Origin: Pedobacter sp. KBS0701
Lineage (GTDB): Bacteria > Bacteroidota > Bacteroidia > Sphingobacteriales > Sphingobacteriaceae
NCBI RefSeq assembly: GCF_005938645.2
Contig: NZ_CP042171.1
Location: 1,922,001 to 1,986,000 of the forward strand
Length of the DNA: 64,000 nt
Reading direction: 5' to 3'
A program made the position numbers and the translations under genes. The first letter of the stretch is position 1; each line of letters starts with the position of its first letter. This document shows, in pieces, positions 1 through 64,000 of this stretch. The notes beneath the pieces are model-generated. The model searched no databases. It was not told the origin of the DNA and worked only from the letters and a program-made list of their open reading frames with translations.

Positions 1-2
1 GT

Positions 3-662
3 GGAAAGTATTATTCGAAAGAGAACTTCCTTAATCACAAATCCGGAACATTCCGTGAATATTCTAATATTGGTGCTGCACTTGCGGGTTATATTGTTGA
101 AGTCAGAACGGGTCAAAAATTGAACGAATACAGTAAAAGATACCTGTTCGGTCCGTTGAAAATGGAAGATACCGGATGGTTTATGTCAGAGATAAACCTG
201 AAAAAGCATACCAAACTTTACAAAAAACAGGATAATAACGTTAGGGAGATTCCTTTGTATGGCTGCACTACCTATCCGGATGGAGGTGTTCGCAGCTCGG
301 TAGATAATCTAAGTAACTTCTTTATCTGCCTTTTAAATGATGGAAAATACAAAAACAGGCAGGTATTAAAAGCAGAATCCGTTATGGAAATGCTCAGATT
401 CCAGTTTGATGAAGCCAATAAACCTGAAAATGTAAAACCTAAATCACTGAATTCAGGTATTTTTTGGGCGACAAAGATGGGGGCTACCAGGATCGGACAC
501 AATGGATCGGACCCAGGAGTAAGGGTTTTTATGCTTTCTGATCTCAATAAGCAAGTTGGCGTTATCTTATTTATAAATACTTCGTTAAGTGAAAAGGAAG
601 AAAATAAATTCTTTGAAATTTATGAAGATCTCTATCGATACGGCATTAAACTTAGAGGATAG
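3..662 (+). CDS. Serine hydrolase of the beta-lactamase (class C/PBP4*) family, 5' truncated by the window
   Basis: The reading frame is open from base 3 to the stop at 660-662, so only the C-terminal two thirds of the protein is present; the SxxK serine motif lies outside the window. Two family signatures are visible. A Tyr-Ser-Asn triad at bases 60-68 is followed by a hydrophobic helix, matching the YxN motif of class C beta-lactamases and DD-peptidases. His-Asn-Gly at 498-506 is the HxG form of the KTG box. The nearest possible start inside the window (TTG at 120) lies after the YxN motif and is not the real start. The protein is probably an esterase or peptidase-like enzyme of the cell envelope; whether it acts on beta-lactams cannot be told. 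It lies 51 bases upstream of the RidA-like gene on the same strand. Confidence 0.82.
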   Translation, partial: GKYYSKENFLNHKSGTFREYSNIGAALAGYIVEVRTGQKLNEYSKRYLFGPLKMEDTGWFMSEINLKKHTKLYKKQDNNVREIPLYGCTTYPDGGVRSSVDNLSNFFICLLNDGKYKNRQVLKAESVMEMLRFQFDEANKPENVKPKSLNSGIFWATKMGATRIGHNGSDPGVRVFMLSDLNKQVGVILFINTSLSEKEENKFFEIYEDLYRYGIKLRG

Positions 663-713
663 GATATACGAAACCGGTGAGAATAATTAAAACTAGAATA
701 GCATACCATTTAG

Positions 714-1217
714 ATGAAAAAAACCTATAAACCGTTGATTCATTATTCTCTGTTGCTGTTTATGCTGGCCAGTAGCAGTTGCAAAAACGGTAAGAATGAA
801 AATACCGCTATAGATAAACGGGAAAAGAAGCCGCTAACAACAGTTAAAGAGAAATGGCACTGGGGCAGTGGTAAAGATCAAAATACAACAGCGGGATATG
901 CCCAGGTTGTTAAATCCGGCAAGGTAATTTACATATCAGGTGTTCCTACAAATGACCTGAGTCCAAAAGGGATCAGCGAGGTTTATGAAAGGCTTAATCA
1001 ATGCCTTAAAGCATTTGGTGCTTCCTCAAAGAATGTTGTTAAAGAAACACTTTACACTACCGATATTGAAGCGATGAAAAAGTATAACGGTGCAAGGAAA
1101 GCGTTTTATAAAGACGACTTTCCTGCTGCAAGCTGGGTTCAGGTCAGTAGACTATATGAGCCCGATTCAAAGCTGGAAATCGAACTAATTGCACATCTCG
1201 AAGGTATTGAGGAATAA
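714..1217 (+). CDS. RidA/YjgF-fold lipoprotein, probably catalytically altered
   Basis: The 167-residue protein begins with a basic N-terminus, a hydrophobic stretch and Ser-Ser-Ser-Cys with Cys at residue 23, a plausible Bacteroidota lipoprotein signal. Residues about 50-163 fit the RidA (YjgF/UK114) fold, including the 'ISGVP' strand, the helix with 'LKAFGAS' and the C-terminal strand 'KLEIELIA'. RidA enzymes hydrolyse reactive enamines and imines in the cytosol and depend on an Arg in a Pro-Ala-Arg-Ser context. Here the equivalent run is Pro137-Ala-Ala139-Ser, so that Arg is absent. Both the export signal and the missing Arg argue against ordinary RidA deaminase activity. Family assignment is firm; function is open. 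Confidence 0.85.
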   Translation: MKKTYKPLIHYSLLLFMLASSSCKNGKNENTAIDKREKKPLTTVKEKWHWGSGKDQNTTAGYAQVVKSGKVIYISGVPTNDLSPKGISEVYERLNQCLKAFGASSKNVVKETLYTTDIEAMKKYNGARKAFYKDDFPAASWVQVSRLYEPDSKLEIELIAHLEGIEE

Positions 1218-1406
1218 AATGTAAGCAATGCTCATTTCTTTGCCAGGGCTTGAATTTTATCATAAGTTGCCGGCCATTTCAGGATGCTAAATGTAAGCTT
1301 AACAAGATGGAAAAATACTTTATCTGAGATGATGAAGAAATTGAAAATCCAATTGTATCAGAAAAATTCCCACTAAAACTAACAGCATTTATAATAAAAC
1401 AAAAAT

Positions 1407-2408
1407 ATGAAGACCTTTCTAAAATGGACCAAACGTATAGTCCTGGGCTTAGTTACCTTGCTAATATTGTTGCTCCTGATCGGATTTATTTTTGAAAGAA
1501 TATCACGGAATGAAGCTGAAAAAATTAAACCTGATGGCCAGTTTGTAGAAGTTGAAGATCATCGTCTTCATTATTACAAAAGAGGGAACGGCGGCCCAAC
1601 CATTGTATTTGAAACCGCATTCGATCCGGCCGGACATCTGCAATGGTACAATATTCAACAAGAATTACCAAGCACTTATACAAGCGTCTCGTATGACAGG
1701 GCCGGGATTTTATGGAGTGAGCGAGGTAAAAATCCAAAATCAGGTGAGGAAATGGCTAAAGAATTACATCTTATGCTGGAAAAAGCCAACGCCCCAAAAC
1801 CATATATTCTTGTAGGCCATTCCTTTGGAGGAACACTTGTCCGGTTTTTTGTCAACAAATATCCGAAAGATGTTGCAGGCGTAATATTTGTGGATAGTCA
1901 GTGCCCCGATGACGAAAAATATTTATCTCCCGAACTATTCAAAATGGTCAATCAGGGTTTGCCAGGTAGCTTTCTAAAATTCGCCAACACTTTTGGGCTC
2001 GCCAGATTAATGTTCAAAGGTATGTTTCCCAATAATAAACAATATGAATATCAAAACACCATAATGCCCGCTCTGCTGTACAAAAGTGCTGATGCATTAC
2101 TGGAGGAACAGGATCAGATGCGTTCGATCAAAAATGAAGCATCAAAAATAAAATCTTTTGGCAATATTCCTCTTTATGTATTGACTGCCGTAGATGAAAA
2201 GCGCTTTGATTCTTCCATCAAAGATTTAAAACTGAAAACAGAGATGCTAAGTGCGTGGAATAAAATGCAAAAAGATTTTCTGCCACTTTCCACGGAAAGC
2301 AAACAGATCTTAATACCAAATAGCGGTCATTATATTAATCAGGAACAGCCAAAAGTTATCGAAACCGCAATCAATGATATGGTGAATAAAATATTACCTC
2401 AAAAATAA
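1407..2408 (+). CDS. Membrane-anchored alpha/beta hydrolase
   Basis: The 333-residue protein has an N-terminal membrane segment at about residues 11-29, then an alpha/beta hydrolase domain. The nucleophile elbow is Gly-His-Ser139-Phe-Gly-Gly, and His308 in 'NSGHYIN' is the likely catalytic His. An 'SYDRAG' motif near residues 95-100 is typical of haloalkane dehalogenase/esterase-like members. The substrate cannot be deduced. The active domain would face the periplasm if the first segment is an uncleaved signal anchor. It is separated from its neighbours by about 190 and 175 bases and is probably transcribed alone. Confidence 0.85.
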   Translation: MKTFLKWTKRIVLGLVTLLILLLLIGFIFERISRNEAEKIKPDGQFVEVEDHRLHYYKRGNGGPTIVFETAFDPAGHLQWYNIQQELPSTYTSVSYDRAGILWSERGKNPKSGEEMAKELHLMLEKANAPKPYILVGHSFGGTLVRFFVNKYPKDVAGVIFVDSQCPDDEKYLSPELFKMVNQGLPGSFLKFANTFGLARLMFKGMFPNNKQYEYQNTIMPALLYKSADALLEEQDQMRSIKNEASKIKSFGNIPLYVLTAVDEKRFDSSIKDLKLKTEMLSAWNKMQKDFLPLSTESKQILIPNSGHYINQEQPKVIETAINDMVNKILPQK

Positions 2409-2583
2409 AACATCATATCTGACCTATTAATTTGAAGGTAGTAATACAGTTTTCGAGATACCAACGCTTAGAAATATCGCATCGTTTTCAAAAACCAGGG
2501 AGAAGAGAATAGTCAGATTATAATACGCTTACAGTAATTTACTACATCATTTACACTGAAAATTTTAGGCCATAATATTATAT

Positions 2584-3450
2584 ATGAAAAGAATCCTGTT
2601 ACTTATCCTGATTTTGCACAGCTACTACTTCATGCAGGCACAACAAGTGCATGAACCATCTTCAAAAAATCACCCTGAATGGTCAAAGCCTTTTCCTCCT
2701 TTTCGGGTTGTGGGTAATCTGTATTATGTGGGCACAGCCGATCTGGCTTGTTATCTTATCGCTACGCCAGAAGGAAATATTCTGATCAACACCGGACTGG
2801 CATCATCAGAAAGGCTTATTGGGGAAAATATTAAAAAGCTGGGTTTTAAACTTTCAGACACCAAAATATTATTAACAACACAAGCACATTTTGATCACCT
2901 GGGCGCAATGGCTGCAATCAAGAAAGCTACAGGGGCTAAGTTCATGGTAGATGATGCAGATGCAAAAGTAGCGGCTGATGGTGGCCTTTCGGATTATGAC
3001 CTGGATGGAAAGTTTTGTGTTTTTAAGCCTGTTAAAGTTGACCGCATCTTGCACAACAATGATACCATCAGGTTAGGAGGAATGGAACTAATTATGCTTC
3101 ACCACCCCGGGCATACCAAAGGTTCATGTAGTTTTCTGCTCTCTGTTAATGATCAAAAAAGAAAGTACTGGGTGCTGATCGCGAATTTGCCGACTATCGT
3201 TACGGAGAAAAATTTTGCAGATATTCCTGCCTATCCTAATATTGCAAAAGATTATGCCTACACCTTACAGCGTATGAAGAACTTAAAGTTCGACCTCTGG
3301 GTAGCATCACACGGCGTACAGTTTGATCTCCTTCAAAAACATAAACCCGGAGATACCTATAATCCGGCTGCTTTTATGGATGTTAAAAGCTTTTATGACT
3401 ATATTGATGAATTGCAGGTAGAATATGATAAGAAAATTGGGAAGGGGTAA
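2584..3450 (+). CDS. Subclass B3 metallo-beta-lactamase, GOB-like (Gln at position 116)
   Basis: The 288-residue protein has a signal peptide (about residues 1-20, ending Ala-Gln-Gln) and a metallo-beta-lactamase domain. The metal motif reads Gln100-Ala-His102-Phe-Asp104-His105, with further ligands His177 in 'HHPGHTKGS' and His243 in 'ASHG'. In most B3 enzymes the first position is His116; Gln there is the known hallmark of the GOB enzymes of Elizabethkingia. Similarity continues through 'IVTEKNFADIPAYPNI' in the C-terminal half. The expected role is periplasmic hydrolysis of beta-lactams, possibly including carbapenems. The gene is a single unit with no linked regulator or mobile element, suggesting an intrinsic chromosomal gene. 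The spectrum of activity is not readable from sequence. Confidence 0.9.
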   Translation: MKRILLLILILHSYYFMQAQQVHEPSSKNHPEWSKPFPPFRVVGNLYYVGTADLACYLIATPEGNILINTGLASSERLIGENIKKLGFKLSDTKILLTTQAHFDHLGAMAAIKKATGAKFMVDDADAKVAADGGLSDYDLDGKFCVFKPVKVDRILHNNDTIRLGGMELIMLHHPGHTKGSCSFLLSVNDQKRKYWVLIANLPTIVTEKNFADIPAYPNIAKDYAYTLQRMKNLKFDLWVASHGVQFDLLQKHKPGDTYNPAAFMDVKSFYDYIDELQVEYDKKIGKG

Positions 3451-3487
3451 AAATATCACCTACTGAACTAATACCCAAGGCAATTAT

Positions 3488-4642
3488 ATGGATCTGACTA
3501 GTATGTTATTAGCTAAAGTAGGCCTCGCCATGGATAAGGCAATGAATGCTTATCATGAGGATGAGGATATTATTTTCAATGATCTGTCTCGATCAAAGCG
3601 GTTTCATTATGATCCTAAATACATGCTTTCTCTTGGCTGGAAGAATAGTAATATCTGCATGTATCCAGGATGTGATCAAAGCGCGGTCAAGGCTTCACAT
3701 ACCATACAGAAATCAGCATCACTACGAAGCATAGCCCAGGATAATCACTTGTTAACCCCTAAATTTGATTATAGACGGGAAGTAATGGATCTTATTCCCA
3801 TAGGTCTTAATGAAGCGTCAACCTTTCCCGGGTTTTGTCCCGGCCATGAGCAGTTATTCGGCGTTTAAGAGGATAGGAAAGATCTGAAGGAAGTGGAGGA
3901 TTTTAGGCTTCAGCTTTACCGGACGATCTGCCGGGAAATTATAGCCAATGAACGCTCTTTGAAAAGTTTTGTGCTACGTAAATCACAATATGTCACCTTT
4001 CGCGACGAAACCTTAAATGACATGATTCGCAAAGAAGCAATTGCTTTAGGGGTACTACCCGAGCAAATGAAACAGTTTACTCATGAGTATCGGGATCACC
4101 GGATAAGGTCTTTAAATGCGGCAATTGAAGAAATTAAAACGAATCTGCTTCATTTGGATGTCTTTTATCAGGAAATCTTTAATGATATTCGTAAAGCAAA
4201 AATTCAGAAGATCTTTTTCCAGGTGGTAGGGATGGATTGGGTTATTCCGTGTGCATTGGCAGGAAGAGGTGAGTTTATAGCGCAGACGAGATCAAAAAAG
4301 GTGAATGTAGAGGTAATAATAAATGTGATTCCTTACCATAACCGTACCTATGTAATTATTGGTACGCATCATAAAATGAAAGAACACCTGAAATCATATC
4401 TCAGGCGCTACACCGAGCATCCGATGAAGATGATTGCGATGATTGAAAGCTGGATGCTTTATGGTTCTGATCACTGGTTTTTACAGCCTGCTGTCTGGTG
4501 GGAGCTTGCTGAAGTCGATAAAGGCCTACTCATAGAGGAGATGTTTACCAAGAAAAATATTAATGAATTGCCACCCCTTCCAATATTCATAGGATTAAGG
4601 TCGCAACTGAATAAAATGATGAATCCGTCAGATCAGGCTTAA
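3488..4642 (+). pseudogene. Gene of unknown function interrupted by an in-frame TAA
   Basis: Two open stretches, 3488-3868 and 3869-4642, lie in the same frame and are separated only by TAA at 3866-3868. Read through, the frame would give a 384-codon protein. The second half has no good start of its own; the GTG at 3893 lies inside what looks like continuous sequence. The N-terminal half carries Cys57-x4-Cys62, His71, Cys117 and His120, a plausible zinc-binding set reminiscent of HNH-like or treble-clef proteins. The C-terminal half is helical and charged, then becomes globular. I do not recognise the family. A one-base change creating the stop, a sequencing error or programmed readthrough would all fit; recent inactivation is the simplest explanation because the downstream frame stays open for 258 codons. 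Confidence 0.7.
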
Positions 4643-4840
4643 CAATTTTTATTTTATGGTTGTTTGCTCAAGGCTTTTGATGATGTTTTAGCCCATACTA
4701 GCACAAGTCTTAGTGCAACGGGGGTATTGAGGCTGACTTGTGCTTTCAATAGATAATTTATCTATGAGATTGTTTTGAGCGCAAGTCAGGCAATAATGGG
4801 CCAGACCAGAGTACTAAACCTTGCACTTTAAAGGACACTA

Positions 4841-5596
4841 TTATCCTAAAAAATCAACTATGAATTTATTGTATTCTTCACGCATCGGCAATTCGAAATC
4901 AGTATACAGATCCCGTTTATCTGCCGATACATATTCACTGGTTTTAGGATTAAACCCCGCTTTTTTTATATTTTTCCAATAAAATCCTATTCCTCTTTTT
5001 TGCCAGGCGGGAAGGTTGTTGAAATTGATGCCATATTGAAATAGTAATTCGTTTTTGGCCGCAATACTCATTCCTTCAATTTTAGAAGAAGCTTGGTTTT
5101 TGTTATGATTGTCCTGTCTCAACCGCCAATAGCAATGTGCATTCAAAGCATTTCTATGTGCATCTTCGCTGCGCCATCTGAAATAATCTTCAACTAATTT
5201 TTTGTTAGGAAGTTCAGAAATACGGCAATCAAATGCGCCAACATCTCCCAAAATGGAAGAAAATTTAGCACTGGCTTCGCCAGCCAAAACGGAAATGTAT
5301 TTTCTTGCCTTTCGCCCAAAAAGATTTTCACTAGGGTGAAATAGCAACGATATTTCATCACTTTGGGTATAACCGTAAATGACATTAAAACCGCAGTTCA
5401 TCAGATGTTTTACGGTCTCGATCATCATATTCCGGAATTTTTCATCAAACGGCGCGTCAAACTGATGTACTTCCTTGGTAAGCCTGGTAAAACCCCGGCC
5501 ATCAATTCTGGCAACCATGTACATTTCAGGTAAAATACAACGATCCTGTGCGGTTTCATAAACCCTCATCTTAGCATCCAAATCATCAAATTTCAT
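4841..5596 (-). CDS. thg1: Thg1-like 3'-5' nucleotidyltransferase (tRNA-His guanylyltransferase family)
   Basis: The 251-residue protein matches the Thg1 family along its length. The two-metal catalytic site is visible as Asp32 in 'RIDGRGF' and Asp80-Glu81 in 'TQSDEISL'; 'LAGEASAKFS' is a further family segment. Thg1 enzymes add nucleotides to RNA 5' ends in the 3'-5' direction. In eukaryotes they add G-1 to tRNA-His, whereas bacterial Thg1-like proteins mostly repair truncated tRNA 5' ends by templated addition. The gene overlaps the upstream kinase-like gene by 11 bases, so the two are translationally coupled. A tRNA-Ser gene lies just beyond, behind a terminator. Repair is the more likely role, since bacteria usually encode G-1 in tRNA-His directly. 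Confidence 0.88.
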   Translation of the reverse strand: MKFDDLDAKMRVYETAQDRCILPEMYMVARIDGRGFTRLTKEVHQFDAPFDEKFRNMMIETVKHLMNCGFNVIYGYTQSDEISLLFHPSENLFGRKARKYISVLAGEASAKFSSILGDVGAFDCRISELPNKKLVEDYFRWRSEDAHRNALNAHCYWRLRQDNHNKNQASSKIEGMSIAAKNELLFQYGINFNNLPAWQKRGIGFYWKNIKKAGFNPKTSEYVSADKRDLYTDFELPMREEYNKFIVDFLG

Positions 5597-6032
5597 CTGA
5601 CCATGGTTTAATAATAAACGAGTTATTCTCTGCCGTTACATAATATAGCTCGTCGAAACCCTCATTAATAGAGGGTAAGTTCAACTTTTTAAAAGTTCCC
5701 CTTATACCAATTTCAGGAATCTTTTCTTTGCCTGAGCGCTGATTATTACGTTCGACCGCATCAGTCAGTTTCGATTGAAAATAATATCCGGTTACTTTGA
5801 ATTTGTTTGCCTTCGCAATGGATATATACTTTGCTCTTTCTTCTAGAGTAGGATTCGTATTGTCTACTACAAAAGGCTGAGAGGTGAGGATACAGGTTTC
5901 AATAAACCTGATTTCCTTATTTCTCGTGTTTAATAAATCTAAGGAAATATGTACATGCGTTTTAAAAAACCTCTCTTTAAAAAAAGTAGTTTTTCGAGTT
6001 GCCTGAATGCCACAAAATATGATTGCTTCCAT
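5586..6032 (-). CDS. Small P-loop kinase, polynucleotide-kinase-like, with altered Walker A
   Basis: The 148-residue protein is a compact P-loop NTPase resembling the 5'-kinase domain of polynucleotide kinases. It has an N-terminal Walker A, Asp32 after strand 2, and Asp57-Asn-Thr-Asn-Pro61, which matches the kinase motif seen in PNKP-type enzymes. The Walker A reads Gly8-Ile-Gln-Ala-Thr-Arg13-Lys14-Thr15; the usual Gly before Lys is replaced by Arg (codon CGA, one base from GGA). It overlaps thg1 by 11 bases, which suggests coupled RNA 5'-end work: kinase or nucleotide-binding step plus 3'-5' nucleotide addition. Whether Arg13 kills ATP binding is unknown. An amino-sugar or nucleoside kinase is an alternative. 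Confidence 0.75.
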   Translation of the reverse strand: MEAIIFCGIQATRKTTFFKERFFKTHVHISLDLLNTRNKEIRFIETCILTSQPFVVDNTNPTLEERAKYISIAKANKFKVTGYYFQSKLTDAVERNNQRSGKEKIPEIGIRGTFKKLNLPSINEGFDELYYVTAENNSFIIKPWSDEI

Positions 6033-6060
6033 CTTCCTAAAGATTCGGTTTTATGGATAC

Positions 6061-6099
6061 AAAAAAAGGAAGAATTATCATTAATTCTTCCTTTTTTTT
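6061..6099. terminator. Bidirectional intrinsic terminator
   Basis: A perfect 10-bp stem (6068-6077 with 6082-6091) encloses a TCAT loop. It is flanked by seven A on the left and eight T on the right, so it has a U-tract on either strand. On the minus strand it directly follows tRNA-Ser and would end that transcript before the kinase/thg1 operon. Confidence 0.85.
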
Positions 6100-6103
6100 G
6101 ATG

Positions 6104-6188
6104 CGGAGAGCGAGGGATTCGAACCCCCGGACCTGTTACAGTCAACAGTTTTCAAGACTGCCGCATTCGACCACTCTGCCAGCTCTCC
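6104..6188 (-). tRNA. tRNA-Ser (anticodon UGA)
   Basis: The minus strand folds as a class II tRNA. A 7-bp acceptor stem pairs 6182-6188 with 6105-6111, the anticodon loop holds TGA, the variable arm is long as expected for Ser, and the T-loop contains TTCGAATC. The discriminator is G at 6104. A full CCA is not encoded, only CA directly after the discriminator. An intrinsic terminator follows at once. Confidence 0.95.
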
Positions 6189-6282
6189 GCTGCAAAAGTA
6201 CAAACTCAGCTTAAATCTGCAAACTCAGAAAGCTTTTTTTTTATATAAACTTGATAATTACTTAACACAGAGGGAGAAAAAA

Positions 6283-7272
6283 TTATTTCTTCTGTATATT
6301 TTCTTCAATCGGCTCCGATTTTTTGAACAAATTAAAAGTAGGGCGAATGATCTTCACACTTCTTTTGCTTACATCAACGCTGGCATTGAGCTCAAAACCA
6401 ATCAATAAAATCAATGAATTGAGGTAAAGCCAGATCATCACTACGATTAACGTTCCGATAGAACCATACACCTTGTTGTAAGAAGCGAAATGATTGATGT
6501 AGAAGGAAAATCCCCAGATGGTAAGAAAAGCCAGTATGGTTGCCAGCCAGGAGCCTGCGCTGAACAAGCGCCATTTTTTGGTGTGAGATGGACCGTAACG
6601 GTATAAAATGGAAATGGTGATGAAATACAGAATCGCCAATAATGCCCAACGGGTAAATTTGATGGTATAAACCAAAAAACTATCTTTTAAATGTAGCTCG
6701 TCGTTAATTTTGTTCAGCAGAACTTCACCCAAGGCCATGGCGCTAATGCAGATGATGATCGAAAAACAGATAATCACTGTTAGTACAAGCGCAATTAAAC
6801 GTTGTTTTATCCAGCCCCTGGTTTCGATAATCAACGATGATTTATTAAAAGCCTTCATTAAGTTTTTAACCCCATTGGTAGCAAAAAACAGGGCTGATAA
6901 AAAGCCGAAAGACAACAAGCCTGTATTTTGCTTTTTGATGATGTCTTTCAATGTTGTTTCAAAGGCATCAAAAGCATTGTGTGGCAGTACCAGCTGAATT
7001 AAATTTAAAAGCTGATCCTGGAAACCCTTTATCGGTATAAAAGGGATTAAAGTAAACAGGAAAATAATCCCCGGAAAAATGGCCAGCATGAAACTGTATG
7101 CCAGCGAGGAAGATTTGTTTACCAGTGCATCTTTGCCGATTTCGCGGAAGAAAAACGTAGCAACGGTATATAAAGGCAGAGGGCTAAATCCGGGCAAAAC
7201 ACATCCCTTAGTCCATTCTATAAACCTGGAATAGAATTTAAGATGTAATAATTGCCTGTGTAACCATTCCAT
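6283..7272 (-). CDS. YihY/BrkB-family inner-membrane protein
   Basis: The 329-residue protein has about six membrane segments and the family's features, including '[19 protein letters not shown]' near the first segment and a polar helix with '[18 protein letters not shown]'. The family was once called ribonuclease BN by error and virulence factor BrkB in Bordetella; its molecular function is unknown. The start lies 8 bases downstream of the thioesterase stop, making a tight minus-strand series with thioesterase, mltG and the PASTA gene. That fits envelope maintenance but proves nothing. Confidence 0.88.
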
Positions 7273-7280
7273 TGTATTGG

Positions 7281-7688
7281 CTAATTAAAAAACACCGATA
7301 ATTTTTCCATAAAATTTTCGGGTGGATTTGTCGGTTTATTTTTCTCCATGTCAACAAAAACCAGTGTAGTTGCCCCGATGTTGATGAGTTCTTCTTTTTC
7401 GTTATACAGCTCGTACTCAAAAAAGATCCTGATGCCGGGCAAGGTTTTGATAATTGTTTTTACGGTAATTTCCTGATCGTAAAGGGCAGGTTTAATGTAT
7501 TTACACTTTAATTCTAAAACCGGCATCATAATGCCATCAGCCTCCATAGAACTATAGCTCATGCCCAAACTGCGTAACATTTCTACCCGGCCAACTTCGT
7601 AGTATTGTGCGTAATTGCCATAATACATATAGCCCATCTGATCGGTTTCGCCATAACGAACCCTGATTTTTGTACTGTGGCTATACAT
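7281..7688 (-). CDS. Acyl-CoA thioesterase, YbgC/FadM hotdog family
   Basis: The 135-residue protein is one hotdog domain. The signature 'YGETDQMGYMYYGNY' at residues 12-26 contains Asp16, the catalytic Asp of the 4-hydroxybenzoyl-CoA thioesterase-like family. Such proteins hydrolyse acyl-CoA or acyl-ACP thioesters in the cytosol. Its start codon shares base 7688 with the end of mltG, so the two are probably co-transcribed and translationally coupled. The natural acyl substrate cannot be inferred. Confidence 0.9.
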   Translation of the reverse strand: MYSHSTKIRVRYGETDQMGYMYYGNYAQYYEVGRVEMLRSLGMSYSSMEADGIMMPVLELKCKYIKPALYDQEITVKTIIKTLPGIRIFFEYELYNEKEELINIGATTLVFVDMEKNKPTNPPENFMEKLSVFFN

Positions 7689-8743
7689 TATTTAAATATA
7701 TTTCTTTTGTTTAACGCTTCACGGTATTTCCTGGCATTAATTTCGTGCTGGGCTTTATTTTCTGCGAAATTATGGTAGCCTGAAAAATCTTCCTTCGCGC
7801 ACATGTAAATGTAATTGTTGTTATCGCGGTTTAATACAGCATCAATGGCATTAATACTAGGCATCATAATTGGTCCGGGAGGCAAACCTGCATATTTATA
7901 CGTGTTGTAAAGCGATTGTACCTGCAATAATTTTCCTGTTACCCTTTTCACTGTAAAATCGTTGTTTGCAAAAATTACCGTCGGATCGGCCTGAAGCAAT
8001 ATGCCTTTATTTAAACGGTTTAAATATAAGCCCGCTATAATTGGCATTTCTTTGTCGTAAAGCGCCTCTGCATCCACAATTGAAGCCAAAGTGTACACCT
8101 GCGAAGGCGTAAGGTTTAAGCTTGCTGCTTTTTGTCTACGATCGGCATTCCAGAATTTATCATATTCCTTATGCATGCGCTCAAAGAAATCAACTGGTGA
8201 AATATTCCAGTACATTTCATAAGTATTCGGAATAAACATGGCATACACATTATCCTGGTTAAAACCATATTTACTGATCAGCGCTGTAGAATCTAACACA
8301 TTGATAAAGCTCAGCGAATCGGCCTCCAGATTGCTGGCCAGGTAGGCCGCAAAGTTTTCTTTCTTACGGATGTTATGGAATTTCAATTTAACCGGATCCT
8401 GGTTTCCGGCTTTGATCAGGTTAATCAGTGTGCGGTTGGTCATTCCTTTTTTCAAACGGTAACGTCCGGGTTTAACGCTTGTAGCTAAATTCATTTTTCC
8501 GGCAGCTGCTGTAAAAGAAGAAATGCTTTTTACCAGATCTTTCTTTTTAATTTCTGCAATCAGATCATCGTATTTACTCCCGGTTTTGATATATAAATAT
8601 TTTTGATTTTCGGTAACGTTAGGGGCAAAGTAAAGCCTGTAAATATTTAACGCAAAGTAACCAGCAATTAAAATCACGACAAGCGCGATAATTATAGCCG
8701 CTTTTTTGCCTGTACTCATGTTCTTTTTTTCTACTTCAGTCAT
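7688..8743 (-). CDS. mltG: Endolytic murein transglycosylase MltG
   Basis: The 351-residue protein has a short cytoplasmic N-terminus, a membrane segment at residues 15-33, a LysM-like part and a YceG/MltG catalytic domain. Glu226 in 'IVDAEA' aligns with the catalytic Glu of E. coli MltG, and 'LQADPTVIF' at 249-257 is the family's substrate motif. MltG cleaves nascent glycan strands at the inner membrane and so sets chain length. It sits directly downstream of a PASTA-domain membrane protein and upstream of the thioesterase. A divergently transcribed ddl gene lies further on, so peptidoglycan genes cluster here. Confidence 0.95.
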   Translation of the reverse strand: MTEVEKKNMSTGKKAAIIIALVVILIAGYFALNIYRLYFAPNVTENQKYLYIKTGSKYDDLIAEIKKKDLVKSISSFTAAAGKMNLATSVKPGRYRLKKGMTNRTLINLIKAGNQDPVKLKFHNIRKKENFAAYLASNLEADSLSFINVLDSTALISKYGFNQDNVYAMFIPNTYEMYWNISPVDFFERMHKEYDKFWNADRRQKAASLNLTPSQVYTLASIVDAEALYDKEMPIIAGLYLNRLNKGILLQADPTVIFANNDFTVKRVTGKLLQVQSLYNTYKYAGLPPGPIMMPSINAIDAVLNRDNNNYIYMCAKEDFSGYHNFAENKAQHEINARKYREALNKRNIFK

Positions 8744-8761
8744 CTGTAATATGATACTTGT

Positions 8762-9532
8762 TTATTGTTGTTTGTTAGATAGGGTAATGTTAATCCTGGT
8801 GCCTATAGCCACTTTTGTTAACGAATCAACCAGCATAGGGTCTTGTTTAATAATAACAGCAGCAGCACTATCGGTAATAGGCCCATCGTAAATGATGTTG
8901 CCTAAACTCAGGTTTGAACCCCTTAGGCTAAATTTAGCTTCATCCATGGTTAAACCCATTAACTGGGGAATATCTACTTCTTCATTTCCACGTCCATCGC
9001 CTAAAACCAGGTTAATTCTCGAGCCAACAGGCACAATCTGTCCGGCCGCAATAGGTTGACCGCCAAAGGAGGCTTCTAACACCACATCACGACTTACGTC
9101 AGGCTTATAGGTTGTATCTCCAAGCTTTAATCTCGAACTCTCTATAATGGCCTGTGCTTCCCTTAAAGTTTTAAACGCTATATCAGGGAATTTTGTATTC
9201 GGTGTTTTGCCTGCGTTAATGGTTAAATAAATGGTACGGTTATCTTTTACAAAGGTATTGGGGTCAGGATCCTGATCAATTACAATTCCGGCAGGTTGAT
9301 CCATAATAAAAACAGAATCTACTTCATATTTTAATCCTGCATCTTCCAGTTTCTTAACTGCCTGCTCAAAAGATAAACCTTTTACCATAGGTACATTTAG
9401 GCCCTGTCCGTGCTTGGTGTAATATCTTAAACTAAAAAAAGCAACCAATAGAAGTACTACAACGGTTACTATAGCGGCTAATATGTTGTTTCTAAACGAT
9501 TTGGTTTTTAAATAATCTATAAATTTAGACAT
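8762..9532 (-). CDS. Membrane-anchored PASTA-domain protein
   Basis: The 256-residue protein has one membrane segment (about 17-33) followed by three consecutive PASTA repeats covering roughly 42-110, 112-180 and 185-253. The repeats share the pattern of a hydrophobic strand, a 'tLreAqaiIes' helix and a 'vdPn/GqpI..G..I.l..' end. PASTA domains bind muropeptides or glycan strands. There is no kinase or transpeptidase domain, so this is a stand-alone sensor or scaffold. It is 18 bases upstream of mltG and almost certainly in the same operon. The opposite strand starts ddl about 200 bases away. Confidence 0.92.
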   Translation of the reverse strand: MSKFIDYLKTKSFRNNILAAIVTVVVLLLVAFFSLRYYTKHGQGLNVPMVKGLSFEQAVKKLEDAGLKYEVDSVFIMDQPAGIVIDQDPDPNTFVKDNRTIYLTINAGKTPNTKFPDIAFKTLREAQAIIESSRLKLGDTTYKPDVSRDVVLEASFGGQPIAAGQIVPVGSRINLVLGDGRGNEEVDIPQLMGLTMDEAKFSLRGSNLSLGNIIYDGPITDSAAAVIIKQDPMLVDSLTKVAIGTRINITLSNKQQ

Positions 9533-9732
9533 GAATCTTAATTTGGGTTATGCGTACAAGCTCAAATGTAACTATTTTAATGTTGGATTGAATTATCGAA
9601 TCTGTTTCTTCATTCATCATTCAATTACTCACTCCTTCAATAATTCTCCTTCAATAATACTAAAGCACAAAGATATTTATATTTTTGAGGATATATTTAT
9701 ATTCAATTTCTATTTATAAAAGGATTTTTAAC

Positions 9733-10719
9733 ATGAAGAAAACGATAGCATTGTTAACAGGCGGTACCACAGGCGAATGGGTTGTTTCTGTAAAAAGCGC
9801 AGCCACTATTGCTCAAAATATCGACCCCAATTTATACGATGTGTATAAGATTATGCTGAACGAAAAGGGCTGGTTTTATGAACCTGCCGATTCTGTTAAG
9901 ATTGAAATTGATAAAAACGATTTTTCCTTAACACTTGAAGGAAGAAAAATTAAGTTTGACGGCGTTTTTATTGCCATACATGGTTCTCCTGGCGAGGACG
10001 GAAAATTGCAGGGCTATTTCGATATGTTGGGCATTCCATATACCGCCTGCGATGCATTAACTTCGTCTATTACGATGAATAAGGGTTACACGAAAGCCGT
10101 TGTAGCGGGTATTGATAAGCTGTACACCGCAAAATCTGTTCAGATATTTAAAGGTGGAAATTATAATTTAAATCAGATTAAGCAGGATTTAAGATTGCCT
10201 TATTTTGTTAAACCCAACAGCGGGGGCAGCAGCATTGGCATGAGTAAGGTAAAACATGCCGACGATCTGGAAACAGCCATTGAAAAAGCATTTAAAGAAG
10301 ATAGTCAGATTTTAATAGAAGAGTTTGTCAGTGGCAGGGAATTTTCGGTCGGCATTTTTGGCGCTGAGGGCAAAGTTATTGTTTTACCAGCAACAGAAGT
10401 GATCCCGAAAAATGAGTTTTTCGATTTTGAGGCAAAATATACGCCTGGCGCAACGGAAGAAATTACCCCAGGCAGAATGAGTGCCGAAGAAGTGACCCGT
10501 GTGCAACAGGTGGTAAAGGATGTATACCAGAAATTAAATTGCAGGGGAGTGGTACGCATTGATTATTTCCTGGAGGAAGGAACCGGTAAATTTTATTTTA
10601 TCGAAATCAATACCATTCCCGGACAAACAGCAACCAGTTTTATTCCACAGCAGGTAGCTGCAATGGGAATTACCCTGAAAGAATTTTATACTCTTTTAAT
10701 GAAAGAAACGCTGGGGTAG
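9733..10719 (+). CDS. ddl: D-alanine--D-alanine ligase
   Basis: ATP-dependent ligation of two D-alanines gives the dipeptide used for peptidoglycan stem peptides. ATG at 9733 is preferred over an in-frame ATG at 9685, because family similarity starts with 'MKKTIALLTGG'. This gives 328 residues. The N-terminal Gly-rich motif is GGTTGEWVVS, the ATP-grasp part shows 'FVKPNSGGSSIGMSKV', and the metal/product site reads 'IEINTIPGQT'. All are typical of Ddl, though Trp replaces the more usual His/Arg after Glu in the first motif. It is transcribed away from the PASTA-mltG operon. Confidence 0.95.
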   Translation: MKKTIALLTGGTTGEWVVSVKSAATIAQNIDPNLYDVYKIMLNEKGWFYEPADSVKIEIDKNDFSLTLEGRKIKFDGVFIAIHGSPGEDGKLQGYFDMLGIPYTACDALTSSITMNKGYTKAVVAGIDKLYTAKSVQIFKGGNYNLNQIKQDLRLPYFVKPNSGGSSIGMSKVKHADDLETAIEKAFKEDSQILIEEFVSGREFSVGIFGAEGKVIVLPATEVIPKNEFFDFEAKYTPGATEEITPGRMSAEEVTRVQQVVKDVYQKLNCRGVVRIDYFLEEGTGKFYFIEINTIPGQTATSFIPQQVAAMGITLKEFYTLLMKETLG

Positions 10720-10992
10720 TACTTGTGAATTTTGTCATTCTGAATGCAATGAAGATCTTTAAATAGTAGCATTGCTTTATGAACATATCTACTTTGTAAG
10801 CGCGGCAATTTAGGTCCAGTCTTTTATTTGTTAGGGATTATTCATTTATTTAGGCTAATTTTAATGGTATTTATGCTTGCTTCGCAAGCCTTAACTTCGT
10901 TCAGAATAACAAGTGACACATATAATTATATCAAAAATAATCTTTAAGATCTTTAACAGAGGTATCTAAAATATTGATTTGCCTAAACAACG
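10720..10992. other. Intergenic stretch with a degenerate GTCATTCTGAA palindrome
   Basis: Between ddl and the Crp/Fnr gene, 'gtcattctgaatgcaatgaag' begins near 10735. A partly complementary run ending 'cttcgttcagaataaca' lies near 10910, forming a long imperfect inverted repeat of the kind scattered through this window. No gene is visible. Confidence 0.45.
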
Positions 10993-11574
10993 ATGAATAT
11001 CCAAAAACTGATTGATAAAGGTTTAAAACTCAAAAGCTATTCAAAAGATTCAGTTATCTACGAGCCGGGGATGCAGCCCCGCTACGTGTATTTTATCAAA
11101 TCGGGCGAGGTGCGAATGGTTACCGTGAGCGATGAAGGAAAGGAATTTATACAAGGCGTTTTTAAAATGGGGCAGTATTTCGGTGAACCTGCTCTATTAG
11201 TGAACCGACCTTATTTAGCCTTTACTATTGCCAATAAAGATTCGCAGATTATTGTGGTAAATAAAGAAGATTTTTTCGGACTGATTAAAAACGAACCCGA
11301 TTTTAGCATGGAGTTGATCCGTACTTTAAGTAACCGCCTCTTTTATAAATCGATGATGCTGGAAGAACTGGCGAGCGAAAAGGCCGATCATCGGTTGTTA
11401 ACGATTATCAATTACCTTCTTAACGATATTGCTGTAGGTGAAAATTTAAAAATAACGCGACAAGAATTAGCCGACATGACTGGCTTAAGGGTAGAAACAG
11501 TTATCCGTAGCACTAAAATATTAGCGGAAAAAGGCCTGATCAGAACCATTAAAGGGAAAATAGTAAAGGTTTAG
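10993..11574 (+). CDS. Crp/Fnr-family transcriptional regulator
   Basis: The 193-residue protein has an N-terminal cyclic-nucleotide-binding-type beta-roll (about 10-115, with 'GEVRMVTVSDEGKEF' and 'GQYFGEP') and a C-terminal winged helix. Its recognition region reads 'TRQELADMTGLRVETVIRS' followed by 'LAEKGLIRTIKGKIVKV'. No N-terminal Cys cluster is present, so it is not an iron-sulfur FNR. The ligand is unknown. The downstream DUF983 gene is 100 bases away, and an ATGA-N6-TCAT dyad in between is a candidate binding site. Confidence 0.92.
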   Translation: MNIQKLIDKGLKLKSYSKDSVIYEPGMQPRYVYFIKSGEVRMVTVSDEGKEFIQGVFKMGQYFGEPALLVNRPYLAFTIANKDSQIIVVNKEDFFGLIKNEPDFSMELIRTLSNRLFYKSMMLEELASEKADHRLLTIINYLLNDIAVGENLKITRQELADMTGLRVETVIRSTKILAEKGLIRTIKGKIVKV

Positions 11575-11609
11575 CATGGCTTAACCAATTTATACAACAA
11601 TCCTTAAAC

Positions 11610-11623
11610 ATGACTTAGATCAT
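11610..11623. promoter_or_regulatory. Candidate Crp/Fnr-type operator
   Basis: ATGA-N6-TCAT is a perfect 4+4 dyad lying 23 bases upstream of a TAnnTTTG -7 element, which puts it near -40 relative to the predicted start. Spacing and symmetry match Crp/Fnr-family half-sites, and a family member is encoded immediately upstream. Binding is inferred. Confidence 0.4.
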
Positions 11624-11646
11624 AAATTAGTATTTAATTTTAGGCT

Positions 11647-11654
11647 TACCTTTG
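11647..11654 (+). promoter_or_regulatory. Bacteroidota -7 promoter element upstream of the DUF983 gene
   Basis: TACCTTTG matches the TAnnTTTG consensus and lies 20 bases before the ATG at 11675. No clear TTTG -33 box is present, which suits an activator-dependent promoter. Confidence 0.5.
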
Positions 11655-11674
11655 TACTATCAAATTAGAAGATT

Positions 11675-12067
11675 ATGGCTGAGTTATCGAAATTCCAGGC
11701 TTTTGTACAGTGTAAATGCCCACGTTGCCGCAAAGGAGATATTTTTACAGGGAGTGCTTATTCTTTCAGACTACAAAAAACCAATATCAACTGTCCGCAT
11801 TGCAACTTAAAATTTGAGCGCGAGCCAGGGTTTTTCTACGTGGCTATGTTTGTAAGTTATGCCATGAACGTTGCAGAAATCATAACCATTGGTGTGGCAT
11901 CGTATGTTTTGGGTTTAGCCTTAGTATATGAAAACTTGTGGTACTATGTTGGTTTAATCCTGGCCGGTGTTTTATTGTTGTCACCAATTAATTATCGCTA
12001 TTCGAGGGTTATTTTGCTTCATTACCTTACGCCAGGCTTACATTATGTTGCTGGCAGTGGAGACTAG
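11675..12067 (+). CDS. DUF983 membrane protein with zinc-ribbon N-terminus
   Basis: The 130-residue protein starts with two CxxC pairs (in 'CKCPRCRKG' and 'NCPHCNLKF') forming a likely zinc ribbon. The conserved 'EREPGFFYVAMFVSYA' follows, then two or three membrane segments. This is the DUF983 family, common in Bacteroidota and alphaproteobacteria and often near respiratory genes; its function is not established. A -7 element and a possible Crp/Fnr site precede it. Confidence 0.9.
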   Translation: MAELSKFQAFVQCKCPRCRKGDIFTGSAYSFRLQKTNINCPHCNLKFEREPGFFYVAMFVSYAMNVAEIITIGVASYVLGLALVYENLWYYVGLILAGVLLLSPINYRYSRVILLHYLTPGLHYVAGSGD

Positions 12068-12226
12068 TAAACTATAAATAAAAAGAGACTGTATCGTAAA
12101 ACTGATTTCTCTTCAGGTTTTGTCGTGTTGATCTTGTCGAAACAGCGCTGCCAGAGCTATTTAATCTAGTCCTTCTACAGGTTTTTGTTCTTGTGTTTAC
12201 ATACTGAATCGAGACAATTCAATAAA

Positions 12227-12679
12227 TTAAGTAACAGCGTGCTTTCGTCTCATTAAACCTATTATCAGATTGATGATCGGTAGTAGTTGAACAACTAAAA
12301 ATCCGAGTAGCATTGCAGCGGTGCTATTCTTGAATCCCTGTGAATAATCTGTCGAGTCTGCGCTGGTAAACTCGGCCAGGGTAAGTGATTTGTTGAAATT
12401 ATAAGTAGAATAACAAGCAAGAAAAAAGAATAAAATAGATAATAAAATGTGAGTCCAGCTCAAGATATTAGATGCTATAAATGATTTTAAAAATTTGTAG
12501 AATAATGCAAAAACGAATAAAAATATCGCATACCACCTAATGAGTGGAACATTATCGATCATATAATAACTGTCGTATATATTGAAAGCAAGGTTAACTG
12601 CCGGAAGCAATAATGAAGCTGCCAACAGAATGGTCGCTACTAAAACCAGGAAGTTATAGGTTTTAAAGATTTTTTTCAT
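12227..12679 (-). CDS. Four-helix membrane protein of unknown function
   Basis: The 150-residue protein has four predicted membrane segments: about residues 10-30, 48-65, 72-90 and 118-142. The N-terminus is Lys-rich and the C-terminus ends in 'MRRKHAV'. A soluble loop with 'EFTSADSTDYSQG' precedes the last segment. I do not recognise a family. It is flanked by intergenic sequence on both sides and looks monocistronic. Coding is supported by the uninterrupted frame and membrane topology only. Confidence 0.7.
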   Translation of the reverse strand: MKKIFKTYNFLVLVATILLAASLLLPAVNLAFNIYDSYYMIDNVPLIRWYAIFLFVFALFYKFLKSFIASNILSWTHILLSILFFFLACYSTYNFNKSLTLAEFTSADSTDYSQGFKNSTAAMLLGFLVVQLLPIINLIIGLMRRKHAVT

Positions 12680-13083
12680 TTTTTGTTTGGCTTGAGGGGT
12701 TCCTTAATCTAAGTGTGCAATTGTTTGGAGAGCTATTTCACATATTTATGATCAGTTTTTTAATTAGAAAATGGGTGTTCAGTCATGCTTCGGAAACAGC
12801 AGTCCCGTTATTCGCTATAGCTCCGATAAAAGATCGGAGGCTGACGCTTTTACCGGGTTTATAGAACAGAGGATTGTATAAAATACAAACGAAGACTACA
12901 TTAAGTTCAAAAATCAGGCGTCATTGCGAGAGGAACGACGAAGCAATCCTATCGCAGACAGGAAGATTGATTCATCCGATGAAAAATCGGCTTGTCAATA
13001 TTAACTCGCAACCTTTCATTTCAGGCATTTTGCTACAGGTATGAAATCAGTATAGCTTCTGCTTTAGCTAATGACAGCTAAAA
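12680..13083. repeat. Gene-free stretch with REP-like palindromes
   Basis: No gene is visible. The sequence holds 'cgataaaagatcgg' near 12820 and a GTCATTGCGAG...GAAGCAATC palindrome at about 12932-12970, a class found again near 48029-48126. These resemble small dispersed palindromes typical of Bacteroidota intergenic DNA. Confidence 0.55.
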
Positions 13084-13845
13084 TTAATGATTTATAGAAC
13101 TATTTATACAATCTACTAACGCTTTCACTTTTGTTTCTGAAGTAAGTTCATACCGGTATTCGTCATCAATACTACCCATTTTGGTTTCCGTATTTCTGAA
13201 TTCCATTTTACTTGGTACAAATTCCTTTGCTGAAGCATGAAATTGTGTAGCACCGGTTTGATCAATAAGGTTTTTGATGTTGTTTTCATTTATCCCCGCA
13301 CCAGGCATGATGGTAATGCGGCCATTGGCTTTTTTTACCAGCCGTGATAATTTTTCTGCTCCCAGAATTGCAGAAGAAGCACCTCCGGAAGTGAGCACTC
13401 TTTTTATGTTGAGTGAGATCAAATCTTCCAGTGCCTGATCCATATCGTTACTCATATCAAATGCCCTGTGGAAAGCCACCTCCATAGGTTTGGCCAGCGC
13501 AATTAATTCAGCGCATCTTTCTTTGTCGACAGTGCCATCAGCTTTAAGTATTCCAATAACTATTCCTTCGCAATTTAATGATTTGCAGATTTTTATATCT
13601 TCTTTCATTAATTCGAATTCTGTGCCGGAGTATAGGAAATCGCCACCCCTCGGACGGATAATCGGCCAGATTTCGATGGATAGATTTTTCTTCGCAAGTG
13701 CCAGCTGACCATAACTTGGTGTGGTACCACCTTCTGCCAGGTTATCGCAAAATTCCACTCTTTTCGCCCCGCCATTTTGAGCGGCTAAGGCTGATTGGTA
13801 AGAGTTAGCGCATACTTCTAAGCAAGGAATTGCTCCTTCATTCAT
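13084..13845 (-). CDS. cutC: CutC-family protein
   Basis: The 253-residue protein is a TIM barrel of the CutC family. It has 'LEVCANSYQSALAAQNGGAKRVEFC' at the first strand, 'IRPRGGDFLYS' near 62-72, 'AFHRAFDM' near 130 and 'LTSGGASSA' near 151. CutC was linked to copper tolerance in E. coli, but its biochemical activity is unsettled. No copper pump or chaperone is adjacent, so a copper role is not supported by context here. Confidence 0.93.
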   Translation of the reverse strand: MNEGAIPCLEVCANSYQSALAAQNGGAKRVEFCDNLAEGGTTPSYGQLALAKKNLSIEIWPIIRPRGGDFLYSGTEFELMKEDIKICKSLNCEGIVIGILKADGTVDKERCAELIALAKPMEVAFHRAFDMSNDMDQALEDLISLNIKRVLTSGGASSAILGAEKLSRLVKKANGRITIMPGAGINENNIKNLIDQTGATQFHASAKEFVPSKMEFRNTETKMGSIDDEYRYELTSETKVKALVDCINSSINH

Positions 13846-13888
13846 GATATTTGGATTTATGTTCTACAAAGCGAATTTACTTTCTTAT

Positions 13889-13916
13889 CGTCACCCTGAA
13901 TTTATTTCAGGGTCAA
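13889..13916. repeat. Short CACCCTGAA/TTCAGGGT hairpin
   Basis: 'caccctgaa' and 'ttcagggt' form a hairpin with a short TTTAT loop between the cutC and glycosylasparaginase genes. There is no T-tract, so it is more like the dispersed palindromes of this genome than a terminator. Confidence 0.45.
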
Positions 13917-13998
13917 TTAAGTAAAGGAGACTACAGATCGCGCCTTCATTAAATAGTTAAAAATTAAATATTTACATCCGACAAACAATAAACTCTGA

Positions 13999-15033
13999 TT
14001 AATAATAACTCTTGCCTTTGATCAAAAGATCTTGTTTTTCTGCATTACAAACCGCATAACTAAAGCCCTGTTGAATGGCATAAGCACCATATTCGCCTTT
14101 TTTATTGATAGCTAAAAATCCTACCTGTATATTTTTGGCAGTTTCGGGCTTCTTTTTAATGATGCGCATTACCGCTTCCTTACAGGCGGCTTCGGGTGTA
14201 TAACCCTGGCGCATGAGTTCTACAACTAAAAACGAACCTACATTTCGTACTACCTCTTCGCCTACACCGGTTGATGTTGCGCCACCAACTTCATTATCTA
14301 CATAAAGGCCAGCCCCAATTATCGGACTATCACCAATTCTACCATGTAATTTGTAGGCCATGCCACTGGTGGTACAAGCGCCGGAAATGTTTCCTTTCGC
14401 ATCAATAGCCAACATTCCAATGGTATCGTGGTTATACTGGTTGCCTGGTAATTTTTGTGGGGCAGCTTTCTCGTAAAGTTTATTTTCGATATTCATCACC
14501 GGCGCATATTTCGCTGTTTTTAACCATTCTTTCCATGCTTTTTCGCTAGCCGGAGTGAGTAGATTCTCTTTTTTGAAACCCTGCTCCAAGGCAAACTGTA
14601 AAGCACCATCTCCAGCTAACATGACGTGCGGTGTTTTTTCCATCACCTTACGCGCAACCGAAATTGGATGCTTAATATGCTCGAGTGCTAAAACAGCGCC
14701 ACAATTACCCAGTTCGTCCATAATACAGGCATCGAGCGTAACATGGCCATCACGATCCGGTAAGCCACCATAACCGACAGATTGATTGTGCTCATCAGCT
14801 TCGGGTACCCAAACGCCTTGTTCTACTGCATCTAAAGCACGTCCACCAGTTGATAAAACTTTCCAGGCATCAGCATTTGCCGCAATGCCAAAATCCCAGG
14901 TAGAAATTACAATCGGGAAATTTTCTGCTTTTGATGATTTTTTTGGAATTACATGCGCAATACTACTTTTATCAATGGCCAGCAATCCGGCCGATAGGGC
15001 AGACGCTTTTATAAATTTACGGCGGTTAAACAT
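13999..15033 (-). CDS. N4-(beta-N-acetylglucosaminyl)-L-asparaginase, Tat-exported
   Basis: The 344-residue protein is an Ntn-hydrolase that removes GlcNAc-Asn linkages from glycoprotein fragments. The N-terminus 'NRRKFIKASALSAGLLA' is a Tat signal. The autoprocessing/catalytic Thr204 lies in 'HDTIGM', and downstream 'TTSGMAYKLHGRIGDSP' and 'GAGLYVDNE' match the glycosylasparaginase substrate pocket rather than plain isoaspartyl peptidases. Cleavage before Thr204 would give alpha and beta chains. It is apparently monocistronic. Export fits a role in glycan foraging, in keeping with the mannosidase and fucosidase genes at 41-50 kb. Confidence 0.9.
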   Translation of the reverse strand: MFNRRKFIKASALSAGLLAIDKSSIAHVIPKKSSKAENFPIVISTWDFGIAANADAWKVLSTGGRALDAVEQGVWVPEADEHNQSVGYGGLPDRDGHVTLDACIMDELGNCGAVLALEHIKHPISVARKVMEKTPHVMLAGDGALQFALEQGFKKENLLTPASEKAWKEWLKTAKYAPVMNIENKLYEKAAPQKLPGNQYNHDTIGMLAIDAKGNISGACTTSGMAYKLHGRIGDSPIIGAGLYVDNEVGGATSTGVGEEVVRNVGSFLVVELMRQGYTPEAACKEAVMRIIKKKPETAKNIQVGFLAINKKGEYGAYAIQQGFSYAVCNAEKQDLLIKGKSYY

Positions 15034-15259
15034 TTTTTTGGTTATTGTTGAAATTGGCTAAATAGTTAATTATTTGATTGTCGAATTGTTAGATTGTTAA
15101 ATCGAACGATCTTGTTTGGTCATTTTGATTTGAACATTGGTTATCATTCATTAATCGTTTTACTTCCGTTTGAAATTGCAATCTGATATTATTTAATTGT
15201 TAGGTTGTTGAAACAATCGTTCCTGTATGAAAATTGCGACTTGACTATTGGTTATTAAT

Positions 15260-16063
15260 TTAACTGATCGTAAATCTATCCGCATCTTTTAGAAAAGGAA
15301 ACTGTCTTCTGATTTTAACCAGTTCTTCGTAGTTGATACTAAAAGTGTATAAATCTTCATCTTCCGGTTTATAATAGACGGTATTGCCATACGGATCTAA
15401 ACACATCGATAATCCACTGTGGTAAATCTGGTTCCCATCGTGCCCAACGCGGTTCACGGCAATTACATAACTTTGGTTCTCAATTGCCCTGGCTGGGATT
15501 AATGCCTTCCAGTGTGCCGAGCGTTTATCAGGCCAGTTGGCCACCAGGAGTAAGATGTCGTATTCCTGATCTACATTGCGTAACCAAACCGGAAAGCGTA
15601 AATCATAACAAATGGCCAATCTGATTTTCCATCCTTTAAGTTCAACAATGAGTTTTTCTTTACCTGGACTAAAGTGGTGGTCTTCATCACCCATGCCAAA
15701 CAGATGGCGTTTATCGTAATGCTGGTTTTTACCATCCGGCTCCATCCAGATCAGGCGGTTAAAATATTGGTTATTTTCTTTAATAATCAAACTTCCTGTA
15801 ACTACACAATTGTACTGATGCGCCATTTTTTGCATCCATTGCATCGTTTTACCACCCATTTCTTCCGCTAAAGCTTCAGAATTCATGCTGAAACCTGTGT
15901 TAAACATTTCGGGTAAAATGATAATATCAGTTTTCTCCCTTACACCCATCGACAATCTAAGTGCCAGATTCAAAAGGTTTTTCTCAATGTTTTCCCAAAA
16001 AAGATAGGCCTGAAAAACAGTTACTTTCAGATTTTCTATTTGAGTGTAAACAGGTGCTTCCAT
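15260..16063 (-). CDS. Omega-amidase (YafV/Nit2-like nitrilase-superfamily amidohydrolase)
   Basis: The 267-residue protein has the nitrilase catalytic triad: Glu52 in 'ILPEMFNTGFSM', Lys118 in 'DKRHLFGMGDE' and Cys152 in 'LAICYDLRFP'. The 'MGDEDHHFSPG' segment is typical of omega-amidases, which hydrolyse alpha-ketoglutaramate or alpha-ketosuccinamate. It lies 20 bases downstream of a YbdL-type aminotransferase gene on the same strand. Glutamine-dependent transamination of ketomethiobutyrate yields alpha-ketoglutaramate, and this enzyme would remove it, pulling methionine salvage forward. The pairing is well known in other bacteria. Confidence 0.9.
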   Translation of the reverse strand: MEAPVYTQIENLKVTVFQAYLFWENIEKNLLNLALRLSMGVREKTDIIILPEMFNTGFSMNSEALAEEMGGKTMQWMQKMAHQYNCVVTGSLIIKENNQYFNRLIWMEPDGKNQHYDKRHLFGMGDEDHHFSPGKEKLIVELKGWKIRLAICYDLRFPVWLRNVDQEYDILLLVANWPDKRSAHWKALIPARAIENQSYVIAVNRVGHDGNQIYHSGLSMCLDPYGNTVYYKPEDEDLYTFSINYEELVKIRRQFPFLKDADRFTIS

Positions 16064-16083
16064 GGTATATCGGTTAAGTCTGG

Positions 16084-17229
16084 TTAAACATTTTTTAGTT
16101 TCCCGGCAGCTAAGGCGAGGGTAGCATTTTCTTTAGCAAAGCAGAACCTGATAATTTTATGATCTGTTGCTTTTTGGTAAAATGCAGAAACCGGAATGGT
16201 GGCCACTCCAAATTCCTTGATCAGCCTGATACTAAAATCGGTGTCTTTTTCGTCGCTGATATCGCTATAACTTGCACATTGAAAATACGAACCATTACAA
16301 GGCAAAAGTTTAAAGCGGCTTTCGGACAGGAGACTTCTAAAATAATCTCTCTTCTGTTGAAAGAAGCTGCCTATTTCAGTATAATTTTTTGGCTCTTTGA
16401 TGTAATGGGCAATTGCTTGTTGCATGGGACTATTAACGCTGAAAACATTAAATTGGTGTACCTTCCTAAATTCTTCGGTCAATTTCTCTGGCGCCAAACA
16501 ATAACCCAGTTTCCAACCCGTAGCGTGCAAAAGCTTACCAAAAGAGGCTACGACGAAACTTCTTTGCTTTAATTCCGGGTAGAGCATTACACTCTGGTGT
16601 TTTTGTTCATCGTAAATCAGGTGTTCATAAACTTCATCGCTCAGGATTAAAATATCGGTGCCACTAACGAATTTAATAAGCGATTTCATATCATCTGGTG
16701 ACAAAATACTACCTGTAGGGTTTTGTGGAGTATTTAAGATGATCATCCTGGTTTTTGCGGTAAACAACTTCTTAACCATATCCCAGTCAATAGCATAAGT
16801 GGGTGGGGCAAGTTCGTAAGTTTTAACCAGGCCACCTAAAAGTTTAATGGTAGGTGCATAACTATCGTAAGCTGGTTCAAAAATGATAACTTCATCACCG
16901 GCATTGATAATTGCCGCTAAAGCTGTAAAAATAGCCTGTGTTCCACCTGCTGTAATGGTAATTTCTGTTTCAGGGTTATACTTTATATTGTAGAGTTTTT
17001 CAACTTTCTCTGCGATGGTTTCTTTTAAAAAAGTAGAACCTGGCATTGGTGCATATTGGTTAAAACCATCTTGCATGGCTTTATTTACCAATTCAACCAG
17101 TTTTGGATCACAGGCATAATCAGGAAATCCCTGAGAAAGATTAATGGCATTGTATTCAGCTGCAAGTTTACTCATCACCGAAAAAATGGTGGTACTTACG
17201 CCAGGAAGTTTAGATTGTATATGAAGCAT
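16084..17229 (-). CDS. Methionine aminotransferase (YbdL-type, PLP class I)
   Basis: The start at 17229 ('MLHIQSKLPGV') is chosen; an upstream in-frame ATG at 17289 would add 20 hydrophobic residues with no family match. The resulting 381-residue enzyme shows 'LSQGFPDYACD' near the N-terminus, 'NTPQNPTG', 'SDEVYEHLIYD' with Asp198, and PLP Lys232 in 'SFGKLLHATGWKLGY'. YbdL-type enzymes favour methionine, aromatic amino acids and glutamine. It forms a two-gene operon with the omega-amidase 20 bases downstream, consistent with ketomethiobutyrate transamination. Confidence 0.9.
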   Translation of the reverse strand: MLHIQSKLPGVSTTIFSVMSKLAAEYNAINLSQGFPDYACDPKLVELVNKAMQDGFNQYAPMPGSTFLKETIAEKVEKLYNIKYNPETEITITAGGTQAIFTALAAIINAGDEVIIFEPAYDSYAPTIKLLGGLVKTYELAPPTYAIDWDMVKKLFTAKTRMIILNTPQNPTGSILSPDDMKSLIKFVSGTDILILSDEVYEHLIYDEQKHQSVMLYPELKQRSFVVASFGKLLHATGWKLGYCLAPEKLTEEFRKVHQFNVFSVNSPMQQAIAHYIKEPKNYTEIGSFFQQKRDYFRSLLSESRFKLLPCNGSYFQCASYSDISDEKDTDFSIRLIKEFGVATIPVSAFYQKATDHKIIRFCFAKENATLALAAGKLKNV

Positions 17230-17498
17230 CTTGTAAGCGAAAATAGGAAAAAAAAGCTTAAGGCGTAAAAAACCTATTTCAAAAGCCATGCTGCAAGATT
17301 ATAATAGTAGACGGAGAAAAACATTTTCAGCAGTATTAAACCCTCACTTTAAATTAACATCAATAACCTAAACAATAAACCCCTGGCTTTAGCAAATTAA
17401 CCCTGGAATTTTGTATTATTTCAAATATATTGCTGCTTATTTAAAATTATTCCAAATAAACCCTTTTATTTGCACTTGAATCTTAATATCCATTAAAT

Positions 17499-19031
17499 AT
17501 GAAATTTAAGCACTTAACTGCTGCTTTTTTACTGATCATAAGTGCCTCTGCATTTATTAGTCCGAAAAAAGCTTTAAGAACATTTGTTTCCAATTACGAA
17601 AATGTATTGGGCACATCGTTAGAATTAAAATTTAAAACGAGCAGCCAGGCCGACGCGGATTTAGCAGAAGCCCGCGCATTAAATGAAATAGATCGACTGG
17701 ATGATATTTTAAGTGCTTATAAAACTAACAGCGAGTTTAGTAAATGGATGGGCAATGGTAAACAAACTACCAAAGTTTCGACTGAATTATTTGAGGTTTT
17801 AAAACAGTTTGAAAATTATAAAGTGTTAACCAACGGTGCGCTTGATGCATCAGCCAAAGTAATAGGTGAGGTATGGAAAAAGGCAGTTGCCGAAAATCGT
17901 TTACCATCTGCTGAAGCACTACATCAGGCGGTTACTTTGGTTAAACAAAAACATTATATCTTAAATGAACGGGATAAAACGGTTACCCGTTTGGATGATG
18001 CACCATTAGCATTAAATTCTTTTGCGAAGAGTTATATCATTAATAAGGCTGCTGAGAAAGCTATTCAATCTCCTGGTATTGAAAACGTGGTCGTAAATAT
18101 TGGTGGCGATATGGTGATTAAGGGAAACCAGCCTGAAGCTATCGAAATTGCAAATCCTAAAGCTGATGCTGAAAACGATGTAGCACTAACCACAATTAAA
18201 GTATCAAATATGGCTGTGGCAACCAGCGGTAATTACCGCAGAGGTTTTATGGTAAATGGAAAATGGTATTCGCATATCGTTGATCCGCGCAGCGGAAAGC
18301 CTGCTTCAGAAATAATCAGTGCAACGGTTATTGGTCCTGATGCCAGTGAAGCAGGTGCTTTAGCTACTTCTTTTAATATACTTTCTGTTGCCGAGATTGA
18401 AGCATTAACTGCGACTAGAAATGACATTGCATACTTGTTGATCACTAAAGATGGCAAAGAAATCAGAAGCAAGGAGTGGGCTAATTATGAGGTTGTTGTA
18501 AATAAGCCGGCTGGTGTTGTAGAAAAAGCAAGCAAAGCTGATAAACTTTGGAATACCAAATATGAGTTGGTGGTAAATTTAGAAATTGCCAATATAGAAT
18601 CTACCGATGGTAAACGTGTCCGTCGCCCTTTTGTGGCCGTATGGATTGAAGATGCAGCTAAAACACCTGTGCGTAATCTGGCTATATGGTATAACAAACC
18701 ACGTTGGCTACCCGATTTAAAATCATGGAACCGTGCCAACGGCGATGAGTTCAAAAAAGGAGCAGAAGGAAAGCTGAGCTCAACAAGTTCTGCTACACGT
18801 GGCCCCGGTAAATACAGCTTGTCATGGGATGGAAAAGACGATAACGGGAAATTGGTAAAAGCAGGCATTTACACTGTTTTTATTGAAGTTGCCCGCGAGC
18901 ATGGCACTTACCAGGTGATTGCTAAAGAAATGAAATTTACAGGCTCGGCCCAAAAAGTAGAATTAACGCCAAATACAGAACTAACATCAGCATCTCTTGA
19001 CTACAGAAAAATCGGAACCGCAAAAAAATAA
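17499..19031 (+). CDS. apbE: FAD:protein FMN transferase (ApbE) fused to a DUF2271 domain
   Basis: The 510-residue protein has a signal peptide (about 1-20), an ApbE domain at roughly 30-325 and a DUF2271 domain at about 355-490. ApbE features include 'LNEIDRLDDILSAY', 'NSFAKSYIINKAAE', 'NIGGDMVIKG' and 'SHIVDPRSGKPAS'. ApbE transfers FMN from FAD to Thr/Ser of exported redox proteins in the periplasm. DUF2271 has an FlgD-like beta fold seen with ApbE/PepSY systems ('LSWDGKDDNGKLVKAGIYTV'). The PepSY membrane gene downstream overlaps it by 35 bases. No flavinylation acceptor motif is evident in either protein, so the target is probably elsewhere. Confidence 0.92.
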   Translation: MKFKHLTAAFLLIISASAFISPKKALRTFVSNYENVLGTSLELKFKTSSQADADLAEARALNEIDRLDDILSAYKTNSEFSKWMGNGKQTTKVSTELFEVLKQFENYKVLTNGALDASAKVIGEVWKKAVAENRLPSAEALHQAVTLVKQKHYILNERDKTVTRLDDAPLALNSFAKSYIINKAAEKAIQSPGIENVVVNIGGDMVIKGNQPEAIEIANPKADAENDVALTTIKVSNMAVATSGNYRRGFMVNGKWYSHIVDPRSGKPASEIISATVIGPDASEAGALATSFNILSVAEIEALTATRNDIAYLLITKDGKEIRSKEWANYEVVVNKPAGVVEKASKADKLWNTKYELVVNLEIANIESTDGKRVRRPFVAVWIEDAAKTPVRNLAIWYNKPRWLPDLKSWNRANGDEFKKGAEGKLSSTSSATRGPGKYSLSWDGKDDNGKLVKAGIYTVFIEVAREHGTYQVIAKEMKFTGSAQKVELTPNTELTSASLDYRKIGTAKK

Positions 19032-19686
19032 GATAACGGTTGCACCTGGCGGACTGGGTAAAAAACAGGTTAAAAAAGAGATCGGTAAGGGTAAGGCTAA
19101 AAAGCGTTTAGCTGGTTTATCTCGCTGGTTGCACATTTACTTATCAATGGTGAGTTTTACGATTCTGCTATTCTTTGCAGTATCGGGCTTAACTTTAAAT
19201 CATGCAGATTGGTTTACATCTGGTAAGGAAGTGGTTACTAAAGATGCTGGATCGGTAAACCTAAAATGGGTAAACCAACCTGATACCAATAAGATCAACA
19301 AGTTACAAATTGTTGAGTTTTTTAGAAGTAAACATAAAGTCAAAGGCGCATTGAGTGACTTTAGAATAGATGACAGAGAACTGAATTTAACCTTTAACGG
19401 ACCTGGTTACCTGGCCGATTCTTTTATAGACCGCGAAACCGGTAAATATGAATTAACTATCACCAGATTTGGTGCGGTGGCCGTAATTAATGATTTACAT
19501 AAAGGAAGAGATTCTGGCAAGGCCTGGTCGTGGATTATAGATATTTCGGCAGTGCTGATGACATTGGTATCTATCTCAGGAATTATCTTAATCTGTTTTA
19601 TTAAAAAGAAACGATTAAGTGGCTTCATCATCGCAGCGGTAGGCACAATGGTTTGCTATTTGATTTACAGGTTATTTGTGCCGTAG
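18997..19686 (+). CDS. PepSY-associated membrane protein
   Basis: The 229-residue protein starts at TTG 18997 inside the end of the ApbE-DUF2271 gene. The next ATG falls within the first membrane segment, so the TTG or another nearby non-ATG start is required. A Lys-rich cytoplasmic N-terminus precedes 'RWLHIYLSMVSFTILLFFAVSG', a periplasmic PepSY-like region and 'LHKGRDSGKAWSWIIDISAVL', followed by two more membrane segments. PepSY membrane proteins of this type are linked to transmembrane electron transfer. Overlap with the flavin transferase suggests one functional unit. Confidence 0.88.
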   Translation: MTTEKSEPQKNKITVAPGGLGKKQVKKEIGKGKAKKRLAGLSRWLHIYLSMVSFTILLFFAVSGLTLNHADWFTSGKEVVTKDAGSVNLKWVNQPDTNKINKLQIVEFFRSKHKVKGALSDFRIDDRELNLTFNGPGYLADSFIDRETGKYELTITRFGAVAVINDLHKGRDSGKAWSWIIDISAVLMTLVSISGIILICFIKKKRLSGFIIAAVGTMVCYLIYRLFVP

Positions 19687-19737
19687 TTTTACGCCCCAAC
19701 ACAGGGAGAGGCCATATCATATTTGTGATTCCAATAG

Positions 19738-19822
19738 AATTGTCGTCATCTCGACTGTAGTGCAACGGAATGGAGAGATCTATCTTGGCAGATTTCTCCA
19801 CTTCGGTCGAAATGACGCCACC
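19738..19822. repeat. Long dispersed palindrome (TCATCTCGACTG...TTCGGTCGAAATGA)
   Basis: A near-palindromic unit with arms 'tcatctcgactgtagtgcaacggaatggagagatct' and 'agatttctccacttcggtcgaaatga' can form a long stem-loop. Related copies occur at about 30196-30312, 37703-37745 and 44032-44147. Confidence 0.65.
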
Positions 19823-19905
19823 GAGATTGATTTTTATCCGATAAATTAGCCCCCGGTATGAAAATTCTAAATTTACGATAGCCCAAGTGTCTTTGAGGGT
19901 AAATA

Positions 19906-21132
19906 TTAATGCGCTATAACAGCCGAATCAGATGATGCATCAACTTCTGTAGTGATAAATCTTCTGCCGATTAATAAACAGCCTAAAGCGATAAATGCAG
20001 CGGCTGTCATGACCAAAGGCATGGGCACTACAGAGTGTTCGCTAAATAAACTCACTATTACCGAGGCCAAAGCGCCTAATCCCATTTGTAAAGCACCCAT
20101 TAAGGCAGATGCACTACCAGCGTTTTTGGAAAATGGCGCAAGCGACAAAGCAGCCGCATTAGGATTAATTAGACCTAAACAGGCTAAAAATAATGCGATA
20201 AAACCTATTGTAGCATATAAATTTAACCAGTTGTTTAAAGCAAAAATCAAAAAGATTAAGCTGAAAATACATTGGGCAATAAGTGCATAGGTAACAATAT
20301 TTTTGCTGGTAAACCATTTTAGTATTAAGCTATTTACCTGACTCGAACCAATAAAGGCTACCGATAGCAGCGCGAAAATCCAACCATAGCCAGTCTTACT
20401 CACTTCGTATATTTTCATAAATACCTGAGGTGATGAAGATACATAAGCAAATAAACCTGAAAAGGTGATTGAACTGATTAAGGCATACGTGTAAAATTGA
20501 GGCTCTTTTAAAACGGTAAAGAAATTGGTTAAAATGGGTTTAGGTTTTAGGGAGTAATTCAGATCTGGTTTATAACTCTCCGGTAACTTAAAGATTGAAG
20601 CCAGGAGCATCAAAACCGCCATCAAACCTAAAAATACGAATACATATTTCCAGCCTAATGCCGAGATTAAATAACCACCTGCTGTTGGCGCAAGCATCGG
20701 TGATACGGCAATCACCAGCATTAACGACGCAAACACTTTGGGGCTTTCTTCTACCGAAAACAGATCCCGTACCATAGCAACGGAGGCTACAGCCGTGGCA
20801 CAGCTCCCAATCGCCTGAACAAAACGTAAAACAATCAACTGGTTTACATCAGTTACAGCCAGGCATAAAAAAGAAGCAAAAATATAGAGTCCTAAACCAA
20901 AGTATAAAGGTTTTTTCCTTCCAAATTTATCCAAAAGCGGACCGTACAATAACTGACCAGCAGAAATCCCGATAAAAAAGCTGGATAAAGAAAGTGCTAC
21001 AGTTGATTCAGTACTTTTTAAATCTTTTGCAATATCCACAAAGCCAGGCAGGTACATGTCGATGGAGAAAGGGCCAAGGGCTGCCAATGATCCTAAAATG
21101 AGTATGAGATAGAAGTGTTGTTTTTTAGCCAT
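19906..21132 (-). CDS. Bcr/CflA-family multidrug efflux transporter (MFS)
   Basis: The 408-residue protein has 12 predicted membrane segments. The Bcr/CflA signatures are 'GPFSIDMYLPGF' in helix 1, 'GQLLYGPLLDKFGRKKPL' between helices 2 and 3, and 'GSCATAVASVAMVRDL' in helix 4-5. Members export bicyclomycin, chloramphenicol-like drugs or cysteine/dipeptides using the proton gradient. No regulator adjoins it, and it faces the queuosine transporter gene divergently across 200 bases. Confidence 0.93.
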   Translation of the reverse strand: MAKKQHFYLILILGSLAALGPFSIDMYLPGFVDIAKDLKSTESTVALSLSSFFIGISAGQLLYGPLLDKFGRKKPLYFGLGLYIFASFLCLAVTDVNQLIVLRFVQAIGSCATAVASVAMVRDLFSVEESPKVFASLMLVIAVSPMLAPTAGGYLISALGWKYVFVFLGLMAVLMLLASIFKLPESYKPDLNYSLKPKPILTNFFTVLKEPQFYTYALISSITFSGLFAYVSSSPQVFMKIYEVSKTGYGWIFALLSVAFIGSSQVNSLILKWFTSKNIVTYALIAQCIFSLIFLIFALNNWLNLYATIGFIALFLACLGLINPNAAALSLAPFSKNAGSASALMGALQMGLGALASVIVSLFSEHSVVPMPLVMTAAAFIALGCLLIGRRFITTEVDASSDSAVIAH

Positions 21133-21329
21133 GAAGATTACCGGAATTTGATGAGGGCAAAGATTGGGAGATTTAAGTTGTTAACCTATTTTTATGGTCG
21201 AACGATTGTAAAAATCATACTTTAATAACTAATTCGTAAAGAGGCATCTGCATAATCTTTGTATCAGCTATGTTAAAAATATGATGATTGCTATACTAAA
21301 TCTGCTATTTATTTATAGATTTATAGTCT

Positions 21330-22100
21330 ATGACTTTTAAGACAAAAGAAAGCCGTTTACTACTCATTCTGGGTAGCTTTTTTGTAGCAAACGCTATATT
21401 ATCAGAGTTTATTGGAGTTAAACTATTCAGTGTTGAAGAAACGCTGGGGTTTAAAAAGTTCGATATCAATTTGCTAGGAGTTCCAAATCTATCGTTTGTG
21501 ATGTCGGCAGGGGTATTAACCTGGCCAATCATTTTCATTATGACGGATATTATAAATGAATATTTTGGTGTAAAGCAAGTCCGTTTTTTATCTATCCTCA
21601 CTTCAATTTTAATCGCATTTGCCTTTCTGGTAGTTTGGGGCTCTATGCATTTAAGCGCTGCCGATTTTTGGGTACACCAAAAAATTAATGGTGAAGACTT
21701 AAATATGAACAATGCTTTTGCAGGGATTTTTGGTCAGGGAATGTGGATTATTGTAGGTTCCATTACTGCTTTTATTATTGGACAGCTGGCAGATGTTCTG
21801 ATTTTCCACCGGATTAAAAAAATTACCGGAGAACGTGCTTTATGGTTACGTGCAACCGGCTCAACATTGGTTTCTCAGCTGATTGACAGTTTTGTGGTGA
21901 TTTTTATCGCGTTTTATTTAAACCCACAATACCATTACAGCTGGAAAATGGTCGCCGCAATTGGCTTGGTTAATTATACTTATAAATTTATTGTCGCCAT
22001 TTTAATGACCCCGATTTTGTATATCGTACATGCGATAATTGATGGTTACTTAGGAAAAGACCTGGCCCACAAACTCATTAAAATGGCAGGTAGGGGATAA
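21330..22100 (+). CDS. Queuosine precursor transporter (YhhQ/QPTR family)
   Basis: The 256-residue protein has about six to seven membrane segments and the family's markers: 'NAILSEFIGVKLF', 'WPIIFIMTDIINEYFG' and 'GSTLVSQLIDSFVVIFIAF'. YhhQ-type proteins import queuosine precursors (preQ0/preQ1) for tRNA wobble modification. The following lipoprotein gene begins 23 bases after its stop and may be co-transcribed, but has no evident link. Annotation as a vitamin uptake protein of the same fold group would be the alternative. Confidence 0.9.
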   Translation: MTFKTKESRLLLILGSFFVANAILSEFIGVKLFSVEETLGFKKFDINLLGVPNLSFVMSAGVLTWPIIFIMTDIINEYFGVKQVRFLSILTSILIAFAFLVVWGSMHLSAADFWVHQKINGEDLNMNNAFAGIFGQGMWIIVGSITAFIIGQLADVLIFHRIKKITGERALWLRATGSTLVSQLIDSFVVIFIAFYLNPQYHYSWKMVAAIGLVNYTYKFIVAILMTPILYIVHAIIDGYLGKDLAHKLIKMAGRG

Positions 22101-22123
22101 CAACTTAACCAAATAATATAAAG

Positions 22124-22570
22124 ATGAGATTTAATATTTTAGCGCTCTTTGCAGGATTTTCGTTATTGGCTTGTTCTAATAAAAAGGACAGTGGAAAAGG
22201 TCTTGAGATTCAGGGTACATGGCAATTGGTTTCGGCTACCACCATTGATAAAGGAAAAAGTGAAACCACTGATTATTCAGGGAAACTGAAGATGATCAAG
22301 CTATTTAATAACAGCCATTTTGCTTTTCTGAAACATAGCCTTGATCCCAAAGATACCACTAGTTTTGATGCAGGAGGGGGAACTTTCGTTTTAAAAGGCG
22401 ATGATTATACCGAATACCTTGAATATTATAAAAACAAAGATTGGGAAGGCAAGACTTTTAATTTTAAACTGGCCATCCATAATGATACTTTGATTCAGAA
22501 AGGGGTTGAAAAAGTGGAGGCCGCCGGTGTTGACCGCGTAATTATTGAAAAATACATTAAGGTAAAGTAA
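22124..22570 (+). CDS. Lipocalin-like lipoprotein
   Basis: The 148-residue protein has a lipoprotein signal ending 'SLLACSN' (Cys17). It is followed by a small beta-rich domain opening with 'IQGTWQLVSATTI', the usual start of lipocalin-like domains common in Bacteroidota. Its ligand is unknown. It lies close behind the queuosine transporter gene and is followed by a hairpin at about 22577-22602. Confidence 0.75.
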   Translation: MRFNILALFAGFSLLACSNKKDSGKGLEIQGTWQLVSATTIDKGKSETTDYSGKLKMIKLFNNSHFAFLKHSLDPKDTTSFDAGGGTFVLKGDDYTEYLEYYKNKDWEGKTFNFKLAIHNDTLIQKGVEKVEAAGVDRVIIEKYIKVK

Positions 22571-22576
22571 TGAAAC

Positions 22577-22602
22577 GCAAAAGGTCAGACTCGCTCCGAC
22601 CT
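22577..22602. terminator. Possible terminator hairpin between convergent genes
   Basis: AAAGGTC and GACCTTT arms flank a 10-12 base loop between the lipoprotein (+) and homoserine dehydrogenase (-) stops. The T-tracts are short (three or four T), so it is a weak but sensibly placed bidirectional terminator. Confidence 0.4.
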
Positions 22603-22649
22603 TTGTACTTAACAACAAAACAAATAAAAAAAATAACCTTAAAAATAAA

Positions 22650-23894
22650 TTATAGGGTTGCCAGTTCTGCGGCAAAAACATTTTCACTCAATTGCTCCTG
22701 TTTGTATATCTGTCTGCCGGTGTAGGCAACAAAAACAGATTGATCTAAAAGCAAATCACGGTTTTTAATCAAACTTTCTAACTTAACGGTCCCAACCACG
22801 TATTTATAACTGCTTGCAGCATAACGCTCGCTGATGTTGTCAAATTCCAGTAGGGTAATCAGATCTTCATCCGCATAACGCAAATAAATTTCTAAAAGAA
22901 TTTTTTCTGTATGTTTTACACCATTTTCCGAATGGTATTTTTTGTATTCATAACGGTAATCGTAACGTAAAGCCGCAATATCAGATAGTACAGCAGCACC
23001 GGTAGGGTGACCACCGGCACCTTTACCATAGAAAAACTGTTTATCAGCAAAAGCCGCCTGAACGGCTACGGCATTGTACTCATTTTCTACATTGTAAAGA
23101 AAATCGTCCTTAGCTACCAGTTTAGGGAGTACATAAGTCACAATATCTTTTGTATTTACCTTACGAGCCGTTGGTACCAACTTAATTTTGAAATTTTTCT
23201 CACGAGCATATTTAATGTCATAGTTAGAAAGGTTCTGTATACCGATGTTTAAAATGGCATCAGGATTTACAAACAAACCATAGGCATGTGCGGTAGCTAT
23301 GGCCAGTTTATATTTCGGATCATAACCTCCCACATCCAGGATCGGATCGGTTTCTGCGAAACCTAAATCCTGTGCCTCTTTTAATGCCGAATCGTAACTT
23401 TGACCCTCGTTAAATATTTTGGAAAGGATATAATTAGATGAGCCATTAAAAATTCCGCTCAAAGCATGAAATAATTCATTGTCGTAATACTCTTCCAGGT
23501 TACGGATAATTGGAATACTGCCGCAAACGGCTCCTTCATACAATAAAGAAGTACCATACTCTTGTTGTAAATCTACCAGCTCTTTTAAATGCGTGGCGAT
23601 CATTTTTTTGTTGGCAGAAACTACATTTTTACCGTTTTTTAATGCCGTAGTTACAATTTCGTAAGCAGCATCAGCATCGTTAATTAATTCTACGATCGTA
23701 TTGATCTCTGTATTGTTTAATATTTCGTTGCGATCAGTCGTAAACAGATCCTTGTTTAGGGTACGTTTCTTCCTTGGGTCTTTTATCGCGATTTTTATGA
23801 TCTCCAGGTTCAGGTTCTGGCTTTGGATGATATCCAACAAACCTTGCCCTACAACGCCAAAACCAAATAAACCGATTTTTAAATTCTTGCTCAT
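22650..23894 (-). CDS. hom: Homoserine dehydrogenase
   Basis: The 414-residue enzyme reduces aspartate semialdehyde to homoserine with NAD(P)H. The Rossmann start 'IGLFGFGVVGQGLLD', 'VSANKKMIA', 'GAVCGSIPIIRNLEEY' and 'GGYDPKYKLAI' are characteristic. The last 80 residues are divergent and do not look like a standard ACT domain. It is the third gene of a minus-strand series metY-metX-hom that begins behind a SAM riboswitch. So homoserine for methionine synthesis is made from the same operon. The gap to metX is 132 bases, so an internal promoter is possible. Confidence 0.93.
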   Translation of the reverse strand: MSKNLKIGLFGFGVVGQGLLDIIQSQNLNLEIIKIAIKDPRKKRTLNKDLFTTDRNEILNNTEINTIVELINDADAAYEIVTTALKNGKNVVSANKKMIATHLKELVDLQQEYGTSLLYEGAVCGSIPIIRNLEEYYDNELFHALSGIFNGSSNYILSKIFNEGQSYDSALKEAQDLGFAETDPILDVGGYDPKYKLAIATAHAYGLFVNPDAILNIGIQNLSNYDIKYAREKNFKIKLVPTARKVNTKDIVTYVLPKLVAKDDFLYNVENEYNAVAVQAAFADKQFFYGKGAGGHPTGAAVLSDIAALRYDYRYEYKKYHSENGVKHTEKILLEIYLRYADEDLITLLEFDNISERYAASSYKYVVGTVKLESLIKNRDLLLDQSVFVAYTGRQIYKQEQLSENVFAAELATL

Positions 23895-24026
23895 TGTTAT
23901 AAAGTGATTATACAGACAGGTGTATTACACCGATATAGCTGTTCTTATTTTTGTAATTTGTTTTAAATTTTGTGTTGGCATCCAGTTAATCACCTTCCAC
24001 CTTTGTACCCTCAACCTTCCACCTAT

Positions 24027-25085
24027 CTAAGCGGTATGCTGTAATCTGATGATTTTTTTATTCCGGCTTTCCTTAATAAAGTTTCCGATTACATTAGTGA
24101 GGGCATCTGTTTCGATCAAAAATCCATCGTGACCATAATCTGAATGCAAAGCACTAAATTCTGCTCCCGGAATATGATCGGCCAGGTATTTTTGCTCTGA
24201 TAAAGGAAACAAAACATCATTTTCTATCCCGATTACTAAAGTATTTGCCGTAATTAGTTTTAGTGCATCTGCAATACTTTTGCGGTTACGGCCCACATTG
24301 TGGCTATCCATTGCTTTGGTTAAATAATAATAACTGTAAGCGTTAAAGCGGTTGATCAGCTTTTCTCCCTGATAGTTCTGATAAGAAGACGATCTGAAAT
24401 TGTCTGTCTTATCGTTTACACTTTCTAACTGTGTACTGCCGTAAGCACTGTAGGTTCTATAACTTAAAAGTGCAATGCTTCGGGCTGTTTTTAAACCCTT
24501 GCTGCCACCGTTTGGTTGGTTGGCATAAAAAGTTCTGTCTGTTGTGATGGCTAAACGCTGGCTTTCGTTAAACGCAATTCCCCATGGAGAATGCGCAGCA
24601 TTAGTCGCAATTAAGATCAGGTTTTCAATTTTATTAGGTTCCGAAATGCTCCATTCCACAGCCTGTTGCCCACCTAAAGAACCACCGATTAATAATTTAA
24701 TATAATCAATACCTAAATGTGAAGCCAATAACTGATGTGCCGATACTAAATCCCGGATAGTAAATTGTGGAAACGAAAGATAATAAGGCAAGCCCGTTAC
24801 CGGATTGGTACTTAACGGGTTGGTACTGCCATAATGAGAGCCTAAAACATTTGCACAGACAATATAATGCTCTTCCGGATTGAACAAAGCATTTTGACCG
24901 AACAAACCTTCCCACCATTCAAAAACATCAGCATTGGCAGTAAGTGCATGGCAAACCCAAATTACATTATCTTTATTTGCATTTAATTTGCCATAAGTTT
25001 GATAAGCAACTTGCAGGTTACGGATTTTTTTTCCGCTCTCTAATTTGAACTGTTTATTATAATTATATGTTGATGCTGTACTCAT
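24027..25085 (-). CDS. metX: Homoserine O-acetyltransferase
   Basis: The 352-residue alpha/beta-hydrolase-fold enzyme activates homoserine by acylation. Landmarks are 'YQTYGKLNANKDN', 'CHALTANADV', 'NVLGSHYGSTNP', the nucleophile elbow 'GGSLGGQQ' and the catalytic His in 'YGHDGFLIE'. MetX acetylates or succinylates depending on local residues; acetylation is usual when MetY follows, as here. It lies 29 bases downstream of metY in the SAM-riboswitch operon. Confidence 0.94.
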   Translation of the reverse strand: MSTASTYNYNKQFKLESGKKIRNLQVAYQTYGKLNANKDNVIWVCHALTANADVFEWWEGLFGQNALFNPEEHYIVCANVLGSHYGSTNPLSTNPVTGLPYYLSFPQFTIRDLVSAHQLLASHLGIDYIKLLIGGSLGGQQAVEWSISEPNKIENLILIATNAAHSPWGIAFNESQRLAITTDRTFYANQPNGGSKGLKTARSIALLSYRTYSAYGSTQLESVNDKTDNFRSSSYQNYQGEKLINRFNAYSYYYLTKAMDSHNVGRNRKSIADALKLITANTLVIGIENDVLFPLSEQKYLADHIPGAEFSALHSDYGHDGFLIETDALTNVIGNFIKESRNKKIIRLQHTA

Positions 25086-25114
25086 TGTTTATTGTATTCG
25101 GAAAATGAACGGGC

Positions 25115-26497
<1,383 letters not shown>

Positions 26498-26650
26498 CTA
26501 AAACCTGGCAGGGCGTATCCCGATGTTCGGGACCTTCCAGTTTGAAAGAAACAAAAAAGGAAGATTTTTTAAACTAATGTATGCAACAGCACATACAAAT
26601 AACCGCACGCATATTGCAACAAGTAAAAGAAACAGAGTATTGTTCTGCAT
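26498..26650 (-). CDS. Possible 50-residue leader peptide between the SAM riboswitch and metY
   Basis: An ATG at 26650 opens a 50-codon frame ending at TAG 26498-26500. The N-terminal half is strongly hydrophobic ('FLLLVAICVRLFVCAVAYI'), like a membrane segment, and the rest is basic. It lies wholly in the transcribed leader, 62 bases after the riboswitch and 51 before metY. It could be a small membrane peptide, a translated leader that affects metY expression, or chance. No homology support is available. Confidence 0.3.
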   Translation of the reverse strand: MQNNTLFLLLVAICVRLFVCAVAYISLKNLPFLFLSNWKVPNIGIRPARF

Positions 26651-26711
26651 TTTTAAGGTTTGCATTGGGTTCGCTTAGCGATTGAAGATTTAATGTTTTC
26701 ATCAGTTCTAA

Positions 26712-26819
26712 TTTATATCACCAGATAACACCATGCTATCCGGTCAGGAATTGGCACCTTCTCTTTCTGAGGGTTGCCAGTGGGTCATCGAGCCAGTCTC
26801 TCGCCACTTCTTTATAAAT
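26712..26819 (-). ncRNA. SAM-I (S-box) riboswitch
   Basis: On the minus strand the element begins with P1 'tttata', closed 100 bases later by 'tataaa'. Core pieces appear in order: 'gagagactggctcgatgaccc', 'ctggcaaccct', 'aaggtgccaattcctgaccg' and a terminal P4-like hairpin 'agcatggtgttatctggtgata'. These match the S-box consensus of SAM-I aptamers. SAM binding is expected to shut off metY-metX-hom. The expression platform is not obvious; the nearest hairpin at about 26500-26545 has only a short T-run. Confidence 0.92.
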
Positions 26820-27000
26820 CAACCCGTGAAGATTGACTTTTATTTAGCTTTCCACCAAATAATATTTCAAATGTCTTAATTAAATTTTAATTCACAAAAT
26901 AAAATTTTGATTTTAAATTAACTATCTAAAAATGAACTCGTTATTTTTATGCTGATTTTGCCATTTAAAATTTTTAATATAAAATTAACGCTTAATATTT

Positions 27001-27008
27001 TAAGTTTG
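27001..27008 (+). promoter_or_regulatory. Candidate -7 promoter element
   Basis: TAAGTTTG matches TAnnTTTG and lies 25 bases before the ATG of the secreted protein at 27034. No convincing -33 TTTG is seen at the usual distance. Confidence 0.42.
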
Positions 27009-27033
27009 TGCATCCTATCTAAATCGTAACTTT

Positions 27034-28047
27034 ATGAAAAACACAAAATCACTATGTTTAGGACTGTTATTTATTGTAACGGGTTTAAACAATGCCAGCG
27101 CTCAATTTGGAGGCTTAAAAGATAAATTATTAAAAGTAGGCACAGCACAGGGTGCTAAAGCCCTGGGGGTAGACAGGTTTTTAAAACAACCCGCCGCTAT
27201 TACTACTAGTTTTGAAGATGTAAACAGGGAAGGTGAAAAAATGCCCGACTTTGTTAATCCTTCAAAATTAAAAGCACAGCCTTTATATTTATTGCCCAAA
27301 AACCCTGAGGGTGGTTTTGTACTTTGCGAAGGATTGTACGAAATGACGAATAAAAGCTATTGTTTAAAAGCCGGAACATTTGCCCCTTCAAAAGGAGATG
27401 GTTACATGTTTGCACCGGTTTTAGGCCCGAAAGAAGAAATTGTGGTTTCTATTTTGAAAAGTGCAGAAAAACATCCTGAAGTAGAACAGCACGATATACA
27501 AGCGCTACTTTGGACAATTATTGCCAGAACAAAATTTGCCGATTACAACGGACAGGTTAAAGTAACTGCCCTTAAACTATTAACACCTAAACAGCTTACA
27601 CAATTAGAAGGTGGCGCCCTGGGCATTTTGCCTTTCGATGTCATGGAAAAAGCTAAAGATCAATTGCCATCTGGCGTGAGGGCAGTTTTTGAGGCAGAAA
27701 ATAATATCCGCCAATTGGTATCCTCTGGTAACTATACTTATGCTGATATGGAGAAATATGCTATAATAGCAGGGATGGCCCCGCCAAGAAGCGATGTGCC
27801 AAGTGGCATCTGGACGAAACATCCTGATGGTTATTATGTGCGTTATTTTCCTTCAGGATATTCGATTACCAAAGTGCAGGTATATGTACCAAAAGAATTG
27901 TTAGCTAACGGAAATAAATTGGTTTATGATGCAGCAGGAGATATTGCTTGTCCAGCCAATACAGGCTCGCAACGTTTGGCGCAAACTAATGAGCCATTGG
28001 AGGCTAACTATTCGTTAAAGTTGACCACGATTTGTAATTCTAAGTAG
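27034..28047 (+). CDS. Secreted protein of unknown function
   Basis: The 337-residue protein has a signal peptide ending 'NNASAQ' (about residue 24). No catalytic motif stands out. The middle is helical and contains 'DIQALLWTIIARTKFADY' and 'LLTPKQLTQLEGGALGI', the C-terminal third is beta-rich ('WTKHPDGYYVRYFPSGYSITKVQVYVP') and ends with a short region containing two Cys ('DIACPANTG' and the terminal 'TICNSK') that could pair. I do not recognise the family. It stands alone with its own promoter element, opposite the metY operon. Confidence 0.8.
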   Translation: MKNTKSLCLGLLFIVTGLNNASAQFGGLKDKLLKVGTAQGAKALGVDRFLKQPAAITTSFEDVNREGEKMPDFVNPSKLKAQPLYLLPKNPEGGFVLCEGLYEMTNKSYCLKAGTFAPSKGDGYMFAPVLGPKEEIVVSILKSAEKHPEVEQHDIQALLWTIIARTKFADYNGQVKVTALKLLTPKQLTQLEGGALGILPFDVMEKAKDQLPSGVRAVFEAENNIRQLVSSGNYTYADMEKYAIIAGMAPPRSDVPSGIWTKHPDGYYVRYFPSGYSITKVQVYVPKELLANGNKLVYDAAGDIACPANTGSQRLAQTNEPLEANYSLKLTTICNSK

Positions 28048-28109
28048 GTTTTGGAAAATTAGGGTTCTGTAATCCTTATGCGATTGCAGTCCCGCTTTAC
28101 GCTTTATCT

Positions 28110-28290
28110 TTTTGGCTACCCTTCGACTTCGCTCAGGGTGACAGCCAAAAAGGATATCGCTGCAATCGGGTTTAGCAACAGAGGTTCAAAATAACTATAA
28201 GAGGCTTTCTCATAATATTGTTGTCATCCTGAGCTTGTCGAAGGACCTGTTTTAAATATCTTACAAGGCGTTTCGACAGGCTCAACGTGA
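28110..28290. repeat. Two adjacent CTTCGAC/GTCGAAG-type palindromes
   Basis: 'ggctacccttcgacttcgctcagggtgacagcc' and 'gtcatcctgagcttgtcgaaggacc...ggcgtttcgacaggctcaacgtgac' are two members of a dispersed palindrome family, both with GTGAC/GTCAT ends. They fill the gap between convergent genes. Confidence 0.6.
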
Positions 28291-28333
28291 CAAATTCAAT
28301 TGAATTACAATTTATTATACAGCTTCTATTTTT

Positions 28334-29449
28334 TTAACCCAGCGCCTGCGCTAAATCGGCAATAATATCATCTACATGTTCCAGTCCTACTGAAATGCGG
28401 AGCAAGTTTTTAGGCGTTTTACTATCCGGCCCCTCAACTGAATAACGGTGTTCAATCAAACTCTCTACACCACCTAAACTCGTTGCCTGTGCAAATAGTT
28501 GGACTTTATTTACCACTTTATGAGCAGCTTCTGCATCGCCCTTAACTAAAAACGACATCATTCCGCTGAAATCTTTCATCTGTTTTCTGGCAATTTCATG
28601 CTGTGGGTGACTCTCCAACCCAGGATAAAAAACGGCTTCAACATGAGGATGTCCGTTTAAATAGCGGGCTACTTTTTTTCCATTTTCACAATGGCCCTTC
28701 ATGCGGTAGGCCAGGGTTTTAATGCTACGCGTTAATAAAAAGCAATCGAAAGGAGAGGGTACTGCACCGCCTGTTTGCTGTATATTTTTGATACGTTCCC
28801 ATAATTCATCTTTTTTTGCCGTTACTAATATCCCGCCGAGCACATCACTATGACCACCTATGTATTTGGTACTGCTGTGCATGACCATATCGGCGCCCAA
28901 CAAAATCGGATTTTGTAAAATTGGAGAAGCAAAGGTGCTGTCGCAAACCAGGGTGATATTTTTTGCTTTAGCTATTTTGGCAATCTCTTCAATATCGGTA
29001 ACCTTTAATAATGGATTTGATGGCGTTTCGATCCAGATCAGTTTGGTATTAGGCTTAATGCTCGATTGTATCAGATTTAAATCGGTTTGATCAACAAAAT
29101 CAAATTCCAAACTTTCATTAAAAATGGTCAGCAGCTGTTTTTTAATTCCCCAGTACATGTCATCCGGAGCTATAATATGGCTACCCGGTTTTAAAGCCTG
29201 GAACATCGCTAATCCGCAGGTATTACCCGAAGAAAAAGCAGCAGCATCTTCGCCATATTCTAATTTGGCTACAGTGTTTTCTAAAGCAGACCGGTTTGGA
29301 TTGCTTACCCTGCTATACATGTGCCCACCGGGATAACCACCATCTTCGCCGCGAAAAAAAGTGGTAGACAGATTAATCGGCAGTGTAACATCACCGGTAG
29401 CGATCTTTACGAGATTAGAAGCGTGAATAGCAAGGGTTTCGGGTTTCAT
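28334..29449 (-). CDS. Trans-sulfuration PLP enzyme (cystathionine gamma-synthase/lyase family)
   Basis: The 371-residue enzyme is a fold-type I PLP protein. It shows 'YSRVSNPNRSALE', 'AAFSSGNTCGLAMFQAL', 'CDSTFASPILQNP' and the PLP Lys in 'MHSSTKYIGGHSDVLGG'. At 371 residues it fits cystathionine gamma-synthase, gamma-lyase or beta-lyase rather than MetY. Sequence alone does not decide which; the C-terminal 'SLGGVESLIEHRYSVEG' segment is shared by all. With metX/metY nearby, cysteine-methionine interconversion is the safe statement. It is transcribed alone. Confidence 0.88.
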   Translation of the reverse strand: MKPETLAIHASNLVKIATGDVTLPINLSTTFFRGEDGGYPGGHMYSRVSNPNRSALENTVAKLEYGEDAAAFSSGNTCGLAMFQALKPGSHIIAPDDMYWGIKKQLLTIFNESLEFDFVDQTDLNLIQSSIKPNTKLIWIETPSNPLLKVTDIEEIAKIAKAKNITLVCDSTFASPILQNPILLGADMVMHSSTKYIGGHSDVLGGILVTAKKDELWERIKNIQQTGGAVPSPFDCFLLTRSIKTLAYRMKGHCENGKKVARYLNGHPHVEAVFYPGLESHPQHEIARKQMKDFSGMMSFLVKGDAEAAHKVVNKVQLFAQATSLGGVESLIEHRYSVEGPDSKTPKNLLRISVGLEHVDDIIADLAQALG

Positions 29450-29572
29450 AATAATTGATTTTGATCGAAATGATTTCGGGAAGCAATTTAATAATTTGGC
29501 GCTAATTTAAGGTTCGTAATGGTTTTGGCAAGATTTATGTAACAAGTTTGTCGAAATTTAATTAAACAAAAA

Positions 29573-30067
29573 ATGAAAAGATTATTTATAGCTATCGCAA
29601 TAGCATGTTCTACTTTAGTAATGTTACAAAGTTGTAATACTGCAAAAAGAGTAACTGCAGGTGTAACAGGTAGCAGAGGTACAGTTGTTCGCGAATGGGT
29701 GGTGAGTAATGTAGCTTTAGAAGGATTGCCTGATGGCGCTGTTCAGGGATTATTTGGAGAGAAATCTTACAAATGTTTCCAGGGAAGTACATGGAACTTA
29801 ACCAATAGTGGTAATGGTTCTTATACCTTACCAGCATCAAGCGCTTGTGGTTCGGTAATGCAGACTATTTTCTGGTCAGCTGCACCTAAAGACCAGACTT
29901 TCCAGTTCAAAAAAATATTTGAAGGTGATAAGGCTAAAAACGTAACAGAAGGTTACCGTTTGGTGTTAACTGATCTTTCCAGTACACAAATGATCTTGAA
30001 ATCGCCAATTGAATTTGGTGGTAAAACTGCTAACATCGTTTTAACGTTTGTACCTGCAGCAAGATAA
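29573..30067 (+). CDS. Small beta-rich lipoprotein
   Basis: The 164-residue protein has a lipoprotein signal ending 'LVMLQSCNT' (Cys21). The mature part contains two Cys, 'KCFQGSTWNL' and 'SACGSV', which may pair, and a lipocalin-like pattern ('GSTWNLTNSGNGSYTL', 'YRLVLTDLSSTQMILKSP'). Such proteins are frequent in Bacteroidota outer membranes; the ligand is unknown. A strong terminator follows 27 bases after the stop. Confidence 0.8.
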   Translation: MKRLFIAIAIACSTLVMLQSCNTAKRVTAGVTGSRGTVVREWVVSNVALEGLPDGAVQGLFGEKSYKCFQGSTWNLTNSGNGSYTLPASSACGSVMQTIFWSAAPKDQTFQFKKIFEGDKAKNVTEGYRLVLTDLSSTQMILKSPIEFGGKTANIVLTFVPAAR

Positions 30068-30094
30068 TATCTAATACTGAAAAACATACCCTAG

Positions 30095-30123
30095 AGCACT
30101 TCTGAAAAGAGGTGCTTTTTTTT
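30095..30123 (+). terminator. Intrinsic terminator after the lipoprotein gene
   Basis: A 9-bp stem (30095-30103 with 30108-30116, one G-U pair) closes a GAAA tetraloop and runs into eight T. This is a textbook rho-independent terminator. Confidence 0.88.
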
Positions 30124-30184
30124 ATATCAATAATTAACTGCAGCTGAATTGATTACATCAAAAACTTTCCTGTAATAGTTTGAG

Positions 30185-30315
30185 ATAGCTTTGTCACGCT
30201 GAGCGGAGTCGAAGCGCTTTACTTGTCAATTACAACAAAACAAAATTTAGTCCATTTATTTCATGCGCCTGGTTAGATCTCTCTATTCCACTGCGTTTCG
30301 GTCGAGATGACGAAG
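30185..30315. repeat. Dispersed GTCACGCTGAGCGGAGTCGAAGCG / TCGGTCGAGATGAC repeats
   Basis: Two palindrome-family half-units lie between the lipoprotein terminator and mqnE. One reads 'tgtcacgctgagcggagtcgaagcg'; the other 'tagatctctctattccactgcgtttcggtcgagatgacg' is the inverse of the copy at 19738. No gene is seen from 30124 to 30467. Confidence 0.55.
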
Positions 30316-30467
30316 TTAGTTAGTTTTTATAAAAGTATTAAATCTGTGTTTATCCATGTTCATCTGTGGTTAATTAACATGCCCAACATTCAAAAATCAC
30401 GGTTTGTTACAAGAAAATGATTTTCAAATCGCCTCATTATTGTATTTTTGTTCAAAATAAATCAGGA

Positions 30468-31661
30468 ATGAATACAACTGAACAAGTTGAAAAAATATTA
30501 GCTGATACCAATTTATCAACTGAATTACAAAACATAGCACACAAAGTTCTTTACGGACAGCGGATTACATTTGATGAAGGTGTGCATCTTTACGAACATG
30601 CGGAACTAGGTTACCTGGGTGTCCTCGCAAATTACATCCGTGAGAAAAAACACGGTGATAAAACTTATTTCAATCGTAATTTCCACTTAGAACCAACCAA
30701 TCTTTGTGTTTACGACTGCAAATTTTGCTCGTACTCGCGTTTAATCAAACAAAAAGAAGAAGGCTGGGCTTTAACGATGGAGCAAATGCTTGATATCGTC
30801 AAAAAATACGATGGTGAACCGGTAACGGAAGTACATATTGTTGGGGGCGTACTTCCACAGTATGATGTAGCTTTTTATTCAGCATTATTCACAGCCATTA
30901 AGCAACACCGTCCTGATCTGCATGTAAAAGCATTAACACCTGTAGAGTACCACTATATTTTCAAAAAAGCTAAAATCGATTACGCAACAGGTATGCGTTT
31001 GATGAAGGAGGCCGGATTGGAATCGATACCAGGTGGTGGGGCAGAGATTTTTCACCCGGAAATCAGGGAGCAGATTGCCAAAGATAAATGTACCGGTCAG
31101 CAATGGTTGGATATACATGAAGAATGGCACAAACTAGACATGCGTAGTAATGCGACCATGCTTTATGGACATATCGAAAAATACTGGCACCGCGTAGATC
31201 ACATGGAAAAACTTCGTGAACTGCAGGACCGTACAGGTGGTTTCCAGACTTTTATTCCATTAAAATTCAGAAATCAGCATAACCAGATGAGTAATGTACC
31301 CGAATCATCGGTAATTGAAGATTTAAGAAATTACGCCATTGCCCGTATTTATATGGATAACTTCGATCACATTAAAGCTTATTGGGCGATGATCAGTCGC
31401 GAAACTGCTCAGTTATCTTTAAATTACGGTGTGGATGATATCGACGGTACTTTGGATGATACTACAAAAATATATTCTATGGCCGGCGCAGAAGAACAAA
31501 CACCAGCAATGAGCACTAAAGAACTGGTTAATCTGATTAAACAGGTAGGCAGAAAAGCAATAGAACGAGATACTTTATATAACGTGGTTACGGATTTTGA
31601 AAATGTTGTTTTCGAAGAAGAGAAAAAACCCCAGTATTATAAATTACCAGTGGTGAATTAA
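30468..31661 (+). CDS. mqnE: Aminofutalosine synthase (radical SAM)
   Basis: The start at ATG 30468 gives 397 residues; an ATG 17 codons upstream adds a poorly matching tail. The radical SAM cluster is Cys80-x3-Cys84-x2-Cys87 in 'NLCVYDCKFCSYS'. The flanking 'FNRNFHLEPTN', 'VHIVGGVLP' and 'GGGAEIF' are typical of MqnE rather than MqnC. MqnE joins SAM-derived adenosine to 3-(1-carboxyvinyloxy)benzoate, giving aminofutalosine in the futalosine route to menaquinone. The substrate is made by MqnA, encoded about 1.1 kb downstream with a phosphatase gene between. Confidence 0.93.
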   Translation: MNTTEQVEKILADTNLSTELQNIAHKVLYGQRITFDEGVHLYEHAELGYLGVLANYIREKKHGDKTYFNRNFHLEPTNLCVYDCKFCSYSRLIKQKEEGWALTMEQMLDIVKKYDGEPVTEVHIVGGVLPQYDVAFYSALFTAIKQHRPDLHVKALTPVEYHYIFKKAKIDYATGMRLMKEAGLESIPGGGAEIFHPEIREQIAKDKCTGQQWLDIHEEWHKLDMRSNATMLYGHIEKYWHRVDHMEKLRELQDRTGGFQTFIPLKFRNQHNQMSNVPESSVIEDLRNYAIARIYMDNFDHIKAYWAMISRETAQLSLNYGVDDIDGTLDDTTKIYSMAGAEEQTPAMSTKELVNLIKQVGRKAIERDTLYNVVTDFENVVFEEEKKPQYYKLPVVN

Positions 31662-31759
31662 TGATTGAATTAGAGAATGACTGAATGAGTGAATGAGTAT
31701 ATTGAGCGTTAAATTTAACATTCAATCACTCAAAAATCCCTCATTCAATAATTAATTAG

Positions 31760-32383
31760 ATGAAAGAAATATACATCATACGCCACGGCGAAACGGAACT
31801 TAACAGACAAGGCATAGTACAGGGCAGAGGTATAAATTCTGACTTAAATGATTTAGGAAGGGCACAGGCAGAAGCTTTTTATCAAAAATATAAGGAGATT
31901 CCTTTTGATAAGATTTACACCTCTGATTTAAAGCGTACCTGGCAAACCGTTCAAAAGTTTATAGATGCTAAATTACCCTGGGAAAAACTTTCGGGATTAG
32001 ATGAGTTGGCCTGGGGTGTTTGGGAAGGAAAACCGAATACTGAAGATGCGCGTGATGCTTTCCGTGAGATGTTACAGAGCTGGGAGAATGGAGATTATAC
32101 CGCTCATTTTGAAGGCGGCGAAAGTGTACAGGACGTTTACGAACGTTTAAAACAACCCATGGAAGTTTTAATGACCCGGCCTGAAGAAAAAACAGTGCTG
32201 CTTTGTATGCACGGCAGGGCAATGCGTGTTTTTCTATGCCTATTATTGGGTAAACCATTAAGTGAAATGACCGAATTCCCACACCAGAATACCGTGCTTT
32301 ATAAAATGGGTTTCGAAGACGGAAAATTTACTGTTCTCGAATTTAACAATGCCGTTCATTTAGACGGTTTAGTAATTGAATAA
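31760..32383 (+). CDS. Histidine phosphatase family protein
   Basis: The 207-residue protein has the phosphoglycerate-mutase-like RHG motif 'IRHGETELN' (His9), a second catalytic His in 'CMHGRAMRV' near 150, and 'TSDLKRTWQT' after the first helix. Family members are phosphatases or mutases acting on small phospho-substrates. It lies between mqnE and mqnA, but no step of the futalosine pathway needs it. The 3' end of this gene is partly duplicated downstream at 32501-32581. Confidence 0.9.
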   Translation: MKEIYIIRHGETELNRQGIVQGRGINSDLNDLGRAQAEAFYQKYKEIPFDKIYTSDLKRTWQTVQKFIDAKLPWEKLSGLDELAWGVWEGKPNTEDARDAFREMLQSWENGDYTAHFEGGESVQDVYERLKQPMEVLMTRPEEKTVLLCMHGRAMRVFLCLLLGKPLSEMTEFPHQNTVLYKMGFEDGKFTVLEFNNAVHLDGLVIE

Positions 32384-32716
32384 CTTCCACAATTCGTCAT
32401 CCTGATCCGATAGCTATCGGATTTGTTTCAGGATCTGTTGGCAGAATAAAGGGATTTGATTTATATAACGGTTCGTGAGGACACGAACCATGGCAAGTAA
32501 ATGGGTTTCGAAGACTGAAAATTTACTGTTCTTGAATTTAAGAGCGCCGTTCATTTAGACGGTTTAGTAATTGGGGAATAAACCGCCTCGGTTCGTGTCT
32601 TCACGAAACGAAACAAGTTATAGTTCGTGGACACGGACCATGGCGTAGAAACAGGTAAATAGTTTAGTAATTGGATAATCCGCTTATCGCAAACGCGAAG
32701 CGCAAAATATAACACC
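32384..32716. repeat. Partial duplications of the phosphatase 3' end with GGTTCGTG hairpins
   Basis: Bases 32501-32581 repeat the last 79 bases of the phosphatase gene (32305-32383) with about ten differences, including an early stop, so the copy is not coding. A third fragment 'tttagtaattggataa' lies at 32663-32678. Between them are a GGTTCGTG-AGGA-CACGAACC hairpin (32470-32489), a mirrored relative near 32588-32605, and 'ttcgtggacacggaccatggc' at about 32623-32643. The layout suggests repeated tandem duplication of a unit with hairpin plus gene end. Confidence 0.75.
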
Positions 32717-33442
32717 TTGAATAAGATTAAAATATCGGCTGTTGCCTATACCAACACCAAAGCTTTTATATACGGATTAGAACATTCGGACATTATAAAT
32801 AAAATTGATTTAAGTTTAGATATCCCTTCAGATTGCGCAGCCAAAGTGATTAACGGCCAGGCTGATATTGGTTTAATGCCTGTAGCAGCAATTCCATTGG
32901 TTCCCAGTGCGAACATCGTAGCAGATTACTGTATCGGCAGCGATGGCGGTGTAAATTCGGTATTCATTTTTAGTGAAGTTCCGGCAGCGGAAATAAAAAC
33001 GGTAAGGCTTGATGCCCATTCGCGCACCTCTAATAATTTGGCCAAAGTTTTGCTGAAATTCTATTGGAAAAAAGAAGTGGAGTTTACTATCGATCCAACT
33101 GCAAAAACAGATGCTTTTGTTTTAATAGGAGACAGGACATTTGGTAAAAAAGGCGATTTCGCTTATGCCTATGATATGGGTGAGGAATGGAAAAACTTTA
33201 CCGGTCTGCCATTTATGTATGCAGCCTGGGTGGCCAATAAAGAAATCTCACAAGAATTTAAAAACGAATTTAATACCGCTTTAAAATTTGGTTTAGATCA
33301 TAGAAAGGAAGTACTACAGGAATTACCAGCATCGCCAAATTTCGACCTGGAAGATTATCTATACCATAAACTTCAATTTGATGTAACAGATGACCGCAAA
33401 AAAGCTTTAAATCTGTTTTTGGGGTATATTGAGCAGTTGTAA
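32717..33442 (+). CDS. mqnA: Chorismate dehydratase / menaquinone synthesis protein MqnA
   Basis: The start is TTG at 32717, giving 241 residues that begin 'NKIKISAVAYTNTKAFIYGL', the normal MqnA N-terminus. Other markers are 'DIGLMPVAAIP', 'DYCIGSDGGVNSVFIFS', 'LDAHSRTSNNLAKVL' and 'GDRTFGKKGDFAYAYDMGEEW'. MqnA dehydrates chorismate to 3-(1-carboxyvinyloxy)benzoate, the first step of the futalosine menaquinone pathway. It and mqnE supply the first two steps here. Confidence 0.93.
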   Translation: MNKIKISAVAYTNTKAFIYGLEHSDIINKIDLSLDIPSDCAAKVINGQADIGLMPVAAIPLVPSANIVADYCIGSDGGVNSVFIFSEVPAAEIKTVRLDAHSRTSNNLAKVLLKFYWKKEVEFTIDPTAKTDAFVLIGDRTFGKKGDFAYAYDMGEEWKNFTGLPFMYAAWVANKEISQEFKNEFNTALKFGLDHRKEVLQELPASPNFDLEDYLYHKLQFDVTDDRKKALNLFLGYIEQL

Positions 33443-33459
33443 AGAAATATATTTCAAAG

Positions 33460-33540
33460 ATTCGTCATTCCCAACTTGATTGGGAATCTTAATGCATTTT
33501 TAAAGGCTTTAAGATTCCCTCCTTCGCGGGAATGACGATA
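33460..33540. repeat. CGTCATTCCC...GGGAATGACG palindrome between convergent genes
   Basis: The ends 'cgtcattccc' and 'gggaatgacg' enclose nested complementary runs ('gggaatctta'/'taagattccc'), giving one long hairpin between mqnA and the hibernation-factor gene. Part of it recurs near 37751-37785. It could also act as a bidirectional transcription barrier. Confidence 0.65.
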
Positions 33541-33553
33541 ACTTTAGTTATAA

Positions 33554-33868
33554 CTAGTGACTTTTCATTTTCCCAGCCACTTTTTCAAGCGTGCTTTTTA
33601 ATTTGGTCAATGCGCCGGTAATGGCCAAATCGTAGGTATTTCCCAGGTTAGAAACTGCAATTGGTTCTTTACCGGTAATCCTGGCTTCCAACAAACATCT
33701 TTTATCATCTAAACCATCTTTACTGCCGTTTTCATCAGATAGATGAACTTCTAAACGCGTAATTAAATCGCTGTATCTGCTCAAACCTTCACTCAACTGG
33801 GTCTGGATTTTTTCGTCGTATTCCTGGTGTATGGTTAAATTTTTGTCGGTATTCAGTTGGATCGTCAT
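33554..33868 (-). CDS. HPF/RaiA-family ribosome-associated protein (short type)
   Basis: The 104-residue protein has the beta-alpha-beta-beta-beta-alpha layout of the S30EA/HPF family. It contains 'RYSDLITRLEVHLSDENG', 'CLLEARITGKEPIAVSN' and a C-terminal helix with 'ALTKLKSTLEKVAGKMK'. Short HPF proteins bind the decoding centre of idle ribosomes. There is no long C-terminal dimerisation domain. It is a single gene flanked by repeats. Confidence 0.85.
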   Translation of the reverse strand: MTIQLNTDKNLTIHQEYDEKIQTQLSEGLSRYSDLITRLEVHLSDENGSKDGLDDKRCLLEARITGKEPIAVSNLGNTYDLAITGALTKLKSTLEKVAGKMKSH

Positions 33869-33939
33869 AATTAAAAATATTAGGTTAAATTTATATTAGG
33901 TTAACAGATGAGTGAGGTTAATTGTTTCTATGGGTTAAC

Positions 33940-34345
33940 TGGTTAATCGTATAAATTAGTTAACTGTATAAGTATGAGAACGATGATGCAATCGGTTAAA
34001 ACAGCCCATTGTTTATAAACCAGATTGAAATGAAAAGCCCGTAAGTGAGGAACGAGCGCGGACTTGTAATGAAAAGCAGGACTGCACAATCCCAAATGCA
34101 CAGAACCCCTCATTTCCAAATAATGGTTAACTGTTTAAATTGTATAAACTGGTAAACTGTTGAAGCAAGAAAACTATTATGTAACTGAGTTAAAACAGAC
34201 CATTGTACCTAAACCTGGTAGGAGCGAACACGAGTGTAGCGAAGTAAAGCGGATAACAGGACTACACCAACTGAAATGCACAGAACCCTTCATTTCCAAA
34301 TAGTGGTTAACTGTTTAAATTGTTATAACCGGTTAACTGTGATAT
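33940..34345. repeat. Two imperfect tandem copies of an about 180-193-bp unit
   Basis: The stretches 33961-34150 and 34150-34343 share blocks in the same order: 'gttaaaacag[ca]ccattg' (33996 and 34189) and 'aatgcacagaacccytcatttccaaata' (34095 and 34275). They also share 'tggttaactgtttaaattg' (about 34123 and 34303). The offset shrinks from 193 to 180 bases, so the copies differ by indels. Short gttaact runs flank them. No gene is seen in 33869-34468. Confidence 0.8.
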
Positions 34346-34468
34346 CCTACGATTAACCGATCTAAACAGTTAATCGATTAAATCACTATTTTTTTTAACT
34401 TTTCAACAAAACAGCTGTAAAATGCTTATTCGTGTTATCTTTATGGCTTTTGTAAATTAATTTCAGTT

Positions 34469-37081
34469 TTGGCTAAAGACACGAATAAAGAAACCCCGTT
34501 AATGCAGCAATACAACGCTATTAAAGCGAAGTATCCGGGTGCACTTTTACTATTTAGGGTTGGCGATTTTTATGAAACCTTTGGCGAAGATGCCATTAAA
34601 ACGGCACAGATTTTAGGTATAGTACTCACCAGAAGAGGCACTGGCCCAAATGGTGGCGCTTTAGAACTCGCCGGTTTTCCGCACCACTCTTTGGATAACT
34701 ATTTATCTAAACTGGTTAGGGCTGGTCAGCGTGTGGCGATATGTGATCAGCTTGAGGATCCTAAAACGACAAAAACAATTGTTAAACGTGGTGTAACAGA
34801 GTTGGTTACGCCAGGTGTAGCTTATGGCGATAACATCGTAAATCAAAAATCGAATAATTTCCTGGCCTGCGTTTTCTTTGATAAAACACAACTGGGTGTT
34901 TCATTTTTAGATATATCAACAGGTGAATTTCTAATTGCACAAGGCAACAGCGATTATATTGATAAACTTTTACAGGGCTTTAAGCCAACAGAGGTTATTT
35001 TTCAGAAATCTAAAAGACAGGTATTTACCGAAAACTTCGGCGATCGTTTTTATACTTTTGGCTTAGATGAATGGCCTTTCACCACTGATTTTGGGAACGA
35101 AACCCTGATGAAACACTTCGAGGTTTCATCTTTAAAAGGTTTTGGGGTGGAGCGTTTGCAGAGCGGAATTGTGGCTGCTGGCGTTATTTTGCATTATCTG
35201 GGTGAAACTGAGCACCGTAATCTGCAACATATCAGTTCGATTGGGCGTATTGAGGAAGACCGCTACATGTGGTTAGATCGTTTTACCATCCGTAACCTCG
35301 AATTAGTGAATTCGCCAAACGATAACGCGGTAACTCTTTTCGATATTCTGGATCATACCTGCACCCCAATGGGTGCGCGTTTGTTGCAGAAATGGATTAT
35401 TATGCCCTTAAAAGAGCTTAAGCCTATCCAGGAACGACTTGGTATGGTGGAGTATTTTGTAAAAAATGAAGAACTACAAGGCGAATTTCTGAATAACATT
35501 AAACAGATTGGCGATTTAGAACGACTCATTTCCAAAGTGGGCCTGCAGCGTGTTGGGCCAAGGGAACTGGTTGCTTTAAAACGCGCACTTTATCATATTG
35601 AAGCGGTTAAAAAACTGGCTGCTGATTCTAAAAATCCTTTTCTGATTAAAATAGCGGATCAATTGAATCCTTGCCTGGCCATCCGGGAAAGGATTGAAAG
35701 GGAATTACAGGCCGAGCCACCAGCATTGCTGATCAAAGGAAATGTAATTGCGGATGGAGTTGACGAAGATTTAGACCGCTTACGTAAAATTGCCTTTGGT
35801 GGTAAAGATTATTTGGTTCAGATCCAGAAGCGTGAAGCAGAAGCAACGAGTATTCCATCACTAAAAATTGCCTTTAATAATGTTTTTGGCTATTATTTAG
35901 AGGTTACCCATACTCATAAAGATAAGGTGCCAGAGGGATGGATCCGTAAACAGACGCTGGTAAATGCCGAGCGCTACATTACGCCTGAACTTAAGGAATA
36001 CGAAGATCAGATTTTGGGTGCAGAAGAAAAAATACAGGCGATTGAAATCCGTTTGTATAACGAACTGATGTACGAAACAGCCAGTTATATCAAACCGATC
36101 CAACTCGATTCATTTTTAATTGCGCAGTTGGATTGTCTATTGTGTTTTGCACAGTTAGCCGCTAAAAATCATTATAACAAGCCAAAAGTTACCGAAAATA
36201 AGGTGCTTGATATTAAGGGGGGGCGTCACCCGGTAATTGAAAAACAGCTGCCTGTGGGAGAGGAATACATCACCAATGATGTATATTTAGATACGGAAAG
36301 CCAGCAGATTATTATGATTACCGGTCCCAATATGGCGGGTAAGTCGGCCATTTTAAGGCAAACCGCACTGATTGTACTGATGGCGCAAATGGGTTCCTTC
36401 GTTCCTGCCAAGGATGCAGAAGTGGGTATTGTAGATAAGATTTTTACCCGGGTAGGGGCATCTGATAATATCTCTTCAGGAGAAAGTACGTTTATGGTCG
36501 AAATGAATGAAACGGCCAGTATCCTGAACAATATTTCAGATGATAGTTTGATCTTACTGGATGAGATTGGCCGCGGAACGAGTACTTATGATGGTATTTC
36601 AATTGCCTGGGCAATTGCCGAATTTCTACATCAGCATCCAACAGCTCGACCAAAAACCTTATTTGCTACACACTACCATGAATTAAACGAATTGGCCAAT
36701 ACCATGCCGAGAATTAAAAACTTTAATGTATCGGTAAAAGAAATGACCAATAAGGTGATTTTCTTAAGGAAACTGGTACCAGGTGGCAGTGAACATAGCT
36801 TTGGGATACACGTTGCGAAAATGGCCGGTATGCCAACAAAATTAATAGGACGTGCCAACGAGATCCTGAAGAAACTGGAAATAGACCGTACGGAAGGGCA
36901 AAGTATAAAAGACAGCATTAAAAAAGTACAGAACCAGGCTTATCAGTTACAGATGTTCGCGATTGATGATCCTGTTCTGGTGAAAATCCGCGACACGCTG
37001 AATAATCTGGATGTAAATGCATTAACACCTGTTGAGGCACTGTTGAAATTAGACGAAATACAGCGGTTGATTAAGAATTAG
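34469..37081 (+). CDS. mutS: DNA mismatch repair protein MutS
   Basis: The 870-residue protein starts at TTG 34469 ('[18 protein letters not shown]'). The mismatch-reading Phe-x-Glu is Phe34-Tyr-Glu36 in '[12 protein letters not shown]'. The ATPase domain has Walker A from Gly619 ('GPNMAGKSA') and Walker B with Asp698-Glu699 in '[14 protein letters not shown]'. The C-terminal helix-turn-helix follows. Ala in the Walker A where many proteobacteria have Gly is, as I recall, common in Bacteroidota MutS. It recognises base mismatches and recruits MutL. The gene is monocistronic, with repeats upstream. Confidence 0.97.
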
Positions 37082-37155
37082 GGAAGGTGTGGGGTGTAAG
37101 GTTTAAGGCATAAGGTCTTAGTCATCCAATACCCCATGCCATTAATATTGATACA

Positions 37156-37683
37156 ATGGAAATAACCTTAAACCACTCACTTTATAACTTAGGCCTCAAA
37201 AAAAATGTTTTCTATTTAATAGCGCTCATGCTATTCCTGTCATCCTGTGGAACAAGAAAGTATACCGTTAAAAGTGACTCCAAAGCTTCTAAAGCTGCTG
37301 ATGCCATGGCGAATTTAAAAAGCAAGCCGCTTTACCGTTTCATAACCGATTGGACAGGGGTGAGGTACCGTTTTGGCGGATTGGATAAAAATGGTGTTGA
37401 TTGTTCGGGTTTTGCTTTTTTACTGGAAAAAGAAATTTATGGCGTTACGTTACCAAGGATTTCACGCGATCAGGCCAATGCGGTAAGAAGAAAAGATATT
37501 GATAACTTAAAAGAGGGGGATCTTGTGTTTTTCTCTTTTGGTGGCAACGATGTAGATCATGTGGGTGTCTACCTCAATAATGGTTTTTTTGTGCATGCCA
37601 GTACTACAAGAGGGGTAATTGTAGATGATTTAACATTACCGGCTTATCAAAAGGTTTTAGTCAAATCAGGATCGGTTAATTAG
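37156..37683 (+). CDS. NlpC/P60 (C40) peptidase lipoprotein
   Basis: The 175-residue protein has a signal with lipobox 'LFLSSC' (Cys31) and an NlpC/P60 domain from about residue 55. The catalytic set is Cys83 in 'VDCSGF', His135 in 'DHVGVYL' and a third polar residue, probably His147 in 'FVHAS'. Such enzymes cleave gamma-D-Glu-meso-Dpm or related bonds in peptidoglycan stems. The first 15 residues before the hydrophobic stretch are longer than usual, so a later start is possible, but no better codon is evident. It follows mutS by 75 bases. Confidence 0.9.
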   Translation: MEITLNHSLYNLGLKKNVFYLIALMLFLSSCGTRKYTVKSDSKASKAADAMANLKSKPLYRFITDWTGVRYRFGGLDKNGVDCSGFAFLLEKEIYGVTLPRISRDQANAVRRKDIDNLKEGDLVFFSFGGNDVDHVGVYLNNGFFVHASTTRGVIVDDLTLPAYQKVLVKSGSVN

Positions 37684-37702
37684 TTTTTTTTCAGGGCGGG
37701 GC

Positions 37703-37790
37703 GTCATTTCGACTGAAGTGCAACGAAATGGAGAAATCTTTAATATGGGTTTATTCATTCCCAACTTGATTGGGAATCGTAATGTCTTGG
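37703..37790. repeat. Small dispersed palindrome units upstream of the MITE-like element
   Basis: 'gtcatttcgactgaagtgcaacgaaatggagaaatct' and 'cattcccaacttgattgggaatcgtaatg' match units seen at 19738, 44032 and 33460. They lie between the NlpC/P60 gene and the larger repeat. Confidence 0.6.
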
Positions 37791-37840
37791 TAAGGTTGTT
37801 GGTTTCATTAAGATTAGCTTCGCTGAGCACTTCGTGGTTC

Positions 37841-38348
37841 CCGCCTGCGCCTATCGTCTGGACACATCTTTATTAAGTATTTTTAGGCTTTTTGCTAACC
37901 AACTTTAATAAAGCACGGATTTTAACCAAGGACGCCGTCAATCCCAAGAGCCGGGGAAAATCAAAAAAACAGGCGCACAACAGTAAAAACGGCACTAACA
38001 AACCTGAACGCAGTGGTTTTGTGTTCATAACCGATGATTTAATTTTAAAGAATATTGAACACAAACCCCGCAGGGCTCAATCAGACCGAAGAAAACACAC
38101 ACACAATACCTGATTAAACGAAGTGTCGCTGTTTTTTTGATGCGCGTGAGATTGTGCAAAAGGCTCATTGCTGGATCCGATAGCCATCGGATGACAAAGC
38201 GCTTTGGGTACTTTGGCGCTCCAAAATGCGCAGCATTCTTGAACACAGCTAAAAACAACATTAACTGTGAAAAACTACCATGCCCCGCGGCATAGAGCGA
38301 TAGAAGAATGTTATAATTAATTGTGTCCACACGATAGGCCTGCGCGGG
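37841..38348. mobile_element. MITE-like element, copy 1 (about 508 bp)
   Basis: The element is bounded by imperfect terminal inverted repeats. The left end has 'cctatcgtctggacaca' within 37841-37866, and the right end (38321-38348), read on the minus strand, has 'cctatcgtgtggacaca'. It has no transposase gene. About 400 bp of it recurs at 44694-45108 in the same orientation, with near-identical blocks such as 'ggacgccgtcaatcccaag' and 'ggtactttggcgctccaaa'. Internal palindromes include 'tccgatagccatcgga' and 'tgtgttcat...aatattgaacaca'. Short open frames on either strand here are by-products of the repeat. Confidence 0.75.
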
Positions 38349-38417
38349 AATGACGGCCAACTGTTCAGAATGACATCCGTAGTTAAAACAAACTTCATCT
38401 TTTTTCGTTATCCATTT

Positions 38418-38885
38418 ATGCGTATATTTTTTCTAATCTGCTTATCTTTAATTACTTATTCTGTTAATGCGCAGGTAAAACTGCTCAAATTAGATGACTT
38501 GGACAAACGCATCGCCAATGGAAAAGACACAACCTATGTAATCAATTTCTGGGCTACCTGGTGTTCGCCATGTGTGGCAGAATTACCGAATTTTGAGAAA
38601 TTACGTTTAGCCAATTTAAAAAAGCCGGTAAAGGTACTTTTGGTAAGCTTGGATTTTAAATCTAAGCTGCAAAAGGAAGTGATTCCATTTGTTGAGCAAC
38701 ATAAGATTAATGCGGAGGTATTTCTTTTAAATGAGCCCGATCAGCAGCAATATATTGAAAGGATCGACAAAAAATGGTCAGGTGCTATTCCAGCTACATT
38801 GTTTGTTAACAAGAAAACCAGGCAATTTTATGAGAATGAATTTACCGAAACAGAACTGAAAAATACTTTGTTAAACTTAAAATAG
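38418..38885 (+). CDS. TlpA-like thioredoxin-fold protein, periplasmic
   Basis: The start at ATG 38418 gives a clean signal peptide ending 'SVNAQ'; an in-frame ATG at 38370 adds an unlikely tail derived from repeat-adjacent sequence. The 155-residue protein has a thioredoxin fold with Cys49-Ser-Pro-Cys52 in 'INFWATWCSPC' and the cis-Pro loop 'GAIPATLFV'. The role is periplasmic thiol-disulfide exchange, such as reduction for cytochrome c maturation or oxidative repair. A second thioredoxin-fold gene follows 6 bases later. Confidence 0.9.
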   Translation: MRIFFLICLSLITYSVNAQVKLLKLDDLDKRIANGKDTTYVINFWATWCSPCVAELPNFEKLRLANLKKPVKVLLVSLDFKSKLQKEVIPFVEQHKINAEVFLLNEPDQQQYIERIDKKWSGAIPATLFVNKKTRQFYENEFTETELKNTLLNLK

Positions 38886-38891
38886 ATCATC

Positions 38892-39497
38892 ATGAAAAGA
38901 TTGATTTTAATGACTTTTATGCTCATTTCAGGAGTTGCATTGGCTCAAACTGAAGGTTATAAAGTAGGCGATATAGTTAAAGATTTCTCGCTGAAGAATG
39001 TAAACAACAAAAACGTTTCACTCGCCGATTATAAGGATGCCAAAGGTTATATTATCGTTTTTACCTGCAACACTTGTCCGGTAGCAAAAGCCTACCAGGA
39101 GCGAATTGCGGCATTAAATGCTATTTACGCAACTAAAGGTTACCCTGTTGTGGCCATTAACCCAAACGATGCAGGAGTTGTTCCTGAAGAAAGTTTCCAA
39201 AAAATGCAGGCTTTGGCATCTGAAAAGAAATTCAATTTCCCCTATCTGTTAGACCCTGATCACCTGGTAACCAAACAATTCGGTGCAACCAGAACACCGC
39301 ATGTTTATGTACTGAACAAAACTGATAAAGGAAATGTAGTAGAATATATCGGCGCTATTGACAACGATCCGGAAGAAACAAACAGTACAAAAGTGGAGTA
39401 TGTTAAAAACGCAATAAATGAATTATCGGTTGGTAAAAAACCTGCAATTGCTTCCACTAAAGCGGTTGGTTGCAGTATCAAATGGAAAAAAGGTTAA
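38892..39497 (+). CDS. Secreted redoxin (AhpC/TSA-type thioredoxin fold)
   Basis: The 201-residue protein has a signal peptide ending 'GVALAQ' and an AhpC/TSA-like domain. The redox motif is Cys59-Asn-Thr-Cys62 in 'IIVFTCNTCPVAKAY', followed by 'DPDHLVTKQFGATRTPHVYVL' with the cis-Pro. This 'TCNxCPVAK' subgroup is annotated as thioredoxin family protein or redoxin. It is co-transcribed with the TlpA-like gene upstream. Its 3' end overlaps the convergent DUF1624 gene by four bases. Confidence 0.9.
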   Translation: MKRLILMTFMLISGVALAQTEGYKVGDIVKDFSLKNVNNKNVSLADYKDAKGYIIVFTCNTCPVAKAYQERIAALNAIYATKGYPVVAINPNDAGVVPEESFQKMQALASEKKFNFPYLLDPDHLVTKQFGATRTPHVYVLNKTDKGNVVEYIGAIDNDPEETNSTKVEYVKNAINELSVGKKPAIASTKAVGCSIKWKKG

Positions 39498-40681
39498 ACA
39501 TACCTTAACCACCATTGCCGGTGTGTTTCTTTATATTTTTTAAACCATCGGCAAGGCAAATACAAGGCTGCTACCACACCAAACCATATTAGATATACGA
39601 TTGGCAAACTAAAGCCAAATGCCGCTGGTCTGAACAAAAACGGTACCTGCACAATTTCTTTAGTGTTATGTCCACTGGCAAAAAATATCACCACCAAGAG
39701 TGTATGTAACAGGTAGAAGTGTATTACATAATAGAAGAATGGTACAGCGCCATACACAGAAGTCATTCTGGTAAACCAGTTACTTAGGTTTTCGGTGAAA
39801 GCCAAAAATATGATAGCCGGACCTAAAGTCATAGATATATATTGCAATGAAGGTGGATATTTGCTTACATTGAAAAAAGCAAGTAAATTCTTGAACAGGT
39901 CATGATATTCTTTTCGAGGAACAGGATCGCCATATACATTGACCAACCTTAAAGCAAAAAAAAGTAATATAGTAAGCGATCCGACAATTAATAAATTACG
40001 CTGTCTGCGTTTCGCTTCGTAGCTTTTCTTAAACCAGGCCCCAATTCCATAACCGATAAACATAACACCAGTCCACGGGAGGATGGCGTAAAAAACACCA
40101 ACTAAATGATTGCCGGACAGCGGGACAACCGTCCCGGAAGCCGTAAAGAATATCTTCAATATTAATCCGCCGGTTGGATCCTGAGGTGCAGGGAATAAAT
40201 TGAACATATTATGGCCAAAAACCAGTATTAACCCAATAATCAATACTGTTTGATAAGAAATACGACTTACGAGCGCCAAAAAGACCATGCTCCAGCCAAT
40301 GGCCCAGATGACCTGAAGAATAATGAAATTGTATTGCAGATTAAAGGTTAAGCCAAGTGATATCATTGCGATTTCGATAAAGACAAGCCAAAGTCCACGT
40401 TTAAATAAAAAAGCACTAGCTTGTGCCGGCGTTTTATTCTGAGCAGATAAATAAGCGGATAATCCGGACAAAAAAACAAAGGTTGGTGCACAGAAATGGG
40501 TAATCCAACGGGTAAAAAATAACATCCCGGTAGTGGTTTCAGGATTTAGCGGATCGCCAGTCATGGCACCAATATGAAAGAAATCTCTCGTATGATCCAG
40601 CGCCATAATGATCATCACTAATCCGCGAAGGATATCAACAGATAAAATGCGTTTAGACAGGGTAGTGTTACCGGCATTCAT
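39494..40681 (-). CDS. DUF1624/heparan-glucosaminide acetyltransferase-like membrane protein
   Basis: The 395-residue protein has about ten membrane segments. It starts with 'RILSVDILRGLVMIIMALDHTRDFF' and continues with 'FFTRWITHFCAPTFVFLSGL', both typical of the DUF1624 family related to heparan-alpha-glucosaminide N-acetyltransferase. Arg and His residues in the first segment are the likely acyl-transfer site. The acceptor is unknown. It stands next to, but is divergent from, the GH125 gene, so a part in glycan processing is possible. Confidence 0.87.
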   Translation of the reverse strand: MNAGNTTLSKRILSVDILRGLVMIIMALDHTRDFFHIGAMTGDPLNPETTTGMLFFTRWITHFCAPTFVFLSGLSAYLSAQNKTPAQASAFLFKRGLWLVFIEIAMISLGLTFNLQYNFIILQVIWAIGWSMVFLALVSRISYQTVLIIGLILVFGHNMFNLFPAPQDPTGGLILKIFFTASGTVVPLSGNHLVGVFYAILPWTGVMFIGYGIGAWFKKSYEAKRRQRNLLIVGSLTILLFFALRLVNVYGDPVPRKEYHDLFKNLLAFFNVSKYPPSLQYISMTLGPAIIFLAFTENLSNWFTRMTSVYGAVPFFYYVIHFYLLHTLLVVIFFASGHNTKEIVQVPFLFRPAAFGFSLPIVYLIWFGVVAALYLPCRWFKKYKETHRQWWLRYV

Positions 40682-40967
40682 AAAAACAGGTTTGGTTGTT
40701 TAAATATACGCATTCAGAATTATTTTTACAGCCATACCTGATTACCTTAGGACATCAGAAGTAGACCTGAATCGATTTTCATAGATTGTGTAAGAAAATC
40801 GATTTAGGAATAGTCTAATTGACTATCATGATTTTGATGTTCGAAAAATTATCATAATATTTGTTAAGGGCTAACCAAATACTACGCTACCATTATCACT
40901 TATATGAATTGATAATAGAATGTGTTCCGTTCCTTAAAAATTAAACCAAAATATCATATACATCATA

Positions 40968-42392
40968 ATGAAAAGAAGAACATTTATACAAAACACAGGC
41001 CTGTTAGGGGCAGGAGTTGTTGCATCGAAATTTTCTTTTGCGGCCAATCTTGCACCAGAATTTCCTGTGGTACGTGTAGCTGCCGCAAAACGACACTTTC
41101 AAAGTAAAGCTGTAGATGCTGCCATTAAAACCTTCCAGGCAAACGTTAAAAATCCTGAATTGGCCTGGCTGTTCGAAAACTGTTTCCCAAATACATTAGA
41201 TACTACTGTTTATCATTCAGAAAAAGATGGCAGGCCAGATACTTATGTCATTACAGGCGACATTGATGCGATGTGGTTACGCGATAGTTCTGCCCAGGTT
41301 TGGCCTTACCTTCAATTTGTAAATGAAGATGAGCCGCTAAAAAAATTGATTGCCGGTGTAATTATCCACCAAACCAAATGCATTTTAAAAGATCCTTATG
41401 CCAATGCTTTTTATGGCGATGCCACCAAAGTAGGCGAGTGGAAAACTGATAAAACCGCTATGCAGCCGGGTGTGCACGAACGCAAGTGGGAAATTGACTC
41501 CTTGTGTTACCCTATCCGCCTGGCTTACCACTACTGGAAAAAAACAGGTGATAAAACACCATTCGATGCCGATTGGAAAAAAGGAATTGAGGCCACTTTA
41601 AAAACTTTTAAAGAGCAACAGCGCAAAGCAGATAAAGGGCCATACCATTTCCAAAGGGAGACCACGCAGCCTACCGATTCGTTACCAATGGCGGGTTATG
41701 GTTTTCCTGTAAATCCGGTTGGATTGATCTGTTCTGCATTTCGTCCGAGTGATGATGCCACCATTTTTCCTTTCCTCGTTCCGTCTAACTTTTTCGCCGT
41801 ATCTAGCTTAAAGCAGGCCGCAGAAATGATCAAAGCCTTAAACAGCGATAAAACATTAGAAAGTAGTTTATTAAATCTTGCCGATGAGGTAAACGCTGCG
41901 CTTCAAAAACATGCTGTTGTAAATCACCCTAAATACGGCAAAATTTACGCCTTCGAAGTGGATGGTTTTGGCAGTTCGTATTTAATGGACGATTCGAACG
42001 TACCTAGTTTATTAGGTTTACCTTATCTGGGCGCCATGAAAATTGAAGATCCGATTTATCAAAATACAAGGAAATTTGCGCTTTCTAAAGATAATCCTTA
42101 CTTCTTTAAAGGTACAGCGGCAGAAGGTATTGGTGGTCCGCATGCTGGTCAGGACATGATCTGGCCAATGAGTATTACCATGCGCGCGTTAACTTCTAAA
42201 GATGATGCCGAGATTAAATATTGTATAGATACTTTGCGTAAAACACATGCCGGCAAAGGTTTTATGCACGAGTCTTTTAATAAAGATAATCCTGAAAACT
42301 TTACAAGAGCCTGGTTCGCCTGGTCTAACACCTTATTTGGTGAGTTACTTTGGAGAACCTATCACGAAAAACCAGCTTTATTAAAAGTTTAA
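40968..42392 (+). CDS. GH125 exo-alpha-1,6-mannosidase
   Basis: The 474-residue protein has a Tat-type N-terminus ('KRRTFIQNTGLLGAG'). The GH125 domain shows 'GDIDAMWLRDSSAQVWPYL', 'RKWEIDSLCYPIRLAYHYW', 'DSNVPSLLGLPYLG' and 'FTRAWFAWSNTLFGELL'. GH125 enzymes remove alpha-1,6-linked mannose from N-glycans or mannan with inversion. A GH95 fucosidase and a GH92 alpha-mannosidase lie within 8 kb. Together they suggest trimming of host or fungal glycoproteins, although no SusC/SusD pair is present. Confidence 0.93.
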   Translation: MKRRTFIQNTGLLGAGVVASKFSFAANLAPEFPVVRVAAAKRHFQSKAVDAAIKTFQANVKNPELAWLFENCFPNTLDTTVYHSEKDGRPDTYVITGDIDAMWLRDSSAQVWPYLQFVNEDEPLKKLIAGVIIHQTKCILKDPYANAFYGDATKVGEWKTDKTAMQPGVHERKWEIDSLCYPIRLAYHYWKKTGDKTPFDADWKKGIEATLKTFKEQQRKADKGPYHFQRETTQPTDSLPMAGYGFPVNPVGLICSAFRPSDDATIFPFLVPSNFFAVSSLKQAAEMIKALNSDKTLESSLLNLADEVNAALQKHAVVNHPKYGKIYAFEVDGFGSSYLMDDSNVPSLLGLPYLGAMKIEDPIYQNTRKFALSKDNPYFFKGTAAEGIGGPHAGQDMIWPMSITMRALTSKDDAEIKYCIDTLRKTHAGKGFMHESFNKDNPENFTRAWFAWSNTLFGELLWRTYHEKPALLKV

Positions 42393-42621
42393 TATAACCA
42401 ACCGTATTGATTGGCGTTAGTGACTGAGTTTGATATTCAGTTTAATTTCTAGTCAATACGGTTTCAGGTTTCTTTTACAACCCGATGTTAAATACTATGA
42501 ATTTATACATCAATTGGGAATAAAACGACCAGTATAATGTAAAAGCGCTGTTAGAACAGCTATTACTTTTTTTTACTAATGTAAATATTTGTAATTTGCT
42601 CCAAATTATCTCCTTAAAGCA

Positions 42622-43809
42622 TTGCAAAATTTTAGTAAAACCATTCTTAATGATATCGAATCTATAAGTAAGATTCCTGCAGTTGCACATATTTTAGAAA
42701 TTGTTTGTAGAACCACAGGAATGGGCTTTTCTGCTGTGGCCAGAGTAACCTCTGATAAATGGACCGTGTGTGCTGTTCTTGATGAAATTAATTTTGGCTT
42801 ACCAATTGGTGGAGAACTAAAGTTAGAAACGACCATCTGTAATGAAATCAGGCAGCATCAGCAAGCCGTTGTGATTGACCATGTTGATGAGGATGAGAAT
42901 TTTAAGGGACATCATACACCAATGATGTATGGCTTTCAAAGTTATATTTCGGTTCCGATTATTTTAAAAAATGGCGACTTTTTTGGTACGCTCTGTGCTA
43001 TTGATCCCAAACCGGCTAAGCTGAAAAATCCAACAATCACAGGTATGTTTACCATGTTTGCTGATTTAATTGCCTTTCATTTAGACGCACTGGAAGAATT
43101 GGCAAAAACAGAACAGGAACTCAAAAAAGAACAGGAAATAGCTGTTTTAAGAGAGCAGTTTATTGCTATTTTGGGCCACGATCTACGAAATCCACTAAAT
43201 GCAATATCGAATAGTGCACAGCTTTTAGCGCGTTTAAATTTAGATGAACGTGGTGGCCGTATCGCTAAAATTATTAAAGATTCATCTTTTAGAATGAATG
43301 GTTTGATTGAAAATATGCTCGATTTTGCCAGTGGTCGTTTGGGAGAGGGAATTACCATCAGCAAAACACCAGACGAAGATCTGGAGAAATTACTTCTCCA
43401 GGTAATTGAAGAGTTACAGGCCATTTGGCCATCGAGAGACATTAAGGTAAATTTTAATTTCGCTTTCCCTGTTCATGCAGACGGAAAGCGGCTCGCGCAG
43501 CTTTTTTCTAATTTATTGGCTAACGCTTTAAATTATTCCCCATCAGATTCTACCGTAGAAATTACCGCATTTAGCAATACCGAAGAGTTTAATCTTTGCG
43601 TAGCGAATATGGGCAAACAAATACCAGCTGCTGCTATGGAGCGCCTGTTTCAGCCGTTTTCGAGGGGGGAAGTAGAACCCAATCAAAAGGGCTTGGGTTT
43701 AGGTCTTTACATTGCCTCAGAAATTGCAAATGCGCATGATGGTACTCTTGACGTATCTTCTACACCTGAACAAACCTGTTTTACCTTACGCTTACCTTCA
43801 CAAAAATGA
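42622..43809 (+). CDS. GAF-domain sensor histidine kinase
   Basis: The start is TTG 42622, the first usable start after an in-frame stop at 42592. The 395-residue protein has an N-terminal GAF domain (about 10-155, ending 'FFGTLCAIDPKPAKL'), a short coiled linker and a HisKA domain. The phospho-acceptor is His186 in 'LGHDLRNPLNAI', and the ATP-binding part ends with 'GLGLGLYIASEIANAHDG'. There is no membrane segment, so it senses a cytoplasmic signal. No response regulator is adjacent; a 64-residue protein overlaps its end by four bases. Confidence 0.92.
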   Translation: MQNFSKTILNDIESISKIPAVAHILEIVCRTTGMGFSAVARVTSDKWTVCAVLDEINFGLPIGGELKLETTICNEIRQHQQAVVIDHVDEDENFKGHHTPMMYGFQSYISVPIILKNGDFFGTLCAIDPKPAKLKNPTITGMFTMFADLIAFHLDALEELAKTEQELKKEQEIAVLREQFIAILGHDLRNPLNAISNSAQLLARLNLDERGGRIAKIIKDSSFRMNGLIENMLDFASGRLGEGITISKTPDEDLEKLLLQVIEELQAIWPSRDIKVNFNFAFPVHADGKRLAQLFSNLLANALNYSPSDSTVEITAFSNTEEFNLCVANMGKQIPAAAMERLFQPFSRGEVEPNQKGLGLGLYIASEIANAHDGTLDVSSTPEQTCFTLRLPSQK

Positions 43810-44000
43810 TCACTGTTCACGATAGTTTGCCAACATCAACACTTTTAGAAGTGAAGGTGGGAGAGGTGATAACAGACGGAAAGGGGCAATCTGGCACCGT
43901 TATAAGTATTGAAATCAGTGAAACGGATGAGTTTTTAATGTTTCTTTTCCAATTGGAAGGTGGCCACATTATTGTTAAGAAGCTTAAGCAGATTTGCTAG
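43806..44000 (+). CDS. Small protein coupled to the histidine kinase
   Basis: The 64-residue protein starts within ATGA at the end of the kinase gene, so translation is probably coupled. It is a mixed alpha/beta sequence ('EVKVGEVITDGKGQSGTVISIEI', then 'FLFQLEGGHIIVKKLKQI'), without membrane segment or Cys pair. I do not recognise a family. Its tight overlap argues for a real gene, perhaps a regulator of the kinase. Confidence 0.6.
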   Translation: MITVHDSLPTSTLLEVKVGEVITDGKGQSGTVISIEISETDEFLMFLFQLEGGHIIVKKLKQIC

Positions 44001-44027
44001 CTACTACCTTTTACAGACTCCAATAGA

Positions 44028-44150
44028 CTGGTCGTCATCTCGACTGAAGCACCGCGGAATGGAGAGATCTAATTAGTTAGATTTAGCTTCGCTGAGCACT
44101 CCGTGGTTCTCGACTGCGTTGCACTCCCCTCGAAATGACGGCAACTCGAT
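44028..44150. repeat. Dispersed GTCATCTCGACTGAAG...CGAAATGACG palindrome
   Basis: A further copy of the family at 19738: 'gtcatctcgactgaagcaccgcggaatggagagatct' is followed by 'agcttcgctgagcactccgtggttctcgactgcg' and closes with 'cctcgaaatgacgg'. Confidence 0.6.
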
Positions 44151-44241
44151 GAATTTTTATACGTAGATTAATGCTTTCACTTATATTAATTTTATAAAAT
44201 AAATTATTCCCCGGGAGGACAGTTGCATAGATAAGTTAATC

Positions 44242-44595
44242 TTATAAAATTGGCCTTGGATCGAATATTACCTGAAAGGATTTAATCTTGCCGTCTTCCA
44301 GTTTGTACCAGCCGCTTGAAAATATTGTTTTTTCACCCATGTTGATATCATACCACAGGCAAACTTCTTCCTGATCTACAAATACCTTTTTGACATCGTA
44401 TTTGAATTTCATCTTTTTCATGTCTTTTATATATATATCAGCTCCATTTCTTTCGCCCATTACACCTTTAAAAATCATATCGTCTTTCAATTGCTGTCTG
44501 GCCAAATCAAATTCTTCCGCATTTAATGCATTGATAAAATCAAGTACAACAACTTTTGCATTATGTTCGGTTGTTATCTTATTGGATGTACGCAT
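44242..44595 (-). CDS. NTF2-like (SnoaL-type) protein
   Basis: The 117-residue protein fits the SnoaL/nuclear-transport-factor-2 fold. It has an N-terminal helix with 'VLDFINALNAEEFDLARQQL', a middle 'GADIYIKDMKKMKFKYDVKKVF' and terminal strands with 'LWYDINMGEKTIFSSGWYKL'. Such proteins are small cytoplasmic enzymes or binding proteins of many kinds. No function can be assigned. It is monocistronic. Confidence 0.8.
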   Translation of the reverse strand: MRTSNKITTEHNAKVVVLDFINALNAEEFDLARQQLKDDMIFKGVMGERNGADIYIKDMKKMKFKYDVKKVFVDQEEVCLWYDINMGEKTIFSSGWYKLEDGKIKSFQVIFDPRPIL

Positions 44596-44693
44596 GGTAT
44601 TTCTTTTATGATAAAACGGAAATTTGCAAAGGAATGTTTGAAATGAAGAGACTTAAAGCGTAAATAGACAGATTTTAATAATAATGTTGTCAT

Positions 44694-45108
44694 TCCTGCG
44701 CAGGTGCCATCGTGTGAACACATCTTTTTTAAGAATGGTTTGGGCATCATGCTAGCTGGCTTTAATAAACCACAGTCTTTACCCGAAGGACGCCGTCAAT
44801 CCCAAGTGGCGGGAGAATCAAAAAAACAGGTGCACAATGGCTCAAATAGCATTGCCAAACCTGAAACGCAGTAGTTTTGTGTTCATTAGCATTGAATTTA
44901 AAATTTAATATAAATTGAACACAAAACGAAGTGCCACTGTTTTTTTGATGAGCGTGGGCGGTGAGAAGCCACATTGCTGGATCCGATAGCCATCGGATGA
45001 CAAAGCGCTTTAGGTACTTTGGCGCTCCAAAATGCGCAGCATTCTTGAACACAGCTAAAAACAACATTAACTGTGAAAAACTACCATGCAACCGCGGCAT
45101 AGAGCGGA
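44694..45108. mobile_element. MITE-like element, copy 2, right end missing
   Basis: It repeats most of the 37841-38348 element in the same orientation, from 'gcgcaggtgccatcgtgtgaacacatc' at the left to 'ccgcggcatagagcgg' near 45108. The right terminal inverted repeat is missing, and about 50 bp found in copy 1 ('accccgcagggctcaatcagaccg...') is absent. It lies between the NTF2-like and GH95 genes; 45109-45225 shows nothing further. Confidence 0.75.
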
Positions 45109-45225
45109 AAAAACAACATTTATCTCCAAGTATATTTTTAAGATATTAAGTTTGCCATTAGGAGGAAAGATGCTGAAATAAATTCAATCTAATTCAATCC
45201 TATAAATCATCACCTGATCTCCGTG

Positions 45226-47490
45226 CTATCCTTCAAAATTATACACTTTCCCAACCTGCGTTTTAAAACTGTATCTAAAATCATTTCCTGATTTTTCTTC
45301 GGCAATGCCTTTAATTTTTTTAAGCGCATTCGGACTTCTCACCAAACAATCTTCGCCTGATAAGGATTTGATTGATAGTTTCACAACTTTACCATCCTTC
45401 CATTGCAGATCGGTAATTTCGAAATTACCACGGGCCCTTAAACCCTGAATACTTCCCGCTGCCCATTGATCAGGCAGAGCTGGTAAAAATTGTAATTCGC
45501 CAGCCTGGCTTTGTAAAAGCATTTCCGAAATACCTGCGGTATAGCCAAAGTTTCCGTCAATTTGAAAGGGTGGATGTGCGCAGAACAGATTGGTATAAAT
45601 TCCACCGCCTTTGTTATAATCGGTACCTGAGCCACCAACAGGCGTGATAAAGTTTTGTAAGATTTTATAGGCATGGTTTCCATCCTGCAAACGTGCCCAG
45701 AAATTCATTTTCCAGGCCATAGACCAGCCAGTTGATTCATCCCCGCGGGCAGTTAAAGTTACCCTGGCAGCTTTTGCGAGTTCCGGCGTTTTAATGGTAC
45801 TGATCTCTCTGCCAGGATGCAAGCCAAAGAGGTGTGAAATGTGCCTGTGTTGGTCAGTTGGATCATCGCGATCGGTTTCCCACTCCTGCAGCTGACCCCA
45901 TTTTCCAATTTTAGGTTTTAATAAATGTGCTTTTAAATCAGCAATGTGTTTTTTGTAATCTGCATCAATACCTAAAACTTCAGCAGCTTCAATATAATTG
46001 GTAAACAGATCAAACACAATTTGTTGATCATGCGTTACTCCATCTTCGGTTGGTCCATGTTCTGGCGACCAGCCCAATGGAGATACCAATGTTCCATCTG
46101 GTCTTCTTTTCAAATGATCATCCCAAAATTCAGAGATTTCTTTTATAATCGGGTAAGCGAAATTCTTCAGGTAGTTTTTGTCTCGTGTAAAGGCATAATG
46201 TTCCCAAAGCGCCTGTGCATACCAGGCACTTCCAGGGGTATTCCATAGAAAACTCATGCCGCCAAAAATATTATTTTCGGTTTTTACCGTCCAGCCTCTG
46301 GTATTGGGATACTGCTTGCGGGTTGCTATAGCACTTACTTCTCTCATGCTATTAATATAATCCAGGTAAGGAATCTGGCACTCTGATAGATTGGTCGGCT
46401 CAGCCAGCCAATAATTCATCTGGATGTTGATGTTCGAGTGGTAATCGCTGCCCCAGGGTGGGGTATTACTTTCGTTCCAAAGCCCTTGTAAGTTGGCCGG
46501 TAAGCCGCCTGGTCTTGACGAACTGATTAACAGATATCGGCCATATTGAAAAATTAAAGCTTCCAGTTCCGGGTCGGCTAACTTTTTATAATTGATCAGC
46601 CGCTGGTAAGTAGGCAGTTTTTGGGTGTCGGCATTACTTGTTCCAAGGTTTATAGCCAGGCGATTATATAAACGGCCATAATCCAGGATATGCGTTTTTA
46701 AAAGTTTATCGTAACTTTTGGTTTTAACCGCATTTAAAACACGCTCAATTTTAGTCGCAGGTTCTTCACCTTTCCAGTTTTGCCCGCGTTTGTTGATGTA
46801 ATTGGTAGCTGCAGTAAAAATCAGGGTAACCGCATCTGCATCTGTTATTTTTAATTTTTCGCTGTCACCATCTTTAACAGCCTCAAGCTTCCCATTTTCT
46901 ATTTTAACTACAGCAGTAGCCTGGTAAGTCATGCCGTTTGGTAGTTTACCACTGATTTGAATGGTATTTCCGCTGGCTTTTATAGTACCATCATGTGCAT
47001 CCTTTAGGCTAATCATGGCTGAATAAGCTTTTTTCTGGTTAGCGGTGAAACGCAGCACCATCACTTTATCCGGAAAGCTGCAAAAATACTCACGTTTAAA
47101 TTGGGTGCCGTTTTGTGTGTAGCTAATGGTATGCAATGCGTTAGTAATATCCAGTTTGCGGCTGTAGCTGGTAAATTGCTGATCTTTATTGTTGAAATCG
47201 ATAAACAGATCGCCAAAGGCCTGATACATGCCGCGGTCATTTTCATCACCGGTCCACAACGTGTTATCGTTAAACTGAATGTGTTCCTGATCAACACCGC
47301 CAAAAATCATCCCGCCAATGCGGCCGTTGCCAATAGGGTAGGCTTCCGTCATCCATTTTGTGGCGGGCTTGTTATCCCACATCGTAAAAGCAGGATTTTC
47401 TGTGTTTTGGGCCAGTAACCTGTTGGTGAAGCAGAGTAGTAAGCACGATAATACGGCGCAAACAATGTGTTGCCTGTAATTTAAAAGCAT
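45226..47490 (-). CDS. GH95 alpha-L-fucosidase
   Basis: Start at 47490 gives a signal peptide ('[16 protein letters not shown]') and 754 residues; an upstream in-frame ATG at 47592 adds 34 residues before the signal and is unlikely. Family GH95 motifs include '[16 protein letters not shown]', '[15 protein letters not shown]', '[17 protein letters not shown]', '[15 protein letters not shown]' and '[14 protein letters not shown]'. GH95 enzymes remove alpha-1,2-fucose (or alpha-galactose in some members) with inversion. It is convergent with the NTF2-like gene and sits between GH125 and GH92 genes. Confidence 0.94.
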
Positions 47491-48170
47491 GTTGGTTATT
47501 TGATTAGTGTGTAAATCAAAGATATATAAAATAGAATAGGTGACATGGAAAGCCAGGCAATAAAGCATCGCGATATTTGGCAAATTATTCAACTATTTAA
47601 GCATTAGATTTACTATAAGATCTCCAGATCTTAACATTTTGGGTTTGAATTTTCTTCATAAAAGCTGAGATCATTGATAGCGATTTCTAAAACATTTGAA
47701 AGACTACAAGAAGTCGTCATTGCGAGTAACCATCAGGTCAAGTGGCCTGAAAAAAATAGGAATGACGTCCTATATGCGCTTTCTACATTATTAGGTTTAA
47801 GATTTTACATCCTGTAAAACTCAAGAGGGCTAAGATGTTTATGGTGGTCGTAAAAATTAAAGACTATGCTGTTTAATTAACCACCTTAGACAGTAAGAAT
47901 ATCTAATGCATTAAATAATCCTTTAGGCTTTCACACCATAAAGAAGTATAAGAACACGTAAGCTTATATGGTTCTTAAATGTCTTATATGGTCAAAAAAA
48001 TAATACTGAATATCAGTATCTACATAAACGTCATTGCTAGGTAAGGGGCAATCCTAATGCGATTGCAAGTAGCTACCGTTGTAAGATTGCTTCGTCGTGC
48101 CTCCTCGTATCAGATAGCTATCGGATGACGAATTTCTGATGGAATATGTGAATAGTAACTATTCTGATAT
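47491..48170. repeat. Gene-free stretch with GTCATTGC-type palindromes
   Basis: No gene is seen. 'gtcgtcattgcgagtaac...ggaatgacgtcc' lies at 47713-47770, and a long imperfect palindrome at 48029-48126 reads 'acgtcattgctagg...gattgcttcgtcgtgcctcc...gatagctatcggatgacga'. Both belong to the dispersed family also at 12932. Confidence 0.55.
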
Positions 48171-48204
48171 TTTGTGGATAGGACTGATAGATTTTATATA
48201 TTTG
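48171..48204 (+). promoter_or_regulatory. Bacteroidota promoter upstream of the GH92 gene
   Basis: TTTG at 48171-48174 and TATATTTG at 48197-48204 match the -33 (TTTG) and -7 (TAnnTTTG) elements, with a 22-base spacer. The ATG follows 27 bases later. Confidence 0.5.
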
Positions 48205-48230
48205 ATATAACACTAAAACGTTTTATGTAA

Positions 48231-50378
48231 ATGAAGTTGCTAACCAAATCCTTAACCATTCTCTTAATGGGAGTTATTGTGAGCCTGCACCAATCTTATG
48301 CGCAAACTAAACTAACGCCATACGTAAACACCTTTATTGGTACCGCACCATTAACTGATCCTAAAATTTTAGGGTATGAGTTGCCACAGGGCTGGCGATC
48401 GTGGGCTGGTTTAACTTTTCCGGGTAGCTCATTGCCTAACGCGATGGTGCAATTAAGTCCGGTTACAGAATTTGGCTCTGGCGCGGGCTACGAGTATGAA
48501 GACGATACTATTTATGGTTTTGCACACACCAATAAAGGCCACTGGAATCTCTGTAACATCCCCATTTTACCGCTTTCCAATCCTGGGAATAAGTTTGGAT
48601 CAAAGTTTTCGCACAAAAACGAAAGTGCGGCACCAGGGTTTTATCAGGTTTATTTGGATGATTATCAGGTAAATGTAAAGCTTACTTCAACATTAAGAGC
48701 CGGATTTCATCAGTATGAATATAAAAACAATCACGATCGGCAGATACTATTTCTGCTCGGAAAGGCCAATAGTGGTGTTTCTACCTGGAATATCGAGCAG
48801 GTTGGCTCTTCCGCTGTAAAGGGCTTTCAGGGTGGTGAGAATATTTATTTTTATGCAACTATAAACGGCAAAATAGATAAACTTAATCAAACAGATGTTG
48901 GCAAACGCTCGGGTTATGCCATTATCCATTTAACTGATGGAAATACAGGACCCGTAGAATTAAGAATCGGACTCTCGTTTGTGAGCACTACCAATGCCAA
49001 AGAGAATTTAGAAAAAGAAATAGGTAATAAAACTTTTGTTCAAATCCGTAACGAAGCGACTGCAAAATGGGAATCACTTTTATCAAATATCCAGGTAAAA
49101 GGTGGTACTGAAAAACAAAAACAGATGTTATATTCGTGCCTGTACCGCTCATTCTTATGGCCTGCTTTGCGCAGTGATATAAACGGTGAATTTAAAGATG
49201 CAAAGCACAATGTGGTAAAAGGAAATTTCAATTATTATACGGAGCCATCGCTTTGGGATACCTACCGCAATAAAGATGTGCTTTTAGGTCTGATTACACC
49301 TAAAGTAACCTTAGATGTAATTAAATCAATGAAAGATGTTGGCGATAAAACGGGTTTTATTCCCACATTTTTTCACGGCGACCATGGTGCCTCTTCAATT
49401 GCAGGCGCTTATTTGAGGGGGATAGATGATTTCGATATTAAAGGAACTTACCAGATTTTATTGCGTAATGCTAATGTGGATGGTGGGGCCCGTCCATTTG
49501 TGAAAGAATATATCGAGAAAGGGTATATTTCAGACCCTGATATTAAAAATCCGCATGTAGAAACCAAGGCCAGGGCAGGTGTTTCTAAAACGCTGGAGTA
49601 TGCCTATGATGATTATTCGCTGGCCCAAATCGCTAAAAAACTAGGCGATAGCAGCAATTACCGCATCCTGATGGCCAGGTCGAAAAACTATAAAAATATG
49701 TTCGATCCAGGTACACGCTTCATGAGGGGCAGATTAGAGAATGGCGACTGGATTAAACCTTTTAATCCACAATACCCTTATTACGAATATATGTACAGAG
49801 AAGCCAATGCATGGCAGGTTTCGTTTTATGCTCCTCATGATATGAAAGGTTTAATCGAGCTATATGGCGGAGCAAAAGGCTTCGAATCCAAGTTAGATTC
49901 TTTGTTCACTGTGCCCTGGAACCCGAAATATGTAGCAAGGAATGTTGAAACCATGATTGGTCAATACTGCCAGGGCAACCAGCCGGATCATGAAGCTCCT
50001 TTTGCCTATACCTTTATTGGCAAGCCAGAAAAATCACAAAAAATTATTGATAAGATCTTAAACGAATTATATGGTATAGGGGCCGGTGGTTTGGCGCTTT
50101 CAGGAATGGATGATGCCGGCGAAATGTCTGCCTGGTATGTATTCAGTTCTTTAGGTTTGTATACATTCTCTGCCACTGATCCAGAATACCTGGTTACCGC
50201 TCCGCTTTTTGATGAGATTAAATGGAAAACCAGTACGGGTAAATTGTTAACGATCAGCAAACCTGGTAAGGGAAGGGGCATTACCAATATTAAAGTTAAC
50301 GGGAAAGCAAATAATGGATATTTCATCTCCCATGATTTGTTTAAAAATGGAGGTAAAGTAGAGATCGTTACACAATAA
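48231..50378 (+). CDS. GH92 alpha-mannosidase
   Basis: The 715-residue protein has a signal peptide ending 'QSYAQ' and a full GH92 module. It begins 'YVNTFIGTAPLTDP' and shows 'GSGAGYEYEDDTIYGFAHTNKGHW', 'LYRSFLWPALRSDINGEF', 'SLWDTYRNKDVLLGLI' and 'GMDDAGEMSAWYVFSSLGLYTFS'. GH92 enzymes are Ca2+-dependent exo-alpha-mannosidases of Bacteroidota acting on N-glycans and mannan. The usual Asn of the Gly-Asn-Asp-Asp motif is Met here. A clear terminator follows. Confidence 0.94.
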   Translation: MKLLTKSLTILLMGVIVSLHQSYAQTKLTPYVNTFIGTAPLTDPKILGYELPQGWRSWAGLTFPGSSLPNAMVQLSPVTEFGSGAGYEYEDDTIYGFAHTNKGHWNLCNIPILPLSNPGNKFGSKFSHKNESAAPGFYQVYLDDYQVNVKLTSTLRAGFHQYEYKNNHDRQILFLLGKANSGVSTWNIEQVGSSAVKGFQGGENIYFYATINGKIDKLNQTDVGKRSGYAIIHLTDGNTGPVELRIGLSFVSTTNAKENLEKEIGNKTFVQIRNEATAKWESLLSNIQVKGGTEKQKQMLYSCLYRSFLWPALRSDINGEFKDAKHNVVKGNFNYYTEPSLWDTYRNKDVLLGLITPKVTLDVIKSMKDVGDKTGFIPTFFHGDHGASSIAGAYLRGIDDFDIKGTYQILLRNANVDGGARPFVKEYIEKGYISDPDIKNPHVETKARAGVSKTLEYAYDDYSLAQIAKKLGDSSNYRILMARSKNYKNMFDPGTRFMRGRLENGDWIKPFNPQYPYYEYMYREANAWQVSFYAPHDMKGLIELYGGAKGFESKLDSLFTVPWNPKYVARNVETMIGQYCQGNQPDHEAPFAYTFIGKPEKSQKIIDKILNELYGIGAGGLALSGMDDAGEMSAWYVFSSLGLYTFSATDPEYLVTAPLFDEIKWKTSTGKLLTISKPGKGRGITNIKVNGKANNGYFISHDLFKNGGKVEIVTQ

Positions 50379-50424
50379 GCTTATTTTAAATAACGATTTA
50401 TTTAAGAAAGAAAATCTATTTAGA

Positions 50425-50456
50425 AAGCGGTTTCATAAATAGGAAACCGCTTTTTT
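50425..50456 (+). terminator. Intrinsic terminator after the GH92 gene
   Basis: A 10-bp perfect stem AAGCGGTTTC/GAAACCGCTT (50425-50434 with 50443-50452), 8-base loop and six T. Confidence 0.9.
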
Positions 50457-50573
50457 GTTGATTTTTAATTGGTTATTGATAAAGAATTATTTTACAATAA
50501 ATTTTCACTTTTAGTATAAAAATATTAATATTGATTTGAAAATCAGGTTATTGACTCAAATATTGTTAATTGC

Positions 50574-50948
50574 ATGAGAAGATATACTGTAACACAAAGA
50601 AGCAGATACCCCCTTGTTTTTATTGAGATAGCTGGCATCTCAATATTTTCTGCTTATTGGCTGTGTAAACAGTACGGCTGGGATTGGATTATGGGCATTG
50701 CTATTTTCGTGACTTGCCTTGTCGCTATTGGGATGCTTTTTTTTCGGTTCAGAATTTTCCGTTACATTTTTTCGATCGTGTTTTCATTGGCCTGGGGATT
50801 TTTGGCCTTTATATTCGCTTCCAGTGCAAGCAAGTCTAACTTGAGCCATTGGATAGCCCTTATCTTAGTGTTCATTATAAGCCTTTTTATCCATCGTAGC
50901 TATTTTTATATCGAAACCAACAGTAAAAAGATAGACTTTAGGGCTTAA
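50574..50948 (+). CDS. Small membrane protein of unknown function
   Basis: The 124-residue protein has about four membrane segments (residues 16-32, 38-55, 60-82 and 90-110) and a short basic N-terminus. The tail 'YIETNSKKIDFRA' is polar. No family is recognised. It lies alone between a terminator and a convergent DUF1275 gene. Confidence 0.65.
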   Translation: MRRYTVTQRSRYPLVFIEIAGISIFSAYWLCKQYGWDWIMGIAIFVTCLVAIGMLFFRFRIFRYIFSIVFSLAWGFLAFIFASSASKSNLSHWIALILVFIISLFIHRSYFYIETNSKKIDFRA

Positions 50949-51016
50949 TTAAAAATACACTCAGGATTTTAAGAATTAAGCGTGCAAGGGGATTAAAATC
51001 AGTTGATAAAATATTT

Positions 51017-51760
51017 TTATTTTGGTGTTGAATCACTAAACTTCCTTTTCAGATGATAATACCGAAATAACAGGCGGTCATACCATAGAGCACCTAGCAG
51101 CATTACAACAGGAAGTAATAATATTTTTAGCTGAAAATGCTGATATCCCAGTCCACCCAACATTCCGCCTAAAAAGAATCCGCTTATGATCATGGTTTTA
51201 AGGAAAATACTCCTGCGTATTGCTTTATATACTGAGTTTTCTTTGTAAAGCAATAATTGAGAAAGTTCTATACCCAAATCTGTGAAAAGTCCTGTCAGGT
51301 GGGTGGTTCTCACTACAGACTGCGAAACCTTGGTTACCAACGCATTTTGCAGTCCCATCGAAAATAATAAGGCCGAAGCTATAACTGATGGATACGTCTG
51401 ATACCATTCAGGAGCTAAAAAGCAGGTCAAACTGATGGAAAGCATGACGCCGATTTCCAGAGAGATAGGGATAATATAAGAATTGTGGGATCTGTATTTT
51501 GATGCCCATTCCATGATCAGTCCTGATACAAAGGCACCGGATAAAAAAAACAGTATATAATACAGATAGGTAAAAGCCATACTATAGTTCTCCAGGAAAA
51601 GTTGTTCAGAAAAAAATGCAAAATGTCCGGTTACATTTGTTGTTAAGGTATGTACCGACAAAACCCCGGAGATATTCACAATCCCCGCCACAGTTGATAA
51701 GATCGAGGCTAGTTTTAGATTATGGGAATAGGTACGGCCTTTCCCTTTGTGTCTGAACAT
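51017..51760 (-). CDS. DUF1275 (YoaK-type) membrane protein
   Basis: The 247-residue protein has about six membrane segments. The DUF1275 markers are 'STVAGIVNISGVLSVHTLTTNVTGHF' in the first segment, 'SGLIMEWASKYR', and 'ASALLFSMGLQNALVTKVSQSVVRTTHLTGLFTDLGIELSQ'-type sequence in the middle. The family is widespread and uncharacterised. It is a single gene. Confidence 0.88.
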   Translation of the reverse strand: MFRHKGKGRTYSHNLKLASILSTVAGIVNISGVLSVHTLTTNVTGHFAFFSEQLFLENYSMAFTYLYYILFFLSGAFVSGLIMEWASKYRSHNSYIIPISLEIGVMLSISLTCFLAPEWYQTYPSVIASALLFSMGLQNALVTKVSQSVVRTTHLTGLFTDLGIELSQLLLYKENSVYKAIRRSIFLKTMIISGFFLGGMLGGLGYQHFQLKILLLPVVMLLGALWYDRLLFRYYHLKRKFSDSTPK

Positions 51761-52322
51761 CTGTAGATTCTTTACCCGCTAATTTACAAAATTCAATCGC
51801 AATCCCATTTAATAATGATCTCCGTTATATTTTGTATGCAGAAATATGGAATCTGTGAGAAACTTAAGGTACTACACATTTAAACATATTGGCAAACAAA
51901 TACTGATAAAATTAATAGTATTGAAATTGGATATGCTGTTTTTAATTTTCCATTAAAGCTTTGCACCTATCAATTATTCACAGCTTAATTTTTAGATGTT
52001 TGTAGCGTCTGGCAGTGTTTTCACCAATGTACACCACATATTCGATTGTGATGCAAAGAATGATCACCATGCCCAACCAAATAAAGCGGCCACAAGCTTT
52101 TCGAATATTTTTTTTACGTTATCATGAGGAGTATTTAAAGTTCAGAATTTGTTTATTTATATGTATAAACTTACGTATTGATCATTCTTTGCATATTTTA
52201 TACGTCAGTTCAAATTGTTGATTTTTTATTCAGTGAAAGACAATTCTTAGCACATTAATCATTGAAATGTCATTGTGGCCGGGGATTTGCAGGGTGACAG
52301 CTGAATTAATAATCTTCCTGAT
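51761..52322. other. Gene-free stretch with a 16-bp inverted repeat
   Basis: No credible gene. ATGCAAAGAATGATCA at 52051-52066 is repeated exactly in inverse orientation at 52179-52194, 112 bases apart, which could bound a 144-bp element or form a large stem. The remainder is AT-rich without notable features. Confidence 0.6.
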
Positions 52323-54194
52323 ATGATCAAAAATCTCTTGTTTACGCTTCTAACCATCTCCATCACATCAACAATTTTCATTTCCTGTACAAAGTCAGTT
52401 GACGAAAAGCTGGAAGACCTTAAGAAAGAAAAGCTTGCTTTTGAAAAAAAAGTAGCAGCAATTAAAAACGATAGCCTTAGAAAACAAGCCAAAGAATTTG
52501 GCGGAATGCTTTTCTGGTTCCAGGAGATTGACCTTGAGAACGAACGTCCGCCAAAGGATACGGTATATGATGAAAATCCATTCCTTATCCTAAAAGATTA
52601 TGGTTCTACAGGCGACATGGCAAGTAATTATTTAGACGGCATCTTAGTGGAGAAGGACGAGTCTAGAGGTGATAAAATTGAACTGAAACTTCATTACCCC
52701 TTTGCCCTTCCATTTGCCCAAAAAACATCCTGGAAAAGTGTAAAATTTAACGACAATTCCAGTACAGACATTATTGAGGATGAAAATAACTCCCTCATCA
52801 GCAGACAAGTGGTAAGAACCAATTGGAACAACGAGGAAGGATTTGATATCCTTTATCCTGATGAAAAATCCTATTCAGCAGACCCCGTTTCCTTAAACGG
52901 TTCTGTCGAAGCACAAATCCCGAAAGCCATCTTAAAGTTTACTTTCGCCGGCAATGAAAGAGGTGACACCAAAGAACAGCATGGCATCAAAGTGAAACTA
53001 GCAAGTGTTAAAGGGCATGCGGTAAGTATAGAGGTTGAAAATCCCAATAAAACAGACCCTGCCGTGGATACCGAGAAAATGGATTTAGTGACCATTTTGG
53101 CAACTGACAAAACAAAAAAGTTTTTGCACCAAAGTGGATCTTCCAGCGGTTCAGGCGAAATGTTTGATTTTTACAAAAAACTTTTAAATGAGGTTGTAGA
53201 CAATCCGGAGAAAGTAGGCACACTACAAAAGGACCTGGATGAGGAGCAACGTAAGTATGATGAAAAGCATAAAAATAGGTCATACTATTCCGCTTACTTT
53301 AAAGGCACGGTAGAGGATGTGGTGATTTATGTGATGGATTATTCAAAAGCTACGATCCGGAAAAAGAACTTTTCATTGCCGGTTTATTCTTTTAAGGCAG
53401 CTGAAAGAGGTTATAACAGCACTGCTCCATACCAGGAAGTATTTGACATCCCAACTTATGCCACGGCCTACGACCCTGCTGTGGATAAGCTTTTAAGTAC
53501 AAAGCCAGAGCTGTATGCAGGAGAAATTGGCAACAAAATTAAAATTGATCAATCGTCCATGACTTACACAACTCCATCGGGTGATCAAGAGAAATGGCGG
53601 GTAAGCTTCGAATATCCGGAATTGATGAGTTCTTTTTTTATTAATAATATAAGCCGGTACGAGGATGCAAAAGAAGTTGCCTTTTTTGAGGAGCAGGATG
53701 GAAAGCAAATCTCCATTCCAAAGGATTCGATTGACTATGGTAACGGGGAGTTTAACGGCACTGTTCCTGTGGTTGAATTTAACAGATCCAGCCTTAATTT
53801 TGTACCCAAGGGAATACTTGCAAAAGCAAAGTATGTTAAGGGAGTAATGCAGCTTAATCTTGCCGAAATTTCCAAAGCCAGTTACCGCATCGATCAACTT
53901 CCTCCAGGAATCACGGTATCTGGCAATAAGGTGATGGTTGACGAGGCAATAATAAAAGATAAGATCTTAATTTATCCAAAGAATACTTCGGGAAGGTATT
54001 TAAAGAAAATTACTTCCGCGAGTTTCAGCAGGGGTGATAATTTCGGGCCTCATATAAAGGCAGACTATTATTACGGGAAACCTTTCCTGCTTGAATGCTA
54101 CCTGTTGAAGGGCAATCACCTTGTTGATTACCACTTCAATGTGAAATTAACTTATGACGAGCAGAAAAAAGAGGAAAAAACAAAATCAAAATAA
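52323..54194 (+). CDS. Large lipoprotein of unknown function
   Basis: The 623-residue protein has a lipoprotein signal ending 'IFISCTK' (Cys22), then a short coiled coil (about 27-62, 'EKLEDLKKEKLAFEKKVAAIKNDSLRKQ'-type heptads). Beta-rich domains follow. A helical insert near 275-325 is rich in Lys/Glu ('DLDEEQRKYDEKHKN'), and the C-terminus ends Lys-rich. I do not recognise a family, active site or repeat. It would sit on the outer or inner membrane facing the periplasm or surface. It stands alone at the edge of the accessory region. Confidence 0.8.
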   Translation: MIKNLLFTLLTISITSTIFISCTKSVDEKLEDLKKEKLAFEKKVAAIKNDSLRKQAKEFGGMLFWFQEIDLENERPPKDTVYDENPFLILKDYGSTGDMASNYLDGILVEKDESRGDKIELKLHYPFALPFAQKTSWKSVKFNDNSSTDIIEDENNSLISRQVVRTNWNNEEGFDILYPDEKSYSADPVSLNGSVEAQIPKAILKFTFAGNERGDTKEQHGIKVKLASVKGHAVSIEVENPNKTDPAVDTEKMDLVTILATDKTKKFLHQSGSSSGSGEMFDFYKKLLNEVVDNPEKVGTLQKDLDEEQRKYDEKHKNRSYYSAYFKGTVEDVVIYVMDYSKATIRKKNFSLPVYSFKAAERGYNSTAPYQEVFDIPTYATAYDPAVDKLLSTKPELYAGEIGNKIKIDQSSMTYTTPSGDQEKWRVSFEYPELMSSFFINNISRYEDAKEVAFFEEQDGKQISIPKDSIDYGNGEFNGTVPVVEFNRSSLNFVPKGILAKAKYVKGVMQLNLAEISKASYRIDQLPPGITVSGNKVMVDEAIIKDKILIYPKNTSGRYLKKITSASFSRGDNFGPHIKADYYYGKPFLLECYLLKGNHLVDYHFNVKLTYDEQKKEEKTKSK

Positions 54195-54706
54195 TCAATA
54201 TTTCAGGTACCTTAAGCATAGCGGGTACTTGAAAAATTTTGAACACTAAGCATACCACCTTAGTTTTCCATATTACTCAAACCTGATGTTGTGCCATAAT
54301 TTTCGTATCTTAGCATAACCAAAAGGGTAATCACCCAATTTAATCCTTTGATTAAAAATCCCCAAAAAAACATTCTAAAGTCCACCTTCACCCCACATTT
54401 ACCCCACGTTTAGGCCACCTTCCGCCCAGGTCTGCTTCGTACTTACTTGCACGCTACTTTACACTTACTTCGGTTGAGTTTTAGCCTTGGTATAGATCAG
54501 ATAGGTTAAAGATTTATCTTGCTTTCGATTGGTGGGTTAACAATAGCCAAAAAAAAGGTGAGGAGAAAGTTAACCTAAGGTATTGTTGGTGTATAGCTGT
54601 GTCGGAGAAGGGCAGGTAAATAGGCAATAAAGGGCTGTTTGGGATTTTAGCATAGTGAAATCCTTTTTAAATAAAAATCCCCTAATGAGAATTGGAGGAT
54701 TTTTAT
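54195..54706. other. Gene-free stretch at the edge of the accessory region
   Basis: AT-rich sequence with a C/T-rich run at about 54378-54480 ('cacattaccccacg', 'cttccgcccagg'). No gene, tRNA or transposase is visible. Confidence 0.4.
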
Positions 54707-55032
54707 GATCCCGCTGGGATTGGCTCAGCCCCACAACCCCGAACCCGACCCTGAGCCTTTTACAAATCGAACCCAGGCCGGCACTTCTGTTCGAATCCCA
54801 AACGGGAATAAAACAAAAAAGAGGCTGTCTCAAAAGTCTCTTTTTCAAAAGTTGTGCAAAATAAAATTTGTCTCAAATCTTTAATAAGACCAAAAAGGGC
54901 AATTTTCTAAATTGAAAATTGCCCTTTTTACATTCGAGTCTGACCATTTTTGGTATTCTGCCAAATTAAATTCCGAGAAGGCTGTCTTGTTTTTATTTTT
55001 GAGACAGCCTCTTCTTGTGATCCCGCTGGGAT
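54707..55032. repeat. GATCCCGCTGGGAT direct repeats flanking tRNA-3'-end-like debris
   Basis: The 14-mer GATCCCGCTGGGAT occurs at 54707-54720 and again at 55019-55032. Read on the minus strand, it resembles the 3' ends of many tRNA genes. Between them 'tgttcgaatccca' and 'aatcgaaccca' resemble T-arms, but no whole tRNA can be folded. The pattern suggests att-site remnants of integrations at a tRNA gene. Confidence 0.45.
54819..55013. mobile_element. 195-bp element with perfect 17-bp terminal inverted repeats
   Basis: Ends AAGAGGCTGTCTCAAAA (54819-54835) and its exact complement (54997-55013) bound 195 bp with no coding capacity. Inside is a 15-bp perfect hairpin (54892-54906 with 54915-54929) followed by T. 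'GAGGCTGTCTCAAAA' ends are, as I recall, typical of IS1182-type elements in Bacteroidota, so this is probably a MITE or solo IS remnant. Confidence 0.75.
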
Positions 55033-55301
55033 AATAACTTAATAATCCAAGCGGTACTAAATGAGCAAGTTATAAATAATAGTTAGTCGTCATTTCTGAT
55101 TGGGCACCAAATTGGGCACCAGTTATTTCGATACGATTTGATTAACTTTCAAGAACAATCTTCAAATCAAATATATAAAAAATGTATGTCTATTTTGTAG
55201 AAACTTCTATTGCAAATATCTATTATTTCAATTCCTTTTCGTCAATTCAATGGGCATCTATCAAAATATTTCTTGAATAATTTATATTTGATTGATTACT
55301 C

Positions 55302-55830
55302 TCAGAAATTATTAAATGAATACTCCACCCCGGTGAGTTTTTCTGCCAACATCCACAACTTGCTTGCAGGGTCGAGGTCTTTTGCCTTTGGGAATAACTG
55401 CAGGTCCTGGCGAACCTTTGAGATGCATAAATCCTTAAGGTCCCCAATAAGTTCCGTTCTACACAGCGGGGTCTGTTGCCACAAACGGGGACGCTAAAGC
55501 AGCTTTATCGGCGGCTTGCGAGATTAATGTGTAACGATCTTTTCGATTATAAAGCCGCTTGTGGGCTGAAGATTGGTAGGCGAAACTCCCGTATGAACAG
55601 CGACAGAAATGGTCTTTGAGCCAGACACGGCTAACCTCCTGGTCAGTTCCAAGGCGAATGCTAAGTTGGCAAGCTTGGCCTGTCCATATGCTTCGAAAGG
55701 CTTATATTTTTTCGTTCAGTCATGATATCTTCAAAATCAAACTTTGCAAAATTAGCCGCTGAGCTCGAGGGCGACACCACTCGCGATGCTGGAGTTGAAA
55801 TCAGTAATGGTAAAGTAAGCATGGCATCAG
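55302..55830 (-). pseudogene. Decayed short-chain dehydrogenase/reductase
   Basis: Pieces of one SDR protein appear in order in different minus-strand frames. From 55830 down: 'PASRVVSPSSSAANFAKFDF' with 'EDIMTERK'; then, after a shift at a T6 run (55707-55712), 'KPFEAYGQAKLANLAFALEL' with the catalytic Tyr-x3-Lys and 'ISVAVHTGVSPTNLQ'. Next comes 'QAADKAALASPFVATDPAV' followed by a stop, then 'KDLDPASKLWMLAEKLTGVEYSF', the family's C-terminal helix. At least two frameshifts and a stop break it. A weaker N-terminal trace extends to about 55930. Confidence 0.75.
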
Positions 55831-56051
55831 CTTTTTAGGATTAAAACTAAACTTGCCCAAAGCGTCTTGCGCCAGATAATGTAACGTGGATGCTTTTGCG
55901 AGCAGCCAATTTTATCAAACCATGTGCACCATACTTTTGGTTTAAACTGAAAGTCTACCAGATCAGGAGGAGGAACTCATAGTCCAAAGACCAGACAGAT
56001 ATACGGATGCAGACCTGCCATATACATTCCCCAAGATCTACATAATTATCT

Positions 56052-56273
56052 TTAAATAATGTATTCATGATCAGAACAATACACTAAAATATCGCCTGGT
56101 TGACAATTTAGTGCCTTACAAATTGCCTCCAATGTGCTTAAACGTACAGCTTTTATTTTACCTTGCTTCATAATTGACAAGTTTGATAGTGTGATGTTTG
56201 TTAATTCGGACAGCTTGTTAAGACTCATCTTTCTTTTTGCCATAACGACGTCTAGATTTATCACAATGCTCAT
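56052..56273 (-). CDS. XRE-family (Cro/CI-type) transcriptional regulator
   Basis: The 73-residue protein is almost entirely one helix-turn-helix domain: 'MAKRKMSLNKLSELTNITLSNLSIMKQGKIKAVRLSTLEAICKALN'-type sequence with 'QPGDILVY' at the end. It is of the short YozG-like class usually paired with a DUF2975 membrane protein, as here. The genes overlap by one base. It probably represses its own operon through the inverted repeat at 56912-56946. Confidence 0.9.
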   Translation of the reverse strand: MSIVINLDVVMAKRKMSLNKLSELTNITLSNLSIMKQGKIKAVRLSTLEAICKALNCQPGDILVYCSDHEYII

Positions 56274-56887
56274 TATACTGTTAATTTATTTTCTTCTTCC
56301 AATTCAATTCCCAGCTTAAAAATTTCGATTGCTGCGAACAACGTTATTGAAGTAAACAACAAAGCATAATTTAAAGATGGAGATAGTGTTACGAATTTGC
56401 CAATAGCTAGATTAGTTTGGAAGAATTTATTGGCAATTAAGGTAAATACAAACTGCATAATAGGAATTACTAAGATTATTGCTGCAATTACTCTTAAATG
56501 ATTAAGATTACTTTTAACAAAGTTTTTATCCGTCTCGAAATTTTTAAAGATCTGTTTTATTTTATAGGTAATAAATATTACAATCCCTATGCAAATTGTA
56601 TAAACAACTGTCATCAGAGCCACATTTTGCCAGCTGGATTCTAGATGAAATACTAAAAAACCGGCATAACTGTCAAGCCTTGCATCGGCAATATTTGTAT
56701 TCACAGCTTTAATACTCATGATGTTTGTCTGAGAAAAACTTACAGGAAACATTACGACAATTTGTGTTCTAAAGTTAGCAGATGCTAAAAATAATGATAG
56801 AAACGATACACCACATAGTATTTCCAAATACCATAGAATAGTTATCATCTGGGATAGAATTTTAAATTTGGTTCTTGAGGCTGGCAT
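56273..56887 (-). CDS. DUF2975 membrane protein
   Basis: The 204-residue protein has four membrane segments (about 12-33, 78-100, 127-148 and 166-188), matching the DUF2975 family in length and layout. It ends with 'GIELEEENKLTV', and an acid-rich end after the last helix is common in the family. DUF2975 proteins are always found with small XRE regulators; the membrane partner may sense a signal and control the regulator, but this is not proved. It is the first gene of the pair. Confidence 0.88.
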   Translation of the reverse strand: MPASRTKFKILSQMITILWYLEILCGVSFLSLFLASANFRTQIVVMFPVSFSQTNIMSIKAVNTNIADARLDSYAGFLVFHLESSWQNVALMTVVYTICIGIVIFITYKIKQIFKNFETDKNFVKSNLNHLRVIAAIILVIPIMQFVFTLIANKFFQTNLAIGKFVTLSPSLNYALLFTSITLFAAIEIFKLGIELEEENKLTV

Positions 56888-56911
56888 AATATTTATTTTA
56901 TTTTCAAATTT

Positions 56912-56946
56912 AATAAATATTTATTGATTATCAATAAATATTTATT
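56912..56946. promoter_or_regulatory. 35-bp perfect inverted repeat, candidate XRE operator
   Basis: Two copies of the palindrome AATAAATATTTATT (56912-56925 and 56933-56946) are spaced 21 bp centre to centre, two helical turns. With the central GAT-T-ATC they form a perfect 35-bp inverted repeat. It starts 25 bases upstream of the DUF2975 start codon. Confidence 0.65.
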
Positions 56947-57162
56947 ATTAATAATACTTTTTTTCTTGGTAAACTTTTATGGTGATACTATTGATAGGGT
57001 ACTGCCGTCCATATTATTTGAAAGACCATATCAGAGCGATTCATTTCAAAACACCGTAGATCTCTCGATCAATATATCGGCTTAGAACTGCAAGATTTGT
57101 CTAACATCGCTAATATGTTATTATTTTTTAATCAATTCTTTCCATTTTTTAGCAGAATTAAG

Positions 57163-57183
57163 GTAACAATTTAAAATTGTTAC
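57163..57183. promoter_or_regulatory. 21-bp perfect inverted repeat upstream of the RiPP precursors
   Basis: GTAACAATTT-A-AAATTGTTAC lies 113 bases before the first precursor ATG. It is a good operator candidate. A weaker dyad, CGATCA...TGATCG, follows at 57218-57238. No -7 consensus is obvious between them and the gene. Confidence 0.5.
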
Positions 57184-57296
57184 AAAAGCCTTTATATTCA
57201 ACCAATCTTTATTACCGCGATCATTGGATAAGTGATCGGTTATTGCTTCGAAACGCGTTTAACCTAATATATTTTTACATTTAAATTCACAATCCA

Positions 57297-57512
57297 ATGA
57301 AAAAAAAGTTTTTTTTAGAAGATCTTTCTAATGAGGACATGTTTTCCTCTTTTGAAAATCACAAACTCCCTACCTTGGCCTCCTCAAATCTAAGAGGAGG
57401 AACTTCGACTACCTTATGTAAAACAGACGAGGGCTTTTTAGACAGAGATACTGAAGGTCCAACTGCAGAAAACCTCAAAGACAAAACTTGCGTCCCTAAA
57501 GTCCCTGACTAA
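57297..57512 (+). CDS. RiPP precursor peptide 1 (GG leader, grasp-with-spasm type)
   Basis: The 71-residue peptide has a leader with 'LEDLSNEDMFSSFE', then Gly34-Gly35, and a 36-residue core beginning 'TSTTLCKTDEG'. The double Gly is the expected cut site of the C39-peptidase exporter encoded downstream. The core contains two Cys (41 and near the end), several Asp/Glu and Thr/Ser/Lys, the residue types linked by ATP-grasp enzymes in graspetides. It is the first of three paralogues, 160 bases before the second. High confidence in precursor status rests on paralogy and context. Confidence 0.88.
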   Translation: MKKKFFLEDLSNEDMFSSFENHKLPTLASSNLRGGTSTTLCKTDEGFLDRDTEGPTAENLKDKTCVPKVPD

Positions 57513-57672
57513 TTGCTTTAACTAACTTTAATTTGTTAAACGTAACTTCTGCTGCAAGATGCGCAACATGAAGTTTATTGAGTTCAGCTACTGGTTGTTC
57601 TAAAAGAATAATCTAAAAATTTGAGCTGCGCAAGTCTTATTTAAATTATTAACCCTTAAAAATTTTTAAACA

Positions 57673-57894
57673 ATGAAAAAAAACATTGAACTGGAAAGCC
57701 TATCTAATGAGGATATTTTCGGAACTTTCGAAAAAAGTAGACTTAACACTTTGGCAACAAGTAATATCAAAGGTGGCACAAGTACAACTCTATGCAAAAC
57801 AGACGAAAGTGCTTTAGATGAAGATACTTATCACTCACAGGAAAGTCTTAAAGATAAAAGATGCTCAGGAACTATAACTGAACCACTTCCTTAA
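57673..57894 (+). CDS. RiPP precursor peptide 2
   Basis: The 73-residue peptide repeats the leader motif ('LESLSNEDIFGTFE'), Gly34-Gly35 and core start 'TSTTLCKTDES'. The core ('ALDEDTYHSQESLKDKRC') keeps the spacing of acidic residues and the second Cys of its siblings. Variation is greatest in the last ten residues. It follows precursor 1 after a 160-base non-coding gap and precedes precursor 3 by 14 bases, so 2 and 3 share a transcript. Confidence 0.88.
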   Translation: MKKNIELESLSNEDIFGTFEKSRLNTLATSNIKGGTSTTLCKTDESALDEDTYHSQESLKDKRCSGTITEPLP

Positions 57895-57908
57895 CCGTAT
57901 TTAAAATC

Positions 57909-58121
57909 ATGAAAAAATTAGAAGATTTAACAAACAAAGATTTGTTTTCGACCTTTGAGGATCATAAAGTAACTAGACTTCAATCAACGAATTTGAGAGG
58001 CGGAACGAGTACTGCCTTATGCAAAACAGACCAAAACCTAGCTGATCCCGATTCTGAGGCTTCTCAAGAAAACCCTAAGGATAGTCGCTGTAAAAAGGTT
58101 ACCCCTCCTGTTCCAGACTAA
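57909..58121 (+). CDS. RiPP precursor peptide 3
   Basis: The 70-residue peptide has a shorter leader ('LEDLTNKDLFSTFE'), Gly31-Gly32 and core 'TSTALCKTDQNLADPDSEA'. The second Cys lies in 'KDSRCKK'. A Thr to Ala change at core position 4 and Pro after Asp distinguish it from the other two, suggesting diversification around a fixed ring scaffold. A hairpin at 58176-58204 follows before the receptor gene. Confidence 0.88.
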   Translation: MKKLEDLTNKDLFSTFEDHKVTRLQSTNLRGGTSTALCKTDQNLADPDSEASQENPKDSRCKKVTPPVPD

Positions 58122-58175
58122 ATAAGTTCGGTACACAGATCGCGAGTCTGTTATTTATTTTTGAAATAAAGATGT

Positions 58176-58204
58176 ATTACAGGGAGTCTTGGATTCCTTG
58201 TAAT
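58176..58204 (+). terminator. 13-bp hairpin between precursors and receptor gene (attenuator or processing site)
   Basis: ATTACAGGGAGTC pairs over all 13 positions (two G-U) with GATTCCTTGTAAT around a TTG loop. No T-tract follows, so it is not a standard terminator. It may stabilise the precursor mRNA or reduce transcription into the exporter genes. Confidence 0.45.
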
Positions 58205-58247
58205 ATTCCATATTTAAATTCTCTCTTATTTGTTATCTTTTCCTTCT

Positions 58248-60626
58248 ATGCGATTGCTCTTGCTTATCTTTTGTGCATTAATTTGCTGTAGTCCATTATT
58301 TGCCCAGCAATCTTTAAAAGTAGCTGGTTCCATTAGGGATTCTTCTTCACTAAAACAGATCCCTGGGGCGGTAGTACTTGCTAAAATCACCGGTCCCGGT
58401 TTCCAGACAAAGACATCTAACTTAATTACCAACTCGGAGGGTTCTTATTCTTTAAATATTCCGAGAAATCACCAATTGAGCATGCAGATTAATTCGATCG
58501 GCTATAAAAGTAAAATTATAGATCTGGTGGTTAATAGGGATACCACAATAAATATTTTGCTAGGACCGGCAATTATTGAACTCAAGGAGGTAAAAATAAC
58601 CGACCGTTCAAAAGGTCAGCTTAAGTTAGTTCCAGGAGGCTTTAATATAATTACAGATACCAAAGCATTCTCACCATCGACATTCGTATCAACATATTTA
58701 AAGTATGTTCCTGGAATTACGGTTTCACCTAAGGGTTCAATTTCTTTTTTAGGTAATGACTTAAAAGTTTATGTAGATGGAATTTTTGTAAACTTATCTG
58801 GACAAGACCTGCTTAACTATCTTCATCAACTGACGGTAACCGATCTTGCGAGCATTGATATTCTTACTGAACCTGGTGCTAGTTACGATGCAAACAGCGG
58901 TAGCATCATTAATTTTAGAACCAAAAAGTTTCTCGCCGTTGGACTTCAAAATATTCTAGGTTTAGGCCTGACAACACATGATAAAGCCTACGTAAATAAT
59001 TCTATGCAGTTCAGCAGGGGCAAATTCCGTATTGTTGGAAGTGTCCTGGCAAATCACAGTAATTTTTATGACAATACTTACTCTAGTTTAGTATCCAGTT
59101 CAATGCCGAATATAAATTCAGAGCAGGTACTAAATTTAGCAGAAACGCCACAAAATAATTTAGGATTAGATCTACGTGTAGACTATCGAGTGAATAAGAG
59201 TCTTCAAACTGGCTTTGATATATCTACCGATTTTGTGTCAAGTAATTACGACTATTCATACCATATTGTCAACAACAATGTAGCCAAATCTATCGCAACA
59301 AATTTTGATTCTGACGATAGAAGAACCAAAATAAGCGGTTATTTTCAAGTAGACTTGAAAAAAGGACAATTTCAAATTGATTTCTCGCACATTAACCAAA
59401 ATGGAAATAGTGAGGTTATTAATAATTTGAAACCATTAACTAATCCGGGTTCCGGCATCACGACATTTAACTCCACTAGAAATGAAAATTATTTTATTAA
59501 CCTTAAACAGACACATAAGTTTAGCGATAAACTTTCAATTACTGCTGGGTTAAAGTATACTAATAATCGTTTGAATAATAATTTTTCACCTGCGTTACAA
59601 GGAGTAGTTGAATCATCAATGACCGATTATAAAGAAGATATTTACGCGGCTTTTATTGAATCATCTTTAACTACGAAAAAGTTCTCCTTTCAGATAGGTC
59701 TCCGGGCGGAACACACCAATCTTCTTGTTATACAGGAAAAATCTTCACTGCAAACAAATAAAATTACTTACTCCAATTTGTTTCCCAATGTTGTATTCGT
59801 TATTCCAAAATTAATTGGCATTAAAACCCATATATTTTTTAATAGTGGAATCTCAAGACCAAATTATAGTCAGTACTTGCCGTTCCCAGAGAACTTTAAT
59901 TTAAATGCTGTCGCGTACAATGTCGGAAATGTCAATCTAAAAGCTGCGACTACATATGGGTACGGGCTTAAGTTCAATAAAAATTTTGAGAAAGACTATT
60001 CAATAATAGCTATCTTAAAAAATACTAAAGGAATTAATCCGGTAATATCACTACCGTTTATAATTCAGGGTTCTATTTTCAACGCGCCGGTTAACCTTAA
60101 TGATATAAATGTATACGGCCTTACTCTGATTTTAAGTAAACAATGGAAATCGTCGAGCATTACGGTTTCACCAGTATACGAAAAAAGATTTTTAAAAACT
60201 TCCGATGTTGCTTATGAGAATCAAAATTTATCAGTCAGTCTTAATGGAATAAATTATTTCGCAATTCACGCAAATTATAACTTCGAACCTATTTCAAAAT
60301 TTTATGCCTCAGTAAATATCAGCTATGGGACTCGGCAGAACCAACCTGTGGGTATTCAGAGGGGATCAGGTTATTCTTCAATCAATGTAAGCCGGGGGGT
60401 TTTCAAAGACAAACTAAGTGTTAGTCTTGAGTTATCTGATCCATTTAATTGGTCCAGAAATTTTACTTACCAAAATTTTAACGGAGTATCTTTCGATAAT
60501 CAAAATAAACCAGAGACTAGAATGCTTTACTTTTCTGCATCCTACACAATCGGCAGACTTAAACGGAGTAAAGCAAGTAGTTTTAGTTTTGAAGACGATT
60601 CAAGACTTGAAGAATTCAGAAAATAA
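58248..60626 (+). CDS. Outer-membrane TonB-dependent-receptor-like beta-barrel protein
   Basis: ATG 58248 gives a clean signal peptide ('LLLIFCALICCSPLFAQ') and 792 residues; a TTG six codons upstream is less likely. The mature protein opens with a carboxypeptidase-regulatory-like domain ('VAGSIRDSSSLKQIPGAVV', about 22-105). A plug domain follows (to about 225; 'VYVDGIFVNLSGQDLLNYL', 'GASYDANSGSIINFRTKK'), then a large beta-barrel. It belongs to the 'outer membrane beta-barrel family' of receptors. It sits between precursors and exporter and may take the product across the outer membrane or re-import it. The direction is unknown. Confidence 0.88.
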   Translation: MRLLLLIFCALICCSPLFAQQSLKVAGSIRDSSSLKQIPGAVVLAKITGPGFQTKTSNLITNSEGSYSLNIPRNHQLSMQINSIGYKSKIIDLVVNRDTTINILLGPAIIELKEVKITDRSKGQLKLVPGGFNIITDTKAFSPSTFVSTYLKYVPGITVSPKGSISFLGNDLKVYVDGIFVNLSGQDLLNYLHQLTVTDLASIDILTEPGASYDANSGSIINFRTKKFLAVGLQNILGLGLTTHDKAYVNNSMQFSRGKFRIVGSVLANHSNFYDNTYSSLVSSSMPNINSEQVLNLAETPQNNLGLDLRVDYRVNKSLQTGFDISTDFVSSNYDYSYHIVNNNVAKSIATNFDSDDRRTKISGYFQVDLKKGQFQIDFSHINQNGNSEVINNLKPLTNPGSGITTFNSTRNENYFINLKQTHKFSDKLSITAGLKYTNNRLNNNFSPALQGVVESSMTDYKEDIYAAFIESSLTTKKFSFQIGLRAEHTNLLVIQEKSSLQTNKITYSNLFPNVVFVIPKLIGIKTHIFFNSGISRPNYSQYLPFPENFNLNAVAYNVGNVNLKAATTYGYGLKFNKNFEKDYSIIAILKNTKGINPVISLPFIIQGSIFNAPVNLNDINVYGLTLILSKQWKSSSITVSPVYEKRFLKTSDVAYENQNLSVSLNGINYFAIHANYNFEPISKFYASVNISYGTRQNQPVGIQRGSGYSSINVSRGVFKDKLSVSLELSDPFNWSRNFTYQNFNGVSFDNQNKPETRMLYFSASYTIGRLKRSKASSFSFEDDSRLEEFRK

Positions 60627-60662
60627 TATTCTCGCTCTCTGTCACTACATTTCACAATTTAA

Positions 60663-63005
60663 ATGAAATTCTTTAAAAAATTCCCTCATTTCCAACAGTT
60701 AGAATCTAATGACTGTGGCCCCGCCTGTTTAAAAATTATTTTTGAACACTATGGATATTCAGTGCCATTCAAAGAAATCCGTAATAAAAGTAAGCTTGAT
60801 TGGAAAGGTACAAGTCTCTATCGTATAGAAACAATTGCTAAAGAATACAAATTCAAGACTATTGCGATTAGCTGCTCTTGGGAAAAATTCTCAAAGGAAG
60901 CGATATTACCGGCAATTGCGATGATAAACCAGCGTCATTATGCAGTCGTTTATAAGATCACTTCCGCACATGTATGCGTTTCTGATCCGGCAATAGGTAG
61001 ATTAAAATATACTATAGAGGATTTCAAGCGAATCTGGGAAACGGAATCTGGAGATGGAATTGCTCTTTTGCTGCACCCTACTGAAAAATATCGATCCCAA
61101 GAGACAAGCTATCAGAAAAGCCGCGATTTTTCTGATGAAGTTAGAAAATACATAAACAAAAATCAGCGTGCTTTTATATACATATTCTGCGGCCTGTTAA
61201 TGGGCAGTGCAATCCAGTTATTATTACCTTTTTCAACACAAATTATCGTTGACGAGGGGATCGGTAATAAAAACTTAAGTCTTATTGTTATTATTTGTCT
61301 AGGACAGATGATGTTTCTACTATCAAGAGCTGTAATCGATCTTATCAGACGTTGGATATTAATACATCTAGCAACCATATTCAATATTTCCTTAATTCAT
61401 AATTTCCTGCTTAAGCTTATTAAACTACCACTAGCATATTTTGAGTTTAGGTCTCACGGCGATTTACTACAACGGGTTGAAGACCATAAAAGGATAGACA
61501 GACTTATTAACTCATCATCACTAAATGCTGCATTTTCATTAATTACATTTATACTATATGGAATTATACTTCTGATCTACAACAAATATATATTCATATT
61601 TTTCATTTTGTTTAGTATCATATATTTCGCTTATAACGTTTATTTCACAAAATATAGAGAGTTATTAGATTATAAACGCTTCCAGAAATCTTCGGAAGCA
61701 AATGATTCTATATTTCAAATGATATTTGGAATAAATGAAATCAAAATATATCAGGCCGAATCACTTAAACTACACGAATGGAAACGCGTTCAGCATTCAA
61801 TATTTAAGATAAATATCCAGTCAGCACGTTATTTAAATTTCCAGGAAGTTGGAAGCCTGGTACTTAGCGAAGGGAAAAACTTTGCAATCTTATTTTATTG
61901 TAGTTACCTAGTTATACAAGGACATCTTACCTTGGGAATGATGTTGTCTGTTCAATACATCATCGGACTGTTAAACGTTCCTTTATTTGAATTTATCAGA
62001 TTTCTGAACGATTATACAGAGGCTAAAGCGTCATATGAAAGAATTGTAGATATTTATGATTTTCCAGATGAGCAGAGTGAAATCGCCGCCGGAGAAGAAA
62101 AACATATTTCACCATATTTCCCACAGCCGTTGGGACAGGTCGCTTATGAAGAAGAATTGTTTAACCTTAAAAGTGCTAGCATTGATTTCTCCAACAGAAA
62201 AACCAATGCTGTATTCGCCGACTCCAGTGACGTCGCTTCGAATCCGACACGCGAGTTTGCGCTTAACATCGAGAATGCTTCTTTTACTTATCAAAAATCT
62301 TACGGCGGCGATGATGAAATATTCGGATTACAGGAAATAAACTTCAAATTGGAAGCTGGAAAAAAACTTGCTATAGTAGGTTCCAGCGGAAGTGGAAAGA
62401 CTACCTTACTTAAATTATTACTGAGATTTTATCCACTTGATTCTGGAAATATTTCCGTAAATGATGAAGATTTTTATAAAGTTCCAGTCGAAGAATGGAG
62501 AAGCTTGTGCAGTTCGGTAATGCAGGATGGATATATATTTTCAGATACAATAGCTAACAACATAGCGTTGGGCGATCCTAACCCCTGTAATGAGAAAGTA
62601 CAAAGGGCTGCGAAATTAGCAGAAATACATGATTTTATCTTCACTATGCCCGGTAAATTTGAAACGTTTATAGGAAATAATGGGCAAGGATTAAGCCAGG
62701 GTCAAAAACAGCGCATTCTCATTGCAAGAGCAATTTATAAAGATTCACCTTTCTTTTTCTTCGATGAAGCAACTTCCTCCCTGGATTCGCTTAATGAAAG
62801 GAATATCATGGACAATATCTACAATCACTTATCCAGAAAAACTATGATAATTATTGCCCATAGACTGAGTACGGTAGTAAAAGCCGATGAGATCTTAGTT
62901 ATGGATAAGGGCAGGATTGTTGAAAGAGGTACTCACCGGGAACTGGTGGAAAACCGGGGTTATTATTTTAATCTTGTTAAAAATCAACTGGAACTAGCAA
63001 AGTAA
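60663..63005 (+). CDS. C39-peptidase ABC exporter (PCAT-type)
   Basis: The 780-residue protein combines leader peptidase, membrane and ATPase domains. The C39 domain has Gln12, Cys18 in 'NDCGPACL', His92 and Asp108, so it should cut after the GG of the precursors. The membrane domain runs from about 165 to 450. The ATPase has Walker A at 573-581 ('GSSGSGKTT'), signature 'LSQGQKQRI' and 'FFFFDEATSSLDS'. A linker of about 60 extra residues (473-535), rich in polar residues, separates the membrane and ATPase domains. The stop overlaps the next start by one base. Confidence 0.95.
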   Translation: MKFFKKFPHFQQLESNDCGPACLKIIFEHYGYSVPFKEIRNKSKLDWKGTSLYRIETIAKEYKFKTIAISCSWEKFSKEAILPAIAMINQRHYAVVYKITSAHVCVSDPAIGRLKYTIEDFKRIWETESGDGIALLLHPTEKYRSQETSYQKSRDFSDEVRKYINKNQRAFIYIFCGLLMGSAIQLLLPFSTQIIVDEGIGNKNLSLIVIICLGQMMFLLSRAVIDLIRRWILIHLATIFNISLIHNFLLKLIKLPLAYFEFRSHGDLLQRVEDHKRIDRLINSSSLNAAFSLITFILYGIILLIYNKYIFIFFILFSIIYFAYNVYFTKYRELLDYKRFQKSSEANDSIFQMIFGINEIKIYQAESLKLHEWKRVQHSIFKINIQSARYLNFQEVGSLVLSEGKNFAILFYCSYLVIQGHLTLGMMLSVQYIIGLLNVPLFEFIRFLNDYTEAKASYERIVDIYDFPDEQSEIAAGEEKHISPYFPQPLGQVAYEEELFNLKSASIDFSNRKTNAVFADSSDVASNPTREFALNIENASFTYQKSYGGDDEIFGLQEINFKLEAGKKLAIVGSSGSGKTTLLKLLLRFYPLDSGNISVNDEDFYKVPVEEWRSLCSSVMQDGYIFSDTIANNIALGDPNPCNEKVQRAAKLAEIHDFIFTMPGKFETFIGNNGQGLSQGQKQRILIARAIYKDSPFFFFDEATSSLDSLNERNIMDNIYNHLSRKTMIIIAHRLSTVVKADEILVMDKGRIVERGTHRELVENRGYYFNLVKNQLELAK

Positions 63006-63451
63006 TGAAGAAACTTTATACAACAACCGTAGTGCTTTATCTAACGTGTACAATACTTTTATTGACTTATCTTATCTCAGTAAAAGTTTCGATTACTAGC
63101 CTCTATAATGGGCAAGTGATTACTCTTAACGAGCTAAAGGATCAAAGCCTTAATAAAAGTTTAGCCAGTGTAATTTTTAAGTCAGATACTGAAGTAAAGT
63201 TTAATAAAGATAGTCAGGTTTTATTTGCTTATAAAACAGTATTAAATGATTCGCTTACATCATCGCAAGTCGAGGTCGAAAGCCTTGATGGAAAGGGTGC
63301 CAAGGGTGAGTGGGTAATAAGGTTTAATAAAAACTTTGTACCAGCCAAAAAAGACAACGGAAAAATATACGAACCGAAAGTTATAGTTCGCGATAAAAGC
63401 CCAATTTATAAAGTTTTATTGAAAAGTATTTTTAACCCATTTAATAAATGA
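63005..63451 (+). CDS. Membrane-anchored protein in the exporter operon
   Basis: The 148-residue protein has one membrane segment at about 8-27 and a periplasmic part with mixed beta strands ('ASVIFKSDTEVKFNKDSQVL', 'GEWVIRFNKNFVPAKKDNGK'). It overlaps both neighbours (TAATG and ATGA), so it is translated with them. I do not recognise a family. Its place and topology fit a very short periplasmic adaptor, a chaperone or an immunity protein. It lacks the long coiled coil of HlyD proteins. Confidence 0.75.
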   Translation: MKKLYTTTVVLYLTCTILLLTYLISVKVSITSLYNGQVITLNELKDQSLNKSLASVIFKSDTEVKFNKDSQVLFAYKTVLNDSLTSSQVEVESLDGKGAKGEWVIRFNKNFVPAKKDNGKIYEPKVIVRDKSPIYKVLLKSIFNPFNK

Positions 63452-64000
63452 TTTTAATTTTTACCCAAAATTTTGAACCCTCGACCGATAAAGTTATAGA
63501 GTGGCTTAAATATTATAATAAGCCTTACATTCGGGTTAATTGTAATACCGATGCAATCAAGGATGTCTGTTTTGAGCTTTTAGATGAAGCGATAGATTCA
63601 CAGGAAGGAGAAATTCCGAAGATACATATAGATAAGGTTGTTAAAAAATTAACAATTGGCCTGACGTCAGGCATTTCTATCGACCTTAAAACGATAACAA
63701 GCGTATGGTACAGACGTGGAGGAATGCCTTCCTATGACACCAGTTCTGTAAGTTTAGAAGCTCTTAAATCCAGTTTTTTTGTGCAGAAGACAAGGGAATA
63801 TATGCGTGAGGAATACGATGAAATTGTTCGTTACATATATTTTTATTTATTCGAAAATCCTAGGATAAGGTCTCTTGGAAATCCTTATCGTACGGGTTCT
63901 GACAAGCCTCGGTGTCTTACTATTGCGAACCTTTTTGGCTTAAAAATCCCAGACATGTATATAACTTCTAATAAAAGTAATTTACGGTCACTATTAACTA
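63448..64000 (+). CDS. gwsG: ATP-grasp peptide maturase, grasp-with-spasm system (3' end beyond window)
   Basis: An open frame from ATG 63448 (within ATGA of the previous gene) runs to the window end, 184 codons. It opens 'ILIFTQNFEPSTDKVIEWL' and has 'TSVWYRRGGMPSYD' near residues 90-103, then 'PRCLTIANLFGLKIPDMYITSNK'. These are the N-terminal features of the GwsG ATP-grasp maturases related to microviridin ligases. Such enzymes form ester or amide links between Asp/Glu and Ser/Thr/Lys side chains. The nucleotide-binding core lies outside the window. Confidence 0.85.
   Translation, partial: MILIFTQNFEPSTDKVIEWLKYYNKPYIRVNCNTDAIKDVCFELLDEAIDSQEGEIPKIHIDKVVKKLTIGLTSGISIDLKTITSVWYRRGGMPSYDTSSVSLEALKSSFFVQKTREYMREEYDEIVRYIYFYLFENPRIRSLGNPYRTGSDKPRCLTIANLFGLKIPDMYITSNKSNLRSLLT

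Follow-up and report, generated by a model that had tools for sequence, protein, structure and literature searches.

The window, the whole stretch of 64,000 nucleotides analysed (positions 1922001 to 1986000 of a 6.33 Mb single-contig genome), runs at its 3' end into a genuine and complete grasp-with-spasm graspetide cluster, known in kind and rare in its core. To judge from its sequence, the SPASM protein of this cluster, GwsS, has no radical SAM site and is not a radical SAM enzyme. Reading was continued 10 kb beyond the window, and features there are given in window-equivalent coordinates. On the forward strand, the genes for the precursors A1, A2 and A3 are followed by those for a barrel protein, a C39 ABC exporter, a protein of 148 aa, the ligase GwsG, a protein of 72 aa, GwsS and a protein of 489 aa. 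The first-pass annotation had placed three paralogous GG-leader precursors, a C39 exporter and an ATP-grasp gene, visible there by its start, in one direction, and the list of open reading frames bears out these positions. The grasp-with-spasm assignment stands as well, with the cut-offs of the curated models TIGR04192 and TIGR04193 exceeded by GwsG and GwsS, respectively. The absence of a downstream maturase had been named as refutation of the assignment; GwsG is complete past the window and GwsS lies adjacent. The SPASM/radical SAM-like maturase sought to the right was found in part, as the gene downstream encodes a SPASM protein whereas the radical SAM motif and domain are absent. Stops and starts overlap by 1 base at 63005 and by 4 bases at 63448-63451, whereas gaps lie between all genes from A1 up to the exporter. 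The cluster is placed in graspetide branch 5 of Makarova et al. 2022 (PMC8939145) and is probably group 14 of Carter et al. 2026 (PMC13097080), the latter from the shared co-occurrence with SPASM proteins in the available text of that paper.

Precursor A1 (57297-57512, forward strand, 71 aa) has a GG leader and the core TSTTLCKTDEGFLDRDTEGPTAENLKDKTCVPKVPD. A2 (57673-57894, forward strand, 73 aa) and A3 (57909-58121, forward strand, 70 aa) were recognized by open reading frame and alignment in the same way and carry the cores TSTTLCKTDESALDEDTYHSQESLKDKRCSGTITEPLP and TSTALCKTDQNLADPDSEASQENPKDSRCKKVTPPVPD. All three share the motifs noted earlier, TST(T/A)LCKTD, DxD(T/S) and KDxxC. Pairwise identities of A1 to A3 range between 52 and 63% with dN of 0.31-0.43 and dS beyond the range of the method. 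With the two precursors of a second locus (L081) included, identities are 52-66% and dN 0.29-0.43, and dS was computable in three of the ten pairs (1.5-2.4, against dN of 0.29-0.35), the other seven being out of range. These values indicate purifying selection and hence that A1 to A3 are real genes. The core consensus of the five precursors is [TS]STxLCKT[DT]...DxD[TS]...E...Dx(x)C. Since the aspartate of KTD is replaced by threonine in one of the five, ring formation does not require it. None of the precursor models of NCBIfam (E 0.01) and Pfam (E 0.1) matched A1, A2 or A3, which is not a defining feature, as precursor diversity is a known trait of the branch. The usual graspetide leader motif Phhx(1,2)h was not seen in the five aligned precursors, and its absence from branch 5 is reported in the available part of PMC8939145.

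A profile of the precursors detected A1-A3-like sequences in two of 145 genomes of the genus and in one of 395 genomes of a phylum sample, the latter being the source genome itself; plasmids gave no match. The exact string GGTSTxLCKTD had no hit in a collection of species genomes, a weak result because records of near relatives may be left out of that collection. Within the searches made, the TST[TA]LCKTD core thus appears confined to the source genome and one congener. In the second carrier (G287, locus L081) the gene order is identical, with two precursors, and a relative of the 489-aa protein (30% identity) was found in the same two of 145 genus genomes. GwsS itself is more widespread: TIGR04193 matched in 70 of 399 genomes of a family sample, 51 of them above the cut-off, and the same-genus genomes G305, G390 and G396 carry the gene. 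Further GwsS genes (L109, L113, L121 and L127) lie on contigs filed as Gemmatimonadetes, Beijerinckiaceae, Thermoanaerobaculum and Acidobacteriota, which may reflect horizontal transfer or misbinning.

The barrel gene (58230-60626, forward strand), a cluster member absent from the first-pass listing, encodes an outer-membrane beta-barrel protein resembling TonB-dependent receptors (OMP_b-brl_3, 2e-43; CarbopepD_reg_2, 1.1e-10). An ATG at 58248, ahead of a signal-peptide-like stretch, is a likelier start than the listed TTG. A barrel gene occupies the equivalent position in L081. The exporter (60663-63005, forward strand) combines Peptidase_C39 (3.9e-32) with ABC_membrane and ABC_tran domains and is predicted to cleave after the leader GG before export; its best NCBIfam model is TIGR03796, with 395 bits under a cut-off of 853. 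The protein of 148 aa (63005-63451, forward strand) has one N-terminal hydrophobic helix and no family match in NCBIfam or Pfam. Homologues occur in two of 61 loci examined, the own locus and L081, and a structure model was discarded at a pLDDT of 47. Upstream on the opposite strand, a Cro/C1-type regulator with an HTH_26 profile match (56052-56273) and a DUF2975 membrane protein (56273-56887) form a possible regulatory pair. On the 3' side of the cluster (L002:12754-15714), HTH_17, a MobC-like mobilisation protein, a HEPN-domain protein and an HTH_3 regulator suggest a mobile-element remnant.

GwsG (63448-64000 within the window and on to genome position 1986485, window-equivalent 64485; forward strand, 345 aa) is an ATP-grasp graspetide synthetase with 283.2 bits against TIGR04192 (cut-off 230). 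It aligns with the solved ATP-grasp ligases 7m4s, 7mgv, 5ig9, 5ig8 and 9bou and keeps the motifs DFR and FLEINP, the latter in the ExN region. Of 131 unique homologues, a set including the best 80 of 165 loci, 115 show D[FWY]R and 123 show E-x-N. The DFR-type and ExN motifs are shared with the microviridin-type ligases (7m4s AMdnB, 7mgv CdnC, 5ig8/5ig9). An identity as a microviridin ligase was nonetheless rejected: GwsG scores 96-97 bits against 475/425 for TIGR04184/04185 (97 bits where MvdC requires 425), extra partner proteins are encoded here, and the precursor alignment has no leader of the PFFARFL type, which we take to be the microviridin leader motif.

The small protein of 72 aa (window-equivalent 64482-64700, L002:8483-8701, forward strand) was recognized as an open reading frame with LPLP and KPIS motifs. 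An exact KPIS occurs in the open frame directly 5' of 67 of 137 GwsS genes (a set including the best 80 of 165 loci), against a background of 2 in 1895 windows drawn at random from these loci. Counting variants such as KPVS, KSIS and RPIS raises this to 95 of 137, with the variant list picked by the analyst and a few rows plainly due to chance. In the available text of PMC8939145 the family is named by LPL, and at some loci unrelated small proteins are found in that place. The C-terminal KPIS tail suggests that many small proteins of this position belong together, and it may already be displayed in the figures of PMC8939145.

GwsS (window-equivalent 64690-65718, L002:8691-9719, forward strand) starts 204 bases past the stop of GwsG, with the 72-aa reading frame in between, and reaches 286.7 bits against TIGR04193 (cut-off 175). 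It has no CxxxCxxC. The motif was absent from all 64 homologues of a family search and from all 138 unique homologues of an overlapping pooled set that includes the best 80 of 165 named loci; a looser cysteine triplet ahead of the SPASM region was likewise found in none of these 138. At E 0.01, Pfam Radical_SAM matched none and Pfam SPASM 45 of 67 GwsS homologues, and any cysteine near the loop that follows barrel strand 1, the expected SAM-cluster site, was present in 7 of the 67. As a control, CxxxCxxC was recovered at 17 of the 19 Radical_SAM loci of the source genome, a lenient count in which any reading frame of at least 200 codons in a 3.4-kb stretch sufficed. None of these 19 matches lies inside the cluster, and the nearest Radical_SAM gene (1952690-1953211) sits some 26 kb upstream from A1.

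The SPASM cysteines, on the other hand, are kept. GwsS matches the seven-cysteine pattern with C250, C266, C304, C307, C313, C316 and C330, and each of the seven is present in 57-63 of the 64 homologues; seven divergent homologues of the 64 did not match the CxxC-x5-CxxC pattern used. In a second alignment (A3) the cysteines are found in 65-67 of 67 sequences, a partly circular count, as these loci were found by patterns containing those cysteines. Against TIGR04085, GwsS scores 24.0 bits, just under the cut-off of 27. Beyond the seven SPASM cysteines, C226, C14 and C129 are kept in 57, 49 and 39 of the 64 homologues, respectively; in the pattern-selected set, C14 in the RRE-like domain and C129 in the barrel are present in 67 of 67 and 65 of 67.

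The protein modelled was the homologue L099, 42% identical to GwsS (67 alignment rows, pLDDT 93.0). In the model, an RRE-like domain is followed by a barrel, which is shortened, and by a SPASM region. Residues 8-84 superpose on 6jx3, a lasso leader-binding protein, with Z 10.0 and an rmsd of 1.9 Å over 77 residues, and the winged helix also matches 5v1v (Z 9.1). The remainder matches TigE, CteB, SuiB, PqqE and anSME with Z 10-12, for example TigE with Z 12.1 (rmsd 6.9 over 301) and anSME (4k36) with Z 10.3 (rmsd 3.9 over 196). The top eight Foldseek hits were all SuiB or the sactipeptide maturase 5why/5wgg, presumably CteB (E 9e-7 to 2e-4); whole-chain fits were poor (rmsd 11-17 Å, TM 0.28-0.40), and the domain-wise match alone was good. 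A search of PDB sequences with GwsS and its family profile found no relative at E 0.1, two matches at E 0.28 being taken as chance, so that the evidence on the fold is structural only. According to the model, GwsS would share RRE, barrel and SPASM with CteB (5why/5wgg), SuiB and TigE, from which it differs in being shorter, in its shortened barrel and in lacking the SAM-cluster cysteines. We infer an RRE-like and a SPASM part joined by a barrel remnant, and propose that GwsS is an Fe-S protein that binds the leader and acts as partner to the ligase, with leader capture and delivery to GwsG as the simplest role. Such a role fits the leader motif missing from branch 5 (PMC8939145) and the precedent of a partner-dependent synthetase (PMC13097080), as far as the available parts of these papers describe them. 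In that precedent, the rosaritide ligase MirB needs the partner MirC, which bears a weakly RRE-like domain (PMC13097080, available part). The likeness lies in a ligase whose partner has an RRE-like part, the need for the partner being presumed in our case; MirC is SurA-like and actinobacterial, whereas GwsS is a SPASM protein. The available text of PMC8939145 and PMC13097080 does not mention the missing SAM site, and a search of the openly accessible literature for the term grasp-with-spasm gave no match.

The last protein of the cluster (window-equivalent 65729-67198, forward strand, 489 aa) is a membrane protein resembling VKOR/DsbB-thioredoxin fusions. In an alignment with six relatives, six redox cysteines (the VKOR loop pair, a membrane CxxC and a thioredoxin CxxC) are aligned in all seven sequences. 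It scores E 0.01 and 16.7 bits against Pfam DsbB, below the cut-off of 22.1, and the L081 ortholog is below the cut-off for VKOR (E 0.0066); five of the six relatives, all but that of L081, pass VKOR. By these scores the protein is VKOR/DsbB-like and no proven member.

VKOR-type genes occur in 7 of 131 de-duplicated loci, a set including the best 80 of 165. All seven VKOR loci, and 28 of 112 others, have one or more cores with an even number of cysteines (Fisher p 1.2e-4; same set including the best 80 of 165), the 112 being those with a detected precursor among 124 VKOR-less loci in all. The even counts in the seven loci are 2, 2, 4, 2, 2, 8 and 2; 11 of the 14 cores detected there have an even count of at least two, and the remaining three have 0, 0 and 1. 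A core with at least two cysteines is present in seven of seven VKOR loci against 46 of 112 (p 0.003), and one with exactly two in five of seven against 21 of 112 (p 0.005). The statistic is post hoc, and the precursor rule was widened after inspection of the loci and applied to both groups alike. Under the initial, stricter rule (same strand, at most 6.5 kb), precursors were detected in four of the seven VKOR loci, three of these with even cysteine counts; of the three missed, the source locus (L002) and L081 have precursors 6.8-7.4 kb from GwsS. On the GwsS tree the VKOR label needs six changes, at least three of them forced by supported branches. The tree-controlled comparison covered 124 rows, with the double-locus GwsS rows L062 and L074 and loci without a detected precursor dropped; it yielded three independent pairs, none against the association and too few for significance. 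Genome G377 carries a further VKOR gene (G377:C222), some 9.6 kb beyond a GwsS and not covered by the stretch L068 that was fetched; the L068 core is cysteine-free, and the locus was scored as VKOR-less. In L122, a GG-leader peptide with eight core cysteines (L122:13929-14156) is found beside GwsS and a VKOR gene, and is perhaps a separate cysteine-rich peptide sharing the exporter. For the core cysteines of A1 to A3, a disulfide or thioether had been suggested; of the two, the adjacent VKOR-like gene speaks more for the disulfide, and a radical thioether is unlikely with no SAM site. We cautiously favour a disulfide as the likelier outcome.

Taken together, we consider it fairly probable that the locus is a grasp-with-spasm operon which makes and exports graspetides in the following order. 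The RRE-like N-terminal domain of GwsS, putatively a SPASM Fe-S protein of radical SAM maturase descent that has lost the SAM cluster site, would capture the GG leaders of A1 to A3, and GwsS would present the core to GwsG together with the small LPL/KPIS protein. GwsG would then activate Asp or Glu residues of the C-terminal half with ATP, candidates being those of DxD, the later Glu and the Asp of KDxxC, and link them to Thr or Ser (possibly Lys) of TSTxLCKT with a loss of 18 Da per ring, giving a product with side-chain ester or amide links. The C39 exporter would cut after GG and release the core to the periplasm, where the VKOR/DsbB-thioredoxin-like protein may oxidise the conserved cysteine pair of the core, giving a disulfide, and the barrel protein may aid release or re-uptake.

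Other explanations differ mainly in the part given to GwsS. It could be a radical SAM maturase that converts the two core cysteines to thioethers, as the available text of PMC8939145 suggests, where the SPASM protein is labelled as a radical SAM enzyme; the absence of CxxxCxxC from all 138 homologues and of the Radical_SAM domain from all 67, together with the distance of the nearest Radical_SAM gene, makes this very improbable, and it was rejected on the missing motif and domain. GwsS might instead be catalytic without radical SAM chemistry, using the SPASM [4Fe-4S] clusters or its extra cysteines for redox or sulfur chemistry on the core, such as formation of a thioether or persulfide. The conservation of C226, C14 and C129 and the core cysteines of many group members would agree with such an activity, which we nevertheless hold to be unlikely, since no SAM site is present and 79 of 214 cores detected in VKOR-less loci are cysteine-free, so that cysteine chemistry is not the general role of GwsS. 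An accessory role of GwsS and the LPL protein in export or regulation, with GwsG ligating alone and the cysteines free or serving as thioester donors, is in line with the lack of precedent for partner dependence before 2026 (PMC13097080, available part), which implies that most characterised ligases work alone. Of the 141 loci fetched by way of GwsS, however, 137 contain GwsG as well, and the Phhx(1,2)h leader motif is reportedly missing from the branch and was not seen in the five precursors, so that this explanation also appears improbable. The poor whole-chain fits and the case of G377 led us to raise it slightly and to lower by as little our confidence in the proposed operon with GwsS as leader-binding partner.

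The cluster shares the ATP-grasp, LPL and SPASM proteins, GG precursors, C39 exporter, barrel protein and diversity of cores with the grasp-with-spasm systems (TIGR04192/TIGR04193, branch 5), for which the available part of PMC8939145 describes highly diverse GG precursors, barrel proteins and C39 exporters, with a small LPL protein encoded ahead of the SPASM protein. It differs from them in a core that matches no precursor model and in its VKOR-Trx-like gene, found in 7 of 131 loci. The group comprises 190 loci in that survey and is read there as radical SAM-using. If its SPASM protein has no SAM site, group-wide predictions of radical thioethers should be dropped. Tentatively, and with a little less than even confidence, we suggest that the SPASM protein of the whole group is a retired radical SAM maturase that has lost the SAM site and some of its barrel, has retained the RRE and the auxiliary Fe-S clusters, and has turned into a leader-binding and perhaps redox-gated adaptor needed by the ligase, with the LPL/KPIS protein as third subunit, and that the subset with VKOR, the present cluster among them, makes a hybrid in which a disulfide locks the lactone/lactam cage. 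GwsS would then be a clean test case for the change from enzyme to adaptor, heterologous expression of the ligase only may fail for want of its partner, and a product of two chemistries, with ester or amide rings and a disulfide, is plausible.
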